Part shown: positions 1 through 56,571 of the stretch, piece after piece
Layout of the letters: every line of letters starts with the position of its first letter
How positions within the stretch are numbered: position 1 is the first letter of the stretch
Source: Spirochaetota bacterium
GTDB taxonomy: Bacteria; Spirochaetota; UBA4802; UBA5550
NCBI GenBank assembly: GCA_003246895.1
Contig: QKCL01000082.1
Location: forward strand, 1-56,571
Length of the DNA: 56,571 bases
Reading direction: 5' to 3'
Made by a program: the position numbers and the translations under genes
The notes under the pieces: generated by a model
Seen by the model: the letters and a program-made list of their open reading frames with translations, nothing else
Database searches by the model: none
What the model was told of the DNA's origin: nothing

Positions 1-85
1 TAATTATTATTCATATTTTTATAAAAAAATATTTTTTAATGTAACAATGTCTTTTTTTTTATAACTCACTTTGATTGAGGTTAAA

Positions 86-982
86 ATGAAATTTTTTCAG
101 GATTTTTTACCAGCTTACAGTGAGCCTCTGTACAGGCCGCCCAGCGAAGCATATTCCCTTATATTTCAGATAACGGAAGGCTGTTCACATAACAGATGCA
201 CGTTCTGCGGGATGTATATAAACAAAAAGTTCAGACTGAAGCCAATGAATGATGTTTTTACAGAAATAGACAGAATTCCTGAGGACTTCGCTGATTCCGT
301 AAAACGAATATTTCTCGCTGATGGAGATGCAGTTGTATATCCTACAGATTCGCTGCTTAGTATTCTTGAGAGGTTCAGTGAAAAATTTCCAAATCTTGAA
401 CGTGTGAGTTCCTATGCAGGCGCCAGGCAGTTTTCATTGAAATCAGCCGATGAATGGAGAGCTCTTTCTGAAAAAAAGCTCAAAATGCTCTATTTCGGTA
501 TGGAGAGCGGGAATAATATTGTAAGAGAACTGATGAATAAATGGGGGAAAATAGAAGATATTCTTCCAGTATTAAAAGAGATAAGCACTTTTATCGATCT
601 TTCAGTAATGATTATTCTCGGCGGAGGGGGGAAAAGGTACAGCAGGGAGCATTCAATCGATACTGCACTGGCTGTTTCTGAAATTAATCCGAAGTATGCG
701 AGCCTTCTTACTCTTTTTATGAGGAGGAACAGGGATTACTTCCGGAAAATAGAAACCCCCACAATGGGTGATCTACTTGAAGAATCTAAGATGATTATCT
801 CTCATATCGGAGGCTCAGACATTACCTTTAGGTCAAACCATGTTTCAAACTTTGTATCACTTTCAGGTGTACTTCCCCGTGACAGAAACCGTCTTGTGAA
901 GGAACTTGACAGGGGAATAGAACTTCTGAAGCAGAGAAAACTTTATGATACCTATCCTGACTATTATATGGAAGATTGCTGA
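86..982 (+). CDS. Radical SAM enzyme with a CX4CX2C cluster motif
   Basis: Predicted radical SAM enzyme of 298 residues. The [4Fe-4S] ligands are Cys33, Cys38 and Cys41 in EGCSHNRCTFCGMY, so the spacing is CX4CX2C and not the usual CX3CX2C; this variant is typical of a COG1032-like subfamily whose substrate is unknown. No B12-binding domain precedes it. I place the start at the ATG at 86 because GAGG lies at 77-80, five bases upstream; a TTG at 71 in the same frame has no ribosome binding site. It stands alone with no operon partner, about 120 bases before the next gene. Family is confident, reaction unknown. Confidence 0.8.
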   Translation: MKFFQDFLPAYSEPLYRPPSEAYSLIFQITEGCSHNRCTFCGMYINKKFRLKPMNDVFTEIDRIPEDFADSVKRIFLADGDAVVYPTDSLLSILERFSEKFPNLERVSSYAGARQFSLKSADEWRALSEKKLKMLYFGMESGNNIVRELMNKWGKIEDILPVLKEISTFIDLSVMIILGGGGKRYSREHSIDTALAVSEINPKYASLLTLFMRRNRDYFRKIETPTMGDLLEESKMIISHIGGSDITFRSNHVSNFVSLSGVLPRDRNRLVKELDRGIELLKQRKLYDTYPDYYMEDC

Positions 983-1106
983 TTCCATGGGCGGAGTGGT
1001 AGGTTTTTTTGAATAAAAAAATTATTCAGTTTCAGCGGGATGGGAAAAATTTTTTCATATCCTGAAATTATTGTATTTTTAATAAAACGGGGCGTGTAGC
1101 ATAACA

Positions 1107-1487
1107 GTGAATACAATAAAGAAAAGAATACTTCTGGCTGAAGACGAAGTCATTAACCTGCTTTACATGAAAAGTATACTTGAACGTGAAAACTACTGCG
1201 TATTTGGAGCTCATAACGGAGAAGAGGCTCTTTTGATCGCCATGGAGAACAGACTCAATATCATTGTTGCAGATATAGGTCTGCCTGGAATTGACGGAGT
1301 GGAACTTATTTCACGCATAAGGACTGAAACACAGAATCATAAGACCCCTATAATTGTTGCCACCGCAAATCTTTTTGAATCCGACCATGTTAGGTTTATT
1401 GATGCAGGTGCAGATGCAGTTCTGGTAAAACCCTTTGATGAAAGAGATTTTCTTGAACTCATCAGCCGTAATCTTATGCAGTTTTAG
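1107..1487 (+). CDS. Single-domain response regulator (receiver only)
   Basis: CheY-like receiver protein of 126 residues with no output domain. The acidic pocket is Glu12-Asp13, the phosphorylated residue is Asp56 (VADIGLPG), the switch threonine is Thr87 (ATAN) and the conserved lysine is Lys108 (VKPF), so it should be phosphorylatable. The start is a GTG with only a distant GGGG upstream (1089-1092); no in-frame ATG occurs before residue 21, so GTG is the best choice. No histidine kinase is adjacent. It overlaps the convergent gene on the other strand by four bases. Partner kinase and target are unknown; a stand-alone receiver may act in a phosphorelay or by protein contact. Confidence 0.85.
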   Translation: MNTIKKRILLAEDEVINLLYMKSILERENYCVFGAHNGEEALLIAMENRLNIIVADIGLPGIDGVELISRIRTETQNHKTPIIVATANLFESDHVRFIDAGADAVLVKPFDERDFLELISRNLMQF

Positions 1488-2224
1488 TTGTTCAGATAGA
1501 AAACAGCATTATTGAGTTTTATTCTTTTCTTCCCCGATATTTCCGGCAGCAGTTCAAGGCGGAGTTTGATTCTGTACCTTTTTCTCTGGTTCTTTTTTTG
1601 CTTTTCAGGAAATACCATATAATCGTAGTCGAGTATAACAGTGTTGCCAAGGAGATTCCATCTTCCTTCTCCGCCATCCGGTCCTATTTCACTGAATGTT
1701 CCGTTCTGTCTGAAAATGAATCCTTCTGTGAAGCTGTTCAGTGTGTATGACCATTTTCCGGTGAGATTTATTTTATCTGTAAGATTCTTCTTTGTAAATG
1801 ATATACTGTCTGAGTCTATCCATGATGTGAGATTTCCTTTTTTAACTTTAAGCAGGAATCTGTTGTTCCGGAGAGTGCACTTTCCCATATAGATCATTGA
1901 TTCTGAAAGGCTTGTGATTATTCCTGCACCGGTTTTCATGTCTTTTTCTCTATAAAGAGTAGCTGGAACTTTATCCGGGTAAAATACCTCAGGTCTGTTC
2001 CATTTTTTCCATATCATATTGACTGCCTTTTCATTTTTAATCCTGATTGCGTAGTCAAGTGGGGAAAGGCCTTCACTGTTAACTGAGTATAGTTCTTTCG
2101 GTCTCATAATACTTTTTTTCAGTGAATTATAGTCGTTCTGCTTTATTGAACTGAAAATACCGCTGTCCTGGGGAGCAAGAATGAGTGTCATTGATGTTAT
2201 GATTTTTATGATTGATGATATCAT
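1484..2224 (-). CDS. Exported protein with a short ankyrin-like segment
   Basis: Unrecognised protein of 246 residues. The N-terminus has a hydrophobic stretch (residues 2-17) that looks like a signal peptide. Residues about 25-72 resemble one or two ankyrin units (GLSPLDYAIRIKNEKAV). The C-terminal part contains LTGKWSYTLNSFTEGFIF and GPDGGEGRWNLLGNTVILDY, a beta-rich pattern like a lipocalin or copper-resistance type fold, but I cannot assign a family. The last 50 residues are very basic. It converges on the response regulator gene with a four-base overlap, and diverges from the DHFR-like gene. Likely periplasmic; function unknown. Confidence 0.6.
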   Translation of the reverse strand: MISSIIKIITSMTLILAPQDSGIFSSIKQNDYNSLKKSIMRPKELYSVNSEGLSPLDYAIRIKNEKAVNMIWKKWNRPEVFYPDKVPATLYREKDMKTGAGIITSLSESMIYMGKCTLRNNRFLLKVKKGNLTSWIDSDSISFTKKNLTDKINLTGKWSYTLNSFTEGFIFRQNGTFSEIGPDGGEGRWNLLGNTVILDYDYMVFPEKQKKNQRKRYRIKLRLELLPEISGKKRIKLNNAVFYLNN

Positions 2225-2344
2225 GGCATTCCTGTTTTGTTTTTTCTCATAAAGTTATTGATTAAATGCATAATATAAGATATACAAATTATACAGTTTT
2301 TACCAGACTGGCATGGAAATAATTTTTGAAAAACGGATGGGTCT

Positions 2345-2884
2345 ATGTCTCCAAAAATTTCAGTTTTTATAGGAACAAGTGCAGATGGCTTTATTGCCAG
2401 AAAGGACGGCGGGCTCGACTGGCTGGATCATGACAGGTGCGGTGATGATTACGGGTATATGGATTTCTACAGGTCGGTTGATGTACTTGTCATGGGCAGG
2501 CTTACCTTTCAGAAGGTTTCCAGGTACAATGAATGGCCATACAAGGAAAAAGAGGTAATTGTTCTGAGTTCCACAATGACTCAGGAATCTGTTCCGGAAC
2601 ATGTTGCGCAGCATGTCCGGGTTTCTTCACTGAAACCTGTTGAACTGGTTGGGGAACTGCTCAATGAAGGGAAGAGGCATATTTATGTGGATGGAGGGAA
2701 GACCATACAGTCTTTTCTTAGATGCGGTCTTCTTACGGAAATCATAATAAACAGAGTCCCGGTCCTGCTCGGCGAGGGCATTTCTCCTTTTGGGAAACTT
2801 TCCGGTGATATAAAACTGAAACTCATCAGTTCAGTATCATACCGCAGCGGGCTTGTCCAGACCAGATACGGGGTTCAGTACTGA
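2345..2884 (+). CDS. DHFR/RibD-C family reductase (YyaP-like)
   Basis: A 179-residue protein of the RibD C-terminal / dihydrofolate-reductase-like fold, which usually binds NADPH. The N-terminal SVFIGTSADGFIARKDGGLDWL, the VLVMGRLTFQKV segment (residues 47-58) and IYVDGGKTIQSF (residues 114-125) are hallmarks of the YyaP/YwjB group, whose substrate is mostly unknown. Length is normal for the group. It is not next to folate or riboflavin genes, so a role in either pathway is not supported by context. Cytoplasmic; no signal peptide. Confidence 0.8.
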   Translation: MSPKISVFIGTSADGFIARKDGGLDWLDHDRCGDDYGYMDFYRSVDVLVMGRLTFQKVSRYNEWPYKEKEVIVLSSTMTQESVPEHVAQHVRVSSLKPVELVGELLNEGKRHIYVDGGKTIQSFLRCGLLTEIIINRVPVLLGEGISPFGKLSGDIKLKLISSVSYRSGLVQTRYGVQY

Positions 2885-2898
2885 GTTAATGTGAGGTA

Positions 2899-3399
2899 TT
2901 ACTCAAAGTAATATCTCATGCCGAATGCAAGACCCGGGGCAATATCCAGTTCATGCAGGATGAAAATATTGAAGGCGACTTCTCCGAAAAATGAAAATCT
3001 GTACTTCCGGGGATGAAATTCTGCTCCAACAAGGATTCTGGGGCCAAAATCAATCTTATCCTCTTTTTCTTTGTTGGTTTCCTTTATTTCTCTTTTGTGG
3101 ATGACACCTCCGGCTCCGAAGTAGACCGGCAGATCCCTGGTTGTATCAAAAACATCCCATAGCTGGTAGATATAGTCACTATGGAACCAGAATCCGTTGT
3201 TTATGATGCTCAGACCAAGGCCGCCGTCGATGGCGCTTTCCCTGCCTATGAAGTATTTTCCTGACACTGCAGTGGGTTCTCCAATCATAAGTCCTAGGCC
3301 GAAATCTCCCTGTCCGGGAGTGTCTGCATGAAGGCAGGGGTGAAGAACAGCAATAGCCAGTGTAAAAACAGAAATAGATATTTTTTTAAGCTTATTCAT
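2899..3399 (-). CDS. Small outer-membrane beta-barrel candidate
   Basis: A 166-residue protein with a clear signal peptide (MNKLKKISISVFTLAIAV, then a short region ending in LHA). After cleavage the chain alternates polar and hydrophobic residues with many glycines and aromatics and ends in RYYFE; a terminal aromatic strand is a common outer-membrane barrel feature. The GLMIGEPTAVSGKYFIG segment recurs in small spirochaetal and Bacteroidetes barrels, as far as I recall. I chose the ATG at 3399 because GGAG stands eight bases upstream; an in-frame GTG at 3423 has no such site. Function unknown, possibly a structural porin-like protein. Confidence 0.6.
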   Translation of the reverse strand: MNKLKKISISVFTLAIAVLHPCLHADTPGQGDFGLGLMIGEPTAVSGKYFIGRESAIDGGLGLSIINNGFWFHSDYIYQLWDVFDTTRDLPVYFGAGGVIHKREIKETNKEKEDKIDFGPRILVGAEFHPRKYRFSFFGEVAFNIFILHELDIAPGLAFGMRYYFE

Positions 3400-3557
3400 A
3401 TAAACAACTCCGGTAGATTGCACATTCAGGTATTAGCATAATAGTATTATCTGTGTTGATTAATCAGTTAATAAAGGATCAGTATGTGTCAATCATATTT
3501 AAACCAGAAATAATATTACTTTCATTTGAAGGATTTTTCAAAAAAATCTTGACCGGA

Positions 3558-3576
3558 GTTTCCCGTGGGAAAACTA
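3558..3576. repeat. Operator-like dyad upstream of the acyl-CoA ligase
   Basis: AGTTTCCC and GGGAAAACT face each other across GT, a near-perfect dyad apart from one extra A. It starts four bases after a TTGACC hexamer (3549-3554) that could be a -35 element, with TATATT (3575-3580) as a possible though widely spaced -10. A repressor bound here would cover a promoter. The regulator is unknown. Confidence 0.45.
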
Positions 3577-3602
3577 TATTTTTGGAAAAAAAATATAGTT
3601 TT
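3570..3602 (+). repeat. Perfect 14-bp AT-rich stem-loop in the acyl-CoA ligase leader
   Basis: The 14 bases at 3570-3583 (AAAACTATATTTTT) are exactly complementary to 3589-3602, with a GGAAA loop. No T-run follows, so it is not a standard terminator. It ends 16 bases before the chosen ATG at 3619 and would be in the mRNA leader if transcription starts near 3550-3570. It could affect translation or mRNA stability, or be a protein-binding dyad. It also argues against the GTG at 3565 as start codon, since that would place the hairpin inside the coding region. Confidence 0.6.
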
Positions 3603-3618
3603 GAAATACGGATTGAAT

Positions 3619-5391
3619 ATGATACTAGAAAGACTTATAGACCTTCCCCAATGGGTAAAGGAACGTTTCCCCAAAGACAATCATTTTTCTGTAAAAAGAA
3701 ACGGTCAATGGGAGAATGTTTCAACGGATGAATTTATTGAAAATTCTGAACTTCTGAGCCTTGCCCTCATAAAAAAGGGAATAAATTCAGGAGATAAAAT
3801 AGCAACTGTAAGCAACAACAGGCCTGAATGGAATTTTGCAGATATGGCCATACTTCAGCTGGGAGCAATCCACGTCCCAATATATCCCACCATAAGCAGG
3901 GATGATTTCCTTCATATCCTTAGTCATTCTGAAACCAGGATTCTTTTTGTTTCCAGTGAGGATCATTACAATAATGCCCGGGAAATTATTTCCTCAGCAG
4001 ATCTCAAAATTGAGATTTATACATTTGACGAAGTTGAAGGGGCGCGTAACTGGAAGGAGCTTCTTAATGAAGGGAGGGAGTTCAGGTCGCCCGAGAGTCT
4101 GGCATTTCTGAAGCACAGCAGGGACATCGTCCATAAGGATGATGTTGCGACCATCATATATACTTCGGGAACAACCGGAACACCCAAGGGGGTAATGCTC
4201 AGCCACTGGAATATTATTTCAAATTTTTCAGGAGATAGAGAGTTTACTGTTATTAAAGAGGGGGACCGCTCCATAAGCTTTCTTCCATTGTGCCATGTTC
4301 TGGAAAGAACCGGGAATTACATGTTTCAGTATTATGGTGCGTCCATACATTATGCCGAAAGTATAGACACAATTTCTGATGATATAAAATATGTTAAACC
4401 GCATTTTTTTATTACAGTACCCAGACTCCTTGAAAAAATATACGACAGGATTAATGCAACCGCAAAGAATCTGCCTCTTCATAAAAAAATTATCTTCTAC
4501 TGGGCCTTAAAAGTCGGCTTGAAGTTCAGCTATGAAAGGAATGAACAATTTTTATATTCCCTGAAACTTAAAATTGCCAGAAAACTTGTATTTTCAAAAT
4601 GGCAGGAGGCTCTTGGAGGAAATGTACGGTTTATAGTATCGGGCGGAGCTCCTCTTCAGGAAAGACTGGAAAGGGTCTTCCGGGCTGCAGGAATGAATGT
4701 GCAGAACGGCTATGGACTCACTGAAACTTCGCCGATTATCGCAGCCAACAGGTATTTGCCGCCTGCATTCAGGTTCGGAAGTGTGGGAACTGTGGCAAGC
4801 AATGTAACTGTCAAGGTGGCTGAAGACGGAGAGATCCTTGTAAAGGGGCCCAATGTTATGAAGGGGTACTACAAGGAACCTGAACTCACTGCAGAGGCTT
4901 TCGATGATGAAGGCTGGTTTAGAACAGGAGATATCGGAAAATTTGAGGACGGCAAGTATCTTGTTATTACTGACAGAAAAAAAGAACTTCTGAAAACAAG
5001 CGGCGGCAAGTATGTGGCTCCGCAGGTTATTGAAAATAAATTCAAGGAGTCTGATTTTATTGAACAGATAATGGTTGTTGGAGAGGGTATGAAGTACATT
5101 TCCGCAATAATTGTGCCTAACTTTACGTTTCTCCATAACTGGTGTGCCATCAAGAAGCTTAACTATTCAAGCAACGAGAAGCTCATAAGAATGAAGACTG
5201 TGGTAAAACGTTTCCAGGACGAAATTGACAGATTCAATGAGAATTTCGGGCAGGTTGAAAAAATCAAGAAGTTCATGCTGACATCAATAGAGTGGACACC
5301 TGGAAACAGTTATTTGTCTCCTACATTGAAACTGAAAAGAAATGTATTGCAAAACTTCTATAAAAAAGAGATACTGACAATGTACAAGTAA
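3619..5391 (+). CDS. Long-chain acyl-CoA ligase (AMP-binding, FadD15 type)
   Basis: Activates fatty acids to acyl-CoA through an acyl-adenylate. The AMP-binding P-loop is TIIYTSGTTGTPKGVML; later motifs are SGGAPLQ, NGYGLTETSP, the adenylate-binding TGDIG and the TDRKKELLKTSGGKYVAP hinge with its catalytic lysine region. At 590 residues it has the normal size for this group. The conserved N-terminus ILERLIDLPQWVKERFP starts right after the ATG at 3619, so I prefer that start over the GTG at 3565, which would add 18 residues over a hairpin. Likely membrane-associated on the cytoplasmic side. Chain-length preference cannot be read. It may be co-transcribed with the exported protein 24 bases downstream. 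Confidence 0.88.
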   Translation: MILERLIDLPQWVKERFPKDNHFSVKRNGQWENVSTDEFIENSELLSLALIKKGINSGDKIATVSNNRPEWNFADMAILQLGAIHVPIYPTISRDDFLHILSHSETRILFVSSEDHYNNAREIISSADLKIEIYTFDEVEGARNWKELLNEGREFRSPESLAFLKHSRDIVHKDDVATIIYTSGTTGTPKGVMLSHWNIISNFSGDREFTVIKEGDRSISFLPLCHVLERTGNYMFQYYGASIHYAESIDTISDDIKYVKPHFFITVPRLLEKIYDRINATAKNLPLHKKIIFYWALKVGLKFSYERNEQFLYSLKLKIARKLVFSKWQEALGGNVRFIVSGGAPLQERLERVFRAAGMNVQNGYGLTETSPIIAANRYLPPAFRFGSVGTVASNVTVKVAEDGEILVKGPNVMKGYYKEPELTAEAFDDEGWFRTGDIGKFEDGKYLVITDRKKELLKTSGGKYVAPQVIENKFKESDFIEQIMVVGEGMKYISAIIVPNFTFLHNWCAIKKLNYSSNEKLIRMKTVVKRFQDEIDRFNENFGQVEKIKKFMLTSIEWTPGNSYLSPTLKLKRNVLQNFYKKEILTMYK

Positions 5392-5414
5392 GATGAGTCT
5401 GAAATGGGGGCGGC

Positions 5415-6188
5415 ATGTTCAGGAGACTGTTTATCACAATTTTTTTAATATGCCTTTTCCCCTTTGCTAATCTTTCTGCATCTGATTATCTTGAGGCTCT
5501 TGCCTTTCCCGAAGATACTGTTTCAAGCCGGAACCCATATGTTATCTGGCAGGATAAATACAGCGGCAAGGCCCCCTACAGGGGGTCTCTGTTTCGTATA
5601 ACTGTAATTTCTTCAGAAAAAAATACAGATTTTTCTTCTAATCACCTGGTCTATAATGTTTATCCTGAACCACTCTATGACCAGTTCTATTTCTACAGAA
5701 TCCCGGAAAAACTCAGTAAAGGATCATACACCCTTAAAATTGAAAAGATGAAGAACGGCAGACCAATCAGGGACAGGCGGTATTACTATGACAGCTACCC
5801 TTTGAACAGGAACTTTTTTGTGGAACCCGACAGGAGAGATGAGGTACATTTCATGCACCCCAGATTTTATGTTGCATACCATGCACTTGCCGGCCAGAGG
5901 TCATTTTACGGATATGATGCGCTTTATTCCTTTACCGCTGCCTCGGGTGCGGCAGGAATCGGTTATGCCGTTTACCGTTATTTCGGCGACAGCATTTACG
6001 GAAAGATCATTGCTGCAATATGCTTTATTTCATCAGGATTCGGATACGGCGCTTCGGCATATTTCACCGGTACCTATCTGGGCCTTGGCAGCGACATGAA
6101 TGAAGTAAGGGGTATCGGAGCATCTCCTGAAAAGTCAAAGCTCTATGATGAAAAGAGGCTCGTGGCTGAATTCGGACTGAAGTTCTGA
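5415..6188 (+). CDS. Exported protein of unknown function with glycine-rich hydrophobic C-terminal segments
   Basis: Unrecognised 257-residue protein. It starts with a signal peptide (residues 1-21, ending LSAS) and is preceded by a GGGGGCGG purine-rich site at 5406-5413. The middle (residues 45-130) is rich in tyrosine and basic residues. Residues about 170-220 hold two hydrophobic glycine/alanine-rich segments (SGAAGIGYAVYRYFG and AAICFISSGFGYGASAYFTG) that may enter a membrane. It follows the acyl-CoA ligase by 23 bases and precedes two small membrane-protein genes. Probably an envelope protein; no family recognised. Confidence 0.6.
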   Translation: MFRRLFITIFLICLFPFANLSASDYLEALAFPEDTVSSRNPYVIWQDKYSGKAPYRGSLFRITVISSEKNTDFSSNHLVYNVYPEPLYDQFYFYRIPEKLSKGSYTLKIEKMKNGRPIRDRRYYYDSYPLNRNFFVEPDRRDEVHFMHPRFYVAYHALAGQRSFYGYDALYSFTAASGAAGIGYAVYRYFGDSIYGKIIAAICFISSGFGYGASAYFTGTYLGLGSDMNEVRGIGASPEKSKLYDEKRLVAEFGLKF

Positions 6189-6203
6189 TCGGAGTTGCTG
6201 AGT

Positions 6204-6522
6204 ATGAGCAGGAGAAATCATTATATAATAACTGTAGCTTTTGCTGTTTTCTGGGGGATACTTTTTTGTGCCTTCAGTGATACTGACAGATCTTTCGTCA
6301 ATGCTCTTTGATAAACCGGCTGCAGAAAAATATCTGATGAGCAATATAATCTATTTCATTTTTCTGTCTTATCCATTTGTTCTTATCCTTTCAGTGTCAG
6401 GCTCAGTGATCAGCTACAGGAGTGACAGGTGGCGATTGAATCTGTTATTTTCACTGGCGCCATTTGTGAACATTGTTCTGGCTGTCCTTGTCTTTATTGC
6501 AGCTGCTATCAGTACTATGTAA
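6204..6522 (+). pseudogene. Frameshifted small three-helix membrane protein, paralogue of the next gene
   Basis: The reading frame from the ATG at 6204 (CGGAG at 6190-6194) gives MSRRNHYIITVAFAVFWGILF and then drifts to a stop; the +1 frame carries on with VPSVILTDLSSMLFDKPAAEKY and ends at 6522. Removing one T from the six-T run at 6262-6267 joins the two halves into a 105-residue protein, exactly the length of the neighbour at 6619-6936. The joined sequence matches that neighbour residue for residue in spacing: WGILFVPSV against WLICLIPSV, then SSMLFD against SPMLFD. The intact form would have three membrane helices. It could be a real mutation, slippage or phase variation at the T run, or a sequencing error. 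Function unknown. Confidence 0.75.
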
Positions 6523-6618
6523 AATAATATTGACTTTTATGTTGTAAATGTTTTATTATTGCACCGGTCTGTTTAATGGGGTGGGCTTTTAAAAAACTGT
6601 AAACTGGTATGGGTAATT

Positions 6619-6936
6619 ATGAAGATAAAATCCAATACAATTCTCACCATAGCTTCGGTTATACTCTGGCTTATATGTCTGATACCGTCTGTAAGTATGA
6701 TTATGTTTTCCCCCATGCTCTTTGACGCACCAGGTTCTGAAAAATTTTTCATCAATAACGCATTGTTCTATCTTATAATTACTTTCCCGGTACTGATTCT
6801 GGTTTCTATAATTGGGTCTATTATTACGCTTCTGATGAAAAAAAACAGGGCCAACATTATTTTTTCAATGCTTCCTCTTCTGAGTATTGTTCTAGGCATC
6901 TTTGTTGTCATCGCCTCCGTTATAGCCGGAAAATGA
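6619..6936 (+). CDS. Small three-helix membrane protein
   Basis: A 105-residue hydrophobic protein with three predicted membrane helices (about residues 7-30, 47-71 and 81-102) separated by short loops, PSVSMIMFSPMLFDAPGSEKFF and LMKKNRAN. It is the intact partner of the broken gene at 6204-6522, so the two arose by tandem duplication. The start ATG has only a weak TGGG site upstream. No family recognised; small inner-membrane protein of unknown role. Confidence 0.65.
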   Translation: MKIKSNTILTIASVILWLICLIPSVSMIMFSPMLFDAPGSEKFFINNALFYLIITFPVLILVSIIGSIITLLMKKNRANIIFSMLPLLSIVLGIFVVIASVIAGK

Positions 6937-7014
6937 TCTGCTGAAAAACAACAGTTTTTATCTCACCGGACTTCCCGTCGCGTGTTCCATGAAACCTTAT
7001 GCAGGGAAAGTGTA

Positions 7015-7041
7015 TTGACATTTTTGAACAAAAATTATCTT
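7015..7041 (+). promoter_or_regulatory. Candidate promoter of the mutL operon
   Basis: A perfect TTGACA (7015-7020) is followed 15 bases later by TATCTT (7036-7041). The spacing is short for a vegetative promoter, so the -10 assignment is uncertain. It lies 33 bases before the mutL start and would drive the nine-gene operon to 15047. Confidence 0.4.
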
Positions 7042-7073
7042 TTATACCAATCAAACAGTAAAGGGTTGTAATA

Positions 7074-8861
7074 TTGAGCAGAATAAAAATTCTGCCTGAT
7101 CATATTAAACATATGATTGCGGCAGGAGAGGTCATAGAGGGTCCCTTTTCGGTAGTGAAGGAGCTCATGGAAAATTCCATAGATGCCGGTTCCACAAGAA
7201 TAGAGGTTGAGATTGCCGACAGCGGCATGAAAAAGATTGTTGTGCGTGACAACGGTTCCGGAATGTCAAGAGAGGATGTTTCACTTTCAATAAGGGAACA
7301 CGCCACAAGCAAGATAGAAGATATAGATTCTCTTTCACACATAAGAACATACGGATTCAGGGGGGAGGCTCTTTCAAGTATTGCCTCAGTATCGGATCTT
7401 ACAATATTTACCAGGGCTTCCGGTGAAGACATAGGGAGCCGGCTCAATTCAAGATCCGGAGATGTAACTGTCACAGATTTTGCAGGGGCTTCAGGCACAA
7501 CGGTAATAGTTGAGAATCTTTTCTTTAATTTCCCAGCCAGGAAGAAGTTTCTGAAATCCAGAAAGGTTGAGCAGAGATTCATACGGGAAATATTTCTCAA
7601 GATGGCTCTTGTCTCATATGAGGTCGCGTTCTCTCTTGATATAGACGGAAGCCGTATAGTTACATTTTCTCCATGCAATGACAGGTTTGAAAGGCTCACC
7701 CAGATATACGGTAAAGCAGTAAGTGACAATCTCTATTACGATTCTCTCACTGACCTTAAGGTTACTATCTCGGGCTACCTCTCAAAACCCGGATTTGTAA
7801 AGGCCAGCAGAAACATGCAGCTCTTCTATATTAATGGAAGACCCGTGGATTACAAGTACATGTCATTTCATCTTTCCAGGGCCTATGAGGCTGTGATTCC
7901 CAGGGGCAAATATCCTGCTGCAGTTATTTTCCTTGATATCGACACATCGCTAATTGATGTAAATATTCATCCAGCCAAGAGGGAGGTCAAGGTATTTGAC
8001 CAGCCATATATTGACAGTCTGGTCTATTCTCTTGCCGAAAAGGTTCTCAACAGGTCACACAGTGTCCCCTTGAGTGTTTTCGATTTTCCTGCAAATGACA
8101 CAGTGCCTGGCTATGATGGAAAAAAACTTGCCGATTCAGGCAGCATTTCCTCTGCTCCTGTTCTCCCTGTACGGGATGTTGTTTACAGCAGGAGAGAATC
8201 CATGCCGGAAATAGTCAGTGACTCAGCTCCGTCATATCTTTTTGAAAGGGGAGTAATAACTGCCGCTTCCGGTGATGCACAGGTTAAGACTGAAACTGAT
8301 GAGAAACCTCTGGTAATAGTGGGTGTGGTCTTTGATACATATGTTCTGGTCCAGGAGGGTGATCTCCTTCATATGATAGACTTTCACGCTGCCCATGAAC
8401 GCATGCTCTATGATAGCATAATTGCCGATGACTATGACAGTGATGTGCAGAACCTGATATTTCCACATACCATGACACTGGCACCCGAGGAATTCAGGGT
8501 TCTTTTTGAAAATATTGATGAATTTGAAAGATTCGGCTTTGCAATTGATGAGTTTCCCGATTATACTGTAGTTGTAAGGTCAGTGCCTGTTATTACGGCA
8601 AAAGATAATATCGATGACCTGCTTAATGATATTCTCAACAGAATAGTTCATGAAAGCAGTGGCGGTGAGATAAACGAGAAGTTTGCCGCTTCACTTGCCT
8701 GCCACAGTGCCAAAAGGGCAGGGGATTCGCTTTCAAGGGCGGATATGGAATCCCTTGTGGCGGAGGTCATGAGCATGAAATATGATCTCAGGTGCCCCCA
8801 TGGAAGGCCATATCTCTATACACTGAAAAAATACGACCTGGAAAGGATGTTTAAAAGATGA
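7074..8861 (+). CDS. mutL: DNA mismatch repair protein MutL (endonuclease type)
   Basis: MutL couples mismatch recognition by MutS to strand removal. The N-terminal GHKL ATPase is clear: KELMENSIDAG, DNGSGM and TYGFRGEALSSI, followed by the NVNIHPAKREVKV-type segment (here VNIHPAKREVKVF). The C-terminal domain carries the nickase motif in the form DFHAAHERMLYD (about residues 436-447, consensus DQHAxxExxxxE) plus ACHSAKRAGD and CPHGRPYL, so it should be the endonuclease type found in bacteria without MutH. One early motif reads GEVIEGPFSVVKE where ERP is usual. The start is TTG with AAGGG eight bases upstream. It heads an operon; its stop overlaps coaC by ATGA. No mutS is in the window. Confidence 0.95.
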   Translation: MSRIKILPDHIKHMIAAGEVIEGPFSVVKELMENSIDAGSTRIEVEIADSGMKKIVVRDNGSGMSREDVSLSIREHATSKIEDIDSLSHIRTYGFRGEALSSIASVSDLTIFTRASGEDIGSRLNSRSGDVTVTDFAGASGTTVIVENLFFNFPARKKFLKSRKVEQRFIREIFLKMALVSYEVAFSLDIDGSRIVTFSPCNDRFERLTQIYGKAVSDNLYYDSLTDLKVTISGYLSKPGFVKASRNMQLFYINGRPVDYKYMSFHLSRAYEAVIPRGKYPAAVIFLDIDTSLIDVNIHPAKREVKVFDQPYIDSLVYSLAEKVLNRSHSVPLSVFDFPANDTVPGYDGKKLADSGSISSAPVLPVRDVVYSRRESMPEIVSDSAPSYLFERGVITAASGDAQVKTETDEKPLVIVGVVFDTYVLVQEGDLLHMIDFHAAHERMLYDSIIADDYDSDVQNLIFPHTMTLAPEEFRVLFENIDEFERFGFAIDEFPDYTVVVRSVPVITAKDNIDDLLNDILNRIVHESSGGEINEKFAASLACHSAKRAGDSLSRADMESLVAEVMSMKYDLRCPHGRPYLYTLKKYDLERMFKR

Positions 8862-9394
8862 AAAAAAAGAAGGTGGTACTCGGAATTACATCATCAATTT
8901 CAGCCTATAAGGCCTGCGATCTCTCAAGGCTCTTTGTAAAGGGGGGGTATGATGTTCACGTTGTCATTACTGAAAATGCATCAAAGCTGGTGTCAACTCT
9001 CACGCTTGAGGCCCTGACGGGCAACCCTGTTCACACAAATGAAACTCTCTGGGAAAAACATGAAATGGGACATATAAACCTGAAAGAGGGTGCTGCACTT
9101 TTTCTTGTTGCGCCGGCTACAGCAAATATCATAGGCAAGTTCGCTTCCGGTATAGCAGATGACATAGTCTCTACCACATTTCTTGCAATGAAGTGCCCGG
9201 TGGTTCTTGCTCCCGCAATGAACCCTGACATGTTCAGCAGCAGGCCTGTTCAGGAGAACCTGAAAAAACTTGAAGGCTGGGGTATTAAAATAATAGATCC
9301 GGCGGAAGGTGTTGTTGCATGCGGTGACACTGGAAAGGGTAAACTCCCGGAAATCGAAGTAATATACAGGGAAGCATTGAATGAAATTAAGTGA
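8858..9394 (+). CDS. coaC: Phosphopantothenoylcysteine decarboxylase (separate CoaC)
   Basis: Flavoprotein that decarboxylates 4'-phosphopantothenoylcysteine in coenzyme A synthesis. The HFCD fold is shown by GITSSISAYKA, the catalytic His72 in GHINL, APAMNPDMF with Asn122, and ACGDTGKGKLPE with the proton-donor Cys155. In most bacteria this is the N-terminal half of a fused CoaBC; here it ends as a 178-residue protein and the synthetase is a separate gene that overlaps by 14 bases in another frame. Translation is coupled to mutL by an ATGA overlap. Confidence 0.9.
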   Translation: MKKKKVVLGITSSISAYKACDLSRLFVKGGYDVHVVITENASKLVSTLTLEALTGNPVHTNETLWEKHEMGHINLKEGAALFLVAPATANIIGKFASGIADDIVSTTFLAMKCPVVLAPAMNPDMFSSRPVQENLKKLEGWGIKIIDPAEGVVACGDTGKGKLPEIEVIYREALNEIK

Positions 9395-10046
9395 GCGTAA
9401 AATCATAGTAACCGGTGGGCCCACGAGAGAGTGGTTTGACCCCATACGTTTTCTTTCAAATGCATCTACCGGTAAAATGGGTGTCGCCCTGGCAGACGAG
9501 GCATTCAGGGTATCGGAAGATGTTGTTTTCATACACGGGCCCATATCTCCTGAACTTCTTGAGGGGAAAAAATACAGGACTCTTTCTGTTGAGTCCACTG
9601 CAGACATGCTTGAAGCTGTTCTTGGTGAACTTACTGATATGTCTGTTCTTATCATGGCGGCCGCTCCTGCAGATTATACACCTGTTGAAAAATCAGAGGT
9701 TAAGATAAAAAAGGGTGAAGGAGATATCTCTTTCTCCCTTAAACGCACACCGGATATTCTGAAAAATGTGTCCATGCATAAAACTGAAAAGGGGCTCTCA
9801 AAACTTTTTGTGGCAGGATTTGCAGCGGAGACAAACAACACTGAAGAGTATGCCATAGGGAAACTCAAGTCCAAGGGACTGGACATGATCTGTCTCAATG
9901 ACGTTTCAGCGGAAGGGGCCGGTTTCGGGAAGGATACAAACATAATGACTGTTTTTATAAATGACGGCAGCCGCGTTGAACTGCCCATGCAGTCAAAGGG
10001 CGAAATTGCAGGAGAGATTCTCAGGATAATAGAAAACAGACTCTGA
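9381..10046 (+). CDS. coaB: Phosphopantothenate-cysteine ligase (separate CoaB)
   Basis: Joins cysteine to 4'-phosphopantothenate, the step before CoaC. Recognised by VTGGPTREWFDPIRFLSNASTGKMG at the N-terminus, AAAPADYTP, the lysine-rich loop KSEVKIKKGEGDISFSLKRTPDIL and GFAAETNN. At 221 residues it equals the CoaB half of fused enzymes. Its start lies inside the end of coaC (14-base overlap), so the two are translationally coupled. The fused form may have been split by a frameshift, or the genes may be ancestrally separate; the start ATG has AGGGAAGC upstream and looks genuine. Confidence 0.9.
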   Translation: MKLSERKIIVTGGPTREWFDPIRFLSNASTGKMGVALADEAFRVSEDVVFIHGPISPELLEGKKYRTLSVESTADMLEAVLGELTDMSVLIMAAAPADYTPVEKSEVKIKKGEGDISFSLKRTPDILKNVSMHKTEKGLSKLFVAGFAAETNNTEEYAIGKLKSKGLDMICLNDVSAEGAGFGKDTNIMTVFINDGSRVELPMQSKGEIAGEILRIIENRL

Positions 10047-10062
10047 ATAGCGGAGGTGAGCC

Positions 10063-10893
10063 ATGTACAGACGCAGACCATCATTTGCCGGATCATTCTA
10101 TACATCAGATCCGGCGGATCTCAGGAGGCAGATTGAAACTTTTATTTCCAGTGCATCTTCGGATAAAAAGGAAATAGAAGGGAGGTTGCTTGGACTCATC
10201 TGCCCACATGCGGGCTACATCTATTCAGGGCAGGTGGCTGCCCATTCCTACAGCTATTTGTCAGGTATTAAGGATGCAGTTTTTGTTGTAATCGCGCCGT
10301 CGCACAGGGCCAGGTTTGATGGAGCCAGTGTTATTCCTGAAGGGATATATGAAACGCCGATCGGTGAGATGTCAATTGATTCTGAAATCGGCAAAATACT
10401 GCTTGAAAAGGACTATTTCAGCTATTACTCCCAGATTCATGAGGTAGAACATTCCCTTGAGGTTCAGGTCCCCTTTATTAAATTCATGTCACCTGATTCA
10501 TCGATAGTGCCGGTAATAGTGGGGGATTCAGACCGCACTTTTACTGAATCAGTTGGTTCCTCAATTGCCGAAGCCGTCAGGGAGTCCGGGAAAGATGCAG
10601 TTATTGTAATATCAACAGACCTTTCGCACTATCACAGCTATGATAAGGCCGGGGAAATGGACAGTGCATTTATCAATGCCGTAGAGACATTTGATGAGGA
10701 AAAAATTATAAATACCATTCGGTCCGGCAGGTCCGAAGCATGCGGTATCGCGGCTCTTCTATCCGGCATCGCTGCCTGCAGAAGTCTTGGGGCCACAGGT
10801 ATAAAAATTGTTAATTACGCAAATTCCGGTGATGTATCAGGTGACAGGAGCCAGGTTGTAGGTTATATGGCAGGAGTTATATATGGAAAGTAA
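10063..10893 (+). CDS. MEMO1 family protein (AmmeMemoRadiSam system protein B)
   Basis: A 276-residue Memo-family protein, a fold related to extradiol dioxygenases and able to bind metal. Motifs: FAGSFYTSDPADL, CPHAGYIYSGQVAAHSY, APSHRARFDG, EHSLEVQVPF, STDLSHYHSYDKA and EACGIAAL; the histidines and the cysteine near the end correspond to the usual metal-site residues. A strong GGAGGTGAG at 10052-10060 fixes the start. It overlaps the AMMECR1 gene by 11 bases, the standard pairing of the AmmeMemoRadiSam system. The third component, a radical SAM protein, is not nearby. Biochemical role in bacteria unresolved. Confidence 0.88.
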   Translation: MYRRRPSFAGSFYTSDPADLRRQIETFISSASSDKKEIEGRLLGLICPHAGYIYSGQVAAHSYSYLSGIKDAVFVVIAPSHRARFDGASVIPEGIYETPIGEMSIDSEIGKILLEKDYFSYYSQIHEVEHSLEVQVPFIKFMSPDSSIVPVIVGDSDRTFTESVGSSIAEAVRESGKDAVIVISTDLSHYHSYDKAGEMDSAFINAVETFDEEKIINTIRSGRSEACGIAALLSGIAACRSLGATGIKIVNYANSGDVSGDRSQVVGYMAGVIYGK

Positions 10894-11458
10894 AAATGAA
10901 CTAATAATCGGGGAAGATAAAAAAATTCTCCTCCAGATTGCGCGTGACTCCATCGCTTCAAAGCTCGGACTCTGTGAAATGAAGGATGATTACGGGCTGT
11001 CCGGTGACGCCGGGTCCCTTGTGCTTGGAGCCTTTGTAACCCTCCATATAAAGGGCAATCTCAGGGGCTGTATCGGTTATATAATGGGAGTTGCCGGTCT
11101 CTATGATACAATTTTTGAACTCGCAAGGTCCGCAGCGTTCTCGGATCCCAGATTCAGTCCTCTTTCAAAGACTGAATACGATAACATTGATATTGAGATC
11201 TCATTGCTTTCACCTATTTCAGAAGTTAACTCCATCGATGAAATATTGGTGGGGAGAGACGGGCTTATCGTTACAAAGGGCTATAACAGGGGGCTTCTTC
11301 TCCCCCAGGTTCCTGTCGAACAGGGCTGGGAGCTTGAGGAGTTTCTGAGCCATACTTGCATGAAAGCGGGACTCATGCCCGATACATGGAGAAAAGAAAA
11401 AATAAAGATTGAAAAATTCTCGGCAGAGGTTTTTTCTGAATTTGATTTTAATAAGTAA
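10883..11458 (+). CDS. AMMECR1 domain protein (AmmeMemoRadiSam system protein A)
   Basis: A 191-residue single-domain AMMECR1 protein. The signature LRGCIGYIMG (residues about 60-69) with its invariant cysteine, ARSAAFSDPRFSPLS, and the C-terminal GLLLPQVPVEQGWELEEFLSHTCMKAGL all match the family. The start overlaps the Memo gene by 11 bases, so the two products are probably made in step. A nucleic-acid or RNA-modification role is often suggested for the family but is not proven. Cytoplasmic. Confidence 0.9.
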   Translation: MESKNELIIGEDKKILLQIARDSIASKLGLCEMKDDYGLSGDAGSLVLGAFVTLHIKGNLRGCIGYIMGVAGLYDTIFELARSAAFSDPRFSPLSKTEYDNIDIEISLLSPISEVNSIDEILVGRDGLIVTKGYNRGLLLPQVPVEQGWELEEFLSHTCMKAGLMPDTWRKEKIKIEKFSAEVFSEFDFNK

Positions 11459-11471
11459 ACGGATATTTTTT

Positions 11472-11942
11472 ATGTTAAACAGAAACTGCGGAATAAAAAT
11501 TCTGCATATTGCTTTATTTGTAATTTTTTTATTTTTAACCGGCTGTAAGGATAAACCGTCATTTGTCGCCCCCACGTATGTTTTCATGAAATGGTCAGAT
11601 TCAGTAAGAAAGCTTGATTACAGAAGTTACAGTGAATGTGAGCTTTTTCCAAAGGAAAAAGAGGTATTCATGGACATGTACGGGAAATTCTATTTCGATG
11701 ATGTCTTTGTAACAGAAGTTGACGATGATAATGATAAAAATATCAGGGAAGACAGCCGGGGCTACAAATATAAAGTCCGAAATGTGAATTTTGAATGCAG
11801 GAGAATCATGAGAGAGGGCACACGTGTTCTCGATATTATGAAAGGGCAGGTTGAGTTTGTCAGATTCTCTGACGGTCCCGATGCAAAAAGGGGATGGCTC
11901 ATGTTTAACAGAACAATAACAAGGATCGGTTTGACTAAATGA
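11472..11942 (+). CDS. Lipoprotein encoded just upstream of the Lol exporter
   Basis: A 156-residue lipoprotein. The signal peptide has a long hydrophobic core and the lipobox FLTGC, with lipidated Cys25. The mature part (PTYVFMKWSDSVRKLDYRSYSECE..., aromatic and acidic) resembles NTF2-like or LolA/B-like small folds only loosely; no family assigned. I start at the ATG at 11472 with GGA at 11461-11463; an in-frame ATG at 11409 lies inside the AMMECR1 gene and would put 21 residues before the signal peptide. Its stop overlaps the permease start by ATGA, suggesting it serves the lipoprotein-release system. Confidence 0.75.
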   Translation: MLNRNCGIKILHIALFVIFLFLTGCKDKPSFVAPTYVFMKWSDSVRKLDYRSYSECELFPKEKEVFMDMYGKFYFDDVFVTEVDDDNDKNIREDSRGYKYKVRNVNFECRRIMREGTRVLDIMKGQVEFVRFSDGPDAKRGWLMFNRTITRIGLTK

Positions 11943-13243
11943 AGTTTTTTGAGTTTTTTATCGGCCTGAGATACCTCAGGTCAAAGAAGGAGCAGGGGTT
12001 TATATCGTTCAACACAATGCTTTCTGTTCTAATTGTTTTTCTCGGGGTTTTTATTCTTATCGTTGTGCTGTCGGTAATGAACGGTTTTCAGGGCCAGATA
12101 AAGGACAAGATACTTGATGTTGATTCCCATATTACAGTATCCAATCTCTCCAGTGAAATAGACGGAAGGGCAATACGGGATTACCGCCCACTTGCTGAAG
12201 GGATAAAAAAGGTCAAGGGAGTAAAATCCGCATACCCATACATCCAGGGTCAGGGGCTTTTCCGGTTCAGGAGAAATGTCGGGCCTGTGATTATTCGGGG
12301 CATGGGATCCAAAAATGAGATTCCGGCAGATACAGTTAAATTTATCAAGGTAAACAGGGAAAGTTTCGGTAAGGAGCACGGTGTTTATATTGGAGAGGAG
12401 ATGGCCCATAACTATAACATCAAGAAGGGCCAGACCGTTGAGATAATTGTTCCAAAGGGGAGGCTCAGCTACGTTACCGGAGTAACTCCGGGAATTGGAA
12501 GGTACAAAGTTCTTGGATTTTTTAAAACTGGTTACTATGATTTTGATACAAAGCTGATACTCATGTCGCTGAAGGACAGCCAGAAGCTTTTCTCTCTCGG
12601 TGATGTCGCGTATGGTGTGGGCGTAAAAATTGATGATATATACAGAATGACTGAAATGGCATCAAAGATTCAGACTGTAATCGGTTTTGAGTATTCCACA
12701 ATGACCGCTGAACAGAAGAACCATAATCTGTTCTACGCATTGAAACTTGAAAAACTCATAATGACAATTATTCTTTTCCTTGTGATAATCTCAGCAGGTT
12801 TTACAATTATGGGAACCATAGTCATGGTCATCATGGAAAAGAAGAAATCCATTGGTGTACTGAAGTCCATGGGAGCCAGGCCGAAATCTATAATGATTAT
12901 ATTTATTCTTGAAGGATTTCTTATTGGAGTTACCGGAACATTTCTTGGAGTAATCCTTGGACTGGCAACGGCCCTGAATCTTGAGGCAATAATAATCTGG
13001 ATTGAGGATGCCATAAACAGTGTGATGCTGTTTGTTTATCAGACATTTGACCTTGGTGTTTTTTACAGGATAAATATTGTTCCGACCAATGTCTATTATA
13101 TAGATTCAATACCGACCGATATTGATCCGGAATTTGTGGTGTTTATAGCATCTGTGGCGATTTTTCTTTCAACATTTGCAGCCATATTCCCTGCATGGCA
13201 GGCTTCAAGACAGAAGCCTGTTGAAACAATAAGATATGAATAG
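11939..13243 (+). CDS. Lipoprotein-releasing ABC permease (LolC/LolE family)
   Basis: FtsX-type permease of 434 residues that, with LolD, extracts lipoproteins from the inner membrane. The N-terminal FFEFFIGLRYLRSKKEQGFISFNTMLS and first helix (about residues 28-48), a large periplasmic MacB-like domain (about 49-270), and three C-terminal helices (about 275-300, 320-350, 395-420) match LolC/E. The C-terminus ends in FPAWQASRQKPVETIRYE, the classic ending. Only one such gene is present here, so it may form a homodimer as LolF-type permeases do. Translationally coupled to the upstream lipoprotein. Confidence 0.9.
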   Translation: MKFFEFFIGLRYLRSKKEQGFISFNTMLSVLIVFLGVFILIVVLSVMNGFQGQIKDKILDVDSHITVSNLSSEIDGRAIRDYRPLAEGIKKVKGVKSAYPYIQGQGLFRFRRNVGPVIIRGMGSKNEIPADTVKFIKVNRESFGKEHGVYIGEEMAHNYNIKKGQTVEIIVPKGRLSYVTGVTPGIGRYKVLGFFKTGYYDFDTKLILMSLKDSQKLFSLGDVAYGVGVKIDDIYRMTEMASKIQTVIGFEYSTMTAEQKNHNLFYALKLEKLIMTIILFLVIISAGFTIMGTIVMVIMEKKKSIGVLKSMGARPKSIMIIFILEGFLIGVTGTFLGVILGLATALNLEAIIIWIEDAINSVMLFVYQTFDLGVFYRINIVPTNVYYIDSIPTDIDPEFVVFIASVAIFLSTFAAIFPAWQASRQKPVETIRYE

Positions 13244-13251
13244 GTGCTAAC

Positions 13252-13950
13252 GTGACTGAAAATCAGGAAAATATAATTGAAATAAAGAATCTCACAAAGA
13301 CATACGGCCTCGGGACAAGCAGTGTTGAAGTGCTGAAATCAATAGATCTCAATGTCAGGAAGGGGGAGGTTCTGTCCATTATCGGGCCGAGCGGTGCCGG
13401 GAAATCAACACTTCTTAATCTCATGGGGTGTTTGGATAATTTTGAGAGAGGGCAGCTCACAATTCTCGGAAAGGATATTTCAGAGTTCTCGGTTGATGAA
13501 CTTTCAAATCTGAGAAACAGGCATATAGGGTTTATTTTTCAGCTGCATAATCTCCTGCCGGAATTTACCGCACTTGAAAACATTATGATGCCGCTTCTCA
13601 TACGCAGAGTAGACAGGGGGGAAGCGAAAAAATCCGCCATGGAGCTTCTGGAAAAATTTGGTCTTACCCACAGACACAGTCATAAGCCTTCTGAGATGTC
13701 CGGAGGGGAATGTCAGAGAATTGCGGTGGCAAGGGCAATAGTGGGGCAGCCTGACCTTATACTTGCTGATGAACCGACAGGAAGCCTGGATTCCCATAAT
13801 TCTTTAAAACTTATGGATATATTGCTTGAACTTTGTCGTAAAGATGGTAAAACTTCCATTATTGTGACGCATGATATGAAAATTGCCGAAAAGGCTGACA
13901 GAATTGTTTCCATGATAGACGGTAAAATTATAGAAGAAAAAAGCTTATAG
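13252..13950 (+). CDS. lolD: Lipoprotein-releasing ABC ATPase LolD
   Basis: ATPase subunit of 232 residues that powers the adjacent permease. Walker A is GPSGAGKST (about residues 44-52), Q-loop FQLHN, signature MSGGECQR, Walker B LILADEPTGSLD and the switch histidine in IVTHD. Start is GTG with TAGGTG upstream; gap to the permease is eight bases. The MacB/LolD subgroup is supported by GTSSVEVLKSIDLNV near the N-terminus and by context. Confidence 0.92.
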   Translation: MTENQENIIEIKNLTKTYGLGTSSVEVLKSIDLNVRKGEVLSIIGPSGAGKSTLLNLMGCLDNFERGQLTILGKDISEFSVDELSNLRNRHIGFIFQLHNLLPEFTALENIMMPLLIRRVDRGEAKKSAMELLEKFGLTHRHSHKPSEMSGGECQRIAVARAIVGQPDLILADEPTGSLDSHNSLKLMDILLELCRKDGKTSIIVTHDMKIAEKADRIVSMIDGKIIEEKSL

Positions 13951-13961
13951 TACAGGAGATT

Positions 13962-15047
13962 ATGGCGGATCTAATAAAGACAGTCACAGATAAGAGTCAG
14001 TTCGAATTTATATTTAACAATTTCTTCACTGGTAATTCGGTTTTTATAAAGACAAACAGCGGGAATATAAATCTGCAGTTTCTCGGGTATTCTGACGGAA
14101 ATGCTGCGTTCAGAATTCCACTAGTAAAATCCATTCCTGATAATGTTGTGGTTTTTGTGCGACGCGGCCATAATAATATCTATCTCAGCATGAAGTTTGT
14201 TGAAAGGAGTGAAGATACTTTTATGTTCATTCCTGTAAAGTTTCAGATTATCTCAGAGTCCAGAAAGGAAGACCGTAAGCTTCTTCAGGTTGAAGGGGGC
14301 GGCAAGAGTATAATGTATGTCAATAATCTCGTCACCGAATATATGCTCCACAGGGAGCTTTCCACATCGGAGAAAAAAATAGACAAGGTCAAGGAGGTTG
14401 CTGAATTTGAACTTAAGAAAAAATTTGAGTATGTTAAAATACTTTTTTCTTTTGAGGCAAAATCCGACCAGAGATTCAAGTTTATCCAGTCAAATTCAAG
14501 GCCCCTTTATATTCCCAACCTGAATGAAGACCCGACTCCGGAACTTGAAGAGGATTTTAATCACTATATAAACAACATATACCGTACTGACCATTCAGTT
14601 TCTTCAAGGAACAAGTTCATAGCTGAGATAACAGCTCCAATTATGTACAACGAGGTTATACCCTACGGATATGTGCAGGTGAACGGAATGCAGCCCTTTA
14701 CAGACGGTATCCTTGAAGTGTGCAGGCGTATGACAATTGTGGTTGATCAGCTCCTGCGAAAAAACAATCTTCTAACTCCTTTAAGCGAAAAGTTTCTGGT
14801 TTCTGACCTTTCTGCAGGCGGTGTAGGTTTTGTATTCAAGGACAAGAGGCTCATCAGGTATTTTCAGGAAGGGAGCAAGGTCAGTTTTGAGATAATGCTC
14901 CCCACAATGAAAAAGGCTGTAATGGGTGCCATTGTGAGAAATATAACATTCATGGAAAACAACATTATAAAGGTTGGTGTCCAGATTGATACTATGGCGG
15001 ATAAATACAGGGAAAATTATATGGAGTATGTGGAATCGGGCAAGTAG
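13962..15047 (+). CDS. PilZ-like / DUF1577-like protein
   Basis: A 361-residue cytoplasmic protein. Residues about 10-110 (FNNFFTGNSVFIKTNSG, then FIPVKFQIISESRKEDRK) look like the N-terminal domain of YcgR-type flagellar brake proteins. The last 90 residues (LVSDLSAGGVGFVFKD, then GSKVSFEIMLPTMKKAVMGAIVRNI) look like a PilZ barrel: DLSxGGxGF is its second motif, while an RxxxR motif is only approximated by ESRKEDRK. Leptospiral DUF1577 proteins have this layout, as I remember. It may bind cyclic di-GMP. It closes the mutL operon, 11 bases after lolD, and ends five bases from a convergent gene. Confidence 0.6.
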   Translation: MADLIKTVTDKSQFEFIFNNFFTGNSVFIKTNSGNINLQFLGYSDGNAAFRIPLVKSIPDNVVVFVRRGHNNIYLSMKFVERSEDTFMFIPVKFQIISESRKEDRKLLQVEGGGKSIMYVNNLVTEYMLHRELSTSEKKIDKVKEVAEFELKKKFEYVKILFSFEAKSDQRFKFIQSNSRPLYIPNLNEDPTPELEEDFNHYINNIYRTDHSVSSRNKFIAEITAPIMYNEVIPYGYVQVNGMQPFTDGILEVCRRMTIVVDQLLRKNNLLTPLSEKFLVSDLSAGGVGFVFKDKRLIRYFQEGSKVSFEIMLPTMKKAVMGAIVRNITFMENNIIKVGVQIDTMADKYRENYMEYVESGK

Positions 15048-15052
15048 TTGTG

Positions 15053-15766
15053 CTACCTGCTGAAGAATCCGTTAAGTTTTTCCCTGGCAATATTAAGTCC
15101 CTCTTCTACAGAATCAAAGAAGTTCAGAATTTTAAGGTCTTCCTTTGCTATTTTTCCGTATTTTACCAGAGCCTCAAAGTTTATAATCTCCTCCCAGTAC
15201 TGTCTGTTGTAGAGCATTACAAATATTTTTTCCCTGTCCATTTTTCCTGTCTGAATTAATGTCAGTGTTTCGAACATTTCGTCAAGGGTGCCGAAACCTC
15301 CGGGATATACAATGACAGCTCTTGCATGATAAAGCAGCCAGAGTTTTCTTGTAAAGAAGTAGTGGAATTCAAAATTAAGTTCAGGGTCAATGTACTTGTT
15401 TGGGAACTGTTCAAAAGGCAGCGATATGTTCAGTCCAATTGTTTTGCAGCCTGCTTCACTTGCTCCGCGGTTTGCAGCCTCCATGATGCCCGGGCCGCCG
15501 CCTGTACATATATAAAATGTTTCACCGCATCTTTCTTCAATTTCCCTGCTGAACAGGGACAGTTCCCTGGAAAGTTCATATGCATCTAGATAATTTTTGT
15601 CCTCGGGTTTTGTTCTGGCTGATCCGAAAAAGACAACCGTGTTATTTATGCTGAGCTCTTCGAATCTTGAGGCCGGTTCTATGTATTCACTCAGGATTCT
15701 AAGGGGCCTGGCAGGTGTTGAGTTCATGAATTCAGGATTTTTGTATGATTTTTTAGGTTTGTACAT
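15053..15766 (-). CDS. LOG family protein (cytokinin riboside 5'-monophosphate phosphoribohydrolase)
   Basis: A 237-residue Rossmann-like LOG protein that hydrolyses nucleoside 5'-monophosphates to base and ribose 5-phosphate. Signature segments are GGGPGIMEAANR (residues 89-100) and PGGFGTLDE (residues 155-163), with FFTRKLWLL between them supplying catalytic residues. Bacterial members are often annotated as lysine decarboxylase by mistake. Its ATG directly follows the TAG stop of the upstream ATPase gene, so the two form a coupled operon. Confidence 0.88.
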   Translation of the reverse strand: MYKPKKSYKNPEFMNSTPARPLRILSEYIEPASRFEELSINNTVVFFGSARTKPEDKNYLDAYELSRELSLFSREIEERCGETFYICTGGGPGIMEAANRGASEAGCKTIGLNISLPFEQFPNKYIDPELNFEFHYFFTRKLWLLYHARAVIVYPGGFGTLDEMFETLTLIQTGKMDREKIFVMLYNRQYWEEIINFEALVKYGKIAKEDLKILNFFDSVEEGLNIAREKLNGFFSR

Positions 15767-16345
15767 CTATGAAAAGTACCGTCTTTTCCTTCTAATATTA
15801 AAAATGGTGCCGTCAGTGGTCTCAGAAACATTTGAGGCAATGATGTGCTTTTTATCAATATATTCAATGGTAACCGAATCCATAAAATTCAGTATGATTT
15901 TAAGTCCCGCACCTATACCTCTCAGAGGAACCTCTTCTCCATTGATTTTCAGCGACAGTTTGGACTTGTCGCTGTCTGTAGCATATGTAACAACCTGATC
16001 AAAATAGTTGCCGGCATTTCTATCTGGAAGATCCCCCAGAATCTTGATAAAATCAAGACCGCTTCCATGATCTATTATCGTGGCATCAAATTCGTCATCA
16101 GATATAGTATATCTGATTGTTATATTGTGATTAACTCCAATTTTGTTACGGTTTCTGTCACAATCAATGGTTACCTGAATTGCATTTGTAATGGATTCAT
16201 CCATGGAAAGGATAATTTCATCAATTTCTTCCTGAGGAAAATCCATTTCATTCAGGTCCTTGATTAGATAACCTATCACCTCTGGTACTATGGACGTGTC
16301 TGCATGGAAGCTGTCAAGAAATGCGATTTCTTTCTTTTTGTTCAT
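15767..16345 (-). CDS. RsbW-like ATP-binding protein (anti-sigma factor kinase family)
   Basis: A 192-residue stand-alone GHKL ATPase domain. The N-box is SMDESITNAIQ with Asn54, the G1 box DHGSGLD (residues 92-98) and the G2 box RGIGAGLKI (residues 142-150). There is no phosphoacceptor histidine domain, so it resembles serine kinases of the RsbW/SpoIIAB partner-switching type and not a sensor kinase. No anti-anti-sigma (STAS) gene is adjacent, so its partner must be elsewhere. A good promoter lies at 16385-16413. First gene of a two-gene operon with the LOG protein. Confidence 0.75.
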   Translation of the reverse strand: MNKKKEIAFLDSFHADTSIVPEVIGYLIKDLNEMDFPQEEIDEIILSMDESITNAIQVTIDCDRNRNKIGVNHNITIRYTISDDEFDATIIDHGSGLDFIKILGDLPDRNAGNYFDQVVTYATDSDKSKLSLKINGEEVPLRGIGAGLKIILNFMDSVTIEYIDKKHIIASNVSETTDGTIFNIRRKRRYFS

Positions 16346-16384
16346 TAATACAATATAGTATACTTTTATAAATTTTAGTATTTA

Positions 16385-16413
16385 ATTTTATTCATTCTTA
16401 GCATTTTAGTCAA
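16385..16413 (-). promoter_or_regulatory. Promoter of the ATPase-LOG operon
   Basis: Reading the minus strand, TTGACT (16413-16408) is followed after exactly 17 bases by TAAAAT (16390-16385), about 40 bases before the ATG at 16345. Both hexamers match the vegetative consensus at five of six positions. Confidence 0.6.
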
Positions 16414-16485
16414 TAAAAAATATAGGTTGACCTCCAATTTATTTGTCCTGATTCTGATAATATAGAAAAGAAAGTTGGTGTTACT

Positions 16486-18138
16486 ATGGTTAGAATTACT
16501 GTCTTGCTGTTATCATTTTCAATTTCGGTTTTATCCTGTTCAAAGAAAATGAATGAAGAGGCTTCAATTGTGGTGTCCAGGCTGTCCCTTGAGGAGAAAA
16601 TCGGACAGATTCTGCTTTTTGCCCTTCCGGGTACGGAGATGAACAGGGATAACAGGGCAATCATATCAAAATATAAACCTGGCGGTGTGATATTTTTCGG
16701 CTATAATATTACAGGCTCCGGAAAGCTTGCCTATTTTACAGATTCACTTCAGAAATTTGCTTTTGAGAAGTACGGAATTCCAATGTTCATAACAACTGAC
16801 CAGGAAGGCGGCCGGGTGAGGCGAATTAACGAGGGGGTTGAGGCATTTCCCGGGAATCTCGCTTCAGGTATATCAGAAGAATATGATGCTGTGGAAAAGA
16901 TGGGAGAGATTCAAGGCCTCCAGCTTCGCATGCTGGGTATAAACATGAATCTTGCGCCTGTGCTTGATGTGAATAATAATCCGGAAAATCCTGTAATAAA
17001 TACCAGGTCATTCGGCTCTGACCCTGAAGTAGTCTCAAAGATGGGGGAGAGGTACATAAAGGGGCTTGCCATGGGCAGGTGTATATCTGTTGCGAAGCAT
17101 TTTCCAGGTCATGGAGATACAGCTTCAGATTCACACTATGAACTTCCGGTAATAAAACACGATCTTGCTCACCTTGAAAAAAATGAGCTCATACCGTTCC
17201 GCAACGCAATCAGGAACGATGTAGAAAGCATAATGACTGCCCATATACTTTACCCGAAAATCGTTGATAAAAAGGTTTCTGCCACACTTTCACCTTTTTT
17301 CCTTACGGAACTTCTCAGGAAAAAATATAAATTTTCGGGGATAATAATGACAGATGATCTTGAGATGAATGCTGTATCCATGCGCCTGAAGCTTGGAAGG
17401 GCGGCAGTGGATTCATTCAAGGCCGGATCCGATATAATTCTTGTGAGCACCTACGGCAAAAATATCAATGAGATATATACAAGTTTTTTGAAGGCTGTTC
17501 ATGACGGAGAAATTTCCATGGAAAGGCTTGATGAATCTGTCAGGAGAATTATTGAACTGAAGTTAAGGTATGCAATAGCAGGTTTTGATAAAAAATCAGG
17601 AAAACTTCTTTCCGGAAGCTTTGTGCCGGAGAAGGAGAAGCTCAAACTTCTTGAGGGAGCATCAGCACTGAACGGTAAAATATCCGGGTCGGCTCTCTAT
17701 TTCAGAGGTAATACCGATTCGCTTGACCGCAAGGGTGAAGTAAGAAGACTTTACTTTACTGGGAACAGGGATTTTATCACCAGTATTAATCTTAAAAAAG
17801 GGGATCGTATAATAGGTTCAGCAGGAGAGCTTCGTAAGGCATTATCCAGTAAAACAGCAGCTGAATCTAAAACACAGGTTGTATATCAGTTTTTTAATTT
17901 AAACAGGAATTTCCTGTCTTCAATCAATAAAATAGCAAAGAGTAATGGTGCTGAATTAATTGCACTGTATACCGGAAATCCATTTATTTTTACGGGCGTT
18001 GACAGAAATCTTCCGGTTCTCTTTACTTTCTCCCCCACAGAGATGTCCTTGAAACAGGCTGCACAGGTCTTTAACGGCATTCTGAAACCCAAAACAAAAA
18101 TAAACTGCAATCTCGGAATCGGACGCGGGGGGATGTGA
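16486..18138 (+). CDS. Lipoprotein glycoside hydrolase family 3 (beta-N-acetylhexosaminidase, NagZ-like)
   Basis: Likely removes N-acetylglucosamine from muropeptides or chitin-like sugars. The GH3 domain (about residues 30-345) carries TTDQEGGRVRR, the NagZ-type loop KHFPGHGDTASDSH (about residues 204-217) with the catalytic His/Asp pair, and the nucleophile Asp in MTDDLEMNA. A signal peptide ends at SVLSC, so Cys18 is probably lipidated, placing the enzyme on a periplasm-facing membrane. At 550 residues it is about 200 longer than proteobacterial NagZ; the extra C-terminal domain is like that of longer Gram-positive homologues. Its stop overlaps the hemW GTG start. Confidence 0.85.
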   Translation: MVRITVLLLSFSISVLSCSKKMNEEASIVVSRLSLEEKIGQILLFALPGTEMNRDNRAIISKYKPGGVIFFGYNITGSGKLAYFTDSLQKFAFEKYGIPMFITTDQEGGRVRRINEGVEAFPGNLASGISEEYDAVEKMGEIQGLQLRMLGINMNLAPVLDVNNNPENPVINTRSFGSDPEVVSKMGERYIKGLAMGRCISVAKHFPGHGDTASDSHYELPVIKHDLAHLEKNELIPFRNAIRNDVESIMTAHILYPKIVDKKVSATLSPFFLTELLRKKYKFSGIIMTDDLEMNAVSMRLKLGRAAVDSFKAGSDIILVSTYGKNINEIYTSFLKAVHDGEISMERLDESVRRIIELKLRYAIAGFDKKSGKLLSGSFVPEKEKLKLLEGASALNGKISGSALYFRGNTDSLDRKGEVRRLYFTGNRDFITSINLKKGDRIIGSAGELRKALSSKTAAESKTQVVYQFFNLNRNFLSSINKIAKSNGAELIALYTGNPFIFTGVDRNLPVLFTFSPTEMSLKQAAQVFNGILKPKTKINCNLGIGRGGM

Positions 18139-19265
18139 CGGAGACGGCCGGCCTGTACATACATGTTCCGTTCTGCAGGGGGAAATGTGATTACTGCAGT
18201 TTTTATTCCGAGCCGGTATTGCCCGGTGATTCTGTGTTAAAGGAGTATTCCCGAAGGGCCTGTGAAGAGGTTTTATTCTCTGCATCCTTATGGGGGAAAC
18301 GAACAATAGATACGGTATATTTCGGAGGAGGAACTCCGTCGCTTTTTGGAGGAGATGTGGTTTCTGAAATACTCAGCTGTACCGGAGTGTGCCACAGTCT
18401 GCTTCCAGGTTCAGAAATAACTCTTGAGATGAATCCGCATGATGTAACAGCGCATAATATTGAATCCTTTGTCGCCGCAGGTGTGAACAGAATTTCACTT
18501 GGGGTTCAGACGTTAAACGAAATCCATCACAGAACAATAGGCAGAACCGGCAGGTGCTGCACAGTCAGGGATCTGGAAACATTCTTCTCTGTGGATGGTT
18601 ATGCAAGATGCATCGATATTATTACAGGAATTCCCGGCCAGAAAGAGAAAGAACTGCTGAATGACCTGGAAACAGTCACTTCATTCAGGCCGGAACATAT
18701 TTCCCTGTATCTGCTTTCTGTTGAGGAAGGGACAAAGCTTCATAAACGTTTTGTTCCAGGTGACGAATTTGACAAGGAACAGGAAATGTTATGGGATTTC
18801 TCCATTGAGTTCCTGAAATCAAAGGGGTATATCCACTATGAGGTTTCAAATTTTTGTCTTCCCGGCTTCTCATCAAGGCACAACATGAAGTACTGGCAGT
18901 ATGATCCCTATATCGGTATCGGCCCCGGGGCCCACTCCTTCATGAATAACCGCAGGTATCATCTTTCTCCATCTGTTAATGAGTATCTGATAGGGGACAG
19001 GTTTGAATACATATTCGATGAAAGAAAAGAATATGATGAACTCATAGAATTTGTAATGACAGGCATCAGGTGCATGGACGGATTTTCTCCTGCAGATTTT
19101 ACAAAAAAAACCGGGGGTAATTTTCCCGGGTCGGTAACAGACAGGCTCAATGAAAATGTCCGCAGGGGGTATCTGGCCAGCCGTTCCGGAAGATATTCAG
19201 TTACTGACAAAGGTCTTAAAATCCTTAACAGGCTTACCTTCAGCATCCTTGAAGACATACTTTAA
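18135..19265 (+). CDS. hemW: HemW-like radical SAM protein (coproporphyrinogen III oxidase-like)
   Basis: A 376-residue radical SAM protein. Cys14, Cys18 and Cys21 (PFCRGKCDYC) form the CX3CX2C cluster site; YFGGGTPSL, EMNPHD, NRISLGVQT and GIGPGAHSF follow in the order typical of HemW, which is a heme chaperone, not a true HemN. A HemN oxidase would have an extra N-terminal part and CxxxCxxCxC, so HemW is preferred. Start is GTG, overlapping the GH3 stop (GTGA) with a GGGGGGA site upstream. An 82-base gap follows before the flagellar genes. Confidence 0.85.
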   Translation: MTETAGLYIHVPFCRGKCDYCSFYSEPVLPGDSVLKEYSRRACEEVLFSASLWGKRTIDTVYFGGGTPSLFGGDVVSEILSCTGVCHSLLPGSEITLEMNPHDVTAHNIESFVAAGVNRISLGVQTLNEIHHRTIGRTGRCCTVRDLETFFSVDGYARCIDIITGIPGQKEKELLNDLETVTSFRPEHISLYLLSVEEGTKLHKRFVPGDEFDKEQEMLWDFSIEFLKSKGYIHYEVSNFCLPGFSSRHNMKYWQYDPYIGIGPGAHSFMNNRRYHLSPSVNEYLIGDRFEYIFDERKEYDELIEFVMTGIRCMDGFSPADFTKKTGGNFPGSVTDRLNENVRRGYLASRSGRYSVTDKGLKILNRLTFSILEDIL

Positions 19266-19347
19266 CAGCACGCAAAATAATACTCATGAAATATTCCGCC
19301 TTTCCCGATATTGAGAAGGAATAAATATCCTCAGGGAGAGGCTGATT

Positions 19348-19854
19348 ATGGAAAAATCCGTACTTGAGATGGAAAATATCCTGTCAAAGGAAAATGAAAT
19401 ATATACACGGATCTGTGAAATTGAGGAACAGAAGGGTGAATCTATTCTGAAAAAGGACGGGCACTCTATTAAAGGTCTGGTTGAGGCTCAGGAAAAATTT
19501 CTTTCTGAAATTGAAAAACTTGAAGATGAACGCATGAAGTGTATTGAAAGGTATATCCAGACAAACAATCTTCACGACATGTGCAAAAATCTGACGCTTA
19601 AAGAGGTGGTATCTTCAATGGATGAAGATTCTGCTCATCATCTCCTGACACTTGGCATGGATCTGAAGGGGAAACTTCTTGGGCTTCAGTCCGTCCAGAA
19701 ACTGAATATGAAGCTTCTTGAAGATAATATGGAATTTTACAACATTCTTATTTCCGGCCTTAAAGAAAGTTCAACGCTTAAATCCGGCTATGGACGTGAC
19801 GGGAAAGAGGAAGATATGATAACAAATCCGGTTCTGTTTAACCTTAGAGCCTGA
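19348..19854 (+). CDS. flgN: FlgN-like flagellar hook-junction chaperone
   Basis: A 168-residue, mostly helical protein that sits 13 bases before flgK, the usual place of FlgN, the export chaperone for FlgK and FlgL. It contains long heptad-like stretches (residues about 5-70) typical of the FlgN four-helix bundle, and a charged tail. Sequence similarity alone is weak; the call rests on size, helical pattern and position. GGGAG at 19335-19339 is a reasonable ribosome site. A CCGATAT at 19305-19311 resembles a sigma-28 -10, but I see no matching -35. Confidence 0.65.
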   Translation: MEKSVLEMENILSKENEIYTRICEIEEQKGESILKKDGHSIKGLVEAQEKFLSEIEKLEDERMKCIERYIQTNNLHDMCKNLTLKEVVSSMDEDSAHHLLTLGMDLKGKLLGLQSVQKLNMKLLEDNMEFYNILISGLKESSTLKSGYGRDGKEEDMITNPVLFNLRA

Positions 19855-19867
19855 GAGGGGGAAAATT

Positions 19868-21775
19868 ATGAATTCAACATTTATGGGGATTGAAATAGGC
19901 AGAAAAGGCCTCATGTCCCATCAGCAGGCTTTGAATATTACGGGGCATAACATTTCAAATGCCGACAACAAGGAGTACTCCAGACAGAGGATTGTCATCA
20001 CATCTTCTGACCCACTATATAATCCAGCCTTTAACCGGGCTAATACACCGGGGCAGATCGGGCAGGGCAGTACTGTTCTTTCTGTGGAAAGGGTCCGCGA
20101 CGCATTTGTGGATGACAGGATGGTGGCGGAAAAGACCACAATGGGGTACTGGAAATCAAGGGATGAATTTATTCATCAGATTGAAGCCATTTACAATGAA
20201 CCATCTGATCAGTCTCTGAGATCAAGAATGGATGCACTCTGGGCTTCATGGCAGGAGCTCTCAAAATATCCGGAAGAAAGATCCAGCCGTGAAGTGGTGA
20301 AGGAAAAAGCGGTTCACCTTTCCAATGAGATAAGAAACGTATACAGGCAGCTCTATGAGTTAAGGGATAACGCGAACCGTCAGGTAGCCAGCAGGGTGGA
20401 TCAGATAAATGGATTTGCCAATAACCTGAAAGAACTGAATGAAAGAATACAGAAGGCCGAAGCGCTGGGTGACAGGCCAAATGATCTTCTTGATAAGCGT
20501 GATGCCCTTGTGGAAAAACTTTCAAAAATAGTGAATGTCTCTGTCGGCAGAAGCGACAAGGATGAGTTCATGGTCTATATAGGTTCAGAAACCCTTGTTC
20601 AGGGGAATGTCATGAGGCCGCTCAAGGTTGTAAAAAATCCTGACAATGAAGGAATGAATGATGTTCTCTGGAAAGATACCGAAGGTTCTGTTACCATAAA
20701 GGGCGGTGAACTTGCGGGGCTTATTGACGTGAGAGACCATGTGATAACAGCAAATATTAATGACGTGAATGCCCTTGCCGTAAACATCACAGACATGGTG
20801 AACGAAGTCCACAGGGACGGTTTTGGAAGAAGGGGTGATACGAATATCAGTTTTTTCAAACATCTCAATATCAGTGATAATCCCGAGGGAAATTTTGATA
20901 TAAATAATGACGGCGTAAACGATGTTACTGCGATTTTTAAAATTTCAGGCAAGAACAAGGTCGATCCCACAGCTGCTATAGGAATCAGAGGGACGCTGAC
21001 ATTCGTAAGAAATGATGTGAACAATTCAGTGGCTGAAATAGACTATGATGTTTCCGATACTGTTAATTCCGTTATAAAAAAGATAAACGATGCCCAGCTT
21101 GGTGTTTCGGCATATATGGACCACAACGGACAGCTTGCAATAAAGGCAACTCTGGCAAAGGGAGAAACCAAAACCAGCTTCATGATAAGACACCTTGAAG
21201 ATTCGGGACAGTTTCTTGTGGGCCTCACAGGGGTTCTGAAGCAGAGCGGTCAGCAGGGATCATTTGACTACAGGCGTGTAAACGACATTATGAAATTTTT
21301 TCCCGACAGGGAACATGTCACCATAACGCCAAAATTTAACCCTGCGGCATCCATGGCCGTTTCAGAAGCGGTTTTGAACGATGTTGACCTTATTGCGGCC
21401 GCAAAGGGTAAGGATGTGGGTGGTACCGGAGATTACAATAAATCAAACGGTATTGGAGACGGCAGCAATGCCCTTGAAATTGCCTCCATTAGACATAAAA
21501 AATCCATGGTAGACAGCAAGACAACATTCAATGAGTTTTATACAGCCCTGATTTCTAAAATAGGCACCCAGGGCGAGGAATCAAAGAACAGAATAGACAG
21601 TCAGAAAACTGTTCTTAAGAATCTTGAGAATATGAGAGAGTCACTGTCCGGGATAAATCTCGACGAAGAGATGTCCAATATGGTAGCATATCAGCACGGC
21701 TATAACGCCGCGGCAAGGGTTATTACCACAATGGATGAAATGCTCAATACCATTATAAATAAAATGGGGGTATAG
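19868..21775 (+). CDS. flgK: Flagellar hook-associated protein 1 (FlgK)
   Basis: Joins hook to filament. The N-terminal rod/hook motif (GIEIGRKGLMSHQQALNITGHNISNADN) and the C-terminal MSNMVAYQHGYNAAARVITTMDEML are diagnostic; the 635-residue length is normal. The central part (about residues 330-480) is variable. GAGAGGGGG upstream gives a strong start. Only three bases separate its stop from flgL. Confidence 0.95.
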   Translation: MNSTFMGIEIGRKGLMSHQQALNITGHNISNADNKEYSRQRIVITSSDPLYNPAFNRANTPGQIGQGSTVLSVERVRDAFVDDRMVAEKTTMGYWKSRDEFIHQIEAIYNEPSDQSLRSRMDALWASWQELSKYPEERSSREVVKEKAVHLSNEIRNVYRQLYELRDNANRQVASRVDQINGFANNLKELNERIQKAEALGDRPNDLLDKRDALVEKLSKIVNVSVGRSDKDEFMVYIGSETLVQGNVMRPLKVVKNPDNEGMNDVLWKDTEGSVTIKGGELAGLIDVRDHVITANINDVNALAVNITDMVNEVHRDGFGRRGDTNISFFKHLNISDNPEGNFDINNDGVNDVTAIFKISGKNKVDPTAAIGIRGTLTFVRNDVNNSVAEIDYDVSDTVNSVIKKINDAQLGVSAYMDHNGQLAIKATLAKGETKTSFMIRHLEDSGQFLVGLTGVLKQSGQQGSFDYRRVNDIMKFFPDREHVTITPKFNPAASMAVSEAVLNDVDLIAAAKGKDVGGTGDYNKSNGIGDGSNALEIASIRHKKSMVDSKTTFNEFYTALISKIGTQGEESKNRIDSQKTVLKNLENMRESLSGINLDEEMSNMVAYQHGYNAAARVITTMDEMLNTIINKMGV

Positions 21776-21778
21776 TAA

Positions 21779-23041
21779 ATGAACAGAATATCCAACCAGA
21801 TGATAAATAATACAATGAGTTATAACCTCCAGAGGCATCAGAGTGAGATGGATGAGGTGCAGAATCAGCTTGCAACAGGCAAAAAGATAAGGCTTCCAAG
21901 GGACAATCCGTCCGGGGCCGCCAACCAGATGCTCTACAGGACAAGGCTTACTGAGGTTAAACAGTATATAAAAAATGTTGATGAGAGTACATCAAGGCTT
22001 AATGAAGCTGACACGGCGCTTCAGTCTTCAATGAGAATATTTCAGAGGATCCGTGTCCTGGCAGTACAGGGAGCAAACGGCATATACTCCTCCTTTGAAA
22101 GAAAGGAAGCTGCTGCAACAGAGATCAATCAGCTCCTGGAAGAACTTGTTTCCATTGCCAATACCAAGGGCGCTACTGGCAGGTCTATTTTCGGCGGATA
22201 TCAGACAGGTACAGAGGAACAGCCTAACCCTTTTGTTCCTGTATACATGACCCTTACTGCCGGGCGTCAGGGAGATGCTATGATCGGTGTGGAATATAAG
22301 GGGAATATCGGGGAGCAGAAGAGGGAAATAGGTAAGGGGGAGTTTGTATCAATCAACACTCCAGGCAACAAGGTCTTCTGGGCGACTAACCAGATTCTGA
22401 CATCCAATTTCGACTCAACAAACTATGTAGCTCGAAGCAATCAGGTAATTAAAATTGACGGGAAGGAAATCACTGTTTCCGCAGGAGATAATACCGATAT
22501 CATTATCGATAAAATTAATAACGCCGGATTAAGCATAAAGGCTTCAAAGGGAGGGAGAAATAATCTCATACTCTCCTCAACAACCCCGCACCAGATATGG
22601 CTTGAGGACAAGGGTACGGGGACTGTGCTGCAGGATCTGGGGCTTGTTAACAAGAATTTTCCTGAACCGCCCAATAATATCGACTCAACTGTAACAGTTG
22701 GCGGGATGTCCACATTTGAAATGATAATACAGCTCAGGGATGACCTTGTAAGGGGTGATCAGGAGCTCGTGGGCGGAAGAGACCTGGGGCTCATAGACTC
22801 TGCACTTGAAAATATACTGAAGCATACAGCCTCTTTCGGAGCAAGGCAGAACAGGGTTGAGGAAGTTGCCAAAAGAAGTGAGTACGAGAAGACAAATATC
22901 ACTGAAATACTTGCCAAAAACGAAGCCATTGATTATCCTGAAACAATAATGAATTTCAAATGGCTCGAAAGTGTGCATAATTATGCGCTGGCAGTTGGAG
23001 CAAAAACAATAAAGCCCACATTGATGGACTTTTTGAGATAG
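21779..23041 (+). CDS. flgL: Flagellar hook-associated protein 3 (FlgL)
   Basis: Second hook-filament junction protein, 420 residues, flagellin-like at both ends: NRISNQMINNTMSYNLQRHQSEMDEVQNQLATGKKI at the start with coiled-coil pattern, and FGARQNRVEEVAKRSEYEKTNI near the end. The central region carries the inserted domains seen in spirochaetal FlgL. It follows flgK in the same operon and precedes fliW, the order known from spirochaetes and Firmicutes. Confidence 0.93.
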   Translation: MNRISNQMINNTMSYNLQRHQSEMDEVQNQLATGKKIRLPRDNPSGAANQMLYRTRLTEVKQYIKNVDESTSRLNEADTALQSSMRIFQRIRVLAVQGANGIYSSFERKEAAATEINQLLEELVSIANTKGATGRSIFGGYQTGTEEQPNPFVPVYMTLTAGRQGDAMIGVEYKGNIGEQKREIGKGEFVSINTPGNKVFWATNQILTSNFDSTNYVARSNQVIKIDGKEITVSAGDNTDIIIDKINNAGLSIKASKGGRNNLILSSTTPHQIWLEDKGTGTVLQDLGLVNKNFPEPPNNIDSTVTVGGMSTFEMIIQLRDDLVRGDQELVGGRDLGLIDSALENILKHTASFGARQNRVEEVAKRSEYEKTNITEILAKNEAIDYPETIMNFKWLESVHNYALAVGAKTIKPTLMDFLR

Positions 23042-23077
23042 CAGCAGAAAAATAATATTAAGGCAGAGGAGCTACTG

Positions 23078-23539
23078 TTGAGTATTAAAATCAATACAAA
23101 GCCATACGGCGAGATGGAGATCAGCGAACTGCAGGTCTTTAATTTTCCCGATGGAATACTAGGTTTCGATTTTGTCAGAAAATTTGCAATAATCGATTCT
23201 GAAGATGAAGGGTCACCCTTCAAATGGCTGCAGGCTCTGGAGGAGGCCGAGCTGGCCTTTATCATTATACAGCCTGAGACATTTATGAAAAATTACAGAC
23301 CCATGCTTTCTGAAAATGACATGGATGCAGTTAATGCTGAAAAGGTGGAGGACCTGCTTATCTTCGCAATTGTAACAATTCCGGAAAATCCGGCTGAGAT
23401 GACAGCGAATCTTCAGGGGCCGATTATTCTGAACTTTAAGGAAAGAATAGGAAGGCAGGCCATATCTCTGAGTGACAAGTATAAGGTAAGGCACAGCATC
23501 CTGCAGGAAATGAATAAACTTACCGGAACAGGGGGTTGA
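23078..23539 (+). CDS. fliW: Flagellar assembly factor FliW
   Basis: A 153-residue FliW that binds flagellin and antagonises CsrA, so coupling filament assembly to flagellin translation. Typical segments are [39 protein letters not shown], and [21 protein letters not shown] start with GAGGAG at 23066-23071, six bases upstream. The csrA start follows its stop by one base, so regulator and antagonist are made together. Confidence 0.93.
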
Positions 23540-23540
23540 G

Positions 23541-23783
23541 ATGCTTGTTCTGGCCAGAAAATTAAATGAAAGCATTATGATAGGAGATGACATAGAAGTT
23601 GTGGTCATCGACATAAAGGGAGATCAGGTAAAACTCGGCATAAAGGCTCCGCGCAAGGTTACTGTTCACCGGAAAGAAATTTATCAGGAGATTAAGCAGG
23701 AAAATATCGCTGCCATGGGGTCTGAATTTGATCCCGGTAAACTTCGCGATCTTTCAGATCTGTTCAAAAAAGACAAAAACTGA
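23541..23783 (+). CDS. csrA: Carbon storage / translational regulator CsrA
   Basis: An 80-residue RNA-binding dimer that blocks translation at GGA sites, usually on flagellin mRNA in bacteria with FliW. The core [22 protein letters not shown] and [15 protein letters not shown], with the RNA-contacting Arg near the end, are intact; the C-terminal extension of about 20 residues is typical outside the gamma-proteobacteria and is where FliW binds. Overlaps the next gene by one base (TGATG). Confidence 0.95.
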
Positions 23784-24451
23784 TGAATATACTTAAGCTA
23801 TTACTTGTATTATTTGTGGTGATATTTTTTTTCAGGGAATACTTTTCTTTTAAAAGAAAAGTATTTATGAAATATCTCTTAACTCCTCTTGTCATGGTAC
23901 TGGTTTTATTTGTGGTGATGGTGTCAGTGGCCGTGAACGGCCCGGGTGTCATGAACCTCTCTGTTTTGACCGCACTTGTCCTTGCCCTTATCGCAGATGT
24001 AATGTTAATGGTGGAGGAGGTGGATCTCCTGAAAAATGCCCTTCCTTTTATTTCTCTTTCACATGTGATCTATGTATCGGTTTTTCTCAGGGGGATGTCC
24101 TTTGAAATATGGAACATTGGAGTTTTTGCTCTCCTTGTCTGTTCAGGAGGTTATATTTACATTAAAATCAGAAAAAGACTTTTGTCTCTCAGATTGCCGG
24201 TGCTTGCATATATTTTCATAATAAGCGCAATGGTCTATTCCGCAGTAGCTAAACTAAATTCCGGTGCCGGATACTATGAGGTATCGGTTGCTTCCGGCGC
24301 GGTGCTTCTGTATGTGTCCGATCTGATACTGGCCTATAATAAATATGTAAAGCCCATAGAAAACAGCACTGTCTTTACCTGGCTATTTTATGGACCGGGA
24401 CAGCTTCTGATTGCCTTTTCAACAATAACCTATTTTGGAAATTCAATGTAA
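23783..24451 (+). CDS. YhhN/TMEM86 family membrane protein (possible lysoplasmalogenase)
   Basis: A 222-residue protein with about seven to eight membrane helices. The family motifs are visible as ALIADVMLMVEE with its acidic residues in a helix, LSHVIYVSVFL, LPVLAYIFIISAMVYSA and SGAVLLYVSDLILAYNKY, ending with GPGQLLIAFS. Animal TMEM86 hydrolyses lysoplasmalogens; anaerobic bacteria often have plasmalogens, so such a role is possible. Translation overlaps csrA by one base, which may be chance of packing. Its end overlaps the convergent gene by 22 bases. Confidence 0.75.
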   Translation: MNILKLLLVLFVVIFFFREYFSFKRKVFMKYLLTPLVMVLVLFVVMVSVAVNGPGVMNLSVLTALVLALIADVMLMVEEVDLLKNALPFISLSHVIYVSVFLRGMSFEIWNIGVFALLVCSGGYIYIKIRKRLLSLRLPVLAYIFIISAMVYSAVAKLNSGAGYYEVSVASGAVLLYVSDLILAYNKYVKPIENSTVFTWLFYGPGQLLIAFSTITYFGNSM

Positions 24452-25191
24452 ATGTAGCTTCTCCCTCTGATCTTTGTCCTTCCCCTGATTGCAGGGTTCT
24501 GTAATTCCCTGAATTCTGTAATCTCAAAATCAATTTTGCTTCCCGAGAGAATTTTTATTCCCCGTTTATCAACAGGTATGGCTGTTTTGTTATCTATTAC
24601 CAGAACAAGTTCCGGCATAGTATACCCGGTTGATGTATATGAAAAGGGGTCGTAGTAATGTAATTCTTTTCCATTAATTGCAATATTTGGAGAATTCACT
24701 GTAATGGAATTCTGGCTGGTGATAAAATATTCGGATGTTTTGTACTCTGTGATGAAAAGTAAATCCATGCGCTGGAATGTAATCCAGTTAAATTTTGTGT
24801 CTCTTATTGAGTCGTACCCGGTATGATCTTTTCCATTATTGCTATCGTTTCTATTCTCTGTATATTTCTCAACTATTTCCGGAGTAATAAGAACATTGTT
24901 AAGTATTTCTATCATTAAATCAATGATGTGTCTGCTCTCCCTGTTTTTTTTGTTCAATAATCCAGATAGTGTGTTCAGTCTGTATAAACTTTCGCTATGA
25001 AAGTATTCGGGGTTGCCTGAACAGATAAGAACAAGCTCATTGACAGATTTTTTCAAGCTGTCATGTATTGGTGTTTCATTTTGAGCCTCTTCTTCAATAT
25101 TTTTTAATAATATTGTGCATTCATTAATAATTTTGTTGATTTCATTTTGAATAAATTCTATAATCCTGTCTAGATTTCCTGACTTTTCCAT
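24430..25191 (-). CDS. Protein of unknown function, possibly with a divergent CheW-like domain
   Basis: A 253-residue protein without signal peptide. The N-terminal half (residues 1-110) is helical with coiled-coil character (FIQNEINKIINECTILLKNIEEE). The C-terminal 120 residues are beta-rich; LVLVIDNKTAIPVDK followed by LQNPAIRGRTKIRGRSYIYI echoes the pattern of CheW repeats (a GLxVD-like strand pair, then an RG-containing strand), but I cannot prove it. It starts at 25191 and diverges from nifJ, with a dyad between them. Function unknown. Confidence 0.55.
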   Translation of the reverse strand: MEKSGNLDRIIEFIQNEINKIINECTILLKNIEEEAQNETPIHDSLKKSVNELVLICSGNPEYFHSESLYRLNTLSGLLNKKNRESRHIIDLMIEILNNVLITPEIVEKYTENRNDSNNGKDHTGYDSIRDTKFNWITFQRMDLLFITEYKTSEYFITSQNSITVNSPNIAINGKELHYYDPFSYTSTGYTMPELVLVIDNKTAIPVDKRGIKILSGSKIDFEITEFRELQNPAIRGRTKIRGRSYIYIEFPK

Positions 25192-25228
25192 AACTATTAT
25201 CTCTATTTTATAATATACATATACAGTA

Positions 25229-25266
25229 ATAATTGTATAGCAATAAAATTTTTACTATACAATTAT
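25229..25266. repeat. Perfect 12-bp inverted repeat between divergent genes, upstream of nifJ
   Basis: ATAATTGTATAG (25229-25240) and its exact reverse complement CTATACAATTAT (25255-25266) are separated by 14 bases. The second arm ends 13 bases before the nifJ -35 hexamer. Arms and spacing suit a dimeric regulator spanning about 26 bp centre to centre; no T-run marks it as a terminator. Confidence 0.5.
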
Positions 25267-25279
25267 CAATATTTATAAC

Positions 25280-25307
25280 TTGACATCAAAAATATTGCTT
25301 TTATCGT
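25280..25307 (+). promoter_or_regulatory. Candidate nifJ promoter
   Basis: TTGACA (25280-25285) is followed after 16 bases by TATCGT (25302-25307). A second option is the perfect TATAAT at 25337-25342, which lacks a good -35. Either gives a long AT-rich leader before the AAGGAGAAG ribosome site. Confidence 0.4.
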
Positions 25308-25469
25308 ATTGTTTTTTATTGATTTTGGTTTATTTGTATAATGTTCCACAAAAACCAGCTTTGCAATAAAAGAATAAAGTTTCAAATCACTTTTGCTTAT
25401 ACTTTCAATTTTCTGTAGATTAATACCATTCTACAAATTTTGAAAAATAAATATTCAAGGAGAAGATAA

Positions 25470-28400
25470 ATGTCTAATAAAACTATGAAGTCAATGGACG
25501 GTAATATGGCTGCGGCCCACGTAGCCTATGCTTTTACTGAAGTTACCGCCATTTATCCAATTACACCTTCTTCGCCGATGGCTGAGCATGTTGATGAATG
25601 GGCATCTCATGGCAAAAAGAATATATTTGGAAATGTAGTTAAAGTTGCAGAATTACAGTCGGAAGCAGGTGCATCCGGTGCTGTACACGGGTCACTTCAG
25701 GGTGGAGCCCTGACAACGACTTTTACAGCATCTCAGGGACTTCTTCTGATGATTCCTAATATGTACAAGATAGCCGGGGAGCTGCTTCCTGGAGTTTTCC
25801 ATGTTTCTGCAAGAAGCCTTGCTGCACAGGCGCTTTCCATTTTTGGAGATCACGCTGATATCTATGCAGCCAGGCAGACCGGATTTGCAATGCTTGCCAG
25901 CGGCAGTGTTCAGGAGGTTATGGACCTTGGAAGTATCGCGCACCTTGCGGCAATAAAAAGCCGAGTGCCTTTTATGCATTTCTTTGACGGATTCAGAACA
26001 TCCCATGAAATACAGAAAGTTGAAGTCATAGACTATGACGATCTGAAAGGTCTTATTGATTATGATGCTGTTGTGAGATTCAGAAAGAATGCCCTTAATC
26101 CGGAACATCCTGTAACAAGGGGAACTGCACAGAATCCTGATATATACTTCCAGGCAAGAGAAGCTGCAAATCCTTTCTATAACAGCCTCGATGACACAGT
26201 AGCTGATTATATGAAGGAGATCAGTAAAATTACCGGCAGAGACTACAAGCCCTTTGTTTATTACGGAGCTCCTGACGCAGAAAATATAATCATTGCCATG
26301 GGATCTGTTACAGATACAATCAAGGAAGTAGTTGATTACCTGAATGCAAAGGGAGAAAAGGTCGGTCTTGTCTGTGTACACCTGTACAGGCCATTCTCCG
26401 CTAAATATCTACTTAATGTGGTTCCGTCGTCCGTTAAACGTATAGCCGTACTTGACAGAACAAAGGAGCCGGGCGCAAATGGCGAGCCTCTCTATCTTGA
26501 TATCAGAGATGTATATTATGGAAAAGAAAATGCTCCACTCATTGTTGGGGGCAGGTACGGTCTTTCTTCAAAAGACACAATTCCTTCTATGATTGCATCA
26601 GTATATGATAATCTTAAACTTCCTGAACCAAAGAACAGATTTACAGTCGGTATCGTCGATGATGTGACCTTTACATCCCTTCCAGTTGGGGAGACTCTTG
26701 ATGTTGCCCCGGCAGGTACAATCCAGGCTAAATTCTTTGGAATTGGTTCCGACGGAACTGTCGGTGCGAATAAAAACTCCATAAAGATTATCGGAGACAC
26801 TACTGATCTTTACGCACAGGCTTACTTTGCCTATGATTCCAAGAAATCCGGCGGTGTTACTGTATCACATTTGAGATTTGGTAAGGAGCCCATAAGGTCT
26901 ACCTACCTGATTACAAAACCTGATTTTGTAGCATGCCACGTTCCTGCATATCTTGACAGCTACGATATCCTAAAGGGACTGAAAAAGAATGGAACTTTCC
27001 TTCTTAACAGTATGTGGTCACCTGAGGAGACTGTTGAAAGAGTGCCTGATAATATCAAGAAGTACCTGGCAGATAATGAAATTAAGTTTTACATGATAAA
27101 TGCCTACGAAATTGCTGACAAAATTGGACTTGGAAACAGGACAAATACAATTATGCAGTCTGCATTCTTTAAACTTGCCAATGTTATTCCATATGAAGAT
27201 GCTGTCCGTGAGATGAAGAGTGCTATTAAAAAGTCATACGGAAGCAAGGGTGATGATATTGTAAAAATGAATAATGCCGCTGTTGACAGTGGTGCTGACG
27301 GTCTGGTTGAAATTCCGGTTCCTGCTGAATGGAAGAACCTTTCTGCAGATTCGAGAAAAAAACGTGAAGGTGTCCCTGAATTCGTCCGTGATATAGCAGA
27401 TCCGATCAATAACCTCGATGGTGATCTCCTGCCTGTAAGCGCCTTTGTTGGCAGGGAAGATGGAACATTTCCATCCGGAACAACAGCCTATGAGAAGAGA
27501 GGGGTTGCGGTAAACGTTCCAGAGTGGATTCCTGAAAACTGTATACAGTGTAACCAGTGTGCTTATGTATGTCCTCATGCGGTTATCAGACCATTTCTAC
27601 TTGATGAGAAAGAAGCTGCATCTGTTCCTGCAGGAACAAAACTTGTAGAGGCAAAAGGTAAAGGTCTTGAGGGGCTGAAGTTTAAGATACAGGTAAGTCC
27701 TCTTGACTGTACAGGATGCGGTAACTGTGCGGATGTATGTCCTGCAAAAACAAAAGCTCTTGAAATGAAGCCGCTTGACAGTCAGATGGAAGAAAAAGAG
27801 AGATGGGACTATATGCACGGAAATGTGACATATAAAGATACATTCATGGCTAAAAATACCGTTAAGGGAAGCCAGTTTGCTCAGCCTCTGTTCGAATTTT
27901 CCGGAGCCTGCGGCGGTTGCGGGGAGACTCCGTATATAAAACTCATTACACAGCTTTTTGGAGACAGAATGGTTGTTGCCAATGCAACAGGCTGTTCGTC
28001 AATATACGGCGGTTCTGCTCCTTCTACTCCTTACTGTACAAATGCAGCCGGACATGGACCAGCATGGGCGAATTCGCTTTTTGAAGATAATGCTGAGTAC
28101 GGTTTCGGTATTCATCTCGGTATAGAACAGATGAAAAACAGACTGAAGGAGCTTGTAGCACAATATGAGGCAAGCGGAAGTTCATCTGAAATCAAAGCTC
28201 TTCTTTCTGAATGGACAGCTAATACAGAGGATGTAGAAAAAACAAAAGATGTTACAGCAAAAGTTGTTCCTCTCCTTGAAAAGGATGGGTCAGATATTGC
28301 AAAGGAAATCCTTGTTCTGAAACAGTATCTCATTAAAAAATCTGTATGGATTTTTGGCGGAGATGGATGGGCATACGATATCGGTTATGGCGGTCTTGAC

Positions 28401-28988
28401 CATGTTGCTGCAATGGGAGAAGATGTTAATATTCTTGTAATGGATACTGAGGTTTATTCAAATACAGGCGGTCAGGCATCCAAGGCTACCCCGACAGCAG
28501 CTATCGCAAAATTTGCGGCGTCTGGAAAGAAAATACGTAAAAAAGATCTTGGTATGATGATGATGTCATACGGCTATGTATATGTTGCCCAGGTTGCCAT
28601 GGGATCAAATCAGGCTCAATATCTTAAGGCTCTGCAGGAGGCTGAAGCTTATCCAGGACCATCTGTGATTATCGCATACGCCCCTTGTATAAATCACGGG
28701 CTTCGTGCCGGAATGGGTAAAACCCAGAATGAAGCAAAGCTCGCAGTAGAATGCGGATACTGGCAGCTCTACAGATATAATCCTCTTCTGGAAAAAGAGG
28801 GCAAGAATCCGTTTATCCTTGATTCCAAGACTCCAGATTACAATAAGTTCCAGGATTTTCTGAAAGGAGAGGTAAGATACACTTCGCTTCTGAAGGAATT
28901 CCCTGAAAATGCTGGTGAGCTCTTTAAGGCTGCAGAGGATAATTCCAAGTGGAGATTTGAGAAGTATAAAAAACTTTCTGAAATGTAA
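25470..28988 (+). CDS. nifJ: Pyruvate:ferredoxin (flavodoxin) oxidoreductase
   Basis: Single-chain enzyme of 1172 residues converting pyruvate and CoA to acetyl-CoA, CO2 and reduced ferredoxin; a core step of anaerobic energy metabolism. Domains in order: pyrimidine-binding TPP domain (AVAYAFTEVTAIYPITPSSPMAEHVDEW region), CoA/transketolase-C-like domain, gamma domain, the double [4Fe-4S] ferredoxin domain with CIQCNQCAYVCP (about residue 690) and CTGCGNCADVCP (about residue 745), and the C-terminal TPP-Mg domain with GGDGWAYDIGYGGLDH (about residue 963). A further CGGCGE near residue 814 begins the proximal cluster site. All key cysteines are present. Strong AAGGAG ribosome site; followed by a terminator. 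Confidence 0.97.
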   Translation: MSNKTMKSMDGNMAAAHVAYAFTEVTAIYPITPSSPMAEHVDEWASHGKKNIFGNVVKVAELQSEAGASGAVHGSLQGGALTTTFTASQGLLLMIPNMYKIAGELLPGVFHVSARSLAAQALSIFGDHADIYAARQTGFAMLASGSVQEVMDLGSIAHLAAIKSRVPFMHFFDGFRTSHEIQKVEVIDYDDLKGLIDYDAVVRFRKNALNPEHPVTRGTAQNPDIYFQAREAANPFYNSLDDTVADYMKEISKITGRDYKPFVYYGAPDAENIIIAMGSVTDTIKEVVDYLNAKGEKVGLVCVHLYRPFSAKYLLNVVPSSVKRIAVLDRTKEPGANGEPLYLDIRDVYYGKENAPLIVGGRYGLSSKDTIPSMIASVYDNLKLPEPKNRFTVGIVDDVTFTSLPVGETLDVAPAGTIQAKFFGIGSDGTVGANKNSIKIIGDTTDLYAQAYFAYDSKKSGGVTVSHLRFGKEPIRSTYLITKPDFVACHVPAYLDSYDILKGLKKNGTFLLNSMWSPEETVERVPDNIKKYLADNEIKFYMINAYEIADKIGLGNRTNTIMQSAFFKLANVIPYEDAVREMKSAIKKSYGSKGDDIVKMNNAAVDSGADGLVEIPVPAEWKNLSADSRKKREGVPEFVRDIADPINNLDGDLLPVSAFVGREDGTFPSGTTAYEKRGVAVNVPEWIPENCIQCNQCAYVCPHAVIRPFLLDEKEAASVPAGTKLVEAKGKGLEGLKFKIQVSPLDCTGCGNCADVCPAKTKALEMKPLDSQMEEKERWDYMHGNVTYKDTFMAKNTVKGSQFAQPLFEFSGACGGCGETPYIKLITQLFGDRMVVANATGCSSIYGGSAPSTPYCTNAAGHGPAWANSLFEDNAEYGFGIHLGIEQMKNRLKELVAQYEASGSSSEIKALLSEWTANTEDVEKTKDVTAKVVPLLEKDGSDIAKEILVLKQYLIKKSVWIFGGDGWAYDIGYGGLDHVAAMGEDVNILVMDTEVYSNTGGQASKATPTAAIAKFAASGKKIRKKDLGMMMMSYGYVYVAQVAMGSNQAQYLKALQEAEAYPGPSVIIAYAPCINHGLRAGMGKTQNEAKLAVECGYWQLYRYNPLLEKEGKNPFILDSKTPDYNKFQDFLKGEVRYTSLLKEFPENAGELFKAAEDNSKWRFEKYKKLSEM

Positions 28989-29006
28989 AAGAAAGACATA
29001 TTAAAT

Positions 29007-29043
29007 AAAAAAGCTGCCTCAAATGAATGGGGCAGCTTTTTTT
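29007..29043 (+). terminator. Bidirectional terminator between nifJ and the structured RNA
   Basis: AAAAAAGCTGCC (29007-29018) pairs perfectly with GGCAGCTTTTTT (29031-29042), with a 12-base loop. A T-run follows on the plus strand for nifJ and, from the A-run, on the minus strand for the RNA candidate that converges on it. Confidence 0.85.
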
Positions 29044-29216
29044 ATACCCGTAGGTGCCGTGTAGTCAGGGGTTTTGAGACCTGTTACCAGGTGGGTTCCC
29101 GCATGCATTATCCGGCCTCCTCTGTTAAGAGTATGGCCTTTAAGTACAAATATTGGGATCCCTTAATTCTCTTAGGTTCAAAACGCGTCAGGACTAATCG
29201 CGAACACCACAGGTAA
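29042..29216 (-). ncRNA. ssrS: Structured non-coding RNA, candidate 6S RNA
   Basis: About 175 bases without a reading frame that fold into one long rod. The ends pair (TACC at 29045-29048 with GGTA at 29212-29215; GGTG at 29052-29055 with CACC at 29206-29209), then AGTC with GACT and GTTTTGAGACC with GGTTCAAAAC, then an internal loop, then GGGTTCCC with GGGATCCC, and an apical hairpin GGCC..CTCT-GTTA-AGAG..GGCC. Rod shape, central bubble and length fit 6S RNA, which binds RNA polymerase. Read on the minus strand it has GTTCGC near the 5' end and GGCACC near the 3' end as in 6S, a promoter at its 5' side and the shared terminator at its 3' side. The family call is an inference; the absence of GGAAGGAAGC excludes SRP RNA. 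Confidence 0.5.
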
Positions 29217-29219
29217 TGT

Positions 29220-29249
29220 AAAATAAAAATAGAGGCCGTAATTAGGCAA
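29220..29249 (-). promoter_or_regulatory. Candidate promoter of the structured RNA
   Basis: On the minus strand TTGCCT (29249-29244) and TATTTT (29225-29220) are 18 bases apart. A start about seven bases on would fall at the first paired base of the rod-like RNA. Confidence 0.35.
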
Positions 29250-29263
29250 GAATTTTTTAATAA

Positions 29264-29292
29264 TTGACATGGAATATTTGGCCGAATAAATT
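29264..29292 (+). promoter_or_regulatory. Promoter of the CfpA-locus first gene
   Basis: Perfect TTGACA (29264-29269), 17-base spacer, TAAATT (29287-29292), 30 bases before the ATG at 29322. Confidence 0.55.
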
Positions 29293-29321
29293 ACTATATA
29301 AACATCAAGGCAAGGACGGAA

Positions 29322-30056
29322 ATGATGCTTAAAGATTATTTTTTGGAAATAAACAAGAAAACCGTAAAAAAAACTGCAGCCAAAAAGGCCGCATCCAAGA
29401 AAACGACATCCAAAAAAGTGACTTCGAAGGGAAGTACCGAAAAGATAGATATAAAATATCTCACAGAGAGGATTTCATCAATATCTCCTTCAAACATAAA
29501 AGTCGGGCCATACAAGCCCATTGACCAGTCAGGTTTTTCACCTGAAGGTGCAGATCTTATTGCATACGAAAATTACTGTGAGGCACTCCCCGAGATTTTT
29601 AATAATTACATTCCATTTGAACTGATAAAGGGAGCGTATTTTTTTGTTGAAGAACTTTCCAAGACCAGTCTTGCTGAGGTATTGAACAGGGTTTCTACGG
29701 TAAAAAGAATAAACAGGTTTGTTGAGTCAGAAAACAGCTTTAATCTTCCATCATTTATTGTCGCAGGCCCTCCTGAAAGTTATTCCCTGCTTGATATTAA
29801 AAACGATCTGACTAATTATTATATCTCAAAGAGTGTGGAGAGTGAATCTGAATTTGAGATTCTGGCTGTTATCAATTACGGTATTATAGTCAAGGACTGG
29901 AATCATGGAGCCAGAAGCTTTATTGCACTGGAAACCGCCGAGGATACACTGATGTGGCTTTTTGTACTCATGAATGAATATCTGGACATTGAAAGAGAAG
30001 AATCATTTGATTTGAGAAGTTATATAAAAAACGAAAAGGTATATAATGAGTATTGA
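29322..30056 (+). CDS. Unknown protein with a lysine-rich histone-like N-terminus
   Basis: A 244-residue cytoplasmic protein. Residues 12-41 are almost only Lys, Ala, Ser and Thr (KKTAAKKAASKKTTSKK), like the tails of bacterial histone H1-like proteins, and may bind nucleic acid or polyanions. The rest is a mixed alpha/beta domain (FNNYIPFELIKGAYFFVEEL, then FEILAVINYGIIVKDWNHGARSF) that I do not recognise. AAGGACGG precedes the start; ATG at 29322 or 29325 are both possible. It has its own promoter and opens the cluster containing the vWA protein and CfpA. A similar tail occurs on TatC in this window. Confidence 0.6.
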   Translation: MMLKDYFLEINKKTVKKTAAKKAASKKTTSKKVTSKGSTEKIDIKYLTERISSISPSNIKVGPYKPIDQSGFSPEGADLIAYENYCEALPEIFNNYIPFELIKGAYFFVEELSKTSLAEVLNRVSTVKRINRFVESENSFNLPSFIVAGPPESYSLLDIKNDLTNYYISKSVESESEFEILAVINYGIIVKDWNHGARSFIALETAEDTLMWLFVLMNEYLDIEREESFDLRSYIKNEKVYNEY

Positions 30057-30134
30057 AAATTAGTGCATAATATTTGTTGACATTGATTTTTAAATGTATT
30101 AGCCTTTAAAAAAGTTAGTTTAATAAAGGGGAAA

Positions 30135-31280
30135 GTGGTGGAGAAAAGAACAAGTTTTAATAAATTAACCCGTCTTTTTGTTTTATTTTCTGTTTCACTT
30201 GTACTTATTCTTAGTTCTGTTAACGCCAGGGCTGAAAACAATAAGGATGTAATCCTTGTTCTTGATACTTCAATGAGTATGATAGGCTATGGCGGCAAAA
30301 ATATCATGCCTGATGTTAAGGACAGCATAAACAAGTATGTTGACGGTTTAAAAGACGGAGATAGAGTTACGTTTATCACCTTTGATAAAGATGTGAAAGT
30401 CTTTCCAACCGTTCTCATTGATGATAAAAATGACAGGGATATCGTAAAGAAATATATTTCGGTAACCGAGGCGAAAGGTGAATGGACCTTTACAATGAAA
30501 ATGCTTAATCAGGTTTTTTCTCTGGCAGACAAGATTTCAAAGGAGAACGGCACCAGTAGAAATCTTGTAATTCTTATAATGACAGACGCACTTGATGATC
30601 CTCCGCCCGGTAAAAGAAAAGACAAGTTTAATCTGAAAAATATTGCAGACCAGTATAGCGGAAAGGACTGGTGGATATATCTGGTAAATCTCGCTAATCT
30701 TAAGGAATCATCAAAGTTGAGGCAGGCTCAGGAAAAACTCAAGGGTGAGCTTTCAAAGATAAGTGAAAATTCCCAAATTGTGGATGGAAGTGATCCATAT
30801 AAGGCAATTAATGAAAAAATTCAGCCTGATATAGCAAAGAAGGAGAGGGTTCAATTTATAATCTTTATTCTTCTGGCATTGGCCGCAGTTCTTGGATGTC
30901 TGCTGGTTCTATTCCTGGTTATAAAGAGAATCAAATCTGTGAAACTTGTCGGCGTTCTTGAATTCTGGAATCATGAGCTTCTCAAACCTGAGGTTGGAGT
31001 TGCACACCTTGAGAGATACAATGCAGGTATGATTATTGTTGGAAGGGTGCCAGGTTGTCAGCTTAAAATAAGGGAATATGAATCACGTATACCATTTACT
31101 TTAAAAGCGTCAAGGATAAATGGTGAGGTGAAAGTTCAGTTACTGGTTCCGGAGGGATTGAATTCCCATTTTAAGAACAAGGAAGCAGGCAATACCCTTG
31201 AAAATGGAGATATTTTCCAGGTTGAAAACTACAGCTTTAGATATTTGGCTGAAAATTTATCTGAAGATAAGAATTTATAA
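30135..31280 (+). CDS. vWA-domain membrane protein with a cytoplasmic FHA-like domain
   Basis: A 381-residue protein. A signal peptide (cleavage after ARA, about residue 33) leads to a von Willebrand A domain (about 37-230) with an intact MIDAS metal site: D44-T-S46-M-S48, Thr118 and Asp151. One membrane helix spans about 241-263. The last 110 residues look like an FHA domain (VGRVPGCQLKI, then NTLENGDIFQVENYSFRY), placed in the cytoplasm by the topology. In T. pallidum the vWA protein TP0750 lies near cfpA, as I recall. GTG start; AAAGGGGAAAG upstream. A TTGACA at 30077-30082 may belong to its promoter, without a clear -10. It may connect periplasmic ligand binding to the cytoplasmic filament. 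Confidence 0.75.
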   Translation: MVEKRTSFNKLTRLFVLFSVSLVLILSSVNARAENNKDVILVLDTSMSMIGYGGKNIMPDVKDSINKYVDGLKDGDRVTFITFDKDVKVFPTVLIDDKNDRDIVKKYISVTEAKGEWTFTMKMLNQVFSLADKISKENGTSRNLVILIMTDALDDPPPGKRKDKFNLKNIADQYSGKDWWIYLVNLANLKESSKLRQAQEKLKGELSKISENSQIVDGSDPYKAINEKIQPDIAKKERVQFIIFILLALAAVLGCLLVLFLVIKRIKSVKLVGVLEFWNHELLKPEVGVAHLERYNAGMIIVGRVPGCQLKIREYESRIPFTLKASRINGEVKVQLLVPEGLNSHFKNKEAGNTLENGDIFQVENYSFRYLAENLSEDKNL

Positions 31281-31329
31281 AAAGATAAATAAAACCTTTA
31301 TTTAAAGGTGTAAAATTATTAAATAAATG

Positions 31330-31359
31330 TTGACATAATAAATATTGAATGATTATATT
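31330..31359 (+). promoter_or_regulatory. Strong promoter of cfpA
   Basis: TTGACA (31330-31335), 18-base spacer, TATATT (31354-31359). It is followed by a roughly 80-base AT-rich leader and a consensus AAGGAGGT ribosome site at 31433-31440, eight bases before the ATG, which fits an abundant protein. Confidence 0.65.
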
Positions 31360-31447
31360 CGTTAATATTAAAAATTATATATTTAACAAATTATTGAAGT
31401 AAATTAAGAAATAACTGTTTTCTTATATATCCAAGGAGGTCTTAAAC

Positions 31448-33430
31448 ATGTCTATAGGTCAATTCCCCAAAAGCCCTAATAAGGTTCACCCTACAGTCCC
31501 AAGTGCGGTTGGTTCGAGGGAATCAATTGTTCAGGAGGGAAGGGATAAAGTTGCTGAGGCTGACCTTATTCTGAATGAAACTTATGATAAAGTTCTGAAT
31601 CACATTCAGACTAAACTCCCAGAGGAAGTTCTTAAGGAACTTGATGTTATGGGTGGCTTAAAAGAGAAGTTATATAATTACATCAACCAGACATATGTAA
31701 ATATGTTTAACAGATATACTGTTACAATGGAAGATGAATTTCTGAAAAAAGTCAGAGACTTTGTAGACAAGGAAGAGGCCAAGGGTTTGGCAAGGTATAC
31801 ACCGAAAGAGATTGTTGAAATTCTCGATAAAGTAGGTGGTGCTGATAAATTCCACACTGGTGAAATTGAAAAATCCATCGTAAACATGTATGGTCACCTT
31901 CAGGGACATATTCAAAGGGGAGTAAACGACCTCGAAGTTGAGACTAACTCAATATTAAGACAAAAAACTGATGTAGGGGCATTCGTACGAGGTGAAAATG
32001 CCTATGCGATCCTTAAATGTGTCTTCAAGGATAATGAATTAAGACCAAAATATGTATATGATGTAAAGCTATCGATCAATATTCTTGAAAGTGAGCTCAT
32101 TAGTCCAATGTATCACTATCAGGTTACTGTTGAATCAATCATGAAAGATACAATACAGAAACATATTCAGGACCTTATTGAAAAGCAGGTTGAAAAGTTT
32201 AACGACGAACTTGTTGATCAGGGTAAAAATGAATTAAATGCAAGCGAAAAGATGTTTGAAAAAGTGAAAAGAATTGAAAATTTCACTGATGATGAGAAGG
32301 AAGATGAAAAGTCAAAAAGATATACAATTCTTGCTAAAAAATTCCTCGATAAAATTGAGGGACTCAGAGCAGAAATTGATGTAGAGGATATGGATCCTCT
32401 TAATGTTCGGGAAAACATCAAGTACATAATTGATGAGGAGAATATCAGAAACAGGGGTTATAACACATGTATTAACTCTATCACTTCAATTCTCGATACA
32501 AGTAAACTCGGTTATCAGGTATGTGATAACATGAAGAATGCAAGGATTTGCAGAATCAGTGAGTATGAAGAAACTGACAAAATGATTCTACCAGATGAAA
32601 GATATACAATAAGAATGGCGTATTATGATCAGAATCAGCTAAAAGAGTCTAAAAAAGAGTATGACAAGCAGGTAGCCGCATTTACAACAGAGATTGGTAT
32701 GGCTTGGGATGTAGTACATGCTCATTATGAATCCAAAAAAAGGTTCAGGTCATTACAGGATTTTGAAGACCTGAGTGCAAGACTTATGAACAAAGAGTGG
32801 AAGAGGCAGAAGAAGGATTATGACACCGATCCTGATAATGTACTCTGGAATGAAATTGGTGAAATGTATATTGAATCAACATTCGTTGAAAAAAATAACA
32901 GAACGTATGAAGACAGATATAAAAACCTTAAGGGAAAACTTACTTATCTTAAAGATAAACTTGCTAAAATGCACGGTTATCAGAACCCTGTTGAGAGAGT
33001 TATTCTTGATGAAAGACTAAGTTTCCTTGAAAAGAGGTTTAACGAGTTTACACATCTTGTTAACCCGCATCATATTCAGCCTGGACTGGTTCTTGATATT
33101 GACATTACAACAATAAAGAGAAAGCAGTATATACTGAAGAGTATGGCAAATGTCCTTAATGAGTTCCTTTACAGTGTATCTAAAGGATTCGCAGATGCTG
33201 CCTTTGCTACATATTCAAGAAGAAGATCTACAGTCAGGGATGATATTTCACAATCATTCGGAGAAGAAGAGATTGGAGAAGATCTTTTTGAAACTGCTTA
33301 CAGATCTGATTCAGGGTCTAATATTGACCTTACTGCTTCTCCTGAAATTTCAGGACAGGTTCAGCTTTCTCCAGATGTTTCTTCAAGAAAATCTAAAAGG
33401 AAAAGTTCCGGCGGTCTGAAAGAACTTTAA
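31448..33430 (+). CDS. cfpA: Cytoplasmic filament protein A
   Basis: A 660-residue, highly charged, mostly helical protein that I recognise as spirochaetal CfpA, the subunit of the ribbon of cytoplasmic filaments that lies under the inner membrane along the flagella. Recognisable stretches include NMYGHLQGHIQRGVNDLE, RQKTDVGAFVRGENAYA and DPLNVRENIKYIIDEENIRN. Length agrees with the treponemal protein (about 680). No signal peptide or membrane helix. The last 60 residues are low-complexity and Ser/Arg/Lys-rich. A consensus ribosome site, a strong promoter and an immediate terminator indicate high, single-gene expression. Recognition is from memory of the family. Confidence 0.75.
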   Translation: MSIGQFPKSPNKVHPTVPSAVGSRESIVQEGRDKVAEADLILNETYDKVLNHIQTKLPEEVLKELDVMGGLKEKLYNYINQTYVNMFNRYTVTMEDEFLKKVRDFVDKEEAKGLARYTPKEIVEILDKVGGADKFHTGEIEKSIVNMYGHLQGHIQRGVNDLEVETNSILRQKTDVGAFVRGENAYAILKCVFKDNELRPKYVYDVKLSINILESELISPMYHYQVTVESIMKDTIQKHIQDLIEKQVEKFNDELVDQGKNELNASEKMFEKVKRIENFTDDEKEDEKSKRYTILAKKFLDKIEGLRAEIDVEDMDPLNVRENIKYIIDEENIRNRGYNTCINSITSILDTSKLGYQVCDNMKNARICRISEYEETDKMILPDERYTIRMAYYDQNQLKESKKEYDKQVAAFTTEIGMAWDVVHAHYESKKRFRSLQDFEDLSARLMNKEWKRQKKDYDTDPDNVLWNEIGEMYIESTFVEKNNRTYEDRYKNLKGKLTYLKDKLAKMHGYQNPVERVILDERLSFLEKRFNEFTHLVNPHHIQPGLVLDIDITTIKRKQYILKSMANVLNEFLYSVSKGFADAAFATYSRRRSTVRDDISQSFGEEEIGEDLFETAYRSDSGSNIDLTASPEISGQVQLSPDVSSRKSKRKSSGGLKEL

Positions 33431-33450
33431 AAAAAAAGAATTATGAATAA

Positions 33451-33487
33451 AAAAAAAGGAGGATTTTCAATCCTCCTTTTTTTTTAT
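33451..33487 (+). terminator. Terminator of cfpA
   Basis: AAAGGAGGATT (33455-33465) and AATCCTCCTTT pair perfectly around a TTC loop, flanked by an A-run and a long T-run. It ends 82 bases before the next gene, which therefore needs its own promoter. Confidence 0.9.
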
Positions 33488-33568
33488 ATAATATTCGAAT
33501 AGTGCTTGTAAAAACGTTATTATAAAGACATTATTTATAAGAGTGTTTAATAAATAGGAGATCATAAT

Positions 33569-34486
33569 ATGGAAACTACATATTTTTCACTAGGTTCAAA
33601 GGCTGCATTTAATAAAGCCTTACGTCATTTTTTTAAAGTTAATGAGGCGGTAGAGGAAGTTGATTCACGTGTAAATATTGCAGATTATATTAACGAGTTA
33701 ATAGATGATGAAGAGATACACCAGGATCAGATTTTGCCGATTATAGGTTCTGTAATCAGGGATAAGTTTGCATACAGCAACAGATCAATAAATATCCCTT
33801 CTAATATAACGAATTTTGATAAAATAATAAATGAAACAGTTAAGTGGACTGCATTGGATATCGTTGCGGTATATTTTACACCTGATGGGCATAGATCGGT
33901 AATTAATCCCAAGGGCCTTGACAGCTGGGAACGTGTCCGTGAGTTATCTGCAGACCAGCTTATTGTGCTCTATGTTAAAGATCTAAAAGAGGATGACAAG
34001 AGTGTTGAGACTGAAGCAATTAAGACTCTTGAAGATCTGATTTTTGGAAAAGATGTCTTCAGCAATAAAAAATTCGTTGATAATACTGTTGCAGAAAAAC
34101 CAAAAGATGTTGTTGCTCAGGAAAAGGTTGTTGCTTCGCAACCGGTGAAGAAAAAGAGAAATATAACACCAAAATATGGAGTTCAGGTTTCAAATGAGTT
34201 GTTTCACAATGGAAATGTTGAAGCCTGGAAAAAAATTGTGGAAAGCTACCATACTAAATATCCGGAACTTGAAGTTCATATTATGTTTGAAGGTGAAGTG
34301 ATAAATGATATAAACTCATTGTTTAAATGGGGAAAAGTTAAGCACGGAGATACCATCTTTTTTCAGGTATCAGGAGAGAATATTTTAGGGGTTTCAAAGC
34401 TTCAAAAGTACCTTTATGAAGGGGCAAGTCCAAGATTTGAGCAGTTCTTAAAGCTTGGTGTTGGTAGAGTTCTAAATCTTTTCTAA
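33569..34486 (+). CDS. Unknown protein with a C-terminal HPr-like domain
   Basis: A 305-residue protein. Residues 1-150 form an unrecognised domain (INELIDDEEIHQDQILPIIG), 160-198 a linker, and about 199-284 align with HPr, the PTS phosphocarrier: YGVQVSNELFHNGNVEAW in place of the GLHxRPA strand and helix, then LEVHIMFEGEVINDINSLFK and HGDTIFFQVSGE, matching the SLF and GDxIxxxxxGE positions. His213 falls on the phosphorylated histidine; the Arg-Pro that follow it in HPr are replaced by Gly-Asn, so phosphorylation is uncertain. It lies between cfpA and the PPDK-like gene, 28 bases before the latter, so a partner relation is likely. In T. pallidum TP0747 has this position, as I recall. Confidence 0.6.
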   Translation: METTYFSLGSKAAFNKALRHFFKVNEAVEEVDSRVNIADYINELIDDEEIHQDQILPIIGSVIRDKFAYSNRSINIPSNITNFDKIINETVKWTALDIVAVYFTPDGHRSVINPKGLDSWERVRELSADQLIVLYVKDLKEDDKSVETEAIKTLEDLIFGKDVFSNKKFVDNTVAEKPKDVVAQEKVVASQPVKKKRNITPKYGVQVSNELFHNGNVEAWKKIVESYHTKYPELEVHIMFEGEVINDINSLFKWGKVKHGDTIFFQVSGENILGVSKLQKYLYEGASPRFEQFLKLGVGRVLNLF

Positions 34487-34514
34487 AAATAATTAATGAT
34501 AGAGGTTGAGGTAT

Positions 34515-37115
34515 ATGGATAATATAATATTTTTTAATGATAAACTGAATAATATTGATGAAATAGACAGTTCAAAAATTGGAATTCGTGGCAGAAGGGC
34601 TGTAGAACTAGCCGGTATGGCTTTGCCTATAGTTCCCGGTTTTATTATAGATTCAGAGCTGACAAAAAATTTAAGTCAGGTAAATATAAAAGACAGAATT
34701 CAGACTTATATTTCACAGATTGAAAAGGACATGAATAAACAATTCGGTGATACAAAGAAACCATTAATGCTGAAGGTTGTTTTGAGCTCTGATTTAAATG
34801 TTCCTTTTTTCCCATCAATACATAATATTGGGATGAATGATGAAACAGTTGAAGGATTCGCCCAGTTTACGAATAGTTCTTTTGCATATGGTGAATATCT
34901 TTATTTAATGAGAAATATCTCCACCAAGCTTTTTGATTTTACAGATGAGGACATTCAGAAAGTTGAAGGAAAACTTCCCAAAAAACCTACTGTCGAACAA
35001 TATAAAAAGGCAATTGATACGTATAAGAAAAGTTTTGGCGAAGAGTATGGTGATGATGTATATGATCAGCTTATCTTTGTTATAAAAAAAGCAGCAGAAA
35101 AATATTGTGATTCCGAGATAGACGTTGATAACACTCTTTCAATTATGATACAGTCAATGGTTTATGGTAATTTTGGAGATAATTCATATTCAGGGAGTTA
35201 TTATACAAGAAACATTGTAACAGGTGATAGAGAGATTCAGGGTGATTTCCTTAAAAATGAGTTTGATTTTACCAGCGGAAAGGTTCAGGAGATTAAAAAG
35301 ATAAATAAAGATTATTATGAAAAATTTTCTGAAATAGCCTGCAAAGTTGAGGAAAATTTTAAAGAGATCAGAAATATTAAATTCACCATAGAAGAAGGTG
35401 ATTTCTGGCTGGTGGAGCAGAGAGAAGTTGATGAAAAATCAACTCAGGCTCAGATTAAAACACTTCTTGACCTGAATCAGTCCGGCATTGTGGCTGATGA
35501 TTTTCTGGTAAGCACCATTAAGCCAGGTCAGTTGAATGAACTCCTTCACCCTGTTATTGATCCAAGAACAGTAAAAAACATGAAGACAATAAAGGGTGGT
35601 ATATCCGGATCGACAGGTGCTGCAATCGGACGAGTGTTTTTCTCTACTCCTAAACTGCTTGAAGAATACAAAAAAGCTATAATGAAAGGACAGGATACTA
35701 ATCTTATTCTTGTTCTTAATGCATCCTATGCAGAGGATGTTAAGGCAATCGAAGTTGCCCAGGGTGTCGTTACAAATGAAGGAGGTTTCTCCTCCCATGC
35801 TCCTGTTGTAGCCAGAAGTCTTGGTAAAGTGGCAATGGTGCAACCGGAAATGAAAATAAAGGGGAACACTTTTACAATCGGTGGAAAAACTGTAAAAGAA
35901 GGTGATTATGTTTCAATAAATGTTCCATATTATGAAGAGCCGACTCTGTATCTCGGCAAGGTCGAGCTGATTCAGCCAGACTTTAATAAAAACGGGCTCA
36001 TTGATTTCCTTAAAATTGTAGAGAAATATATTGATGATTTTGATGTAAGGGCAAATGCAGATCAGGGAAGAGATGCAGATGTAGCAAATGAGTTTAAAGC
36101 AGCGGGTATTGGTTTATGCAGAACTGAGCATATGTTCTTTAATGAAAAACGGATCATGAAATTCCGTGAAATGATAATCGCAGAAAATGATAAAGAGAGA
36201 ATTAAGGTTCTTGAGGCCTTAAAGCCTATGCAGAGATCCGATTTCTATGATCTTTTTAAAGCTATGGCAGGGAAACCTGTTACCATCAGACTACTTGATG
36301 CTCCATTGCATGAGTTCCTTCCACGTTCAGAAGACGGGATGAAAGATTTTATCAAATATATGCAGACAAAGAAAAAGGGTGTTGTCGCAGGAGATATAAG
36401 GTCAAGATGTGAGGAACTTGAAGAGATGAACCCCATGCTGGGACACAGGGGTTGCCGTGTGGCTGTTACATATCCTGAGATTTATGAAATGCAGTGCCGT
36501 GCCATCTTTGAGGCAGCGTGCATGCTTCATAAAGAAGGAATAGAAGTTGAGCCCGAGATAATGATTCCTATAGTAATGAGTGAGCAGGAAATTAAGTTTA
36601 TCAAAAACGGTAAGAAAATTGAGGGTACTGTTGTTAAAGGGATAAGAGATATAAAAAATGAGGTACTTGAGGAATATGGAATTGATGATATCAACTACCA
36701 TGTTGGTACAATGATTGAATTGCCGGCAGCAGCTCTGTTGGCTGGATCAATTGCCGAGTATGCTGAATTCTTCAGTTTTGGTACAAATGACCTGACACAG
36801 ACTACATTTGGATTGTCAAGAGATGATTCCAACTCATTCTTCCCAGACTATTCACTTTTTGACCTTATGAAAAGTAACCCATTCAAGGTCCTTGGACAGC
36901 CTGTGAAAGAACTAATAGGTATTGCGTCAATGAGAGGTAAACTGACAAGACCTGATATAAAAATGGGACTTTGCGGTGAACATGGAGCTAATCCGGATAA
37001 TATTGCATTCTGCATTGATGCAGGATTAAATTATGTATCCTGTTCTCCGTTTTCAATCCCACTAGCAAAATTGGGAATTGCTCAGTATAAAATAGAAAAC
37101 AGCAAGGACGAATAA
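34515..37115 (+). CDS. Pyruvate,phosphate dikinase family protein with a degraded ATP-grasp half
   Basis: An 866-residue protein collinear with PPDK. Intact parts: phosphohistidine domain with His428 in GGFSSHAPVVAR; PEP/pyruvate barrel with GLCRTEHMFF, RLLDAPLHEFLP, NPMLGHRGCR, PEIMIPIVM, FFSFGTNDLTQTTFG and the catalytic Cys820 in GLCGEHG. Degraded parts: the GGKG lysine loop reads GIRG (residues 23-26), the VRSGAR block reads KVVLSSD, and the QGEDVVAG block after GDFL is missing. So it probably still forms phosphohistidine from PEP but may not use ATP and phosphate. Start at ATG 34515 with AGAGG at 34501-34505. Annotated as ppdK in T. pallidum (TP0746, from memory). A terminator follows. 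Confidence 0.8.
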   Translation: MDNIIFFNDKLNNIDEIDSSKIGIRGRRAVELAGMALPIVPGFIIDSELTKNLSQVNIKDRIQTYISQIEKDMNKQFGDTKKPLMLKVVLSSDLNVPFFPSIHNIGMNDETVEGFAQFTNSSFAYGEYLYLMRNISTKLFDFTDEDIQKVEGKLPKKPTVEQYKKAIDTYKKSFGEEYGDDVYDQLIFVIKKAAEKYCDSEIDVDNTLSIMIQSMVYGNFGDNSYSGSYYTRNIVTGDREIQGDFLKNEFDFTSGKVQEIKKINKDYYEKFSEIACKVEENFKEIRNIKFTIEEGDFWLVEQREVDEKSTQAQIKTLLDLNQSGIVADDFLVSTIKPGQLNELLHPVIDPRTVKNMKTIKGGISGSTGAAIGRVFFSTPKLLEEYKKAIMKGQDTNLILVLNASYAEDVKAIEVAQGVVTNEGGFSSHAPVVARSLGKVAMVQPEMKIKGNTFTIGGKTVKEGDYVSINVPYYEEPTLYLGKVELIQPDFNKNGLIDFLKIVEKYIDDFDVRANADQGRDADVANEFKAAGIGLCRTEHMFFNEKRIMKFREMIIAENDKERIKVLEALKPMQRSDFYDLFKAMAGKPVTIRLLDAPLHEFLPRSEDGMKDFIKYMQTKKKGVVAGDIRSRCEELEEMNPMLGHRGCRVAVTYPEIYEMQCRAIFEAACMLHKEGIEVEPEIMIPIVMSEQEIKFIKNGKKIEGTVVKGIRDIKNEVLEEYGIDDINYHVGTMIELPAAALLAGSIAEYAEFFSFGTNDLTQTTFGLSRDDSNSFFPDYSLFDLMKSNPFKVLGQPVKELIGIASMRGKLTRPDIKMGLCGEHGANPDNIAFCIDAGLNYVSCSPFSIPLAKLGIAQYKIENSKDE

Positions 37116-37130
37116 TCTATTTCTTATTAT

Positions 37131-37170
37131 AAACAAAAAAAAGAGTGCGCAATGCACTCTTTTTTTTGTT
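37131..37170. terminator. Bidirectional terminator between the PPDK-like gene and pgk
   Basis: GAGTGC (37143-37148) pairs with GCACTC (37154-37159); flanking A-run and T-run extend the stem to about 14 pairs (AAAAAAAA against TTTTTTTT). It serves both converging genes. Confidence 0.85.
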
Positions 37171-37182
37171 TATGTGTTATGT

Positions 37183-38364
37183 TTATTTTAGCGCTTCAAT
37201 TCCAGGCAACTGTTTTCCTTCAAGAAGTTCAAGAAAAGCACCCCCTCCAGTGGAAATATATGATATTTTATCCTCGACTCCAGCCTGATTTATCGCAGTG
37301 ACACTGTCTCCACCTCCAACAATGCTTAAGCAATCTGAATCGGAGAGTGCAAATGCAATCTGGTTCGTTCCGTTTGCAAAATTCGGCATCTCAAATGCTC
37401 CCATTGGGCCATTCCATATAATGGTTCTTGCTTTGCTGATTTTCTCTTTGAATAATTCAATGGATTTGGGGCCGATATCGAGTCCAATTGAGTTGTTTTC
37501 AATGGAACTGATGTCACATATTTCTGTTTTTGAATTATTATCAAATTCCTCCGCACATATAATGTCTACTGGCAACAGTATTTCAATTTTTTTGCTCTGT
37601 GCTTTGTCAAGAATTGATTTTGCTTCATCAAGCAGTTCAGTTTCAAGCAGAGAGTTTCCAACTTCATAACCCTGGGCTTTTAAAAAGGTGAAGGCCATGC
37701 CTCCTCCAATAATCATGAAATCGACCTTGTCTATAATATTTTGAAGAGCGTCGAGTTTGCTCGAAACTTTTGCCCCACCTATAATCGCTCCAAAGGGTCT
37801 TTCTGCGTTTTCAAGAGTCTTTTGACTATATTCGATTTCATTTTTAAGGAGAAAACCGGCACACTTAACATCAACATATTTTGTTACAGCCCAGTTCGAT
37901 GCATGGGCGCGGTGGGCAGTGGCGAAGGCATCATTTACATATACATCACAATGCGAAGCAATGAGTTTTCCGAAATCCAGATCGTTTTTCTCCTCTTCGG
38001 GATAAAATCTTATGTTTTCAAAGAGTACAATTTCTCTCTGTGACATTTTATTGGTTATATCTATAGTTTCTTTTCCAAGAGGTGTCTCTATGAAATTAAC
38101 AGGCTGTCCCATTATTTCGGAAAGTCTGCTTGCAACCGGTTTCAATGTCATTGTTTCATTTATCTTGCCTTTCGGCCTGCCCAGATGAGATATCAGTATT
38201 ATTTTGGCATCATTTTCAAGACAGTATTTTATCGTGTCAACGGTGGCCGTAATTCGTGTATCATCTGTAATATTGAGTTCCTTATCATATGGTACATTAT
38301 AATCGACCCTTATTAATACTCTTTTGTCTTTTACGCTTATCTCATTAAGATATTTAACAGCCAT
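37183..38364 (-). CDS. pgk: Phosphoglycerate kinase
   Basis: Glycolytic enzyme of 393 residues making ATP from 1,3-bisphosphoglycerate. N-terminal RVDYNVP, SHLGRPKG and ENIRFYPEE; the hinge GGAKVSSKLD; and the nucleotide-binding C-terminal part GPMGAFE, SIVGGGDSVTAI and STGGGAFLELLEG are all intact. It is the last gene of a three-gene minus-strand operon (MORN protein, tatC, pgk) with gaps of about 20 bases. Confidence 0.97.
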   Translation of the reverse strand: MAVKYLNEISVKDKRVLIRVDYNVPYDKELNITDDTRITATVDTIKYCLENDAKIILISHLGRPKGKINETMTLKPVASRLSEIMGQPVNFIETPLGKETIDITNKMSQREIVLFENIRFYPEEEKNDLDFGKLIASHCDVYVNDAFATAHRAHASNWAVTKYVDVKCAGFLLKNEIEYSQKTLENAERPFGAIIGGAKVSSKLDALQNIIDKVDFMIIGGGMAFTFLKAQGYEVGNSLLETELLDEAKSILDKAQSKKIEILLPVDIICAEEFDNNSKTEICDISSIENNSIGLDIGPKSIELFKEKISKARTIIWNGPMGAFEMPNFANGTNQIAFALSDSDCLSIVGGGDSVTAINQAGVEDKISYISTGGGAFLELLEGKQLPGIEALK

Positions 38365-38383
38365 ATTTATTTACCTCACTTCG

Positions 38384-39319
38384 TTAAACTTTCAGCTTTC
38401 TTTTTCTTGATCTTTTTATGACAAGTTTTGATATTAATATAGATATCTCATAGAGAAACATCAAGGGAACAGCAACTAAAATTTGAGAAAGTGGATCCTG
38501 CGGTGTGACGAGGGCCCCTATTACCCAGATAGCCACTATGGCATATTTACGCTTTGAAATCAGGAAATATGGTGTAATTATTCCAATTTTAGTCAGTATC
38601 AGAATTATTATGGGAAGTTCAAAAAGCAGCCCCATGGCAATACTAAAAAGAAAAATAAAACTCAGGTAGTCATCTGCACCTATGGTGCTTATCATTTCCG
38701 GCGTAATAAATCCAAGCATCATTTTTATGGTAAATGGAAGCATCAGAAAAAATACAAAAGCTACGCCACTGTAAAATAAAATAACGGAAGAAAGCAGACT
38801 CAATCTTGCAAACATTCTGTCTTCTTTATCAATTGCCGGTACGATAAATTTCCAGATCTGTAGCAGTATAAATGGAAGGCAAATAAGAAGTGCAAATCCA
38901 ATTGAAGCTTTAAGTTTTATTATAAAACCGCCTGATAGTTTGAATATATTGAGTTTGTGCCCTGTCTCAAGGAAGGGCTTATTTATAAAGTATACAATTT
39001 CATCAGATAGTATAATGCCAATTATTGTGAGAATTATTATTGAAAATAGTACATACAATACTCTTGAGCGAAGTTCATCAAGGTGCTCAACAACAGTCAT
39101 TGCAGAATCATCACCGGTGGTTTTTGCAACCGGCAGAACTGGAGTAGTTTTTCCCTTTGTGGAAAGCTTATTTTTGGCCTGAGAAGTTTTTTTTCTGGAA
39201 GTCTCCTTCAACGAAGAAGCCTGGTTGTAGTTCTTCTTTGAAGGAGTTTTTTTTGGGGAAGTACTTTTCTTAGGTGCTGTTTTTGAAGCAGCTATGGATT
39301 TGTCTTTTTTTTCAGCCAC
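38384..39319 (-). CDS. tatC: Sec-independent translocase TatC with a lysine-rich N-terminal extension
   Basis: Core receptor of the twin-arginine export pathway. The TatC core starts at about residue 74 (MTVVEHLDELRSRVL) and has six membrane helices, with LQIWKFIVPAI, FELPIII and ALVTPQDPLSQ in the usual places. The first 73 residues form a Lys/Ser/Thr/Ala/Pro-rich extension absent from standard TatC (about 250 residues). It lies in the cytoplasm and could contact nucleic acid, acidic phospholipid or another protein. No tatA is in the window. Part of the operon ending in pgk. Confidence 0.9.
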   Translation of the reverse strand: MAEKKDKSIAASKTAPKKSTSPKKTPSKKNYNQASSLKETSRKKTSQAKNKLSTKGKTTPVLPVAKTTGDDSAMTVVEHLDELRSRVLYVLFSIIILTIIGIILSDEIVYFINKPFLETGHKLNIFKLSGGFIIKLKASIGFALLICLPFILLQIWKFIVPAIDKEDRMFARLSLLSSVILFYSGVAFVFFLMLPFTIKMMLGFITPEMISTIGADDYLSFIFLFSIAMGLLFELPIIILILTKIGIITPYFLISKRKYAIVAIWVIGALVTPQDPLSQILVAVPLMFLYEISILISKLVIKRSRKRKLKV

Positions 39320-39339
39320 AATAAAAACCCGAATATATT

Positions 39340-40044
39340 TTAGTTTTCTATAATCTTCCCGTTTTCGTCATAATACTTCCATTTGCTGATCTTTTCTCCG
39401 TTTTTAAAGTACCCGGAAGCTTTTGGCCGGCCATTGTCGTATTTATAGTTCCACAATCCATTCTTTTTGCCATCACTGTATGAACCGATTGATATACGTT
39501 TGCCATTGGGAGAATAGAGGTTTTCAGCTCCATCTTTTACTCCATTGCTGTACTTGGATATTTCTTTTGGCTTTCCATCAGGAAAATATTCGCGGTATAC
39601 CCCATGTCTCCTGCCATTCTTAAACATAATTTCAAATGATGGAACACCGGATTCTGAATACTGCCGAACAACTCCGTTTAAAAGATCCTTTCTGTATGAG
39701 GATTTCTGTTTTACTTTTCCACTTGGGTAATAAATAGTAAACATTCCGTTTTTCAGGCCATCCTTAAAAGTACCTTTGCACTTTAGATATGTTCCGTTGG
39801 AACCTTGACCGTAGAAAGTCCATTCGCTGTCCATTTGCCTGTTCTTAACTTTACCTTCAGCCTTGATCTGGCCATTGCTGAAATACACCTTAAGAGTTCC
39901 GTTTGCTTTACTTATGTTAAAGTCGGTATCTACATCATTTACAAAGTCAAAAGTTGGAGCTTCATTTTTTACTTCAGAGATTGCCGCACATGTGCTGTAG
40001 ATAAAAAGCAAAAAGATCAGGATACAGTTAATGTTTTTTTTCAT
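39340..40044 (-). CDS. Exported MORN-repeat protein
   Basis: A 234-residue protein with a signal peptide (first ~20 residues; YSTCAA could be a loose spirochaetal lipobox) and six to seven MORN_2-type repeats of about 22 residues, each with the pattern Y-x-NG-x-x-x-G (KVYFSNGQIKAEGKVKN, TIYYPSGKVKQKSSYRKD, REYFPDGKPKEISKYSNG and so on). Such proteins are often labelled YwqK-family antitoxins without evidence. Most likely an envelope protein with a beta-meander scaffold. First gene of the operon with tatC and pgk; gap 20 bases. Confidence 0.75.
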   Translation of the reverse strand: MKKNINCILIFLLFIYSTCAAISEVKNEAPTFDFVNDVDTDFNISKANGTLKVYFSNGQIKAEGKVKNRQMDSEWTFYGQGSNGTYLKCKGTFKDGLKNGMFTIYYPSGKVKQKSSYRKDLLNGVVRQYSESGVPSFEIMFKNGRRHGVYREYFPDGKPKEISKYSNGVKDGAENLYSPNGKRISIGSYSDGKKNGLWNYKYDNGRPKASGYFKNGEKISKWKYYDENGKIIEN

Positions 40045-40226
40045 TTGGAGTCCTTTGATAAAAATAGTGTTATTTCTGTTATGTCTTATTGGAAAAGACT
40101 GGATTATTTAAGTTTTTTACCGATAAAAGTAATATAAACTTTTCTTTTTATAGAAGTCAGTTAAGCGGATTATGTTACACTAGTCAAATATTTTTTGGCT
40201 AAACTTTAATATTAGGGATAATTGGT

Positions 40227-41021
40227 ATGATGAGATCACTCTGGACAGCTGCATCAGGTATGGTCGGGCAGCAATTTAACATTGATACTATTTCAAATAA
40301 CTTGTCAAACGTTAATACTACAGGTTTTAAAAAGCAGAGAGCAGAATTTGAGGATCTGCTTTATCAGACTGTATTAATGGCTGGAACACCGGCAACTGAA
40401 ATTACAGAAATACCAACAGGTATACAGGTCGGTCATGGAGTTAAGGTTGCCGCTACACAGAAAATGTTTGAACAGGGCAGTCTTCAGAATACTGAGAATA
40501 AACTTGATATTGCCCTTGAGGGAGAAGGATTTTTTAAAATAAGGCTTTTTGACGGTTCAATGGCATATACAAGAGATGGCTCATTTAAAATAGACTCCAA
40601 CAGGCAGATCGTTACATCAAATGGATTTTTATTGGAACCTCCTATTGTGTTGCCGGAGAACTTTATACATAATTCACTGTCAATAAGTCAGGACGGTAAG
40701 ATGACTGTTAAAATTGTAGGTGAAGAAGACCCTGTTGAAGTTGCTCAGATGGAGATTTACCGTTTTGTCAATCCTGCCGGTCTCAGCAGTATAGGAGGAA
40801 ACCTTTATAAAACTACTCCTGCTTCAGGAGAGGAAATTCCCGGTCAGCCTGCAATAGAAGGCATGGCCAAGCTTCATCAGGGATTCCTTGAAATGTCAAA
40901 CGTGAAAGTAGTTGAAGAAATGGTAAATATGATAGTAGCGCAGAGAGCCTATGAAGTAAATTCAAAGGCCATTCAGACTTCAGATTCTATGCTTGGTACA
41001 GCAATTGGACTTAAGAGGTAA
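40227..41021 (+). CDS. flgG: Flagellar distal rod protein FlgG
   Basis: Rod protein of 264 residues. N-terminal rod motif (MRSLWTAASGMVGQQFNIDTISNNLSNVNTTGFKKQRAEFEDLLYQ type) and C-terminal GFLEMSNVKVVEEMVNMIVAQRAYEVNSKAIQTSD are diagnostic. It starts the flgG-flgA-flgH-flgI-flgJ operon; flgF is not upstream. ATG at 40227 or 40230 both follow an AGGGATAATTGG site. Confidence 0.95.
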   Translation: MMRSLWTAASGMVGQQFNIDTISNNLSNVNTTGFKKQRAEFEDLLYQTVLMAGTPATEITEIPTGIQVGHGVKVAATQKMFEQGSLQNTENKLDIALEGEGFFKIRLFDGSMAYTRDGSFKIDSNRQIVTSNGFLLEPPIVLPENFIHNSLSISQDGKMTVKIVGEEDPVEVAQMEIYRFVNPAGLSSIGGNLYKTTPASGEEIPGQPAIEGMAKLHQGFLEMSNVKVVEEMVNMIVAQRAYEVNSKAIQTSDSMLGTAIGLKR

Positions 41022-41024
41022 ATT

Positions 41025-41531
41025 TTGAGAAGAATAGCTCTAATTGCCATTCTCATTCTGTCGTGGTCTGATCTTTTTTCCATGACCCGTATTTTCATGT
41101 TATCCAGGGTAAGTACTTTTTCCGGAAAAAAAATTATGCTTGGTGATGTTGCAAGGATTGAAGGAGAAGATTCAGCAGCTATCGGATCAATCTGTGTGCC
41201 CGACACAGTTTTAAGTGACAATTACATTGACCGGAATGAGATGAAGTCGATCCTTGAGTCAAAATATTCAGGAGCCTATTATCTCGGCGGTTCAGGTGTG
41301 AGGCTGGTGTCAGGAGATAATGAAGAGAACAAAAAAAAGGCTCCTTCCCTGCCTGTGAGGAGGGGAGAAATGATAAAAATTATTGTGAAAAAGAGAAATG
41401 TGAATCTTGAAATTTACGGCACTGTTGAAAGAGATTCTTCTGTGGGAGATATGGTCTTTGTTAAACTTCCAAACGGCAAACGTATTTCAGGACTCATAGT
41501 GGATCAAAGGAAAGTTCTGGTCGAGTTATGA
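41025..41531 (+). CDS. flgA: Flagellar P-ring assembly protein FlgA
   Basis: A 168-residue exported protein with a SAF/FlgA C-terminal domain: RRGEMIKIIVKKRNVNLEIYGTV, DSSVGDMVFVKLPNGKRISG and VDQRKVLVEL. It is short for FlgA, lacking part of the N-terminal domain. The signal peptide is present. TTG start with AAGAGG eight bases upstream. FlgA helps polymerise FlgI; here it lies between flgG and flgH, and overlaps flgH by four bases. Confidence 0.85.
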   Translation: MRRIALIAILILSWSDLFSMTRIFMLSRVSTFSGKKIMLGDVARIEGEDSAAIGSICVPDTVLSDNYIDRNEMKSILESKYSGAYYLGGSGVRLVSGDNEENKKKAPSLPVRRGEMIKIIVKKRNVNLEIYGTVERDSSVGDMVFVKLPNGKRISGLIVDQRKVLVEL

Positions 41532-42163
41532 AAAAAACAGCTTTTATAATAACTATATTTATTGTATTAAACGGCTTAAGTGTTTTACAGGCGGATACAA
41601 TCTGGAGGGACAGGAATATTTATGCTTCCACGGGGAATATTGCACAGGGAGATGTCATTGTTGTCGACGTAATGGATCTTTCTCAGTATAAATTCAACAT
41701 GAAACACAGGGATAATACTGTTTCTGATATCCAGTCCAATCCTGATGTAACAATAACCGGTTTTCTTCCGAAAGTATCACAGAATAAAAATTTCAAGAAT
41801 AACACATCCACAGGTTTTGAAGGAAATACCAAGATAGCCTTTTCCATCGCATCACAGGTTACAAATGTTGGAAACAACGGTGTTATTTCACTCACCGGCT
41901 CGCGTACTTACAGCTTAAACGGTACCACAACAACAGTTACCGTTTCTGGCAATGCCAGTGCAAGAATGATCAAGGCCGGAACAATCTCATCTGACAAGGT
42001 GGCTAATTTTACCATAGCTGTAAGAAGCCGTAAAGACGGAGTTACCATTACTAAAAAACAGATTCAGAATAATGAGACTGCGAATTCACAACTGACCGAA
42101 CAGGAAAAACAGAGGCTTATCATAGATTATATTGAAAAAATCATAAGGGAAATGACAAGATGA
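41528..42163 (+). CDS. flgH: Flagellar L-ring protein FlgH, without lipobox
   Basis: A 211-residue FlgH. Recognised by SLYRD-like TIWRDRNIYAS near the mature N-terminus, GDVIVVDV, ITGFLPKVSQNKNFKN and the C-terminal SDKVANFTIAVRSRKDGV. Typical FlgH is a lipoprotein; this one has a signal peptide ending VLQAD with no cysteine, so it should be soluble in the periplasm or anchored otherwise. In a spirochaete the flagellum stays in the periplasm, so an outer-membrane anchored L-ring would not be needed. Confidence 0.88.
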   Translation: MKKTAFIITIFIVLNGLSVLQADTIWRDRNIYASTGNIAQGDVIVVDVMDLSQYKFNMKHRDNTVSDIQSNPDVTITGFLPKVSQNKNFKNNTSTGFEGNTKIAFSIASQVTNVGNNGVISLTGSRTYSLNGTTTTVTVSGNASARMIKAGTISSDKVANFTIAVRSRKDGVTITKKQIQNNETANSQLTEQEKQRLIIDYIEKIIREMTR

Positions 42164-43167
42164 AGTATTTTTCAATAATTGTTTTTTTCATAATGCTGTA
42201 TGTTAATCTCTTTGCTGAAGTTCAGGTGAAGGTAAAGAATATATGTATCATAGATGGGTATAAATACAATCAGGTTTACGGGTACGGCCTTGTTGCAGGT
42301 TTGCCCGGAACCGGAGACTCGAAGGCGGCACTTGCCGCAGATTCAATAAAAAATCTTCTCCGGACTCTCGGAATAGAAAATGACAAGCCTGTGATGAAAA
42401 ATATAGCGGCAGTGCTCGTTACTGCCCAGCTTTATCCTCATACCAGAATCGGGGACAGGGTAGATGTAGTTATATCATCAATTGGAGACGCAAAGTCACT
42501 AGATGGGGGCTTTCTTATTCAGTCTCCTCTTAAAGGAGCAGATGGAAAAACCTATGTTGTTGCTCAGGGAAAACTGGAGAGCCCTTCTGACAGTTCAGCG
42601 GGCATAGGAAAGGGAATAACTGTTTCCAGAATAAGTAACGGCGGAATAATTGAAAACGAAATCCAGCCGAAATATATTTTCGAAGATAATAACAAAAACC
42701 GGTTTATAAGACTTATTTTGAAAAAATGGGATTACGCTAACGCAGATAAAATTTCAAAATCCATAAAAAAAATATATCCCGATATAAATGCCCTTGTCCA
42801 GGGGGACGGCAAAATTGTTGTTCCGGTAAAAAATGATGTTCCCATAAGCGAATTCATTTCAAAAATTCAGAATATCGAGATCACACCGGAGATAAGAGCC
42901 AGAATCGTTATTGATCAGAAAAATGGTGTTATCGTATCCGGGGGGAATGTAATAGTCTCGGAATCGCTTGTGAGCAGAAAAGGGATGACCATTGAGATCG
43001 AAGGAACCGGAAAAAAGAAACATACAGCGTTTATAAAAGATTCAACTACTGTAAAGGATATTGTCGATATATTAAATGCAATCGGTGCCGATACTGATGA
43101 TACCATTGCGATAATAAAGGCCCTGAAGGATTCAGGGGCATTGCATGCAGAACTGATTCTGAAGTGA
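42160..43167 (+). CDS. flgI: Flagellar P-ring protein FlgI
   Basis: Periplasmic P-ring subunit of 335 residues. Signal peptide 1-19, then IDGYKYNQVYGYGLVAGLPGTGDS, NIAAVLVTAQLYPHTRIGDRVDVVISSIGDAKSLDGG and ARIVIDQKNGVIVSGG, all diagnostic. It overlaps flgH by four bases and flgJ follows after seven. Confidence 0.95.
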   Translation: MKYFSIIVFFIMLYVNLFAEVQVKVKNICIIDGYKYNQVYGYGLVAGLPGTGDSKAALAADSIKNLLRTLGIENDKPVMKNIAAVLVTAQLYPHTRIGDRVDVVISSIGDAKSLDGGFLIQSPLKGADGKTYVVAQGKLESPSDSSAGIGKGITVSRISNGGIIENEIQPKYIFEDNNKNRFIRLILKKWDYANADKISKSIKKIYPDINALVQGDGKIVVPVKNDVPISEFISKIQNIEITPEIRARIVIDQKNGVIVSGGNVIVSESLVSRKGMTIEIEGTGKKKHTAFIKDSTTVKDIVDILNAIGADTDDTIAIIKALKDSGALHAELILK

Positions 43168-43174
43168 GGTTTCA

Positions 43175-43558
43175 ATGAATACTATCACGGATAATGTGAA
43201 AGTCAATATTGCTGATAATTCCCTGGATAAGGCGAGAAAACTGAAAAGGGAATCTGAACACAGAGTGTCGGGTTCAGATTTTAAAAATGTTCTGGATAAG
43301 GCAAAACTTTCACCAGGCAAAGAGCCGGTAAAGGATAAAAAACTCTGGGATACCTGTGTTGAAATGGAATCTCTTTTTGTTAATAAAATGTTCAAGGAAA
43401 TGCGTAAAACCATTCATAAAAGTGACTGGAATCATGGAGGTCATGCTGAGGAAATTTTTGAGGACATGCTTTATGATGAGTACTCGCTTCAGGTGTCTAA
43501 AAATTCCAATCTGGGCCTTGCCAAAATGATTTATGAGCAGATGAGCAGCAAGTTCTAA
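43175..43558 (+). CDS. flgJ: FlgJ-like rod-binding protein (N-terminal domain only)
   Basis: A 127-residue protein with the FlgJ rod-capping domain: CVEMESLFVNKMFKEMRKTI and YDEYSLQVSKNSNLGLAKMIYEQM. The muramidase domain found in gamma-proteobacterial FlgJ is absent, as in many spirochaetes. The first 55 residues are charged and likely disordered. Ends the flgG operon. Confidence 0.85.
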   Translation: MNTITDNVKVNIADNSLDKARKLKRESEHRVSGSDFKNVLDKAKLSPGKEPVKDKKLWDTCVEMESLFVNKMFKEMRKTIHKSDWNHGGHAEEIFEDMLYDEYSLQVSKNSNLGLAKMIYEQMSSKF

Positions 43559-43573
43559 CTTAAACAGAATAAT

Positions 43574-43747
43574 ATGAAGTTTTATGTCCGTGAAGTCAGG
43601 GCATATCTTGATGATATATATAGGCGAATGTCCTCATGGAGGTACTGCTTCCTGATCCTGGATCAGGAAGACTATGAAATAATCAAGGATTTTATTGAAA
43701 TCAGCGAGAAAGCACAGGCTGACTGTAAAAAACTTTTCCTCCCTTGA
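43574..43747 (+). CDS. Small open reading frame after flgJ (57 residues)
   Basis: An ATG frame of 57 residues, beginning 15 bases after the flgJ stop and in the same direction: MKFYVREVRAYLDDIYRRMS, ending CKKLFLP. Composition looks protein-like and helical, but there is no Shine-Dalgarno site and a 23-base palindrome lies inside. It may be a small flagellar-operon protein or a decayed gene end. No family recognised. Confidence 0.35.
   Translation: MKFYVREVRAYLDDIYRRMSSWRYCFLILDQEDYEIIKDFIEISEKAQADCKKLFLP
43648..43670. repeat. 23-base palindrome after flgJ
   Basis: The arms CTTCCTGATCC and GGATCAGGAAG are exact reverse complements around a single T. As RNA it would form a ten-pair hairpin with a three-base loop; no T-run follows, so it may be an RNA processing or stability element or a protein-binding site. 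Confidence 0.6.
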
Positions 43748-44264
43748 AGAATTGACTTTGATTACATACCTTATAACTCAGACCTTCTGCCGTTCCTCTG
43801 TTGCTGAAAAACTCTTTATGTGCCGGGCCATACGGACATGATGTTGTATTGGATTAGTGAAAAAGAAAAGAGTCGAATTGTTCAGATTTTGATGTTTGTT
43901 TAAATAACAGGTTCTCACCTCTTTTTCTGGTAACAGGCGTCTCCTCCCTGATAAATACTTATTTATACCCTGCAGAAATCTAGTGTAACAGATATATTCC
44001 GGCCCATGGAAGTATTTTGTGGAATGACATTTGTTAGGTAGAATATCAGTAAAGAGGACATGTTAAATCAATGGAGGTCTTTAAAGGGGGGCCACGGTCT
44101 TTTTTCCAGTTTTTTACGACCAAACAGTCCGGATACCGTAATTTATGCAGAAAAGACATGATCTGGCAGTAACTTTCCGCAAGTAAATGTCCGTTTTTTA
44201 GACTTGACAAATAACGGGCAGATTAAACTATTTCAGAGATTAAATATTTTTTACGGTGAAATAA
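43748..44264. other. 517-base non-coding gap before aspS
   Basis: No reading frame over 60 codons on either strand and no tRNA-like structure. Composition is typical of the region. The only features I see are weak promoter-like hexamers (TTGACT at 43752-43757 with TATAAC at 43772-43777, spacing 14) and the aspS promoter at its right end. It could hold a small RNA or a gene remnant. Confidence 0.5.
44204..44232 (+). promoter_or_regulatory. Candidate promoter of the aspS operon
   Basis: Perfect TTGACA (44204-44209) with ACTATT (44227-44232) 17 bases on; the -10 is weak. It lies 33 bases before the aspS ATG. Confidence 0.45.
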
Positions 44265-46046
44265 ATGTTTGAAAACAGATGCTATTGCGGTGAATTAACA
44301 CTTAAAGACATTGATAAAGAGATTACTATTGCGGGTTGGGTTGACAGGAAACGGGACCTGGGAGGAATTATTTTCCTTGAGGTCAGGGATGTTTCCGGAA
44401 TTATACAGACAGTTTTTGATTCATCAGAATCAGAAGAGAATGCCAAAATTGCCGACAGTACCAGAAGTGAATTCGTAATTTTAGTAAAGGGTACAGTGAG
44501 AAAAAGATCGGATGATACAGTGAATCCCAATGTTCCAAATGGAGACATTGAGATTACGGCTAAAGAGATAAAAATTCTTAATAAATCTGCAGTACCTCCT
44601 TTTGCAATTGATTCCAGAGACAACCTGAATGAAGAGGTAAGGCTCAAGTACAGGTTTCTGGATCTGAGACGTGAAGAGATGCAGACTGCAATGATAATGA
44701 GACACAAGCTCATGCAGAAAACCAGGGAGTATCTTTCTGCACACAGGTTTCTGGAAATTGAAACTCCTGTTTTGAATAAATCAACACCGGAAGGGGCAAG
44801 AGATTTTCTTGTTCCCAGCAGAATCAACAGGGGGGAATTTTATGCTCTCCCCCAATCCCCCCAGCTTTTTAAACAGATACTGATGATATCAGGCTATGAC
44901 AGGTATTTTCAGATCGTAAAATGTTTCAGGGATGAAGATTTGAGAAACGACAGACAGCCCGAGTTCACCCAGGTGGACATGGAGCTCTCTTTTGTGACTG
45001 CAGATATGGTAATGAACATAATTGAAGATCTTCTTAAAGTGGCTGTTAAAGAAGTTATCGGGAAGGAGATCGATTATAAATTTCCGGTAATGGAGTACGA
45101 TGAAGCCATGAGCAGATACGGTACTGATGCACCGGATACAAGGTTCGGACTTGAGTTAAAGGAATGTTCTGATATATTTGCCAATTCAGAATTTAAGGTG
45201 TTTTCATCGGCACTTGCAAATGGCGGAATAGTAAAGGGTATAGCCGTTGAAGATGAAGGCAGGCTCTCAAGAAAAATTACAGATGATTATACTGAGTATG
45301 TAAAGAGATACGGAGCCAAGGGATTTCCGATGTTCAGATACAAGGACGGAAATTTTGAGGGCGGAATTTCAAAATTTATAAGTGAAGATGAAAAGAAAAA
45401 GATAATCGAAAGATTTGAACTTACTAATCCCGCAATATTGTTCTTCTCCGTTGACTCTGCTAAAATTGTTAATAGCACTCTTGCAAACATGCGTCTTAAA
45501 ATAGCAAGAGACCTTGATATGATAGATAGTGATAAACTTAATTTCCTCTGGGTAGTTAATTTCCCTCTACTCGAATACGATGATGAAGACAAGAGATTCT
45601 ACGCTGTTCACCATCCATTCACATCCCCACTTCCTGAGCATTTGGGCATGCTTGAAAACCTGACAAAGGAAAGCGGATCAAAGATTAAAGCTCAGGCTTA
45701 TGATGTTGTTCTTAATGGAAGTGAAATCGGTGGAGGTTCCATCAGGATCAGTGATCCGGAACTTCAGGCGAAGATATTCAATATACTGGGAATTTCTGAA
45801 GAAGAGGCGAAGATGAAGTTTTCGTTCCTTCTTGATGCACTCGAATACGGTGCACCACCTCATGGAGGTCTTGCTCTTGGTCTTGATCGAATTATGATGC
45901 TTCTTCTGAAGAGAAATTCAATCAGGGATGTTATTGCATTCCCTAAAACACAGAAAGGGCAGTGTCTCATGAGTCAGGCTCCTTCTCCAGTTTCAGAAGA
46001 TCAGCTGAAGGAACTATCCATCAGGATCAGAACGAATGCAAAGTAA
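44265..46046 (+). CDS. aspS: Aspartyl-tRNA synthetase (bacterial type)
   Basis: Class II synthetase of 593 residues. N-terminal OB-fold anticodon domain, motif 2 in FKQILMISGYDRYFQIVKCFRDEDLR, the bacterial GAD insertion (about residues 290-420), and motif 3 GLALGLDRIMML. The anticodon loop segment reads RKRDLGG with Leu32; a His at this place is linked to non-discriminating enzymes, so this one is more likely specific for tRNA-Asp, though the point is an inference. It overlaps phoH by 11 bases and heads an operon running to ftsH. Confidence 0.96.
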   Translation: MFENRCYCGELTLKDIDKEITIAGWVDRKRDLGGIIFLEVRDVSGIIQTVFDSSESEENAKIADSTRSEFVILVKGTVRKRSDDTVNPNVPNGDIEITAKEIKILNKSAVPPFAIDSRDNLNEEVRLKYRFLDLRREEMQTAMIMRHKLMQKTREYLSAHRFLEIETPVLNKSTPEGARDFLVPSRINRGEFYALPQSPQLFKQILMISGYDRYFQIVKCFRDEDLRNDRQPEFTQVDMELSFVTADMVMNIIEDLLKVAVKEVIGKEIDYKFPVMEYDEAMSRYGTDAPDTRFGLELKECSDIFANSEFKVFSSALANGGIVKGIAVEDEGRLSRKITDDYTEYVKRYGAKGFPMFRYKDGNFEGGISKFISEDEKKKIIERFELTNPAILFFSVDSAKIVNSTLANMRLKIARDLDMIDSDKLNFLWVVNFPLLEYDDEDKRFYAVHHPFTSPLPEHLGMLENLTKESGSKIKAQAYDVVLNGSEIGGGSIRISDPELQAKIFNILGISEEEAKMKFSFLLDALEYGAPPHGGLALGLDRIMMLLLKRNSIRDVIAFPKTQKGQCLMSQAPSPVSEDQLKELSIRIRTNAK

Positions 46047-46992
46047 TTCCTTTGAGGTCCAGGATACTTCAATATATAAAAGGATTTGCGGATACAAAGA
46101 CAAGAACCTTAAGCAGATGGAATCAATTCTTGACATAGAATTGATTCCACGCGGGAATACAGTTATTCTTAAGGGCAATCAGATGACTGAGGCCATGAAG
46201 GTGCTTCATGTTCTCTCTGATTATATTCAGAGAAAGGATCCTTCCTATGAGCTTGATGATTTTGAAGTTAAATACATTTCCAAAGCAGTCGGTTCGGGAA
46301 AAAATCTGAAAGTTGATGATATAGACAGACTCAAGGTCTATATTCCGGAGTCACGTAAAACCGTAATGCCGAGAACCATAAATCAGGCAAATTACCTTGT
46401 TTCAATTAATAAAAAACCAATAACATTCGGAATAGGGCCTGCAGGTACAGGTAAAACATATCTGGCCGTTGTAGCTGCGATTGATCATTTTCTAAAGGGT
46501 AAGGTGGAAAGAATTGTTCTTACAAGACCAGCAGTAGAGGCCGGGGAGAACCTGGGCTTTCTGCCGGGGGATCTTATCCAGAAGATAAATCCATATCTTA
46601 AACCTCTTTATGACGCGCTTTTTGAACTTCTTTCTCCTGAAAAAGTGCTCAGTCTCATAGAGAAGGGGTATATAGAGATTGCGCCTCTTGCCTATATGAG
46701 AGGGCGTACGCTGAATAATGCATATATTATTCTCGATGAAGCGCAGAATACAACAATGTCCCAGATGAAAATGTTTCTCACAAGACTTGGTGTAAATTCC
46801 AGGATTGTAATTTCCGGAGATGTTACTCAAATTGATCTTGAAAAACCTGAAAGATCCGGCCTGCTTCACAGCAGAAAAATTCTTAAAGGCATAAATGATA
46901 TAGAATTTATTACTTTTTCAAAAGAAGATATTTCACGGCATCCTGTTGTTGAAAAAATTGTTGCAGCATACGAGAGTGCAGGTTATAATTAA
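46036..46992 (+). CDS. phoH: PhoH-family ATPase
   Basis: A 318-residue PhoH-like P-loop ATPase. An N-terminal KH-like part precedes Walker A in GIGPAGTGKTYLA, then LTRPAVEAGENLGFLPGD, and Walker B IILDEAQN with VISGDVTQIDL. The family is thought to act in RNA metabolism. It precedes pgpH and ybeY as in Bacillus and many other bacteria, supporting a shared role in RNA processing. Confidence 0.93.
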   Translation: MQSNSFEVQDTSIYKRICGYKDKNLKQMESILDIELIPRGNTVILKGNQMTEAMKVLHVLSDYIQRKDPSYELDDFEVKYISKAVGSGKNLKVDDIDRLKVYIPESRKTVMPRTINQANYLVSINKKPITFGIGPAGTGKTYLAVVAAIDHFLKGKVERIVLTRPAVEAGENLGFLPGDLIQKINPYLKPLYDALFELLSPEKVLSLIEKGYIEIAPLAYMRGRTLNNAYIILDEAQNTTMSQMKMFLTRLGVNSRIVISGDVTQIDLEKPERSGLLHSRKILKGINDIEFITFSKEDISRHPVVEKIVAAYESAGYN

Positions 46993-47000
46993 ACAATAAT

Positions 47001-49289
47001 ATGAAGTATCTGAATGACATATCAAGGGTGATATTGAGTTCGCTGTTTAATGACAGCAAAATCAGGTTCAGTTATTACCTCATAATGCTGCTTGTTTTGA
47101 TTTCCACTGCCATCCTTGCCTATAAAGTAACAGATACCACATATCTCTACGCGTTGGGAGAATCTCCTGATTTTGATATTAAGGTTCCCAGAGATATATA
47201 TTATGTTAAGGATGAGGAGACCGCAAAGTTAAAAAAGCAGATTTCAGATTCTGCCAGGCTTGTTTTTGACAAGGACTCATCAGTTCTGGAGAGCAGGTTA
47301 AACCGTATAAATTCTCTTATGAATGCGGTAATAAAAACGCTTGATGAAAATCCTCCAATAGGCACAGATGATCTAACCTTTCAGCTCGCCTCACTGAAGA
47401 CCAAGCTGCCTGCCTACATAAAGCTTGATGATCCGATTCTCTATAATATTCTTAAATTTAATAATCCGCGACTTTTGAAAAGATCCGTAAACAAGATTCT
47501 GATATATATTTATGATTACAGGGGGCTCGGCATTCTTGATGAGGAGTACTCAAATCCTCTTGGAATTCTGAACAATAACATATCCGTGCGCAGCATAAAT
47601 TCGACAGATCCCGATGATGAGATATCCGGCATTGTCAGTGATCTCCTGACTTTAAACCAGATACAGAACCGGGTCTATCCCATTTGTAAATCTGTTGCGC
47701 CGTACCTCCCTGCTGATACGCTTAAATCATTGTCCCAGATTATTGTCATGGGTCTTAAGGCAAATCTTTCCTTCAACGCCGATGAAACACGCAGAAGGAT
47801 TGATGAGAAAACAAAACAGATCAAACCGATTACCGGAATTCTTAAAAAGGGATTTGTCATTGCGCGGAAGAATGAACCTGTTACCACAGATATTCTGAAC
47901 AAACTTAATATTATTAACAAGTACGCAAAAACTTCACATATTAGTTTTATATTCGGTGTAATGCTGTTGCAGTTGCTCTTTATTGCAATTTTAAGTTTTT
48001 TCAGCGTCAAATACAAGAAGTTCTTTCACCCTGACCGTAAATCAATGATGGTTACCTTTTCACTGATCTTGCTTTTTATGGTTTACAGTATTTTTGTAGA
48101 CAGTTTTCAGATTTCCGGTTTTTCAAAAATGTCCTATGTCCTTCTCCTGCCCCTTGCATTTGTAACAATGATGATTTCAATTTTGTATAATATTTATCTT
48201 TCCATGTTCGCCGGGCTTTATCTTGTATTTTTCACGGTCATGCTTATAGGTTTTGATCTGCAGGTACTTGTGCTTGGTTTCAGTTCTGCACTGGTGGGTT
48301 CATTTGTTAACATAGGGGTCGAAAAACGTTCTGATTTTTTCAGGGGAGGGGTTATTCTTGGAGTTGTGAATGTTATCACAATAGTTTCAGTCTCCCTCAT
48401 CGAAAATGCACCGTGGAAAGTCATTGTCGTAAACTCAGAAATGGCAATGGCAAACGGTATATTTTGTTCAATTCTTGCATTGGGGATTTTCCCGGTTTAC
48501 GAGCATCTTTTTGACATAACCACAAAGTTCACTCTTCTTGAGCTTTCAGACCTTAATGCGGATATTTTTAAAAACATGCTTGTCAACGCTCCAGGAACAT
48601 ATAATCACTCACTGCTTGTTTCTACTCTTGCAGAAGCCGCATGCAAGGATATAGGGGCAAACTATATGCTTGCAAGGGTTGGTGCTTTTTATCACGATAT
48701 TGGGAAGCTAAAGGATCCGGGACTTTATATTGAGAATACAATTACCGATCACAGGGCAAAGAAACTGTCTCCCGTAGAATATTCAAAACTTATAATCTCC
48801 CACGTGGAAAAGGGAGTGGAGATGGCACGTGACCATTCGTTGCCGGAATCTGTTATTGATTTTATCAGGGAACACCATGGTAATTCCACAATGTCATATT
48901 TTTATCATCAGGCACTTGAAAGCATAGGTAAACATGGCAAGGTTCAGATTAATAAGAGTGATTTTCAGTATCCCGGCCCGAAACCTCACAGTAAGGAAAC
49001 GGCAATTGTAATGCTTGCCGATGCTATTGAGGCTGCATCCCGTTCGTTGAAGAATCCCACAAGAGAAAAGATTGAAGGGATGGTAAAAAAAATTATTTAT
49101 AACAAGCTCAATGACGGAGATCTGGACAATTCGGATCTTTCCATGGTCCAGCTCAAGAATGTTCAGAATGCCTTTTTGAGTATTCTTTACGGAATTTTTC
49201 ATACAAGACTTGAATATCCTGATCATGAAAAGTTAAGGCTTCTTGAACAGAAAGTAGAAGAGAAAATTAAGGAAAGCATAAATGAATAA
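47001..49289 (+). CDS. pgpH: 7TMR-HD family phosphodiesterase (PgpH-like)
   Basis: A 762-residue membrane protein: one helix (about residues 24-45), a long extracytoplasmic 7TMR-HDED domain (about 46-300), seven helices (about 310-500) and a cytoplasmic HD domain with YNHSLL (His about 535) and FYHDIGK (about 562-568). PgpH hydrolyses cyclic di-AMP in Listeria. No diadenylate cyclase is in the window. Its stop overlaps ybeY by eight bases. Specificity for c-di-AMP is by family. Confidence 0.9.
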   Translation: MKYLNDISRVILSSLFNDSKIRFSYYLIMLLVLISTAILAYKVTDTTYLYALGESPDFDIKVPRDIYYVKDEETAKLKKQISDSARLVFDKDSSVLESRLNRINSLMNAVIKTLDENPPIGTDDLTFQLASLKTKLPAYIKLDDPILYNILKFNNPRLLKRSVNKILIYIYDYRGLGILDEEYSNPLGILNNNISVRSINSTDPDDEISGIVSDLLTLNQIQNRVYPICKSVAPYLPADTLKSLSQIIVMGLKANLSFNADETRRRIDEKTKQIKPITGILKKGFVIARKNEPVTTDILNKLNIINKYAKTSHISFIFGVMLLQLLFIAILSFFSVKYKKFFHPDRKSMMVTFSLILLFMVYSIFVDSFQISGFSKMSYVLLLPLAFVTMMISILYNIYLSMFAGLYLVFFTVMLIGFDLQVLVLGFSSALVGSFVNIGVEKRSDFFRGGVILGVVNVITIVSVSLIENAPWKVIVVNSEMAMANGIFCSILALGIFPVYEHLFDITTKFTLLELSDLNADIFKNMLVNAPGTYNHSLLVSTLAEAACKDIGANYMLARVGAFYHDIGKLKDPGLYIENTITDHRAKKLSPVEYSKLIISHVEKGVEMARDHSLPESVIDFIREHHGNSTMSYFYHQALESIGKHGKVQINKSDFQYPGPKPHSKETAIVMLADAIEAASRSLKNPTREKIEGMVKKIIYNKLNDGDLDNSDLSMVQLKNVQNAFLSILYGIFHTRLEYPDHEKLRLLEQKVEEKIKESINE

Positions 49290-49746
49290 TATAGAAACAT
49301 TTCTTGAAGGAGATATTGATCCCGAAAAATACGGCATCAACTTCGAAGAGATAAGGGGCATTGCTGGTTCAGTGCTGCAATACTGCGATGTTGATTCTGT
49401 TAATGTATCAATTATCTTTACAGACAATGCCCGGATACAGGAGATCAACAGGGATTACCGTGGAAAAGATTATCCCACGGACGTAATAAGTTTCGCATAC
49501 AGAGAGGAAAAGTTCCCAGGTATTGATGAGGAATTTGAAGAACTGGGGGATATATACATATCTCTTGAAAAGACAGAGAGCCAGTCAGTGGAATTTGAAG
49601 TTACTTTTTTTGAAGAGCTGCTCCGACTAGTAATTCATGGTATTCTTCATCTGATTGGTTATGACCATGAAATTTCTGATGATGAAGAGAAGCGTATGCA
49701 GTTACAGGAGGAGATGGTCCTTCAGCATATACTGAATATGAAATGA
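49282..49746 (+). CDS. ybeY: Endoribonuclease YbeY
   Basis: A 154-residue metal-dependent RNase needed for 16S rRNA 3'-end processing and ribosome quality control. The zinc site is the HGILHLIGYDH motif (about residue 119); YRGKDYPTDVISFAY is the other family signature. Overlaps pgpH upstream and tilS downstream, so the three are translationally coupled. Confidence 0.95.
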   Translation: MNNIETFLEGDIDPEKYGINFEEIRGIAGSVLQYCDVDSVNVSIIFTDNARIQEINRDYRGKDYPTDVISFAYREEKFPGIDEEFEELGDIYISLEKTESQSVEFEVTFFEELLRLVIHGILHLIGYDHEISDDEEKRMQLQEEMVLQHILNMK

Positions 49747-51152
49747 ATGAAATCAGCGACAGATTCAAAGCCAACATTCTAGATAAAAATCTATTTACGG
49801 AAAACAGCTCCCTCCTTTTATCCATGTCCGCAGGGAAGGATTCAATGTTCATGTTCTGCAATATAATGAGTCTGGTAAAGGAGATGAGGCTTCGTATAGG
49901 GGTATTTCATCTTAATCATCTTCTCAGGGGAGAAGAGTCAGACGGAGATGAGGAATTCCTTAAGAGTTTTCTAATGGATTACCAGGTTGAAACATATTTC
50001 AGGGAATATGATTTTAATGCCTGTGCCGATCACAGGAAATCATTTGAAGAGCATGCACGTACTGTACGTTATTCAATGCTTGATTCTATAAAGTCAGAAT
50101 TTAATTATGACCTCATTTTAACTGCACATAATAAAAATGATAATGCTGAAACTGTTTTTATGAGGATTCTCAAGGGAACAGGCCTTCGTGGACTCGAAGG
50201 AATTCCGGAATCCGAAGGTTCCCTTGTGAGGCCGGTTCTGCCGTTTGATGTGGAGGAGATTTACAGTTTTCTCAGAAACAATTCACTGAAGTGGCGGGAG
50301 GATTCCAGTAACCTCTCCGACAAATATGAACGGAATTTTATCAGAAACAGTGTGTTTCCGCTTATCGGTTCACGTTTTTCGGGATTTCTGGACAATATAA
50401 CAGGTCTGATGGAGCATTCAAGGGAGAATCGTCTCCTCATGGAAAGATTTATTGACGAGAGGTTCGGGCACTGTGTTTATTCTGAAGGAGATTCTCATTT
50501 TGTTGATATTGAATGTTTAAATGATGATATTCCTGTCACTAAATTTATCATTTCAAAAATTTTAAGAAACAATTATGACACGGTGTTGTCCCATTCTGTT
50601 TTTAGAGAAATTTTCAGAAAAATTTACAGTAAGAGATCAAATATTTTATTATATTCAAACGGTACAGTTTCCATAAATAAGGGCTATCATAAGGGAAAGG
50701 CTGTAATATCTCTTTCCATGTATAATTCAGATGAAATACCTGATGAGTGGGAGTATGCTATACCGGAAGGTGATGGAGAAATCTGTATAAAAGAATCAGA
50801 TATGGTGATATATTTCAGGAGATTTTCATGTGTTGCCGAGATACCTGCTGAATATAAGGATTTCATTGGAATAGGTGATTTACCCTCTGCTTCTAAAGTT
50901 ATGGTGAGGAGCAGAAGGCCCGGCGACAGAATCATAATTAAAAACGGCAGAAAAAAAATAAAAGATTTAATGATTGAAAAGAAACTTGACAGTGTTGCCA
51001 AAAAAAAGGTACCGCTGATAACTGTAAACAATGAAGTGGCTGTGTATCTTCCGCTTCCCGATTCTGGTGATAATTTCCGGATTTCAAAAAAATATTTAAT
51101 AGACAGTGACTCAAAGAACATTATCCTGTTTACCCTTAAACAGGGAATGTAG
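49743..51152 (+). CDS. tilS: tRNA(Ile)-lysidine synthase TilS
   Basis: Modifies C34 of the CAU-anticodon tRNA-Ile to lysidine, so that it reads AUA. The PP-loop is present as SAGKDS (residues 29-34) where SGGxDS is usual; the Ala for Gly change is unusual. FHLNHLLRGEESDGDEEF, TAHNKNDNAETVFMRILKGTGLRGLEGIP and WREDSSNLSDKYERNFIRN fit TilS, and the C-terminal domain MVRSRRPGDRI is also present. Full length at 469 residues. Next to ftsH, as in many bacteria. Confidence 0.92.
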   Translation: MNEISDRFKANILDKNLFTENSSLLLSMSAGKDSMFMFCNIMSLVKEMRLRIGVFHLNHLLRGEESDGDEEFLKSFLMDYQVETYFREYDFNACADHRKSFEEHARTVRYSMLDSIKSEFNYDLILTAHNKNDNAETVFMRILKGTGLRGLEGIPESEGSLVRPVLPFDVEEIYSFLRNNSLKWREDSSNLSDKYERNFIRNSVFPLIGSRFSGFLDNITGLMEHSRENRLLMERFIDERFGHCVYSEGDSHFVDIECLNDDIPVTKFIISKILRNNYDTVLSHSVFREIFRKIYSKRSNILLYSNGTVSINKGYHKGKAVISLSMYNSDEIPDEWEYAIPEGDGEICIKESDMVIYFRRFSCVAEIPAEYKDFIGIGDLPSASKVMVRSRRPGDRIIIKNGRKKIKDLMIEKKLDSVAKKKVPLITVNNEVAVYLPLPDSGDNFRISKKYLIDSDSKNIILFTLKQGM

Positions 51153-51171
51153 TTAATTTTAGGAGCATGGA

Positions 51172-53121
51172 ATGAATAAAGTAACAAAGCAGATTGCCTT
51201 TTTCCTTCTCATCGGATTATTGATAACTGCCATATTCAGAATGAACGAACCTGATAAGGAAAAAGTGGTTCTGGATTACAGCATATTTCTTGAAAAAATA
51301 AGCAATAATGAAATTTCAAAGGTAAGAATCGAAAACGGAAAGAAAATTTCCGGAAAATATAAAAATTCAGAAAAGAGTGTCAAGGGAAGACGTTCCGCAG
51401 AAGGGACATATGATTTTACAACACAAATTCCATATGATGATCCTGAACTAATGAAGACTCTGTTAAATAACAAGGTTGTGATAGAGGGATCAGATGATGA
51501 TGATAATATTTTAATCAAGGGCTTGCTGAATTTCCTTCCATGGCTTCTTTTCTTTGTATTTATATGGTTCATAATGTTCAGGCAGATCCAGGGGGCAGGA
51601 AATAAGGCTCTGGCATTCGGCAAGAGCAAGGCTAAGCTGAATCCTGATATGAAGAACAAGGTGGATTTCAGTGATGTTGCAGGAGCAGATGAGGCGAAAC
51701 AGGAACTTGGAGAGATAGTTGATTTTCTTAAAGATCCCAAAAAGTTTATAAATATAGGTGCAAGAATTCCTACCGGGGTGCTTCTTGTGGGGCCTCCGGG
51801 AACAGGTAAGACTCTCCTTGCCAGGGCAATAGCCGGTGAGGCTGGGGTTGCTTTCTTCTCCATAAGCGGTTCAGACTTTGTGGAGATGTTTGTCGGTGTG
51901 GGAGCATCGAGGGTAAGGGATCTGTTTGAGCAGGGGAAAAAGAATGCTCCATGTATAATATTCATCGATGAAATTGACGCAGTTGGAAGGCTTAGAGGTG
52001 CAGGTCTTGGCGGGGGGCATGATGAAAGAGAGCAGACATTGAATCAGCTTCTTGTCGAGATGGACGGTTTTGAGAAAAATGAAGGCGTAATTATTATTGC
52101 TGCAACAAACAGACCCGATGTACTTGATCCGGCTTTATTGAGGCCAGGAAGGTTTGACAGGCAGGTCATGGTTGATACCCCTGATATTAAGGGAAGAGAG
52201 AAGATTCTTGCTGTTCATACAAGAAAGGTTCCACTGGCAAGAGAGGTTGATCTTAAGGTTATTGCCAGAGGAACTCCAGGTTTTACCGGTGCTGATCTTG
52301 CAAATCTTGTAAACGAGGCAGCACTGCTTACTGCCAGAAAGAATAAAAAAAGAGTCTCCATGATTGAGATGGAGGATGCAAAGGACAAGGTTCTAATGGG
52401 GCCTGAAAGAAGGTCGATGCTCATATCTGATTCTGAAAAGGAAATAATAGCCTATCATGAATCGGGTCATGCCATTATTGGTATTGCTACGGGATCGGAT
52501 CCTGTTCACAAGGTGACAATAATACCGCGCGGAAGGGCTCTTGGTCTTACCATGCAGTTGCCAACAGAGGAGAAACACCTTCATTCAAAGAAACACTGGA
52601 TAAACCAGATCATGATTCTTTTTGGAGGGCATCTTGCTGAGCAGATTAAATTTAATGACGTAACCACAGGTGCCAGTAATGATATATCCCGGGCTTCCGG
52701 AATCGCGAGAAAGATGGTCATGGAGTGGGGGATGAGTGAAAAGGTCGGCCCCATTGCCTACGGACAAAAAAATGAGCAGATATTCCTGGGGCGTGAGATT
52801 GCACAGCATAATGATCATAGTGAAGAAACTGCAAAGCTCATTGATGAAGAGGTTGAGAGTATTATAAAAACATCTCTCGCCAGCGCAAAAGAGATTCTTA
52901 TGAGCAATAATGATAAATTTGAGGCTCTTTCAAGGGCTCTTATTGAGAGAGAGACCCTTGACGCAGAGGAGATAGCCCTGATTATGGATGGTAAGGAATT
53001 ACCCCCGGCAAACAACGGCAACAGGCATGCCCCTGATTCATCAATGGATCATGAAAATGAATCAGTAGTTGAAGAAGATACTGGCTCCGAGGATAAACCT
53101 GATAAAGATATTTTAAACTAA
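51172..53121 (+). CDS. ftsH: ATP-dependent zinc metalloprotease FtsH
   Basis: Membrane-anchored AAA+ protease of 649 residues. Helices at about residues 8-23 and 120-137 flank a periplasmic domain that is short and has a charged insert. Walker A GPPGTGKT (207-214), Walker [10 protein letters not shown], sensor ATNRPD, arginine fingers in RPGRFDRQ, zinc site HESGH (429-433). A low-complexity acidic tail follows residue 610. AGGAG upstream; end of the aspS operon. Confidence 0.97.
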
Positions 53122-53139
53122 CGAATATTTATCTGATAA

Positions 53140-53175
53140 AAATACTCACTCCTCTGTATTATGAGAGGAGTGAGG
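53140..53175. terminator. Terminator of recG, shared with ftsH
   Basis: CTCACTCCTCT (53145-53155) pairs over 11 bases with AGAGGAGTGAG (53164-53174) around an eight-base loop. A TATTTTTAT stretch follows on the minus strand, so it mainly serves recG, whose stop codon lies in the loop; for ftsH the T-run is missing. Confidence 0.75.
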
Positions 53176-55288
53176 CTATTCTTCGGGATCTGGTATTTTT
53201 TCCCATGAATTCATGTTCCTTATATTGACTTTCTTCATGTGTCTTCAGCTCCATGGTCCGTGCGTAAGCATATTCCCGGGCGGTTTCAATTATTTTTAGA
53301 TCTCTGGTTATATCCAGGAATTCGAATTCGTTTAATCCGTGCTGTTTAATTCCGGTCAGTTGCCCGCTTCCCCGTAGTTTGAGATCCATCTCTGCTATCT
53401 TAAATCCATCGTCTGTTTCAGTCATTATTTTAATTCTTTTAGCTGCAGTGTCTGAAATTTTCTCAGGATGGAGAAGTATACAGAAGGACTGATGTTCACC
53501 TCTGCCGACTCTCCCGCGAAGCTGGTGCAGCTGGGCAAGTCCGAATCTTTCTGCATGTTCAATTATCATGACATTGGCATTGGGGACATCAACCCCGACT
53601 TCTATTACCGTTGTGCTGACAAGTATATCAATAGAACCACTTAAAAAATCTTTCATGATGGATTCTTTATTTTCAGTTTCGATTCTGCTGTGAATGAGTT
53701 CAACCCGGTGATCCGGAAAAGATGATTTTAGTTCATAATATCTTGACTCTGCTGATTTTAAATCAGTTTTCTCTGAGTCCTCAATTAACGGAAGTACAAA
53801 ATAAATCTGTCTCCCTTCATTGAGGTACTTGAGCATCGAATTATAAATGCCGTTTATTCTCTCTGTTGTGAAGGAGAGGGTTTTTATCGGCAACCTGTCT
53901 GCAGGCTTTGCCCCTATTTTTACTGTATCAAGATCACCATACTGCGTCAGGCATAGCGATCTCGGTATGGGGGTTGCGCTCATGACAAGGAGATTTGGAC
54001 AGGCTGCTTTGTCTCTGAGTGCAGCCCTCTGTTTTACCCCGAATTTATGCTGTTCATCAATAATAATATACTGAAGATTCTTAAATTCAATTTTTTCCTG
54101 AAAGAGGGCGTGTGTTCCTATTATAATGTCTGCATCTCCTGAGGATATTTTTTTATATATCTCTTCCTTTTCTGTTGTTCCCTGGCTTCCTGTGATAAGT
54201 TCTATTTTAATAGATGAATCAATGTATTTTTTTGCAGTTGCATAATGCTGTCTGGCAAGAACCTCTGTGGGCACCATTATTGCTACCTGTCCCCTGTTTT
54301 CAATGATGAAGAGGGAGGTAGAAAGAGCAACAACGGTTTTGCCAGATCCGACATCTCCCTGTAGCAGCACGTTCATTGGTGTTTCTGATGCGAGATATTT
54401 ATCAATGATTTCTATTGACTTCTCCTGATCAGCGGTAAGCCTGAAGGGAAGATTCTTGATGAAATTATTCTGAAGTTTCATTTCTGCTGTATGGAAATTG
54501 TAGTGAATATTTTTTTCGCTGTAATGTCTCCTTGTGAAGAGGTAGAGGCTGAAGTAATATACTTCATTAAAGGCCAGTCTTTTTCTGGATAAGTCTGCTT
54601 CGTTCAAATTTTCGGGGAAATGTATTTTATACAGGGAGTATTCAAGTTCAGGCAGGCTGAAGTTTCTGCATTCTTCGTGTGAGAGAAAATCGGTTATGCC
54701 TATTTTGTGACTATAAAGAAGTTCTTTCAGTAATTTCCTGAAGCCTCTTGAATCGAAGCCTGCCCTTGAGAGTTTTTCTGTTGATCTGTACAACGGCACA
54801 ATGCGCCCGGTGTTGACATTAAAACCGTCATCGCAGAAGTCATATTCAGGATGAAAAATCTGTTTTTTGTTTTTGTGAATATTTATTTTTCCGGAAATAA
54901 TCAGAGGCAGACCCTCTGTGAATTTTTCCTTGAAATAAAAAATATTTCCGAAGAAAATCATTGAAAGTATATCTGTGCCATCAGACAGGGTGACGATTAT
55001 TCTCTTTTTCCCCTGTACAGATATGGAACAACCTGTAATTGTTCCTGAAACGGTCACATCCTCTCCGTCATTACATTCAATAATTTTTCTTAATGCCGAA
55101 CGGTCAATGTATCTTCTCGGACTGTAGTAGAGAAGGTCCTCGATTGTTGTAATACCTGCTTCAATCTTTAAGATGCTGGTTTTTTTTTCACCGATTCCCT
55201 TCAGGCATGAAACAGGGGAATCCAGTGCAATACTATTCTTCTTCTGCAATGTACCATACCGAATCAGGAATCTGGACATATCGTCCAT
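53159..55288 (-). CDS. recG: ATP-dependent DNA helicase RecG
   Basis: Branch-migrating helicase that rescues stalled forks, 709 residues. N-terminal wedge: SPVSCLKGIGEKK and YYSPRRYIDRS; motor: LLQGDVGSGKTVVAL, IIIDEQHKFG, VMSATPIPRSLCLT, STTVIEVGVDVPNA and QLRGRVGRGEHQS. Complete. The start is uncertain: the ATG codons at 55288 and 55279 overlap the upstream gene by 47-56 bases and lack a good ribosome site; a TTG at 55246 in frame is another option, and the conserved region begins only at about residue 24. Confidence 0.93.
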   Translation of the reverse strand: MDDMSRFLIRYGTLQKKNSIALDSPVSCLKGIGEKKTSILKIEAGITTIEDLLYYSPRRYIDRSALRKIIECNDGEDVTVSGTITGCSISVQGKKRIIVTLSDGTDILSMIFFGNIFYFKEKFTEGLPLIISGKINIHKNKKQIFHPEYDFCDDGFNVNTGRIVPLYRSTEKLSRAGFDSRGFRKLLKELLYSHKIGITDFLSHEECRNFSLPELEYSLYKIHFPENLNEADLSRKRLAFNEVYYFSLYLFTRRHYSEKNIHYNFHTAEMKLQNNFIKNLPFRLTADQEKSIEIIDKYLASETPMNVLLQGDVGSGKTVVALSTSLFIIENRGQVAIMVPTEVLARQHYATAKKYIDSSIKIELITGSQGTTEKEEIYKKISSGDADIIIGTHALFQEKIEFKNLQYIIIDEQHKFGVKQRAALRDKAACPNLLVMSATPIPRSLCLTQYGDLDTVKIGAKPADRLPIKTLSFTTERINGIYNSMLKYLNEGRQIYFVLPLIEDSEKTDLKSAESRYYELKSSFPDHRVELIHSRIETENKESIMKDFLSGSIDILVSTTVIEVGVDVPNANVMIIEHAERFGLAQLHQLRGRVGRGEHQSFCILLHPEKISDTAAKRIKIMTETDDGFKIAEMDLKLRGSGQLTGIKQHGLNEFEFLDITRDLKIIETAREYAYARTMELKTHEESQYKEHEFMGKNTRSRRIASLLS

Positions 55289-55538
55289 CTTTAGTATAAA
55301 AATAGGTGTAGTTTCTTGTGTCCCTGCCTGAGGTAATTTTTTTTATCCCGGTCCATTTTTTAATTATTCGTCCATCGTAACCAAAAATTGTAATTGAGAG
55401 ATTTTGGCCGGTGTATTCCTCAATTTTTCTCTGTGTAATATTTTTTTGTTCATAAGTGAAATAATATTTAAAATAGAGATAAATACCGAGAATTAGAAAA
55501 ATTATTAACACAAGAACAAGTATTTTAAGTTTTTTCAT
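55233..55538 (-). CDS. Small membrane-anchored protein of unknown function
   Basis: A 101-residue protein with an N-terminal membrane anchor or signal peptide (residues 4-24) followed by a basic, tyrosine-rich domain (ITIFGYDGRIIKKWTGIKKI). I start at the ATG at 55538 because AAGGA lies nine bases upstream; an in-frame ATG at 55571 would enter the gene upstream. It probably lies outside the inner membrane. No family recognised. Co-transcribed with the E1-like enzyme and recG. Confidence 0.6.
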   Translation of the reverse strand: MKKLKILVLVLIIFLILGIYLYFKYYFTYEQKNITQRKIEEYTGQNLSITIFGYDGRIIKKWTGIKKITSGRDTRNYTYFYTKDGRYVQIPDSVWYIAEEE

Positions 55539-55561
55539 ATTGCTTTCCTTGGAATTAGTAT

Positions 55562-56269
55562 TTATGAACATTCATTGCAGTTTTTATTTCTTGCAGCATT
55601 TATAAGATTAAATCTCATGTTAATTAAATCAATTAAAAGTATTCTGTTTGCAAGATAATTTTTTCTCAGAGCAAGATATTTTATGGCCTCCAGCGCCTGA
55701 ATAGAACCGATAACGCCCGCGGCTGCCCCAATAATTCCGTCATTAAAATTCTCGTTTTCACTGTCCAAAAAACAGGCAAGGCATAATGTTTTGCCCGGTT
55801 CGGTTAATGTGATTTGTCCGCGAAATTCGGAAACTCCGGCATGGAGAAGTGGGATGGAATGAGTAATGGATTTTCTGTTTAGAAAAAGACGAGTTTCAAA
55901 GTTATCAAGACAGTCTATCAGTAAGTCCTGTTTTTTGTAAAATTCGTCATCAAGTTCTTCCACAGTAGAATGAACAGCACATATATTGATGGAGCTGTTT
56001 AGAGAAAAAAGTTTATTTAGCGCAGTTTCTGCTTTTGGCTGTCCGATATCTGTTTCATTGAAAAGTATCTGTCTGTTGAGATTGGAATCTTCTATGATGT
56101 CATCATCAACGATTGTTATGTTTCCTATTCCTGCGGAAGCAAGATAGTACAGGAGGGGGCTGCCTAGTCCACCCGCTCCAGCCACAAGGACACTGGAATT
56201 TTTCAGTTTATTCTGTGCATCATCATTCCATTCAGAAACAGAATAATGTCGTAAGTATCTTTTTTCCAT
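55562..56269 (-). CDS. ThiF/MoeB/HesA-family adenylyltransferase (E1-like)
   Basis: A 235-residue enzyme that adenylates the C-terminal glycine of a small sulfur carrier such as ThiS or MoaD. ATP loop GAGGLGS (residues 31-37), DSNLNRQILF, DCLDNFETR, and paired CxxC zinc ligands CLAC and CNEC. Genes for a carrier, thiamine or molybdopterin synthesis are not adjacent, so ThiF, MoeB and HesA cannot be separated. The promoter ends so close to the ATG that the mRNA may be leaderless. Confidence 0.88.
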   Translation of the reverse strand: MEKRYLRHYSVSEWNDDAQNKLKNSSVLVAGAGGLGSPLLYYLASAGIGNITIVDDDIIEDSNLNRQILFNETDIGQPKAETALNKLFSLNSSINICAVHSTVEELDDEFYKKQDLLIDCLDNFETRLFLNRKSITHSIPLLHAGVSEFRGQITLTEPGKTLCLACFLDSENENFNDGIIGAAAGVIGSIQALEAIKYLALRKNYLANRILLIDLINMRFNLINAARNKNCNECS

Positions 56270-56276
56270 AACAGGG

Positions 56277-56304
56277 ATTATTATTATTGGAGCTTGTCTG
56301 TCAA
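56277..56304 (-). promoter_or_regulatory. Promoter of the E1-like gene
   Basis: Minus strand: perfect TTGACA (56304-56299), 16-base spacer, AATAAT (56282-56277). The ATG at 56269-56267 lies eight bases beyond, with no Shine-Dalgarno site, so a leaderless transcript is likely. Confidence 0.55.
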
Positions 56305-56325
56305 ATTAAAAGGTATGGTAAGAAT

Positions 56326-56359
56326 AAAAAAACTGCAGCCAAATGGCTGCAGTTTTTTT
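56326..56359. terminator. tRNA operon terminator
   Basis: AAAAAAACTGCAGCC (56326-56340) pairs fully with GGCTGCAGTTTTTTT (56345-56359), loop AAAT. On the minus strand it directly follows the tRNA-Tyr 3' end. Confidence 0.9.
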
Positions 56360-56440
56360 GGTGAGGGAAGGATTTGAACCTTCGAAGGCGACGCCGTCAG
56401 ATTTACAGTCTGATCCCTTTGACCACTCGGGAACCTCACC
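56359..56440 (-). tRNA. tRNA-Tyr (GTA)
   Basis: Acceptor arms GGTGAGG (56440-56434) and CCTCACC (56366-56360) pair over seven bases. Anticodon GTA is complementary to the TAC at 56404-56406, in the loop CTGTAAA. Class II with a long variable arm (GGCGTCGCC region), T-loop GGTTCAAATCC. Discriminator A, CCA not encoded. Confidence 0.95.
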
Positions 56441-56446
56441 TCTATG

Positions 56447-56519
56447 AGCTGGCGAGAGGAATTGAACCCCCAACATGCTGATTACAAATCAGCTGCTCTA
56501 CCGATTGAGCTACGCCAGC
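56447..56519 (-). tRNA. tRNA-Thr (TGT)
   Basis: Acceptor GCTGGCG (56519-56513) pairs with CGCCAGC (56454-56448). D-arm GCTCAATCGGTAGAGC, anticodon loop TTTGTAA with anticodon TGT, T-arm GGGGGTTCAATTCCTCT. 73 bases, CCA not encoded. Six bases separate it from tRNA-Tyr; one transcript is likely. Confidence 0.95.
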
Positions 56520-56533
56520 AAGTTATGTTGTAA

Positions 56534-56562
56534 GAGATAAAATTATGCGATAAAACTGTCAA
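56534..56562 (-). promoter_or_regulatory. Promoter of the tRNA operon
   Basis: Minus strand: perfect TTGACA (56562-56557), 17-base spacer, TATCTC (56539-56534), about 15 bases before the first tRNA base. Confidence 0.55.
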
Positions 56563-56571
56563 TAGAATTTT

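Follow-up and report, generated by a model that had tools for sequence, protein, structure and literature searches.

Spirochaete genes for a cytoplasmic filament protein, an HPr-like protein and an apparently ATP-dead PPDK paralogue form a coupled set with a putative PEP phosphorelay

The gene for the cytoplasmic filament protein CfpA was found across the Spirochaetota together with two further genes, one for a protein with a predicted HPr-like fold (D) and one for a paralogue of PPDK that appears to have lost its ATP chemistry and kept its PEP half (E). Our best explanation, to which we give about an even chance as a whole, is that D and E serve the CfpA filament as dedicated partners and form a putative PEP phosphorelay. 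The function and regulation of this filament have long been open, and two near-constant partner proteins can now be named. A former metabolic enzyme that keeps its PEP half and an HPr-shaped partner, both encoded beside the filament gene, suggest that the filament has a switch that responds to metabolism. In the literature searched, which includes only a minor part of the subscription journals, no paper was found that describes D or E as partners of the filament or that links CfpA to SAR324.

Gene content of the cfpA locus

The locus lies in a contig of 56,571 nucleotides from a Spirochaetota bacterium (GCA_003246895.1, contig QKCL01000082.1), and this whole stretch is referred to as the window. 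The original prediction described five neighbouring genes on one strand, and all five ORFs were found on the + strand between 29322 and 37115 in the order A, B, cfpA, D and E. It had also called A Lys-tailed, which proved wrong: the Lys-rich stretch is the N terminus and A has no Lys tail. The T. pallidum order that it gave (vWA gene, cfpA, TP0747, ppdK) was right, with the vWA gene divergent in that species. The features of the locus are as follows.

29322-30056, + strand: A, conserved protein of unknown function with a Lys-rich N terminus; present with B in the window's gene order and in family f34 (40/101 loci)
30135-31280, + strand: B, a periplasmic vWA domain behind an N-terminal helix, then a TM helix and a cytoplasmic FHA-type beta-sandwich, as predicted by Pfam, AF2 and Foldseek
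31448-33430, + strand: CfpA cytoplasmic filament protein (NF040882, 903.7 bits)
33458-33486, + strand: terminator-like hairpin (GGAGGAT..ATCCTCC) with a T run in the gap between cfpA and D, from sequence
33569-34486, + strand: D, N-terminal helices, two domains of predicted HPr topology and a conserved C-terminal tail (AF2, Foldseek, alignment)
34205-34207, + strand: codon of D His213, present in 89/89 loci, abutting helix 214-230
34515-37115, + strand: E, a paralogue of PPDK that retains the swivel His and PEP site but has lost the ATP-grasp residues (profiles, residue alignment)
34578-35495, + strand: former ATP-grasp (nucleotide-binding) domain of E under relaxed constraint, with K22 to R, R92 to V, E323 to K and Q335 to E
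35796-35798, + strand: codon of E His431, equivalent to PPDK His455, the swivel phospho-histidine, in the motif EGGFSSHAPVVAR
36030-37088, + strand: PEP/pyruvate-binding domain of E, with the equivalents of R561, R617, D620, E745, N768 and C831 intact (Pfam PEP-utilizers_C, 240 bits)
37128-37174, + strand: terminator-like hairpin 3' of E, ahead of a converging pgk gene

Judged by the RBS, the start of E is probably the ATG at 34515 rather than the TTG at 34506.

Co-occurrence of cfpA, D and E

We determined the co-occurrence of the three genes in 393 Spirochaetota genomes, 137 of which carried cfpA. Both cfpA and D were found in 131 genomes, cfpA only in 6, D only in 3 and neither in 253; the corresponding numbers for cfpA and E were 129, 8, 4 and 252. 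E-type proteins were separated from canonical PPDKs by profile score, with at least 1097 bits for full-length E, at most 767 bits for canonical PPDK and 804-940 bits for three shorter E-type matches. Several of the exceptions were incomplete assemblies, and in one (G308) D stands at the start of a contig, where cfpA would be lost to the contig edge. Another genome (G303) has a diverged cfpA and neither D nor E.

The survey of cfpA neighbourhoods that the original prediction proposed was run on 101 loci, 100 from other genomes plus that of the window. Of these loci, 89 had D near cfpA and 87 had E; the order was nearly always cfpA-D-E on one strand, and the arrangement was not confined to one or two genomes. 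In family f34, E stands farther off, with A and B between it and D. D and E lie away from cfpA and still adjoin each other in G007, G032, G131, G057, G343, G212 and G087, while in family f32 all three genes are present and all are separate. Eight families (f21, f24, f40, f43, f45, f48, f50 and f56) contain both genomes with the set and genomes without it. Gene content thus showed the coupling of cfpA, D and E to be phylum-wide and obligate-looking. The predicted antiquity of the set was borne out, and the genes are co-present even where they are not adjacent. Adjacency by coincidence was rejected by the co-occurrence in 393 genomes and by the co-presence after dispersal.

Protein E

The original prediction that E belongs to the PPDK family held (701 bits against the PPDK model TIGR01828, below its 843-bit cut-off). 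The Pfam search gave 240 bits for PEP-utilizers_C (PF02896) and 41 bits for the phospho-His domain (PF00391), with the ATP-binding domain matched weakly at 31 bits. In C. symbiosum PPDK, the ATP-grasp residues K22, R92, D321, E323 and Q335 are said, after work by Ye et al. in 2001, to have a catalytic role. K22, R92, E323 and Q335 were kept in none of 87 E proteins and all were kept in 30/30 canonical spirochaete PPDKs. In E, K22 is replaced by Arg in 86 proteins, R92 by Val, Ile or Leu in 87, E323 by Lys or Arg in 84, and Q335 by Glu, Asp, Asn or Ser. In contrast to the ATP half, the swivel His455 and the PEP-site residues R561, R617, D620, E745, N768 and C831 were invariant in every alignable spirochaete E.

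The two halves also differed in constraint. When distant families are compared, E proteins are 66% identical in the PEP domain, against 65% for canonical PPDK, and 37% identical in the ATP domain, against 62%: full selection acts on the PEP half and not on the ATP half. In a one-contig genome (G212), E is 586 aa long, lacks the whole ATP domain and lies directly behind D. The tree groups the E-type proteins in a single clade with a support of 0.925, and because its deep branches track the spirochaete families, the duplication and the loss of ATP residues are ancient. A canonical PPDK coexists with E in most genomes that carry cfpA. As far as the residues tell, these comparisons show E to be an ATP-dead, PEP-competent PPDK paralogue and not a PPDK, and a protein of this form would be expected in a relay driven by PEP.

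E is homologous to PPDK (TIGR01828; C. symbiosum 1DIK) over its full length; the two have the order of the three domains, the swivel His and the residues of the PEP site in common. E differs from PPDK in the missing ATP-grasp residues, the relaxed and once deleted ATP domain, its own clade and a score under the family cut-off. With PTS Enzyme I (EI) it shares homologous phospho-His and PEP domains; however, the Pfam search of E found no EIN domain (PF05524), the HPr-docking domain of EI, and a true EI is encoded elsewhere in the window's genome. A PPDK-derived histidine kinase of M. tuberculosis, VadK (Rv1127c; PMC13400623), is a parallel case of PPDK reused as a regulatory phospho-histidine protein. 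E is its mirror image: VadK has ATP and His domains but no PEP domain, whereas E keeps His and PEP and loses ATP chemistry.

Protein D

D matched no Pfam family, HPr (PF00381) included, and no PDB sequence, and its hhalign match to the HPr profile was weak (P about 0.01-0.02). D as an ordinary HPr by sequence was rejected on these results. The predicted structure gave a different picture. The AF2 model (pLDDT 91.5) has N-terminal helices at 3-66, a first domain of HPr topology at 70-158, a linker and a second such domain at 203-285, both domains having the beta-alpha-beta-beta-alpha-beta-alpha order in the AF2 secondary structure. The high-probability small-protein matches in Foldseek were HPr and Crh (probability as high as 0.99, E-values above 0.05, TM by target about 0.5-0.67). 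His213, invariant in 89/89 loci, stands just before helix 214-230 of domain 2, at the position of HPr His15. The HPr-like domain of the original prediction was therefore confirmed at the level of predicted structure, as two domains of which the second has the invariant His, and D looks like an HPr-type protein.

D is nevertheless unlike HPr in its divergent double architecture, in having no Pfam HPr similarity and in being without the HPr Arg, as it reads HNGN and not H-x-R-P. Conservation in D reaches far beyond His213, and the block NELFHNGNVEAWK is near-invariant.

CfpA and protein B

The identity of CfpA is certain, with 903.7 bits against NCBIfam NF040882 (cut-off 500), and by this family the window's protein is an ordinary CfpA like that of the Treponema filament. 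Of 101 spirochaete CfpA proteins, 99 carry an RRRST motif close to the C-terminal end.

B had been proposed as a membrane protein with vWA and FHA-like domains that links the filament to the envelope. The vWA domain (Pfam VWA, 42 bits) and the TM helix were borne out: the AF2 model has an N-terminal helix, the vWA domain at 37-217, a long TM helix at 221-268 and a C-terminal beta-sandwich at 274-371, for which an FHA-type fold is plausible. Among the Foldseek matches listed, all were vWA proteins. The phosphothreonine-binding GR and SxxH/SR residues, on the other hand, are not conserved in the FHA-like domain (Arg304 in 12/43, with Lys in 16; Ser317 in 5/43), and for this reason a phosphothreonine-mediated link through B is unsupported. 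The same residues led us to reject the attractive idea that B reads phosphothreonine through a functional FHA domain, with the conserved CfpA RRRST motif as its counterpart.

In the window's gene order, B is found 5' of cfpA on the same strand, and in Treponema-type families it is divergently oriented; in the 101 loci surveyed it was not found near cfpA in many families. The T. pallidum B is a short protein without the membrane and FHA part. With its varying orientation and no copy found near cfpA in several families, B is a looser partner than D or E, and a universal envelope link through it was not supported.

Loci in SAR324

Homologues of D outside the spirochaetes were found in SAR324/Lambdaproteobacteria, and CfpA is thereby placed in a second phylum-level group. 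CfpA was present in 20/52 genomes of this group (the G393 group), usually as three paralogues each, in which it differs from the Treponema system, and D was present in 16 genomes, all within the cfpA-bearing set. The order is again cfpA-D-E, with a second cfpA 3' of E in several loci. Complete E genes came from two loci (L245 and L278), the others being partial. The swivel His of E is kept in SAR324 and the PEP site is lost in all C-terminal pieces examined. The D of the locus keeps its His, and single-domain D paralogues outside the locus are without it. Since the locus and the D His are kept with the PEP site of E lost, a PEP relay seems not to be indispensable in SAR324, and a relay there, if any, would need another phosphate donor.

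Proposed relay and alternatives

In the mechanism that we propose, E descends from PPDK through a duplication that predates the radiation of the spirochaetes, and it has lost ATP/AMP chemistry. Because the half that moves the PEP phosphate to the swivel His is kept, E should act like PTS Enzyme I. The phosphate of PEP would pass to the swivel His of E and from there to D, where His213 of domain 2 is the likely acceptor. Transfer from PEP through E-His to D-His is what we infer from the residues kept, with confidence close to even. The PEP:pyruvate ratio would then set the phosphorylation state of D, which would probably modulate the filament and link it to the energy state of the cell; this action on CfpA is conjecture. 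The expected PEP-to-His-to-His chemistry is that of Enzyme I and HPr in the PTS and of PTS-Ntr (EI-Ntr, NPr), with D as an HPr-fold partner encoded beside E; unlike in the PTS, D and E are tied to a filament gene and not to sugar uptake. If true, this would be a PTS-like relay coupled to the cytoskeleton, with a PPDK turned Enzyme-I-like. We counted for it the gene coupling, the lost ATP residues of E together with the constraint on its PEP half, the predicted HPr fold of D with its invariant His, the presence of D and E in a genome (G105) that showed no EI or HPr match, and the missing His in the SAR324 D paralogues outside the locus. We counted against it the loss of the PEP site in SAR324, the missing HPr Arg in D, the lack of a Pfam HPr hit, the weak HPr profile match, the Foldseek E-values above 0.05 and the lack of EIN in E.

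The alternative that survives best, and which we regard as possible yet distinctly less probable than the relay, is that E and D act as partners in the structure or assembly of the filament. E would be a pseudo-PPDK scaffold or a PEP-binding sensor without phosphotransfer, and the D motif (NELFHNGNVEAWK...LFKWGKVKHG) would be a surface for binding CfpA or E and no phospho-site. No other evidence speaks as strongly against an obligatory PEP relay as the SAR324 locus, kept despite its destroyed PEP site, and it leaves room for a scaffold role. The GN[VI]EAW stretch is conserved also in the SAR324 D paralogues that are without the His, which suggests that much of the motif is unrelated to phosphorylation, and the conservation of D well beyond the His points the same way. 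However, in Spirochaetota E keeps every catalytic residue of the PEP half and the His, and its PEP domain is constrained to the degree found in a working PPDK, which is more than a scaffold or sensor alone needs; even the SAR324 E retains the swivel His.

It is unlikely, in our estimate, that D is phosphorylated by ordinary PTS Enzyme I, or is a Crh-like decoy, with E a binding partner or phosphatase only. EI and HPr were found in nearly all genomes tested, the window's own included, and the three SAR324 genomes tested have a long EI (771-836 aa) beside an E with a dead PEP site, both of which fit such a donor. Against it, one genome (G105) retains D and E with no EI or HPr match, D is without the HPr Arg, and the preserved PEP site of spirochaete E would be left unexplained. 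Canonical EI and HPr in nearly all genomes could also make a second relay redundant, which counts against the proposed relay from PEP through E to D.

A further reading takes E as a working glycolytic PPDK, as annotated for TP0746, with its place beside cfpA incidental. The E of a single-contig genome (G056) lies at 810740-813364, the positions given for TP0746 in PMC10013896, and because of this match we assign the genome to T. pallidum or a very close relative. In this genome no pyruvate kinase was found, and the best match to the PPDK model is the E-type protein. The statement in PMC10013896 that TP0746 most likely yields ATP and pyruvate from PEP, and the overall similarity of E to PPDK, speak for this reading. 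The ATP-grasp residues are gone in 87/87 E proteins and kept in 30/30 canonical ones, the ATP domain of E is relaxed or deleted, and a canonical PPDK occurs alongside E in most such genomes, all of which make it very improbable. E as a working PPDK was rejected on the residue comparison with the 30 canonical PPDKs, and the reading of T. pallidum TP0746 as a PPDK is thereby challenged. TP0746, which has been treated as a glycolytic PPDK, is probably the ATP-dead form, its residues predicting no ATP from PEP. Other routes from PEP could be PEP carboxykinase with oxaloacetate decarboxylase, or EI/HPr.

Least probable of all is that cfpA, D and E are ancestral neighbours inherited together without a functional link. 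Adjacency is indeed inherited across most of the phylum, but co-presence outlasts dispersal in several lineages, the set is present or absent as a unit inside the eight mixed families, and the same set recurs in SAR324 with D restricted to cfpA genomes.

Returning to the relay, its parts can be joined in a broader statement that we hold tentatively, with confidence somewhat short of even. A PTS-like, PPDK-derived relay (PEP to E to D) dedicated to a cytoskeletal filament would be ancestral to spirochaetes and common to SAR324, and T. pallidum, without pyruvate kinase and a true PPDK, would have no ATP-yielding PEP-to-pyruvate enzyme of either kind, TP0746 being the first protein of the relay.

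The gap between cfpA and D

A hairpin with a T run was found in the cfpA/D gap in 24/26 loci of the window's own gene order; in another group of families (f8, f10, f21, f28 and others) the gap has a median of just 8 bases. The hairpin suggests either that cfpA is strongly transcribed and part of this transcription reads through, or that D and E have a transcript of their own, and would be in keeping with an abundant filament and scarce D and E.

Genes flanking the locus and PEP-to-pyruvate enzymes

The locus in the window is flanked by genes for pyruvate:ferredoxin oxidoreductase and phosphoglycerate kinase (converging), and flagellar rod/ring genes lie downstream of it.

25470-28988 and 37183-38364: pyruvate:ferredoxin oxidoreductase / phosphoglycerate kinase (converging), flanking the locus
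40227-43167: flagellar rod/ring genes flgG, flgA, flgH and flgI, downstream of the locus

The genome of the window encodes a pyruvate kinase of 596 aa with a C-terminal phospho-His domain (G000:C48), and canonical PPDK was not found in this assembly, which is 95.7% complete. Genome G056 (locus L076; 1.14 Mb, T. pallidum-like) lacks pyruvate kinase as well as canonical PPDK, and its gene annotated ppdK encodes a protein of the E type, the PPDK paralogue.

CfpA variants in spirochaetes

The motif RRRST(V)R was near-invariant in the C-terminal part of CfpA (window 31448-33430, + strand), where it precedes a variable tail, and was present in 99 of 101 spirochaete CfpA sequences. It resembles a basophilic Ser/Thr kinase site. 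CfpA of genome G212 lacks the motif, and E of the same genome lacks the ATP domain. Genome G303 (L210) has a strongly diverged cfpA and neither E nor D, the CfpA partner with two predicted HPr-topology domains, possibly reflecting decay of the whole CfpA-D-E system. In spirochaete genome G310 (L096, L097), a single chromosome carries two full-length cfpA copies, with D and E adjoining only one of them.

CfpA and D relatives in SAR324

SAR324/Lambdaproteobacteria genomes (G393-G402, G435-G444; loci L245, L278) also encode CfpA, usually as three paralogues per genome, with one or two within a C-D-E(-C) locus (C being CfpA) and one alone. The literature searched held no report of CfpA beyond spirochaetes. 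SAR324 also encodes, elsewhere in the genome, a short single-domain relative of the D C-terminal domain (L345-L347), in which the His is replaced and GN[I]EAW is retained.

Follow-up and report, generated by a model that had tools for sequence, protein, structure and literature searches.

The histidine-phosphorylatable carrier protein HPr of the phosphotransferase system (PTS) folds as an open sandwich, with its elements in the order β-α-β-β-α-β-α. Its phosphorylated residue is His15, lying immediately before helix A and followed by Arg17 and Pro18. A dikinase-derived protein that has moved into signaling is VadK of M. tuberculosis (Rv1127c), reported to be a pyruvate phosphate dikinase (PPDK) without the phosphoenolpyruvate (PEP) domain that autophosphorylates from ATP and acts as a phospho-histidine regulatory kinase (PMC13400623). 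CfpA is the cytoplasmic filament protein of treponemes. In T. denticola, mutation of cfpA is reported to abolish the filaments and to lead to condensed chromosomes and to filamentation (PMC3398590). Among the open-licence papers searched, no report connects CfpA with PEP or with proteins of the HPr type.

We have analyzed a locus in which cfpA is followed by a gene for a 305-residue protein and then by a gene for a PPDK-like protein. The window, by which we mean the whole 56,571-nucleotide stretch of DNA that was analyzed, comes from a source genome of 3.57 Mb, and the loci nearest to it are in MAGs labelled Spirochaetes or Spirochaetia. The features are as follows, all on the + strand.

31448 to 33430, +: cfpA, cytoplasmic filament protein (NF040882, 903.7 bits, cut-off 500)
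33457 to 33485, +: terminator-like hairpin and T run between cfpA and the 305-residue gene, read off the sequence and absent from the list of the hairpin scan
33569 to 34486, +: tandem HPr-fold protein, 305 amino acids (open reading frame and translation)
33773 to 34051, +: predicted HPr-fold domain 1 (residues 69-161), with no histidine where HPr has His15 (VIA match to E. coli HPr)
34160 to 34429, +: predicted HPr-fold domain 2 (residues 198-287), to which the original prediction refers (own model and fold searches)
34193 to 34231, +: near-invariant loop NELFHNGNVEAWK (residues 209-221; 81-row alignment)
34205 to 34207, +: codon of His213, the proposed phosphate acceptor (H in 81 of 81 rows; helix A from 214)
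34319 to 34348, +: second near-invariant stretch, LFKWGKVKHG (residues 251-260; 81-row alignment)
34515 to 37115, +: PPDK-like protein, 866 amino acids, with an altered ATP-grasp site and intact phospho-histidine and PEP sites
35796 to 35798, +: codon of His428, equivalent to the catalytic His455 of C. symbiosum PPDK (alignment; H in 72 of the 72 rows holding the position)
36030 to 37088, +: PEP-binding domain of the PPDK-like protein (PF02896, 240.4 bits, cut-off 22.8)
37129 to 37173, +: strong terminator-like hairpin 3' of the PPDK-like gene (hairpin scan)

The domain first noticed, residues 199-284 of the 305-residue protein, is translated from positions 34163-34420. The ATG of the PPDK-like gene at 34515 lies 28 bases past the stop codon of the 305-residue gene, exactly the spacing previously given; this start is used here, while the program's list of open reading frames gives TTG at 34506. 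Because there are hairpins at 33457-33485 and after the PPDK-like gene, the 305-residue and PPDK-like genes probably form one unit and cfpA another. Immediately 5' of cfpA is a gene for a von Willebrand A-domain protein (30135-31280, +), for which strong matches at that place are found only in the loci of close relatives and weak ones elsewhere. Upstream of the module lies pyruvate:ferredoxin oxidoreductase (25470-28988, +), and between it and the filament region there is a match to 6S RNA (29041-29218, -; 65.3 bits, cut-off 46.4). Phosphoglycerate kinase (37183-38364, -) is convergent with the PPDK-like gene. With these two enzymes flanking it, the module is surrounded by abundant genes of PEP and pyruvate metabolism.

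The predicted models give the 305-residue protein a tandem pair of HPr folds, the clearer one without the histidine and the less clear one with it. The full-length protein was modeled in AlphaFold2 from 69 sequences (the window and 68 of 80 loci, the other 12 being truncated, near-duplicate or left out for some other reason), with a mean pLDDT of 88.6. The HPr family occupies VIA rows 1-33 for this model, matched at residues 66-164. Domain 1 superimposes on E. coli HPr with Z 11.1 and an rmsd of 1.7 over 79 of 83 residues, and unrelated rows begin at Z 6.2. This domain, the clearer of the two, lies outside the region of the original prediction and was missed there.

Residues 185-305 were modeled alone, with a mean pLDDT of 81.7. 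VIA rows 1-30 for this model are all HPr or Crh, with Z running from 8.1 down to 6.1 and the best row covering 78 of 84 residues with an rmsd of 2.1. Foldseek rows 1-29 are likewise all HPr or Crh, and no Foldseek E-value is 0.001 or below with either the full-length or the domain 2 model. The VIA scores show no gap, for the lowest HPr rows stand at Z 6.1 and unrelated folds start at Z 6.0, the nearest being aIF2 alpha (1yz7, Z 6.0; 2qn6_B, Z 5.9) and GlmM (3i3w_B, Z 6.0). The elements of the domain 2 model are strand 203-206, helix 214-230, strands 235-240 and 243-245, helix 250-253, strand 262-269 and helix 275-285, and both predicted domains have the open-sandwich fold of HPr. Residues about 199-284 had been proposed to follow the secondary structure and motif order of HPr, with a fold comparison suggested as the check. 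The secondary structure is borne out, with the HPr family in the top rows of both VIA and Foldseek and the isolated domain matching HPr structures before any other. As to motif order, the order of elements in the model agrees, but a shared order of motifs could not be shown by sequence.

The resemblance to HPr is one of fold only. The 305-residue protein has no match to PF00381 at E-values up to 10, and Pfam and NCBIfam return no HPr model for it, just weak matches to unrelated families. The sole PF00381 match in the source genome is a different gene, and the genome has an ordinary HPr and enzyme I (EI) elsewhere. Searching PDB sequences by phmmer and with the 69-row profile gave nothing credible. 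When residues 186-305 were aligned by hhalign with 30 spirochaete HPrs the probability was 1.6% with a score of 16.3, and 2 of 60 column-shuffled HPr profiles scored higher. Profile-profile comparison gave 10.4%, out of register, for domain 1 against HPr, and 0.55% for domain 1 against domain 2. Homology to HPr was thus sought by family models, phmmer, profile and hhalign, and all failed to show it. A paralog in the source genome was also sought, and the one match at E ≤ 0.001 was the protein itself.

Residues 213-216 are His213, N214, G215 and N216. Helix A of the domain 2 model begins at residue 214, so that His213 is the residue just before it, the place of His15 in HPr. All 81 rows of the alignment have His213, and all have Gly and Asn at the positions of HPr Arg17 and Pro18. 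Both the assignment of His213 to the phosphorylated histidine and the replacement of Arg17 and Pro18, as originally predicted, therefore stand, and the conservation in orthologs that had been named as a check is complete. Neither of the outcomes named as refuting the original prediction, no structural match to HPr or a variable His213, came about, and its reading of the domain as a phosphate carrier is partly supported. His213 is also present in 20 of 20 further loci, one of them from a 1.14-Mb genome, from a collection that overlaps that of the 81 rows and is not independent of it; one of the 21 rows of that alignment is an out-of-frame fragment (L154) whose other frame holds the motif. In this last locus (G204:C1; L154:6011-6957), from a complete genome, the tandem HPr gene lies in two frames with the motif in the second, either through a frameshift or an assembly error. 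The conservation extends well beyond the histidine. N209, E210, F212, N214 to E218, W220 and K221 are also invariant in the 81 rows, the same holds for L251, F252 and W254 to K258 in the second stretch, and the last 121 residues are gap-free across 69 sequences. Judged by these alignments, the phylum has the "altered" active site throughout, a point that the original prediction did not see. A histidine at the N-terminus of helix A is found in domain 2 and not in domain 1, where no row of 69 has one in columns 78-84. With no family model recognizing it, and Gly and Asn in place of the Arg17 and Pro18 that follow the histidine of HPr, the protein is not classifiable as an HPr; its mode of action may well be the same.

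The PPDK-like protein was aligned with the PPDK of C. symbiosum. It keeps H428 (H455 in C. symbiosum), R536 (R561), R592 (R617), E735 (E745), N758 (N768) and C820 (C831), and in the window the positions of K22, R92, D321 and E323 hold R, V, N and K, respectively. K22 is an ATP-binding residue, and so are R92, D321 and E323. Identity to PPDK rises from 31% in the ATP-grasp part (285 aligned positions) to 38% in the histidine part and 51% in the PEP part. The same division is seen in the 78 PPDK-like rows (77 of the 80 loci gave one, and at most 8 rows are gapped at any position, mostly at contig ends). All 78 have R at the K22 position. At that of R92 there are 74 V, 3 L and 1 A, and at that of E323 there are 39 R, 31 K, 2 T, 1 H and 5 gaps, with no E in any row. 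The D321 position varies, a single row (L046) retaining D. H455 is kept in 72 of the 72 rows holding the position, R561 in 70 of 71, R617, E745 and N768 in 70 of 70 and C831 in 69 of 70. As a control, all 14 canonical spirochaete PPDKs keep K22, R92, R135, D321 and E323, and 10 of the 14 share a genome with a PPDK-like gene. Q335 was also considered as a lost residue and dropped, since its partner shifts with the alignment (E301, or a register next to Q302).

The replaced residues are not proof of a dead ATP site, because the related enzyme RPH is reported to be inactive as Lys22Ala but active after loss of its Mg-binding glutamate in Glu297Ala (PMC4844700). The PPDK-like protein of the window scores 701.4 bits with TIGR01828 (PPDK), below the cut-off of 843.45, and 113.5 bits with TIGR01417 (EI), below the cut-off of 341.7; the N-terminal HPr-binding domain of EI is absent among its Pfam matches. 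We infer that it is a PPDK paralog that can probably still move phosphate between PEP and its own histidine, with the normal other half gone. One locus (L097) combines a damaged PEP site in the PPDK-like protein with an intact His213.

A 1003-residue protein of the source genome (L186:176-3187; G000:C10:43175-46183) has a PPDK-type ATP-grasp and phospho-histidine motif and no PEP domain, and is the mirror image of the PPDK-like protein. A split PPDK, with this protein as an ATP half served by the carrier, was considered and rejected; it occurs in just 7 of 392 genomes (E ≤ 1e-60), and cannot therefore be a general partner.

One genome of 1,139,633 bases in a single contig (G073) has its PPDK-like gene at 810737-813352. 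We take this genome to be T. pallidum and the gene to be TP0746, because the gene spans positions 810772 and 811414 at which a published report places variants in TP0746 (PMC10013896). The protein has R, V, E and R at the K22, R92, D321 and E323 positions with the histidine and PEP site intact, and its gene is the sole match in the genome at E ≤ 1e-100, two candidates having been scored. In the same report TP0746 is said most likely to make ATP from PEP, AMP and PPi (PMC10013896). The residues at the site argue against TP0746 being an ATP-forming PPDK and lead us to question that reading, so that an ATP-forming energy step at TP0746 may not exist in T. pallidum. The gene between TP0746 and TP0748 in this genome, which we take to be TP0747, encodes the tandem HPr protein. 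TP0747 is unnamed in the open-licence Treponema papers searched, a weak indication of absence.

The three genes are closely linked. Among 392 genomes of the phylum searched, the tandem gene is found in 134, cfpA in 136 and the PPDK-like gene in 133, with all three in 128 of the 140 genomes having any, and the tandem and PPDK-like genes together in 131 of the 136 having either. The count for the PPDK-like gene comprises 131 genomes at ≥665 bits and two partial matches beside the tandem gene (G212 and G287), from a search that scored two candidates per genome; one genome with a divergent neighbor (G061) is not counted. Many exceptions to the set of three are incomplete drafts, including one (G307) whose contig begins just upstream of the gene; another genome (G130), 93% complete, has cfpA alone. 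A PPDK-like frame lies ≤400 bases downstream of the tandem gene in 75 of 80 loci, and three of the other five have one ~5 kb downstream (L074, L075 and L117). cfpA lies ≤400 bases upstream in 73 of 80, or 74 counting a second copy in L097. In other loci, such as L067, the three frames almost touch. The original prediction had proposed a link between the carrier and the adjacent PPDK-like gene, and this is strengthened by the adjacency, by the co-occurrence and by a partner with replaced ATP-grasp residues that keeps its histidine and PEP sites. It did not see the third partner, the filament gene cfpA, and a filament module of three genes, coding for two predicted HPr folds and a PPDK with an altered ATP site as well as CfpA, goes beyond what it observed. 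The set of loci includes one from Alkalispirochaeta alkalica DSM 8900 (L079), a free-living spirochaete with the module. The three genes also turn up together under the labels Ca. Lambdaproteobacteria (contig of L097) and Deltaproteobacteria (contig of L066). In three genomes of about 1.8 Mb from one family (G069, G076 and G101; f32) all three genes are on different contigs, and the cluster appears dispersed.

We propose that the tandem HPr-fold protein and the PPDK-like protein form a PTS-like phosphorelay from PEP to His428 to His213 that acts on the cytoplasmic filament, and we put this at a little under an even chance. By analogy with the known chemistry of PPDK and the PTS, the PPDK-like enzyme would take phosphate from PEP onto His428. 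Because the ATP-grasp site is without key residues, the normal exchange of this phosphate with AMP and PPi would not take place. The swivelling histidine domain would then hand it to His213 of domain 2, a step suggested by the fold, the position of the histidine and the gene linkage. Domain 1, lacking a histidine, could serve in docking or sensing. Lastly, the gene order suggests that the filament or its anchors might read the state of the carrier, which would act on CfpA, or on a protein that binds or anchors CfpA, and so tie the filament to the PEP/pyruvate ratio.

Several observations count against the relay, namely the loss of Arg17 and Pro18, the locus (L097) that retains His213 despite a damaged PEP site, the hairpin that splits cfpA from the other two genes in the window, the invariance of the whole loop, the lack of sequence homology to HPr, the Foldseek E-values, all above 0.001, the missing VIA gap for domain 2, and the activity of RPH Glu297Ala. 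The first two also fit an explanation in which the HPr folds serve solely for binding. Domain 2 would then dock the PPDK-like protein or CfpA through NELFHNGNVEAWK and LFKWGKVKHG, with His213 making a contact or having a structural role and never being phosphorylated. The invariance of the entire loop and of a second surface stretch, rather than of His213 alone, fits a pure binding surface as well; domain 1 retains the fold without any histidine, and HPr itself has partners that it simply binds, as the titles of PDB entries with Rsd and glycogen phosphorylase among the VIA matches attest. Against this, the loop's single invariant histidine occupies the HPr position immediately ahead of helix A, and the protein's constant partner is an enzyme producing phospho-histidine from PEP. 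We think the binding role on its own unlikely, if a serious competitor. A still less probable view is that domain 2 is unrelated to HPr, being some other small α/β sandwich with the same order of elements in a protein that is a filament adaptor. There is no sequence homology to HPr, and aIF2 alpha and GlmM come directly behind the weaker HPr rows. But members of the HPr family take every one of the top 29 Foldseek and top 30 VIA rows, a second and clearer HPr fold is found in the same chain, and the invariant histidine is at the HPr position. This explanation we hold to be very improbable, the lowest of those considered.

The remaining alternative concerns the enzyme, which might still function as a dikinase although its nucleotide or phosphate site has changed, the 305-residue protein being its regulatory subunit and the link with the filament merely an old gene neighborhood. 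The ATP-grasp region does persist, K22 to R is a mild change, RPH is reported to tolerate mutation of its Mg-coordinating glutamate (PMC4844700), and TP0746 has been treated as an ATP-forming PPDK (PMC10013896). Yet R92 and E323 are replaced throughout while canonical PPDKs keep both, ten of these sharing a genome with a PPDK-like gene, and the score of the window protein falls well short of the TIGR01828 cut-off. We judge a working dikinase to be quite unlikely, and only slightly less so than an unrelated fold.

Returning to the phosphorelay, its fullest form would be a PEP-driven relay that controls an intermediate-filament-like cytoskeleton, with a PPDK whose ATP half has been abandoned as the enzyme I, a dedicated tandem carrier with a rebuilt loop, and CfpA as the target. 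That complete scheme is speculative, and clearly less probable than the relay as proposed above. If true, the cell would run this relay as a second PTS-like system alongside its ordinary EI and HPr; of the spirochaete genomes searched, about one third would have it, the genome assigned to T. pallidum among them, and HPr-type chemistry would take place on a protein missed by every sequence model used. CfpA filaments are known in treponemes, and a PEP-fed carrier encoded alongside is a candidate for their controller. The module suggests an unrecognized signaling line to the cell skeleton.

Compared with known systems, the locus resembles the PTS in several respects. Both predicted domains share the fold of HPr, Crh and NPr (PF00381), the histidine of domain 2 comes just before helix A, and a PEP-using phospho-histidine enzyme is the constant partner. 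It differs from PTS HPr in that the tandem protein has no sequence match to it, has an invariant Gly and Asn for Arg17 and Pro18 and carries two domains per chain. The PPDK-like protein has the domain order, catalytic histidine and all the tested PEP-site residues of pyruvate phosphate dikinase (TIGR01828), but its ATP-grasp residues are replaced and it falls below the family cut-off. In this it is the reverse of VadK, an ATP-using protein whose PEP domain is lost, whereas the PPDK-like protein keeps the PEP side and has the ATP side altered. And unlike VadK, the module described here has a dedicated partner with the predicted HPr fold.

Follow-up and report, generated by a model that had tools for sequence, protein, structure and literature searches.

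A PPDK-like protein travelling with an HPr-shaped protein and a filament protein suggests an unrecognised phosphate relay in spirochaetes

The DNA analysed here, a 56,571-nt stretch from a Spirochaetota bacterium (contig QKCL01000082.1, forward strand; hereafter the window), encodes an 866-aa PPDK-like protein (PPDKL) and raises the question of where a protein that keeps the PEP side of PPDK, with the catalytic residues of its ATP side replaced, could send its phosphate. An earlier note on 34515-37115 had described an intact phosphohistidine (His428), PEP barrel and catalytic Cys820 beside replaced or missing ATP-grasp lysine, arginines and QGE block. PPDKL matched Clostridium symbiosum PPDK (1dik, residues 19-873) over residues 22-862 with an E value of 1.7e-163 and TIGR01828 over model positions 16-865. 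By Pfam, TIGR01828 and 1dik the homology is full-length, with the domain order of PPDK (ATP-grasp, His swivel, PEP barrel), and PF00391 and PF02896 both scored over their cut-offs. The ATG at 34515 agrees with the start of PPDKL orthologues. The features of the gene are as follows, with residue equivalences taken from alignment to C. symbiosum PPDK.

34515..37115, + strand: PPDKL, 866 aa, a single open frame with Pfam, TIGR01828 and 1dik matches
Residues about 20-340, + strand: diverged ATP-grasp domain
34587..34589, + strand: Arg25, replacing ATP-grasp Lys22
34779..34781, + strand: Val89, replacing Arg92
35379..35381, + strand: Lys289, replacing Glu323
35415..35417, + strand: Glu301, replacing Gln335
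Residues about 355-480, + strand: phosphohistidine swivel domain
35796..35798, + strand: His428, the phosphohistidine (C. symbiosum His455), invariant
36030..37088, + strand: PEP-binding barrel PF02896 (residues 506-858), with Arg536, Arg592, Glu735, Asn758 and Cys820 intact
36972..36974, + strand: Cys820, the catalytic cysteine (C. symbiosum Cys831), invariant

The alignment confirmed that observation. On the PEP side, Arg561, Arg617, Glu745 and Asn768 of C. symbiosum PPDK correspond to Arg536, Arg592, Glu735 and Asn758, and His428 and Cys820 are in place. On the ATP side, Arg96→Asp93, Arg135→Tyr130 and Asp321→Asn287 add to the replacements listed above, and QGE (277-279) is replaced or deleted; Arg337 is retained as Arg303. 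The description of the ATP-grasp half as lost is not borne out as worded: residues about 20-340 persist as a diverged domain from which the catalytic residues are gone. We also considered that the ATP-binding residues might sit at shifted positions; aligning first 31 and later 103 loci (79 distinct sequences with the window) revealed no lysine or arginine that could stand in for them. Extracts of PMC4844700 report that K22A abolishes the activity of rifampin phosphotransferase and implicate Lys22 in PPDK as well, and extracts of PMC5507339 have ATP bound by Arg95 and Glu324 in plant PPDK. The expectation that annotation pipelines would call the gene an ordinary ppdK is likewise not borne out as worded: PPDKL scored 701.4 bits against TIGR01828, under the equivalog cut-off of 843.45, whereas the Treponema pallidum orthologue is annotated and discussed in print as PPDK.

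PPDKL orthologues were taken from relatives of the source genome and from a scan of named genomes. The 107 loci examined gave 103 rows, with L067, L104, L107 and L130 left out (frame too short or no copy), and, as some genomes had been fetched twice, 79 distinct sequences including the window. Lys22→Arg and Arg92→Val were each seen in 78/78 of the sequences covering the site. Glu323 and Gln335 were retained in none (0/79 each); position 323 is Lys or Arg, and position 335 Glu or Asp, in 74/79 each. His455, Glu745 and Cys831 were retained in 79/79, and Arg561, Arg617 and Asn768 in 78/79. The exception, L103, comes from a Myxococcota MAG that carries cfpA twice; it has lost these three PEP residues and Asp769 as well. 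By comparison, canonical PPDK paralogues from the same phylum, 18 picked from a longer list of second matches, all keep the residues of both the ATP and the PEP side (18/18), apart from position 96 and a single gap at 135.

A quick tree search over 56 rows, without bootstrap, grouped the degenerate copies into a single clade (SH-aLRT support 100%) whose stem measured 1.82 changes per column. Scores against TIGR01828 in 12 genomes were 608-704 bits for PPDKLs and 1277-1431 bits for four intact canonical copies, on either side of the cut-off of 843; a frameshift disrupts another canonical copy, that of G338. In 9 relatives that carry both, the ATP-grasp domains of PPDKL and of the canonical copy from the same genome share about 25% identity. 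Within the order, mean identity of the PPDKL ATP-grasp domain was 68.5%, compared with 71.0% for canonical copies, and that of the PEP domain 81.8%, compared with 72.3% (36 pairs each). Toward two other orders, ATP-grasp identity was 38.6% for PPDKL versus 57.9% for canonical copies (18 pairs each), the PPDKL domain being freer there. Because the same replacements recur across families and the ATP-grasp domain is normally constrained within the order, decay or assembly error was ruled out, and by these sequence comparisons PPDKL is a fixed subfamily, not a broken gene.

A fixed subfamily might still be a dikinase that makes pyruvate from PEP, its rebuilt ATP-grasp pocket (Arg25, and Lys/Arg 289 paired with Glu/Asp 301) accommodating ATP, or some other donor or acceptor of phosphate, in a novel manner. 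The pocket changes are conserved as if reused, 74/79 at each of positions 323 and 335. Against this stand the loss of Lys22, Arg92, Arg135, Glu323 and Gln335 together, when K22A alone is enough to kill rifampin phosphotransferase and the plant counterparts Arg95 and Glu324 bind ATP. In addition, 116/133 PPDKL genomes have a second match at E 1e-100, canonical-like among the matches listed, and pyruvate kinase was matched in 9/10 genomes tested. We consider a surviving dikinase unlikely.

The tenth genome, G096, is the one that sustains this rival, and the re-engineered dikinase is the main alternative with consequences. Extracts of PMC10013896 place variant sites nt 810772 and 811414 in TP0746, and both fall inside the G096 PPDKL (810737-813352), so we took G096 to be T. 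pallidum. Its PPDKL shows the same ATP-residue losses as other orthologues in the alignment, and the syphilis spirochaete is thus probably among the carriers of a PPDKL without the ATP residues and with the PEP residues. TP0746 is treated as a glycolytic PPDK in extracts of PMC10013896 and PMC8525777; terms for PPDK and pyruvate kinase are absent from the main text of PMC12097511, which deals with a metabolic model of T. pallidum. G096 gave no match for pyruvate kinase, and none of its proteins passed the TIGR01828 cut-off as PPDK, so pyruvate production there might still depend on the orthologue. G096 does, however, carry genes for PEPCK and the oxaloacetate decarboxylase alpha subunit, another possible route from PEP to pyruvate.

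The surroundings of PPDKL suggest a different destination for the phosphate. The neighbouring features in the window are:

29322..30056, + strand: 244-aa protein, a neighbour in part of the phylum, with no family match above any curated cut-off
30135..31280, + strand: von Willebrand factor A protein containing a long hydrophobic stretch, a neighbour in part of the phylum
31330..31359, + strand: sigma-70-like promoter match (11/12) upstream of cfpA, of a kind no commoner here than in shuffled sequence
31448..33430, + strand: cfpA, cytoplasmic filament protein CfpA (NF040882, 903.7 bits, cut-off 500)
33569..34486, + strand: D305, a 305-aa protein with two predicted HPr-fold domains, 28 bp upstream of PPDKL
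37129..37173, + strand: long terminator-like hairpin directly after PPDKL and before the opposing pgk

D305 adjoins PPDKL at 54/56 named loci, the exceptions being L107, a 3.2-kb contig, and L112, where the contig starts inside PPDKL. cfpA lies near PPDKL at 44/56. Of the 12 loci without a nearby cfpA, eight offer less than 1.6 kb upstream of PPDKL; at the other four (L084, L085, L088 and L110) the upstream DNA is longer yet contains no cfpA, and in L085, L088 and L110 cfpA is not beside the PPDKL/D305 pair. T. denticola has cfpA, a hypothetical gene and a putative PPDK gene as TDE0842-0844, reportedly repressed together (PMC3914990, in extract), and its cfpA mutant forms no filaments, with a phenotype that includes chromosome condensation and filamentation (PMC3398590, likewise in extract).

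Across 392 Spirochaetota genomes, PPDKL was found in 133, cfpA in 136 and D305 in 134; 140 carried any of the three genes and 128 all three. PPDKL occurred with D305 in 131 genomes and with cfpA in 129 (Fisher tests 2.7e-98 and 5.3e-89, with relatedness ignored). PPDKL lacked D305 in G043 and G209, and cfpA in G040, G043, G044 and G307; cfpA occurred without PPDKL in G007, G037, G038, G085, G139, G143 and G217, and D305 did so in G085, G139 and G217. The exception genomes are mostly incomplete or fragmentary, apart from G037 (93% complete) and G307 (99%). Family f32 keeps all three genes even though they are spread over different contigs (G092, G098, G119), and in f34 they are separated by other genes, which argues that the linkage is not merely inherited gene order.

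Structure prediction pointed to the fold of D305, whose relevant parts are:

33773..34051, + strand: N-terminal HPr-fold domain (residues 69-161), with no conserved His where HPr has its active site
34163..34432, + strand: C-terminal HPr-fold domain (residues 199-288), with the nearly invariant block NELFHNGNVEAWK
34205..34207, + strand: His213, the proposed phosphate acceptor, directly before the first helix of the C-domain, in 67/67 sequences

The AlphaFold model of the 305-aa protein, built with 67 sequences, had a pLDDT of 90.1. In VIA-align, its N-domain superposed on E. coli HPr with Z 10.8 (1.7 Å, 79/83 residues); the first 33 structural rows were HPr, Crh or NPr, and the first non-HPr row had Z 6.0. 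When the C-domain was modelled by itself (pLDDT 90.5), its elements ran strand, helix, two strands, helix, strand, helix. Its best match was again HPr at Z 8.1 (2.0 Å, 78/85), a borderline value at the edge of the unrelated-fold range; the first 28 rows were HPr or Crh and the first non-HPr row had Z 6.1. With Foldseek, whose E-values over the two models were weak (0.02-0.04 at best), the C-domain gave HPr probabilities up to 0.99 (E 0.02), and the whole D305 model gave an unrelated berberine bridge enzyme first (0.25) and HPr second (0.93). His213 falls at the place of HPr His15 according to alignment ranges and helix limits, not a residue-level alignment: setting model residue 6 on HPr residue 1 puts residue 20 there. 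D305 is thus predicted from these models to consist of two HPr-fold domains. At the sequence level, profile comparison of D305 with HPr was not significant (hhalign probability 1-6%), and D305 had no Pfam hit to PF00381 (HPr) at E 0.1. The position two after His213 is Gly215 in 67/67 sequences, versus H-x-R in the aligned HPr rows; the arginine after the active histidine of HPr is Arg17.

Considering that D305 has a predicted HPr fold with an invariant His and that the three genes co-occur, we propose a PEP-driven relay, PEP → His428 → His213, in which PPDKL would be a PPDK-derived PEP:protein histidine phosphotransferase, Enzyme I-like, passing phosphate to D305 in the service of the CfpA filament; we regard this reading as evenly balanced between right and wrong. 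PEP would bind the intact barrel and phosphorylate His428, as its invariant residues suggest. With the ATP-grasp residues gone, the swivel domain would be unable to pass phosphate on to a nucleotide. The phosphate would go instead to His213 in the C-terminal domain of D305, to which the predicted fold, the invariant His, the adjacency and the co-occurrence all point, and the diverged ATP-grasp domain may act as a docking or regulatory platform for the carrier. From gene linkage, the pair may serve the CfpA filament, with a role in assembly or division coupled to PEP supply. The earlier suggestion of an Enzyme I-like transfer, from PEP to an acceptor that is not ATP/phosphate, gains in part from this: an upstream gene with a predicted HPr fold and an invariant His co-occurs with PPDKL in 131/133 genomes. 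Several observations count against the relay, namely the non-significant sequence match of D305 to HPr, the weak Foldseek E-values and borderline C-domain Z, Gly215, the failure of Pfam at E 1 to find the HPr-binding domain of Enzyme I in PPDKL, the gene set of G096, the PEP-residue losses in L103, and cfpA not lying beside the pair in L085, L088 and L110.

Alternatively, PPDKL and D305 may have structural or sensory roles in the CfpA filament, for instance as bridges or membrane anchors, with PPDKL binding PEP or pyruvate as a signal and no relay to D305. Treponemal filaments reportedly have bridging and anchoring components; both genes are co-retained with cfpA, and the HPr-like domains of D305 lack the HPr arginine, the N-domain also lacking a conserved His at that place. 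The invariance of His455, Glu745 and Cys831 (79/79) and of His213 (67/67), however, suits catalysis better than scaffolding, and we hold this second account to be doubtful, if possible. The link of PPDKL and D305 to the filament is genomic.

PPDKL could also be Enzyme I-like with an acceptor other than D305: ordinary HPr, CfpA itself or a small molecule. Ordinary HPr was found in 10/10 genomes tested, and CfpA has invariant His residues at 150, 154 and 542 (57/57). The tight adjacency and co-occurrence of the D305 gene, and the ordinary PtsI of the source genome, speak against such an acceptor, which we judge improbable. A separate candidate for a partner was a 1003-aa protein encoded on another contig of the source genome (C10, L053), with an intact ATP-grasp and phosphohistidine domain and no PEP barrel; it is present in only 7/392 genomes and thus is not a general partner.

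The proposed His428 → His213 relay resembles several known systems in part. With PpdK (TIGR01828; 1dik), PPDKL shares full-length homology, domain order and intact phosphohistidine and PEP-barrel residues, but its ATP-grasp catalytic residues are replaced, its score is under the equivalog cut-off and it forms its own clade on a long stem. With Enzyme I and HPr it shares a PEP barrel and phosphohistidine swivel next to a protein of predicted HPr fold that carries a His where helix A starts. Unlike Enzyme I, PPDKL derives from PPDK, and its Pfam matches at E 1 held no HPr-binding helical domain (PF05524, which we take to be the N-terminal HPr-binding domain of Enzyme I); unlike HPr, D305 joins two HPr-fold domains in one protein, with no Arg17 and no sequence-level HPr match. 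Extracts of PMC13400623 (2026) describe VadK (M. tuberculosis Rv1127c) as a PPDK-derived histidine kinase, turned from metabolism to histidine phosphotransfer, truncated and keeping the ATP-binding and His domains, whereas PPDKL is the mirror image, keeping His and PEP domains beside a dead-looking ATP side. Rifampin phosphotransferase (PMC4844700) and two-component dikinases such as HpeHI (PMC12167813), again from extracts, likewise reuse the phosphohistidine swivel domain to serve a new acceptor, and arm 1 of RPH resembles HPr, but these enzymes use ATP and a small-molecule acceptor. The filament of treponemes enters through the upstream gene, which is CfpA itself (NF040882).

In the open papers of PubMed Central we found no enzyme partner of the CfpA filament, and the extracts obtained from them contain no description of PPDKL as an Enzyme I analogue, of the D305 family as HPr-like, or of a three-gene phosphorelay. 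We tentatively extend the proposal, with somewhat less than even confidence, to CfpA spirochaetes at large: a separate relay PEP → PPDKL His428 → His213 → CfpA cytoskeleton would couple glycolytic state to filament function and division, and TP0746 would be an Enzyme I analogue rather than a dikinase. If true, PTS-like relays would have evolved twice, the second time out of a different PEP enzyme, and this one would connect to a bacterial intermediate-like filament. The syphilis spirochaete would then be without the ATP-yielding step assumed to end its glycolysis, which would point to PEPCK and oxaloacetate decarboxylase instead and bears on the building of its metabolic models. The proposal gives a testable function to the unnamed D305 family, which is conserved across the phylum. 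As the source genome also encodes an ordinary PtsI and HPr, the relay would be an addition to them.

PPDK-type genes of note were found in two single-contig genomes, one for the PPDK-like protein with replaced ATP-grasp residues (PPDKL) and the other for its canonical paralogue:

G338:C1:268761-271428, canonical PPDK of genome G338
G287:C1:2158154-2160049, PPDKL match of genome G287 (family f24)

The canonical PPDK gene of G338 is split into two frames, and PPDKL is therefore the sole intact PPDK-type protein found in that genome. The PPDKL match of G287 ends at residue 623 within an open frame of 655 aa, possibly representing a truncated form; both cfpA, encoding the cytoplasmic filament protein, and the 305-aa gene with two predicted HPr-fold domains are present. 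A Myxococcota MAG locus was also found to carry the 305-aa gene, a PPDKL and two copies of cfpA. Its PPDKL has additionally lost the PEP residues Arg561, Arg617, Asn768 and Asp769 (C. symbiosum PPDK numbering), which may reflect either transfer or an additional decay step.

Other genes and elements were observed around the cluster or elsewhere in the window genome:

29322-31280 of the window, neighbouring genes, one for a 244-aa protein and the next for a vWA protein
37129-37173 of the window, hairpin with a 20-pair stem in the gap that separates PPDKL from the convergently oriented phosphoglycerate kinase gene
L053:97-3108 (contig C10 of the window genome), 1003-aa protein

The 244-aa and vWA genes accompany the cluster in two groups, the window's order and family f34. 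In f34 they are flanked by the 305-aa gene on one side and PPDKL on the other, and share this interval with two more genes, one GAF-GGDEF-like and one of 862 aa (domain names of these last two assigned by eye). The hairpin is likely a terminator common to PPDKL and the phosphoglycerate kinase gene. The 1003-aa protein, occurring in 7 of the 392 Spirochaetota genomes, has a 460-aa N-terminal part and then an ATP-grasp region with its motifs intact plus a phosphohistidine domain, but no PEP barrel; it recalls the Mycobacterium tuberculosis histidine kinase VadK (Rv1127c), but differs in having an extra domain.
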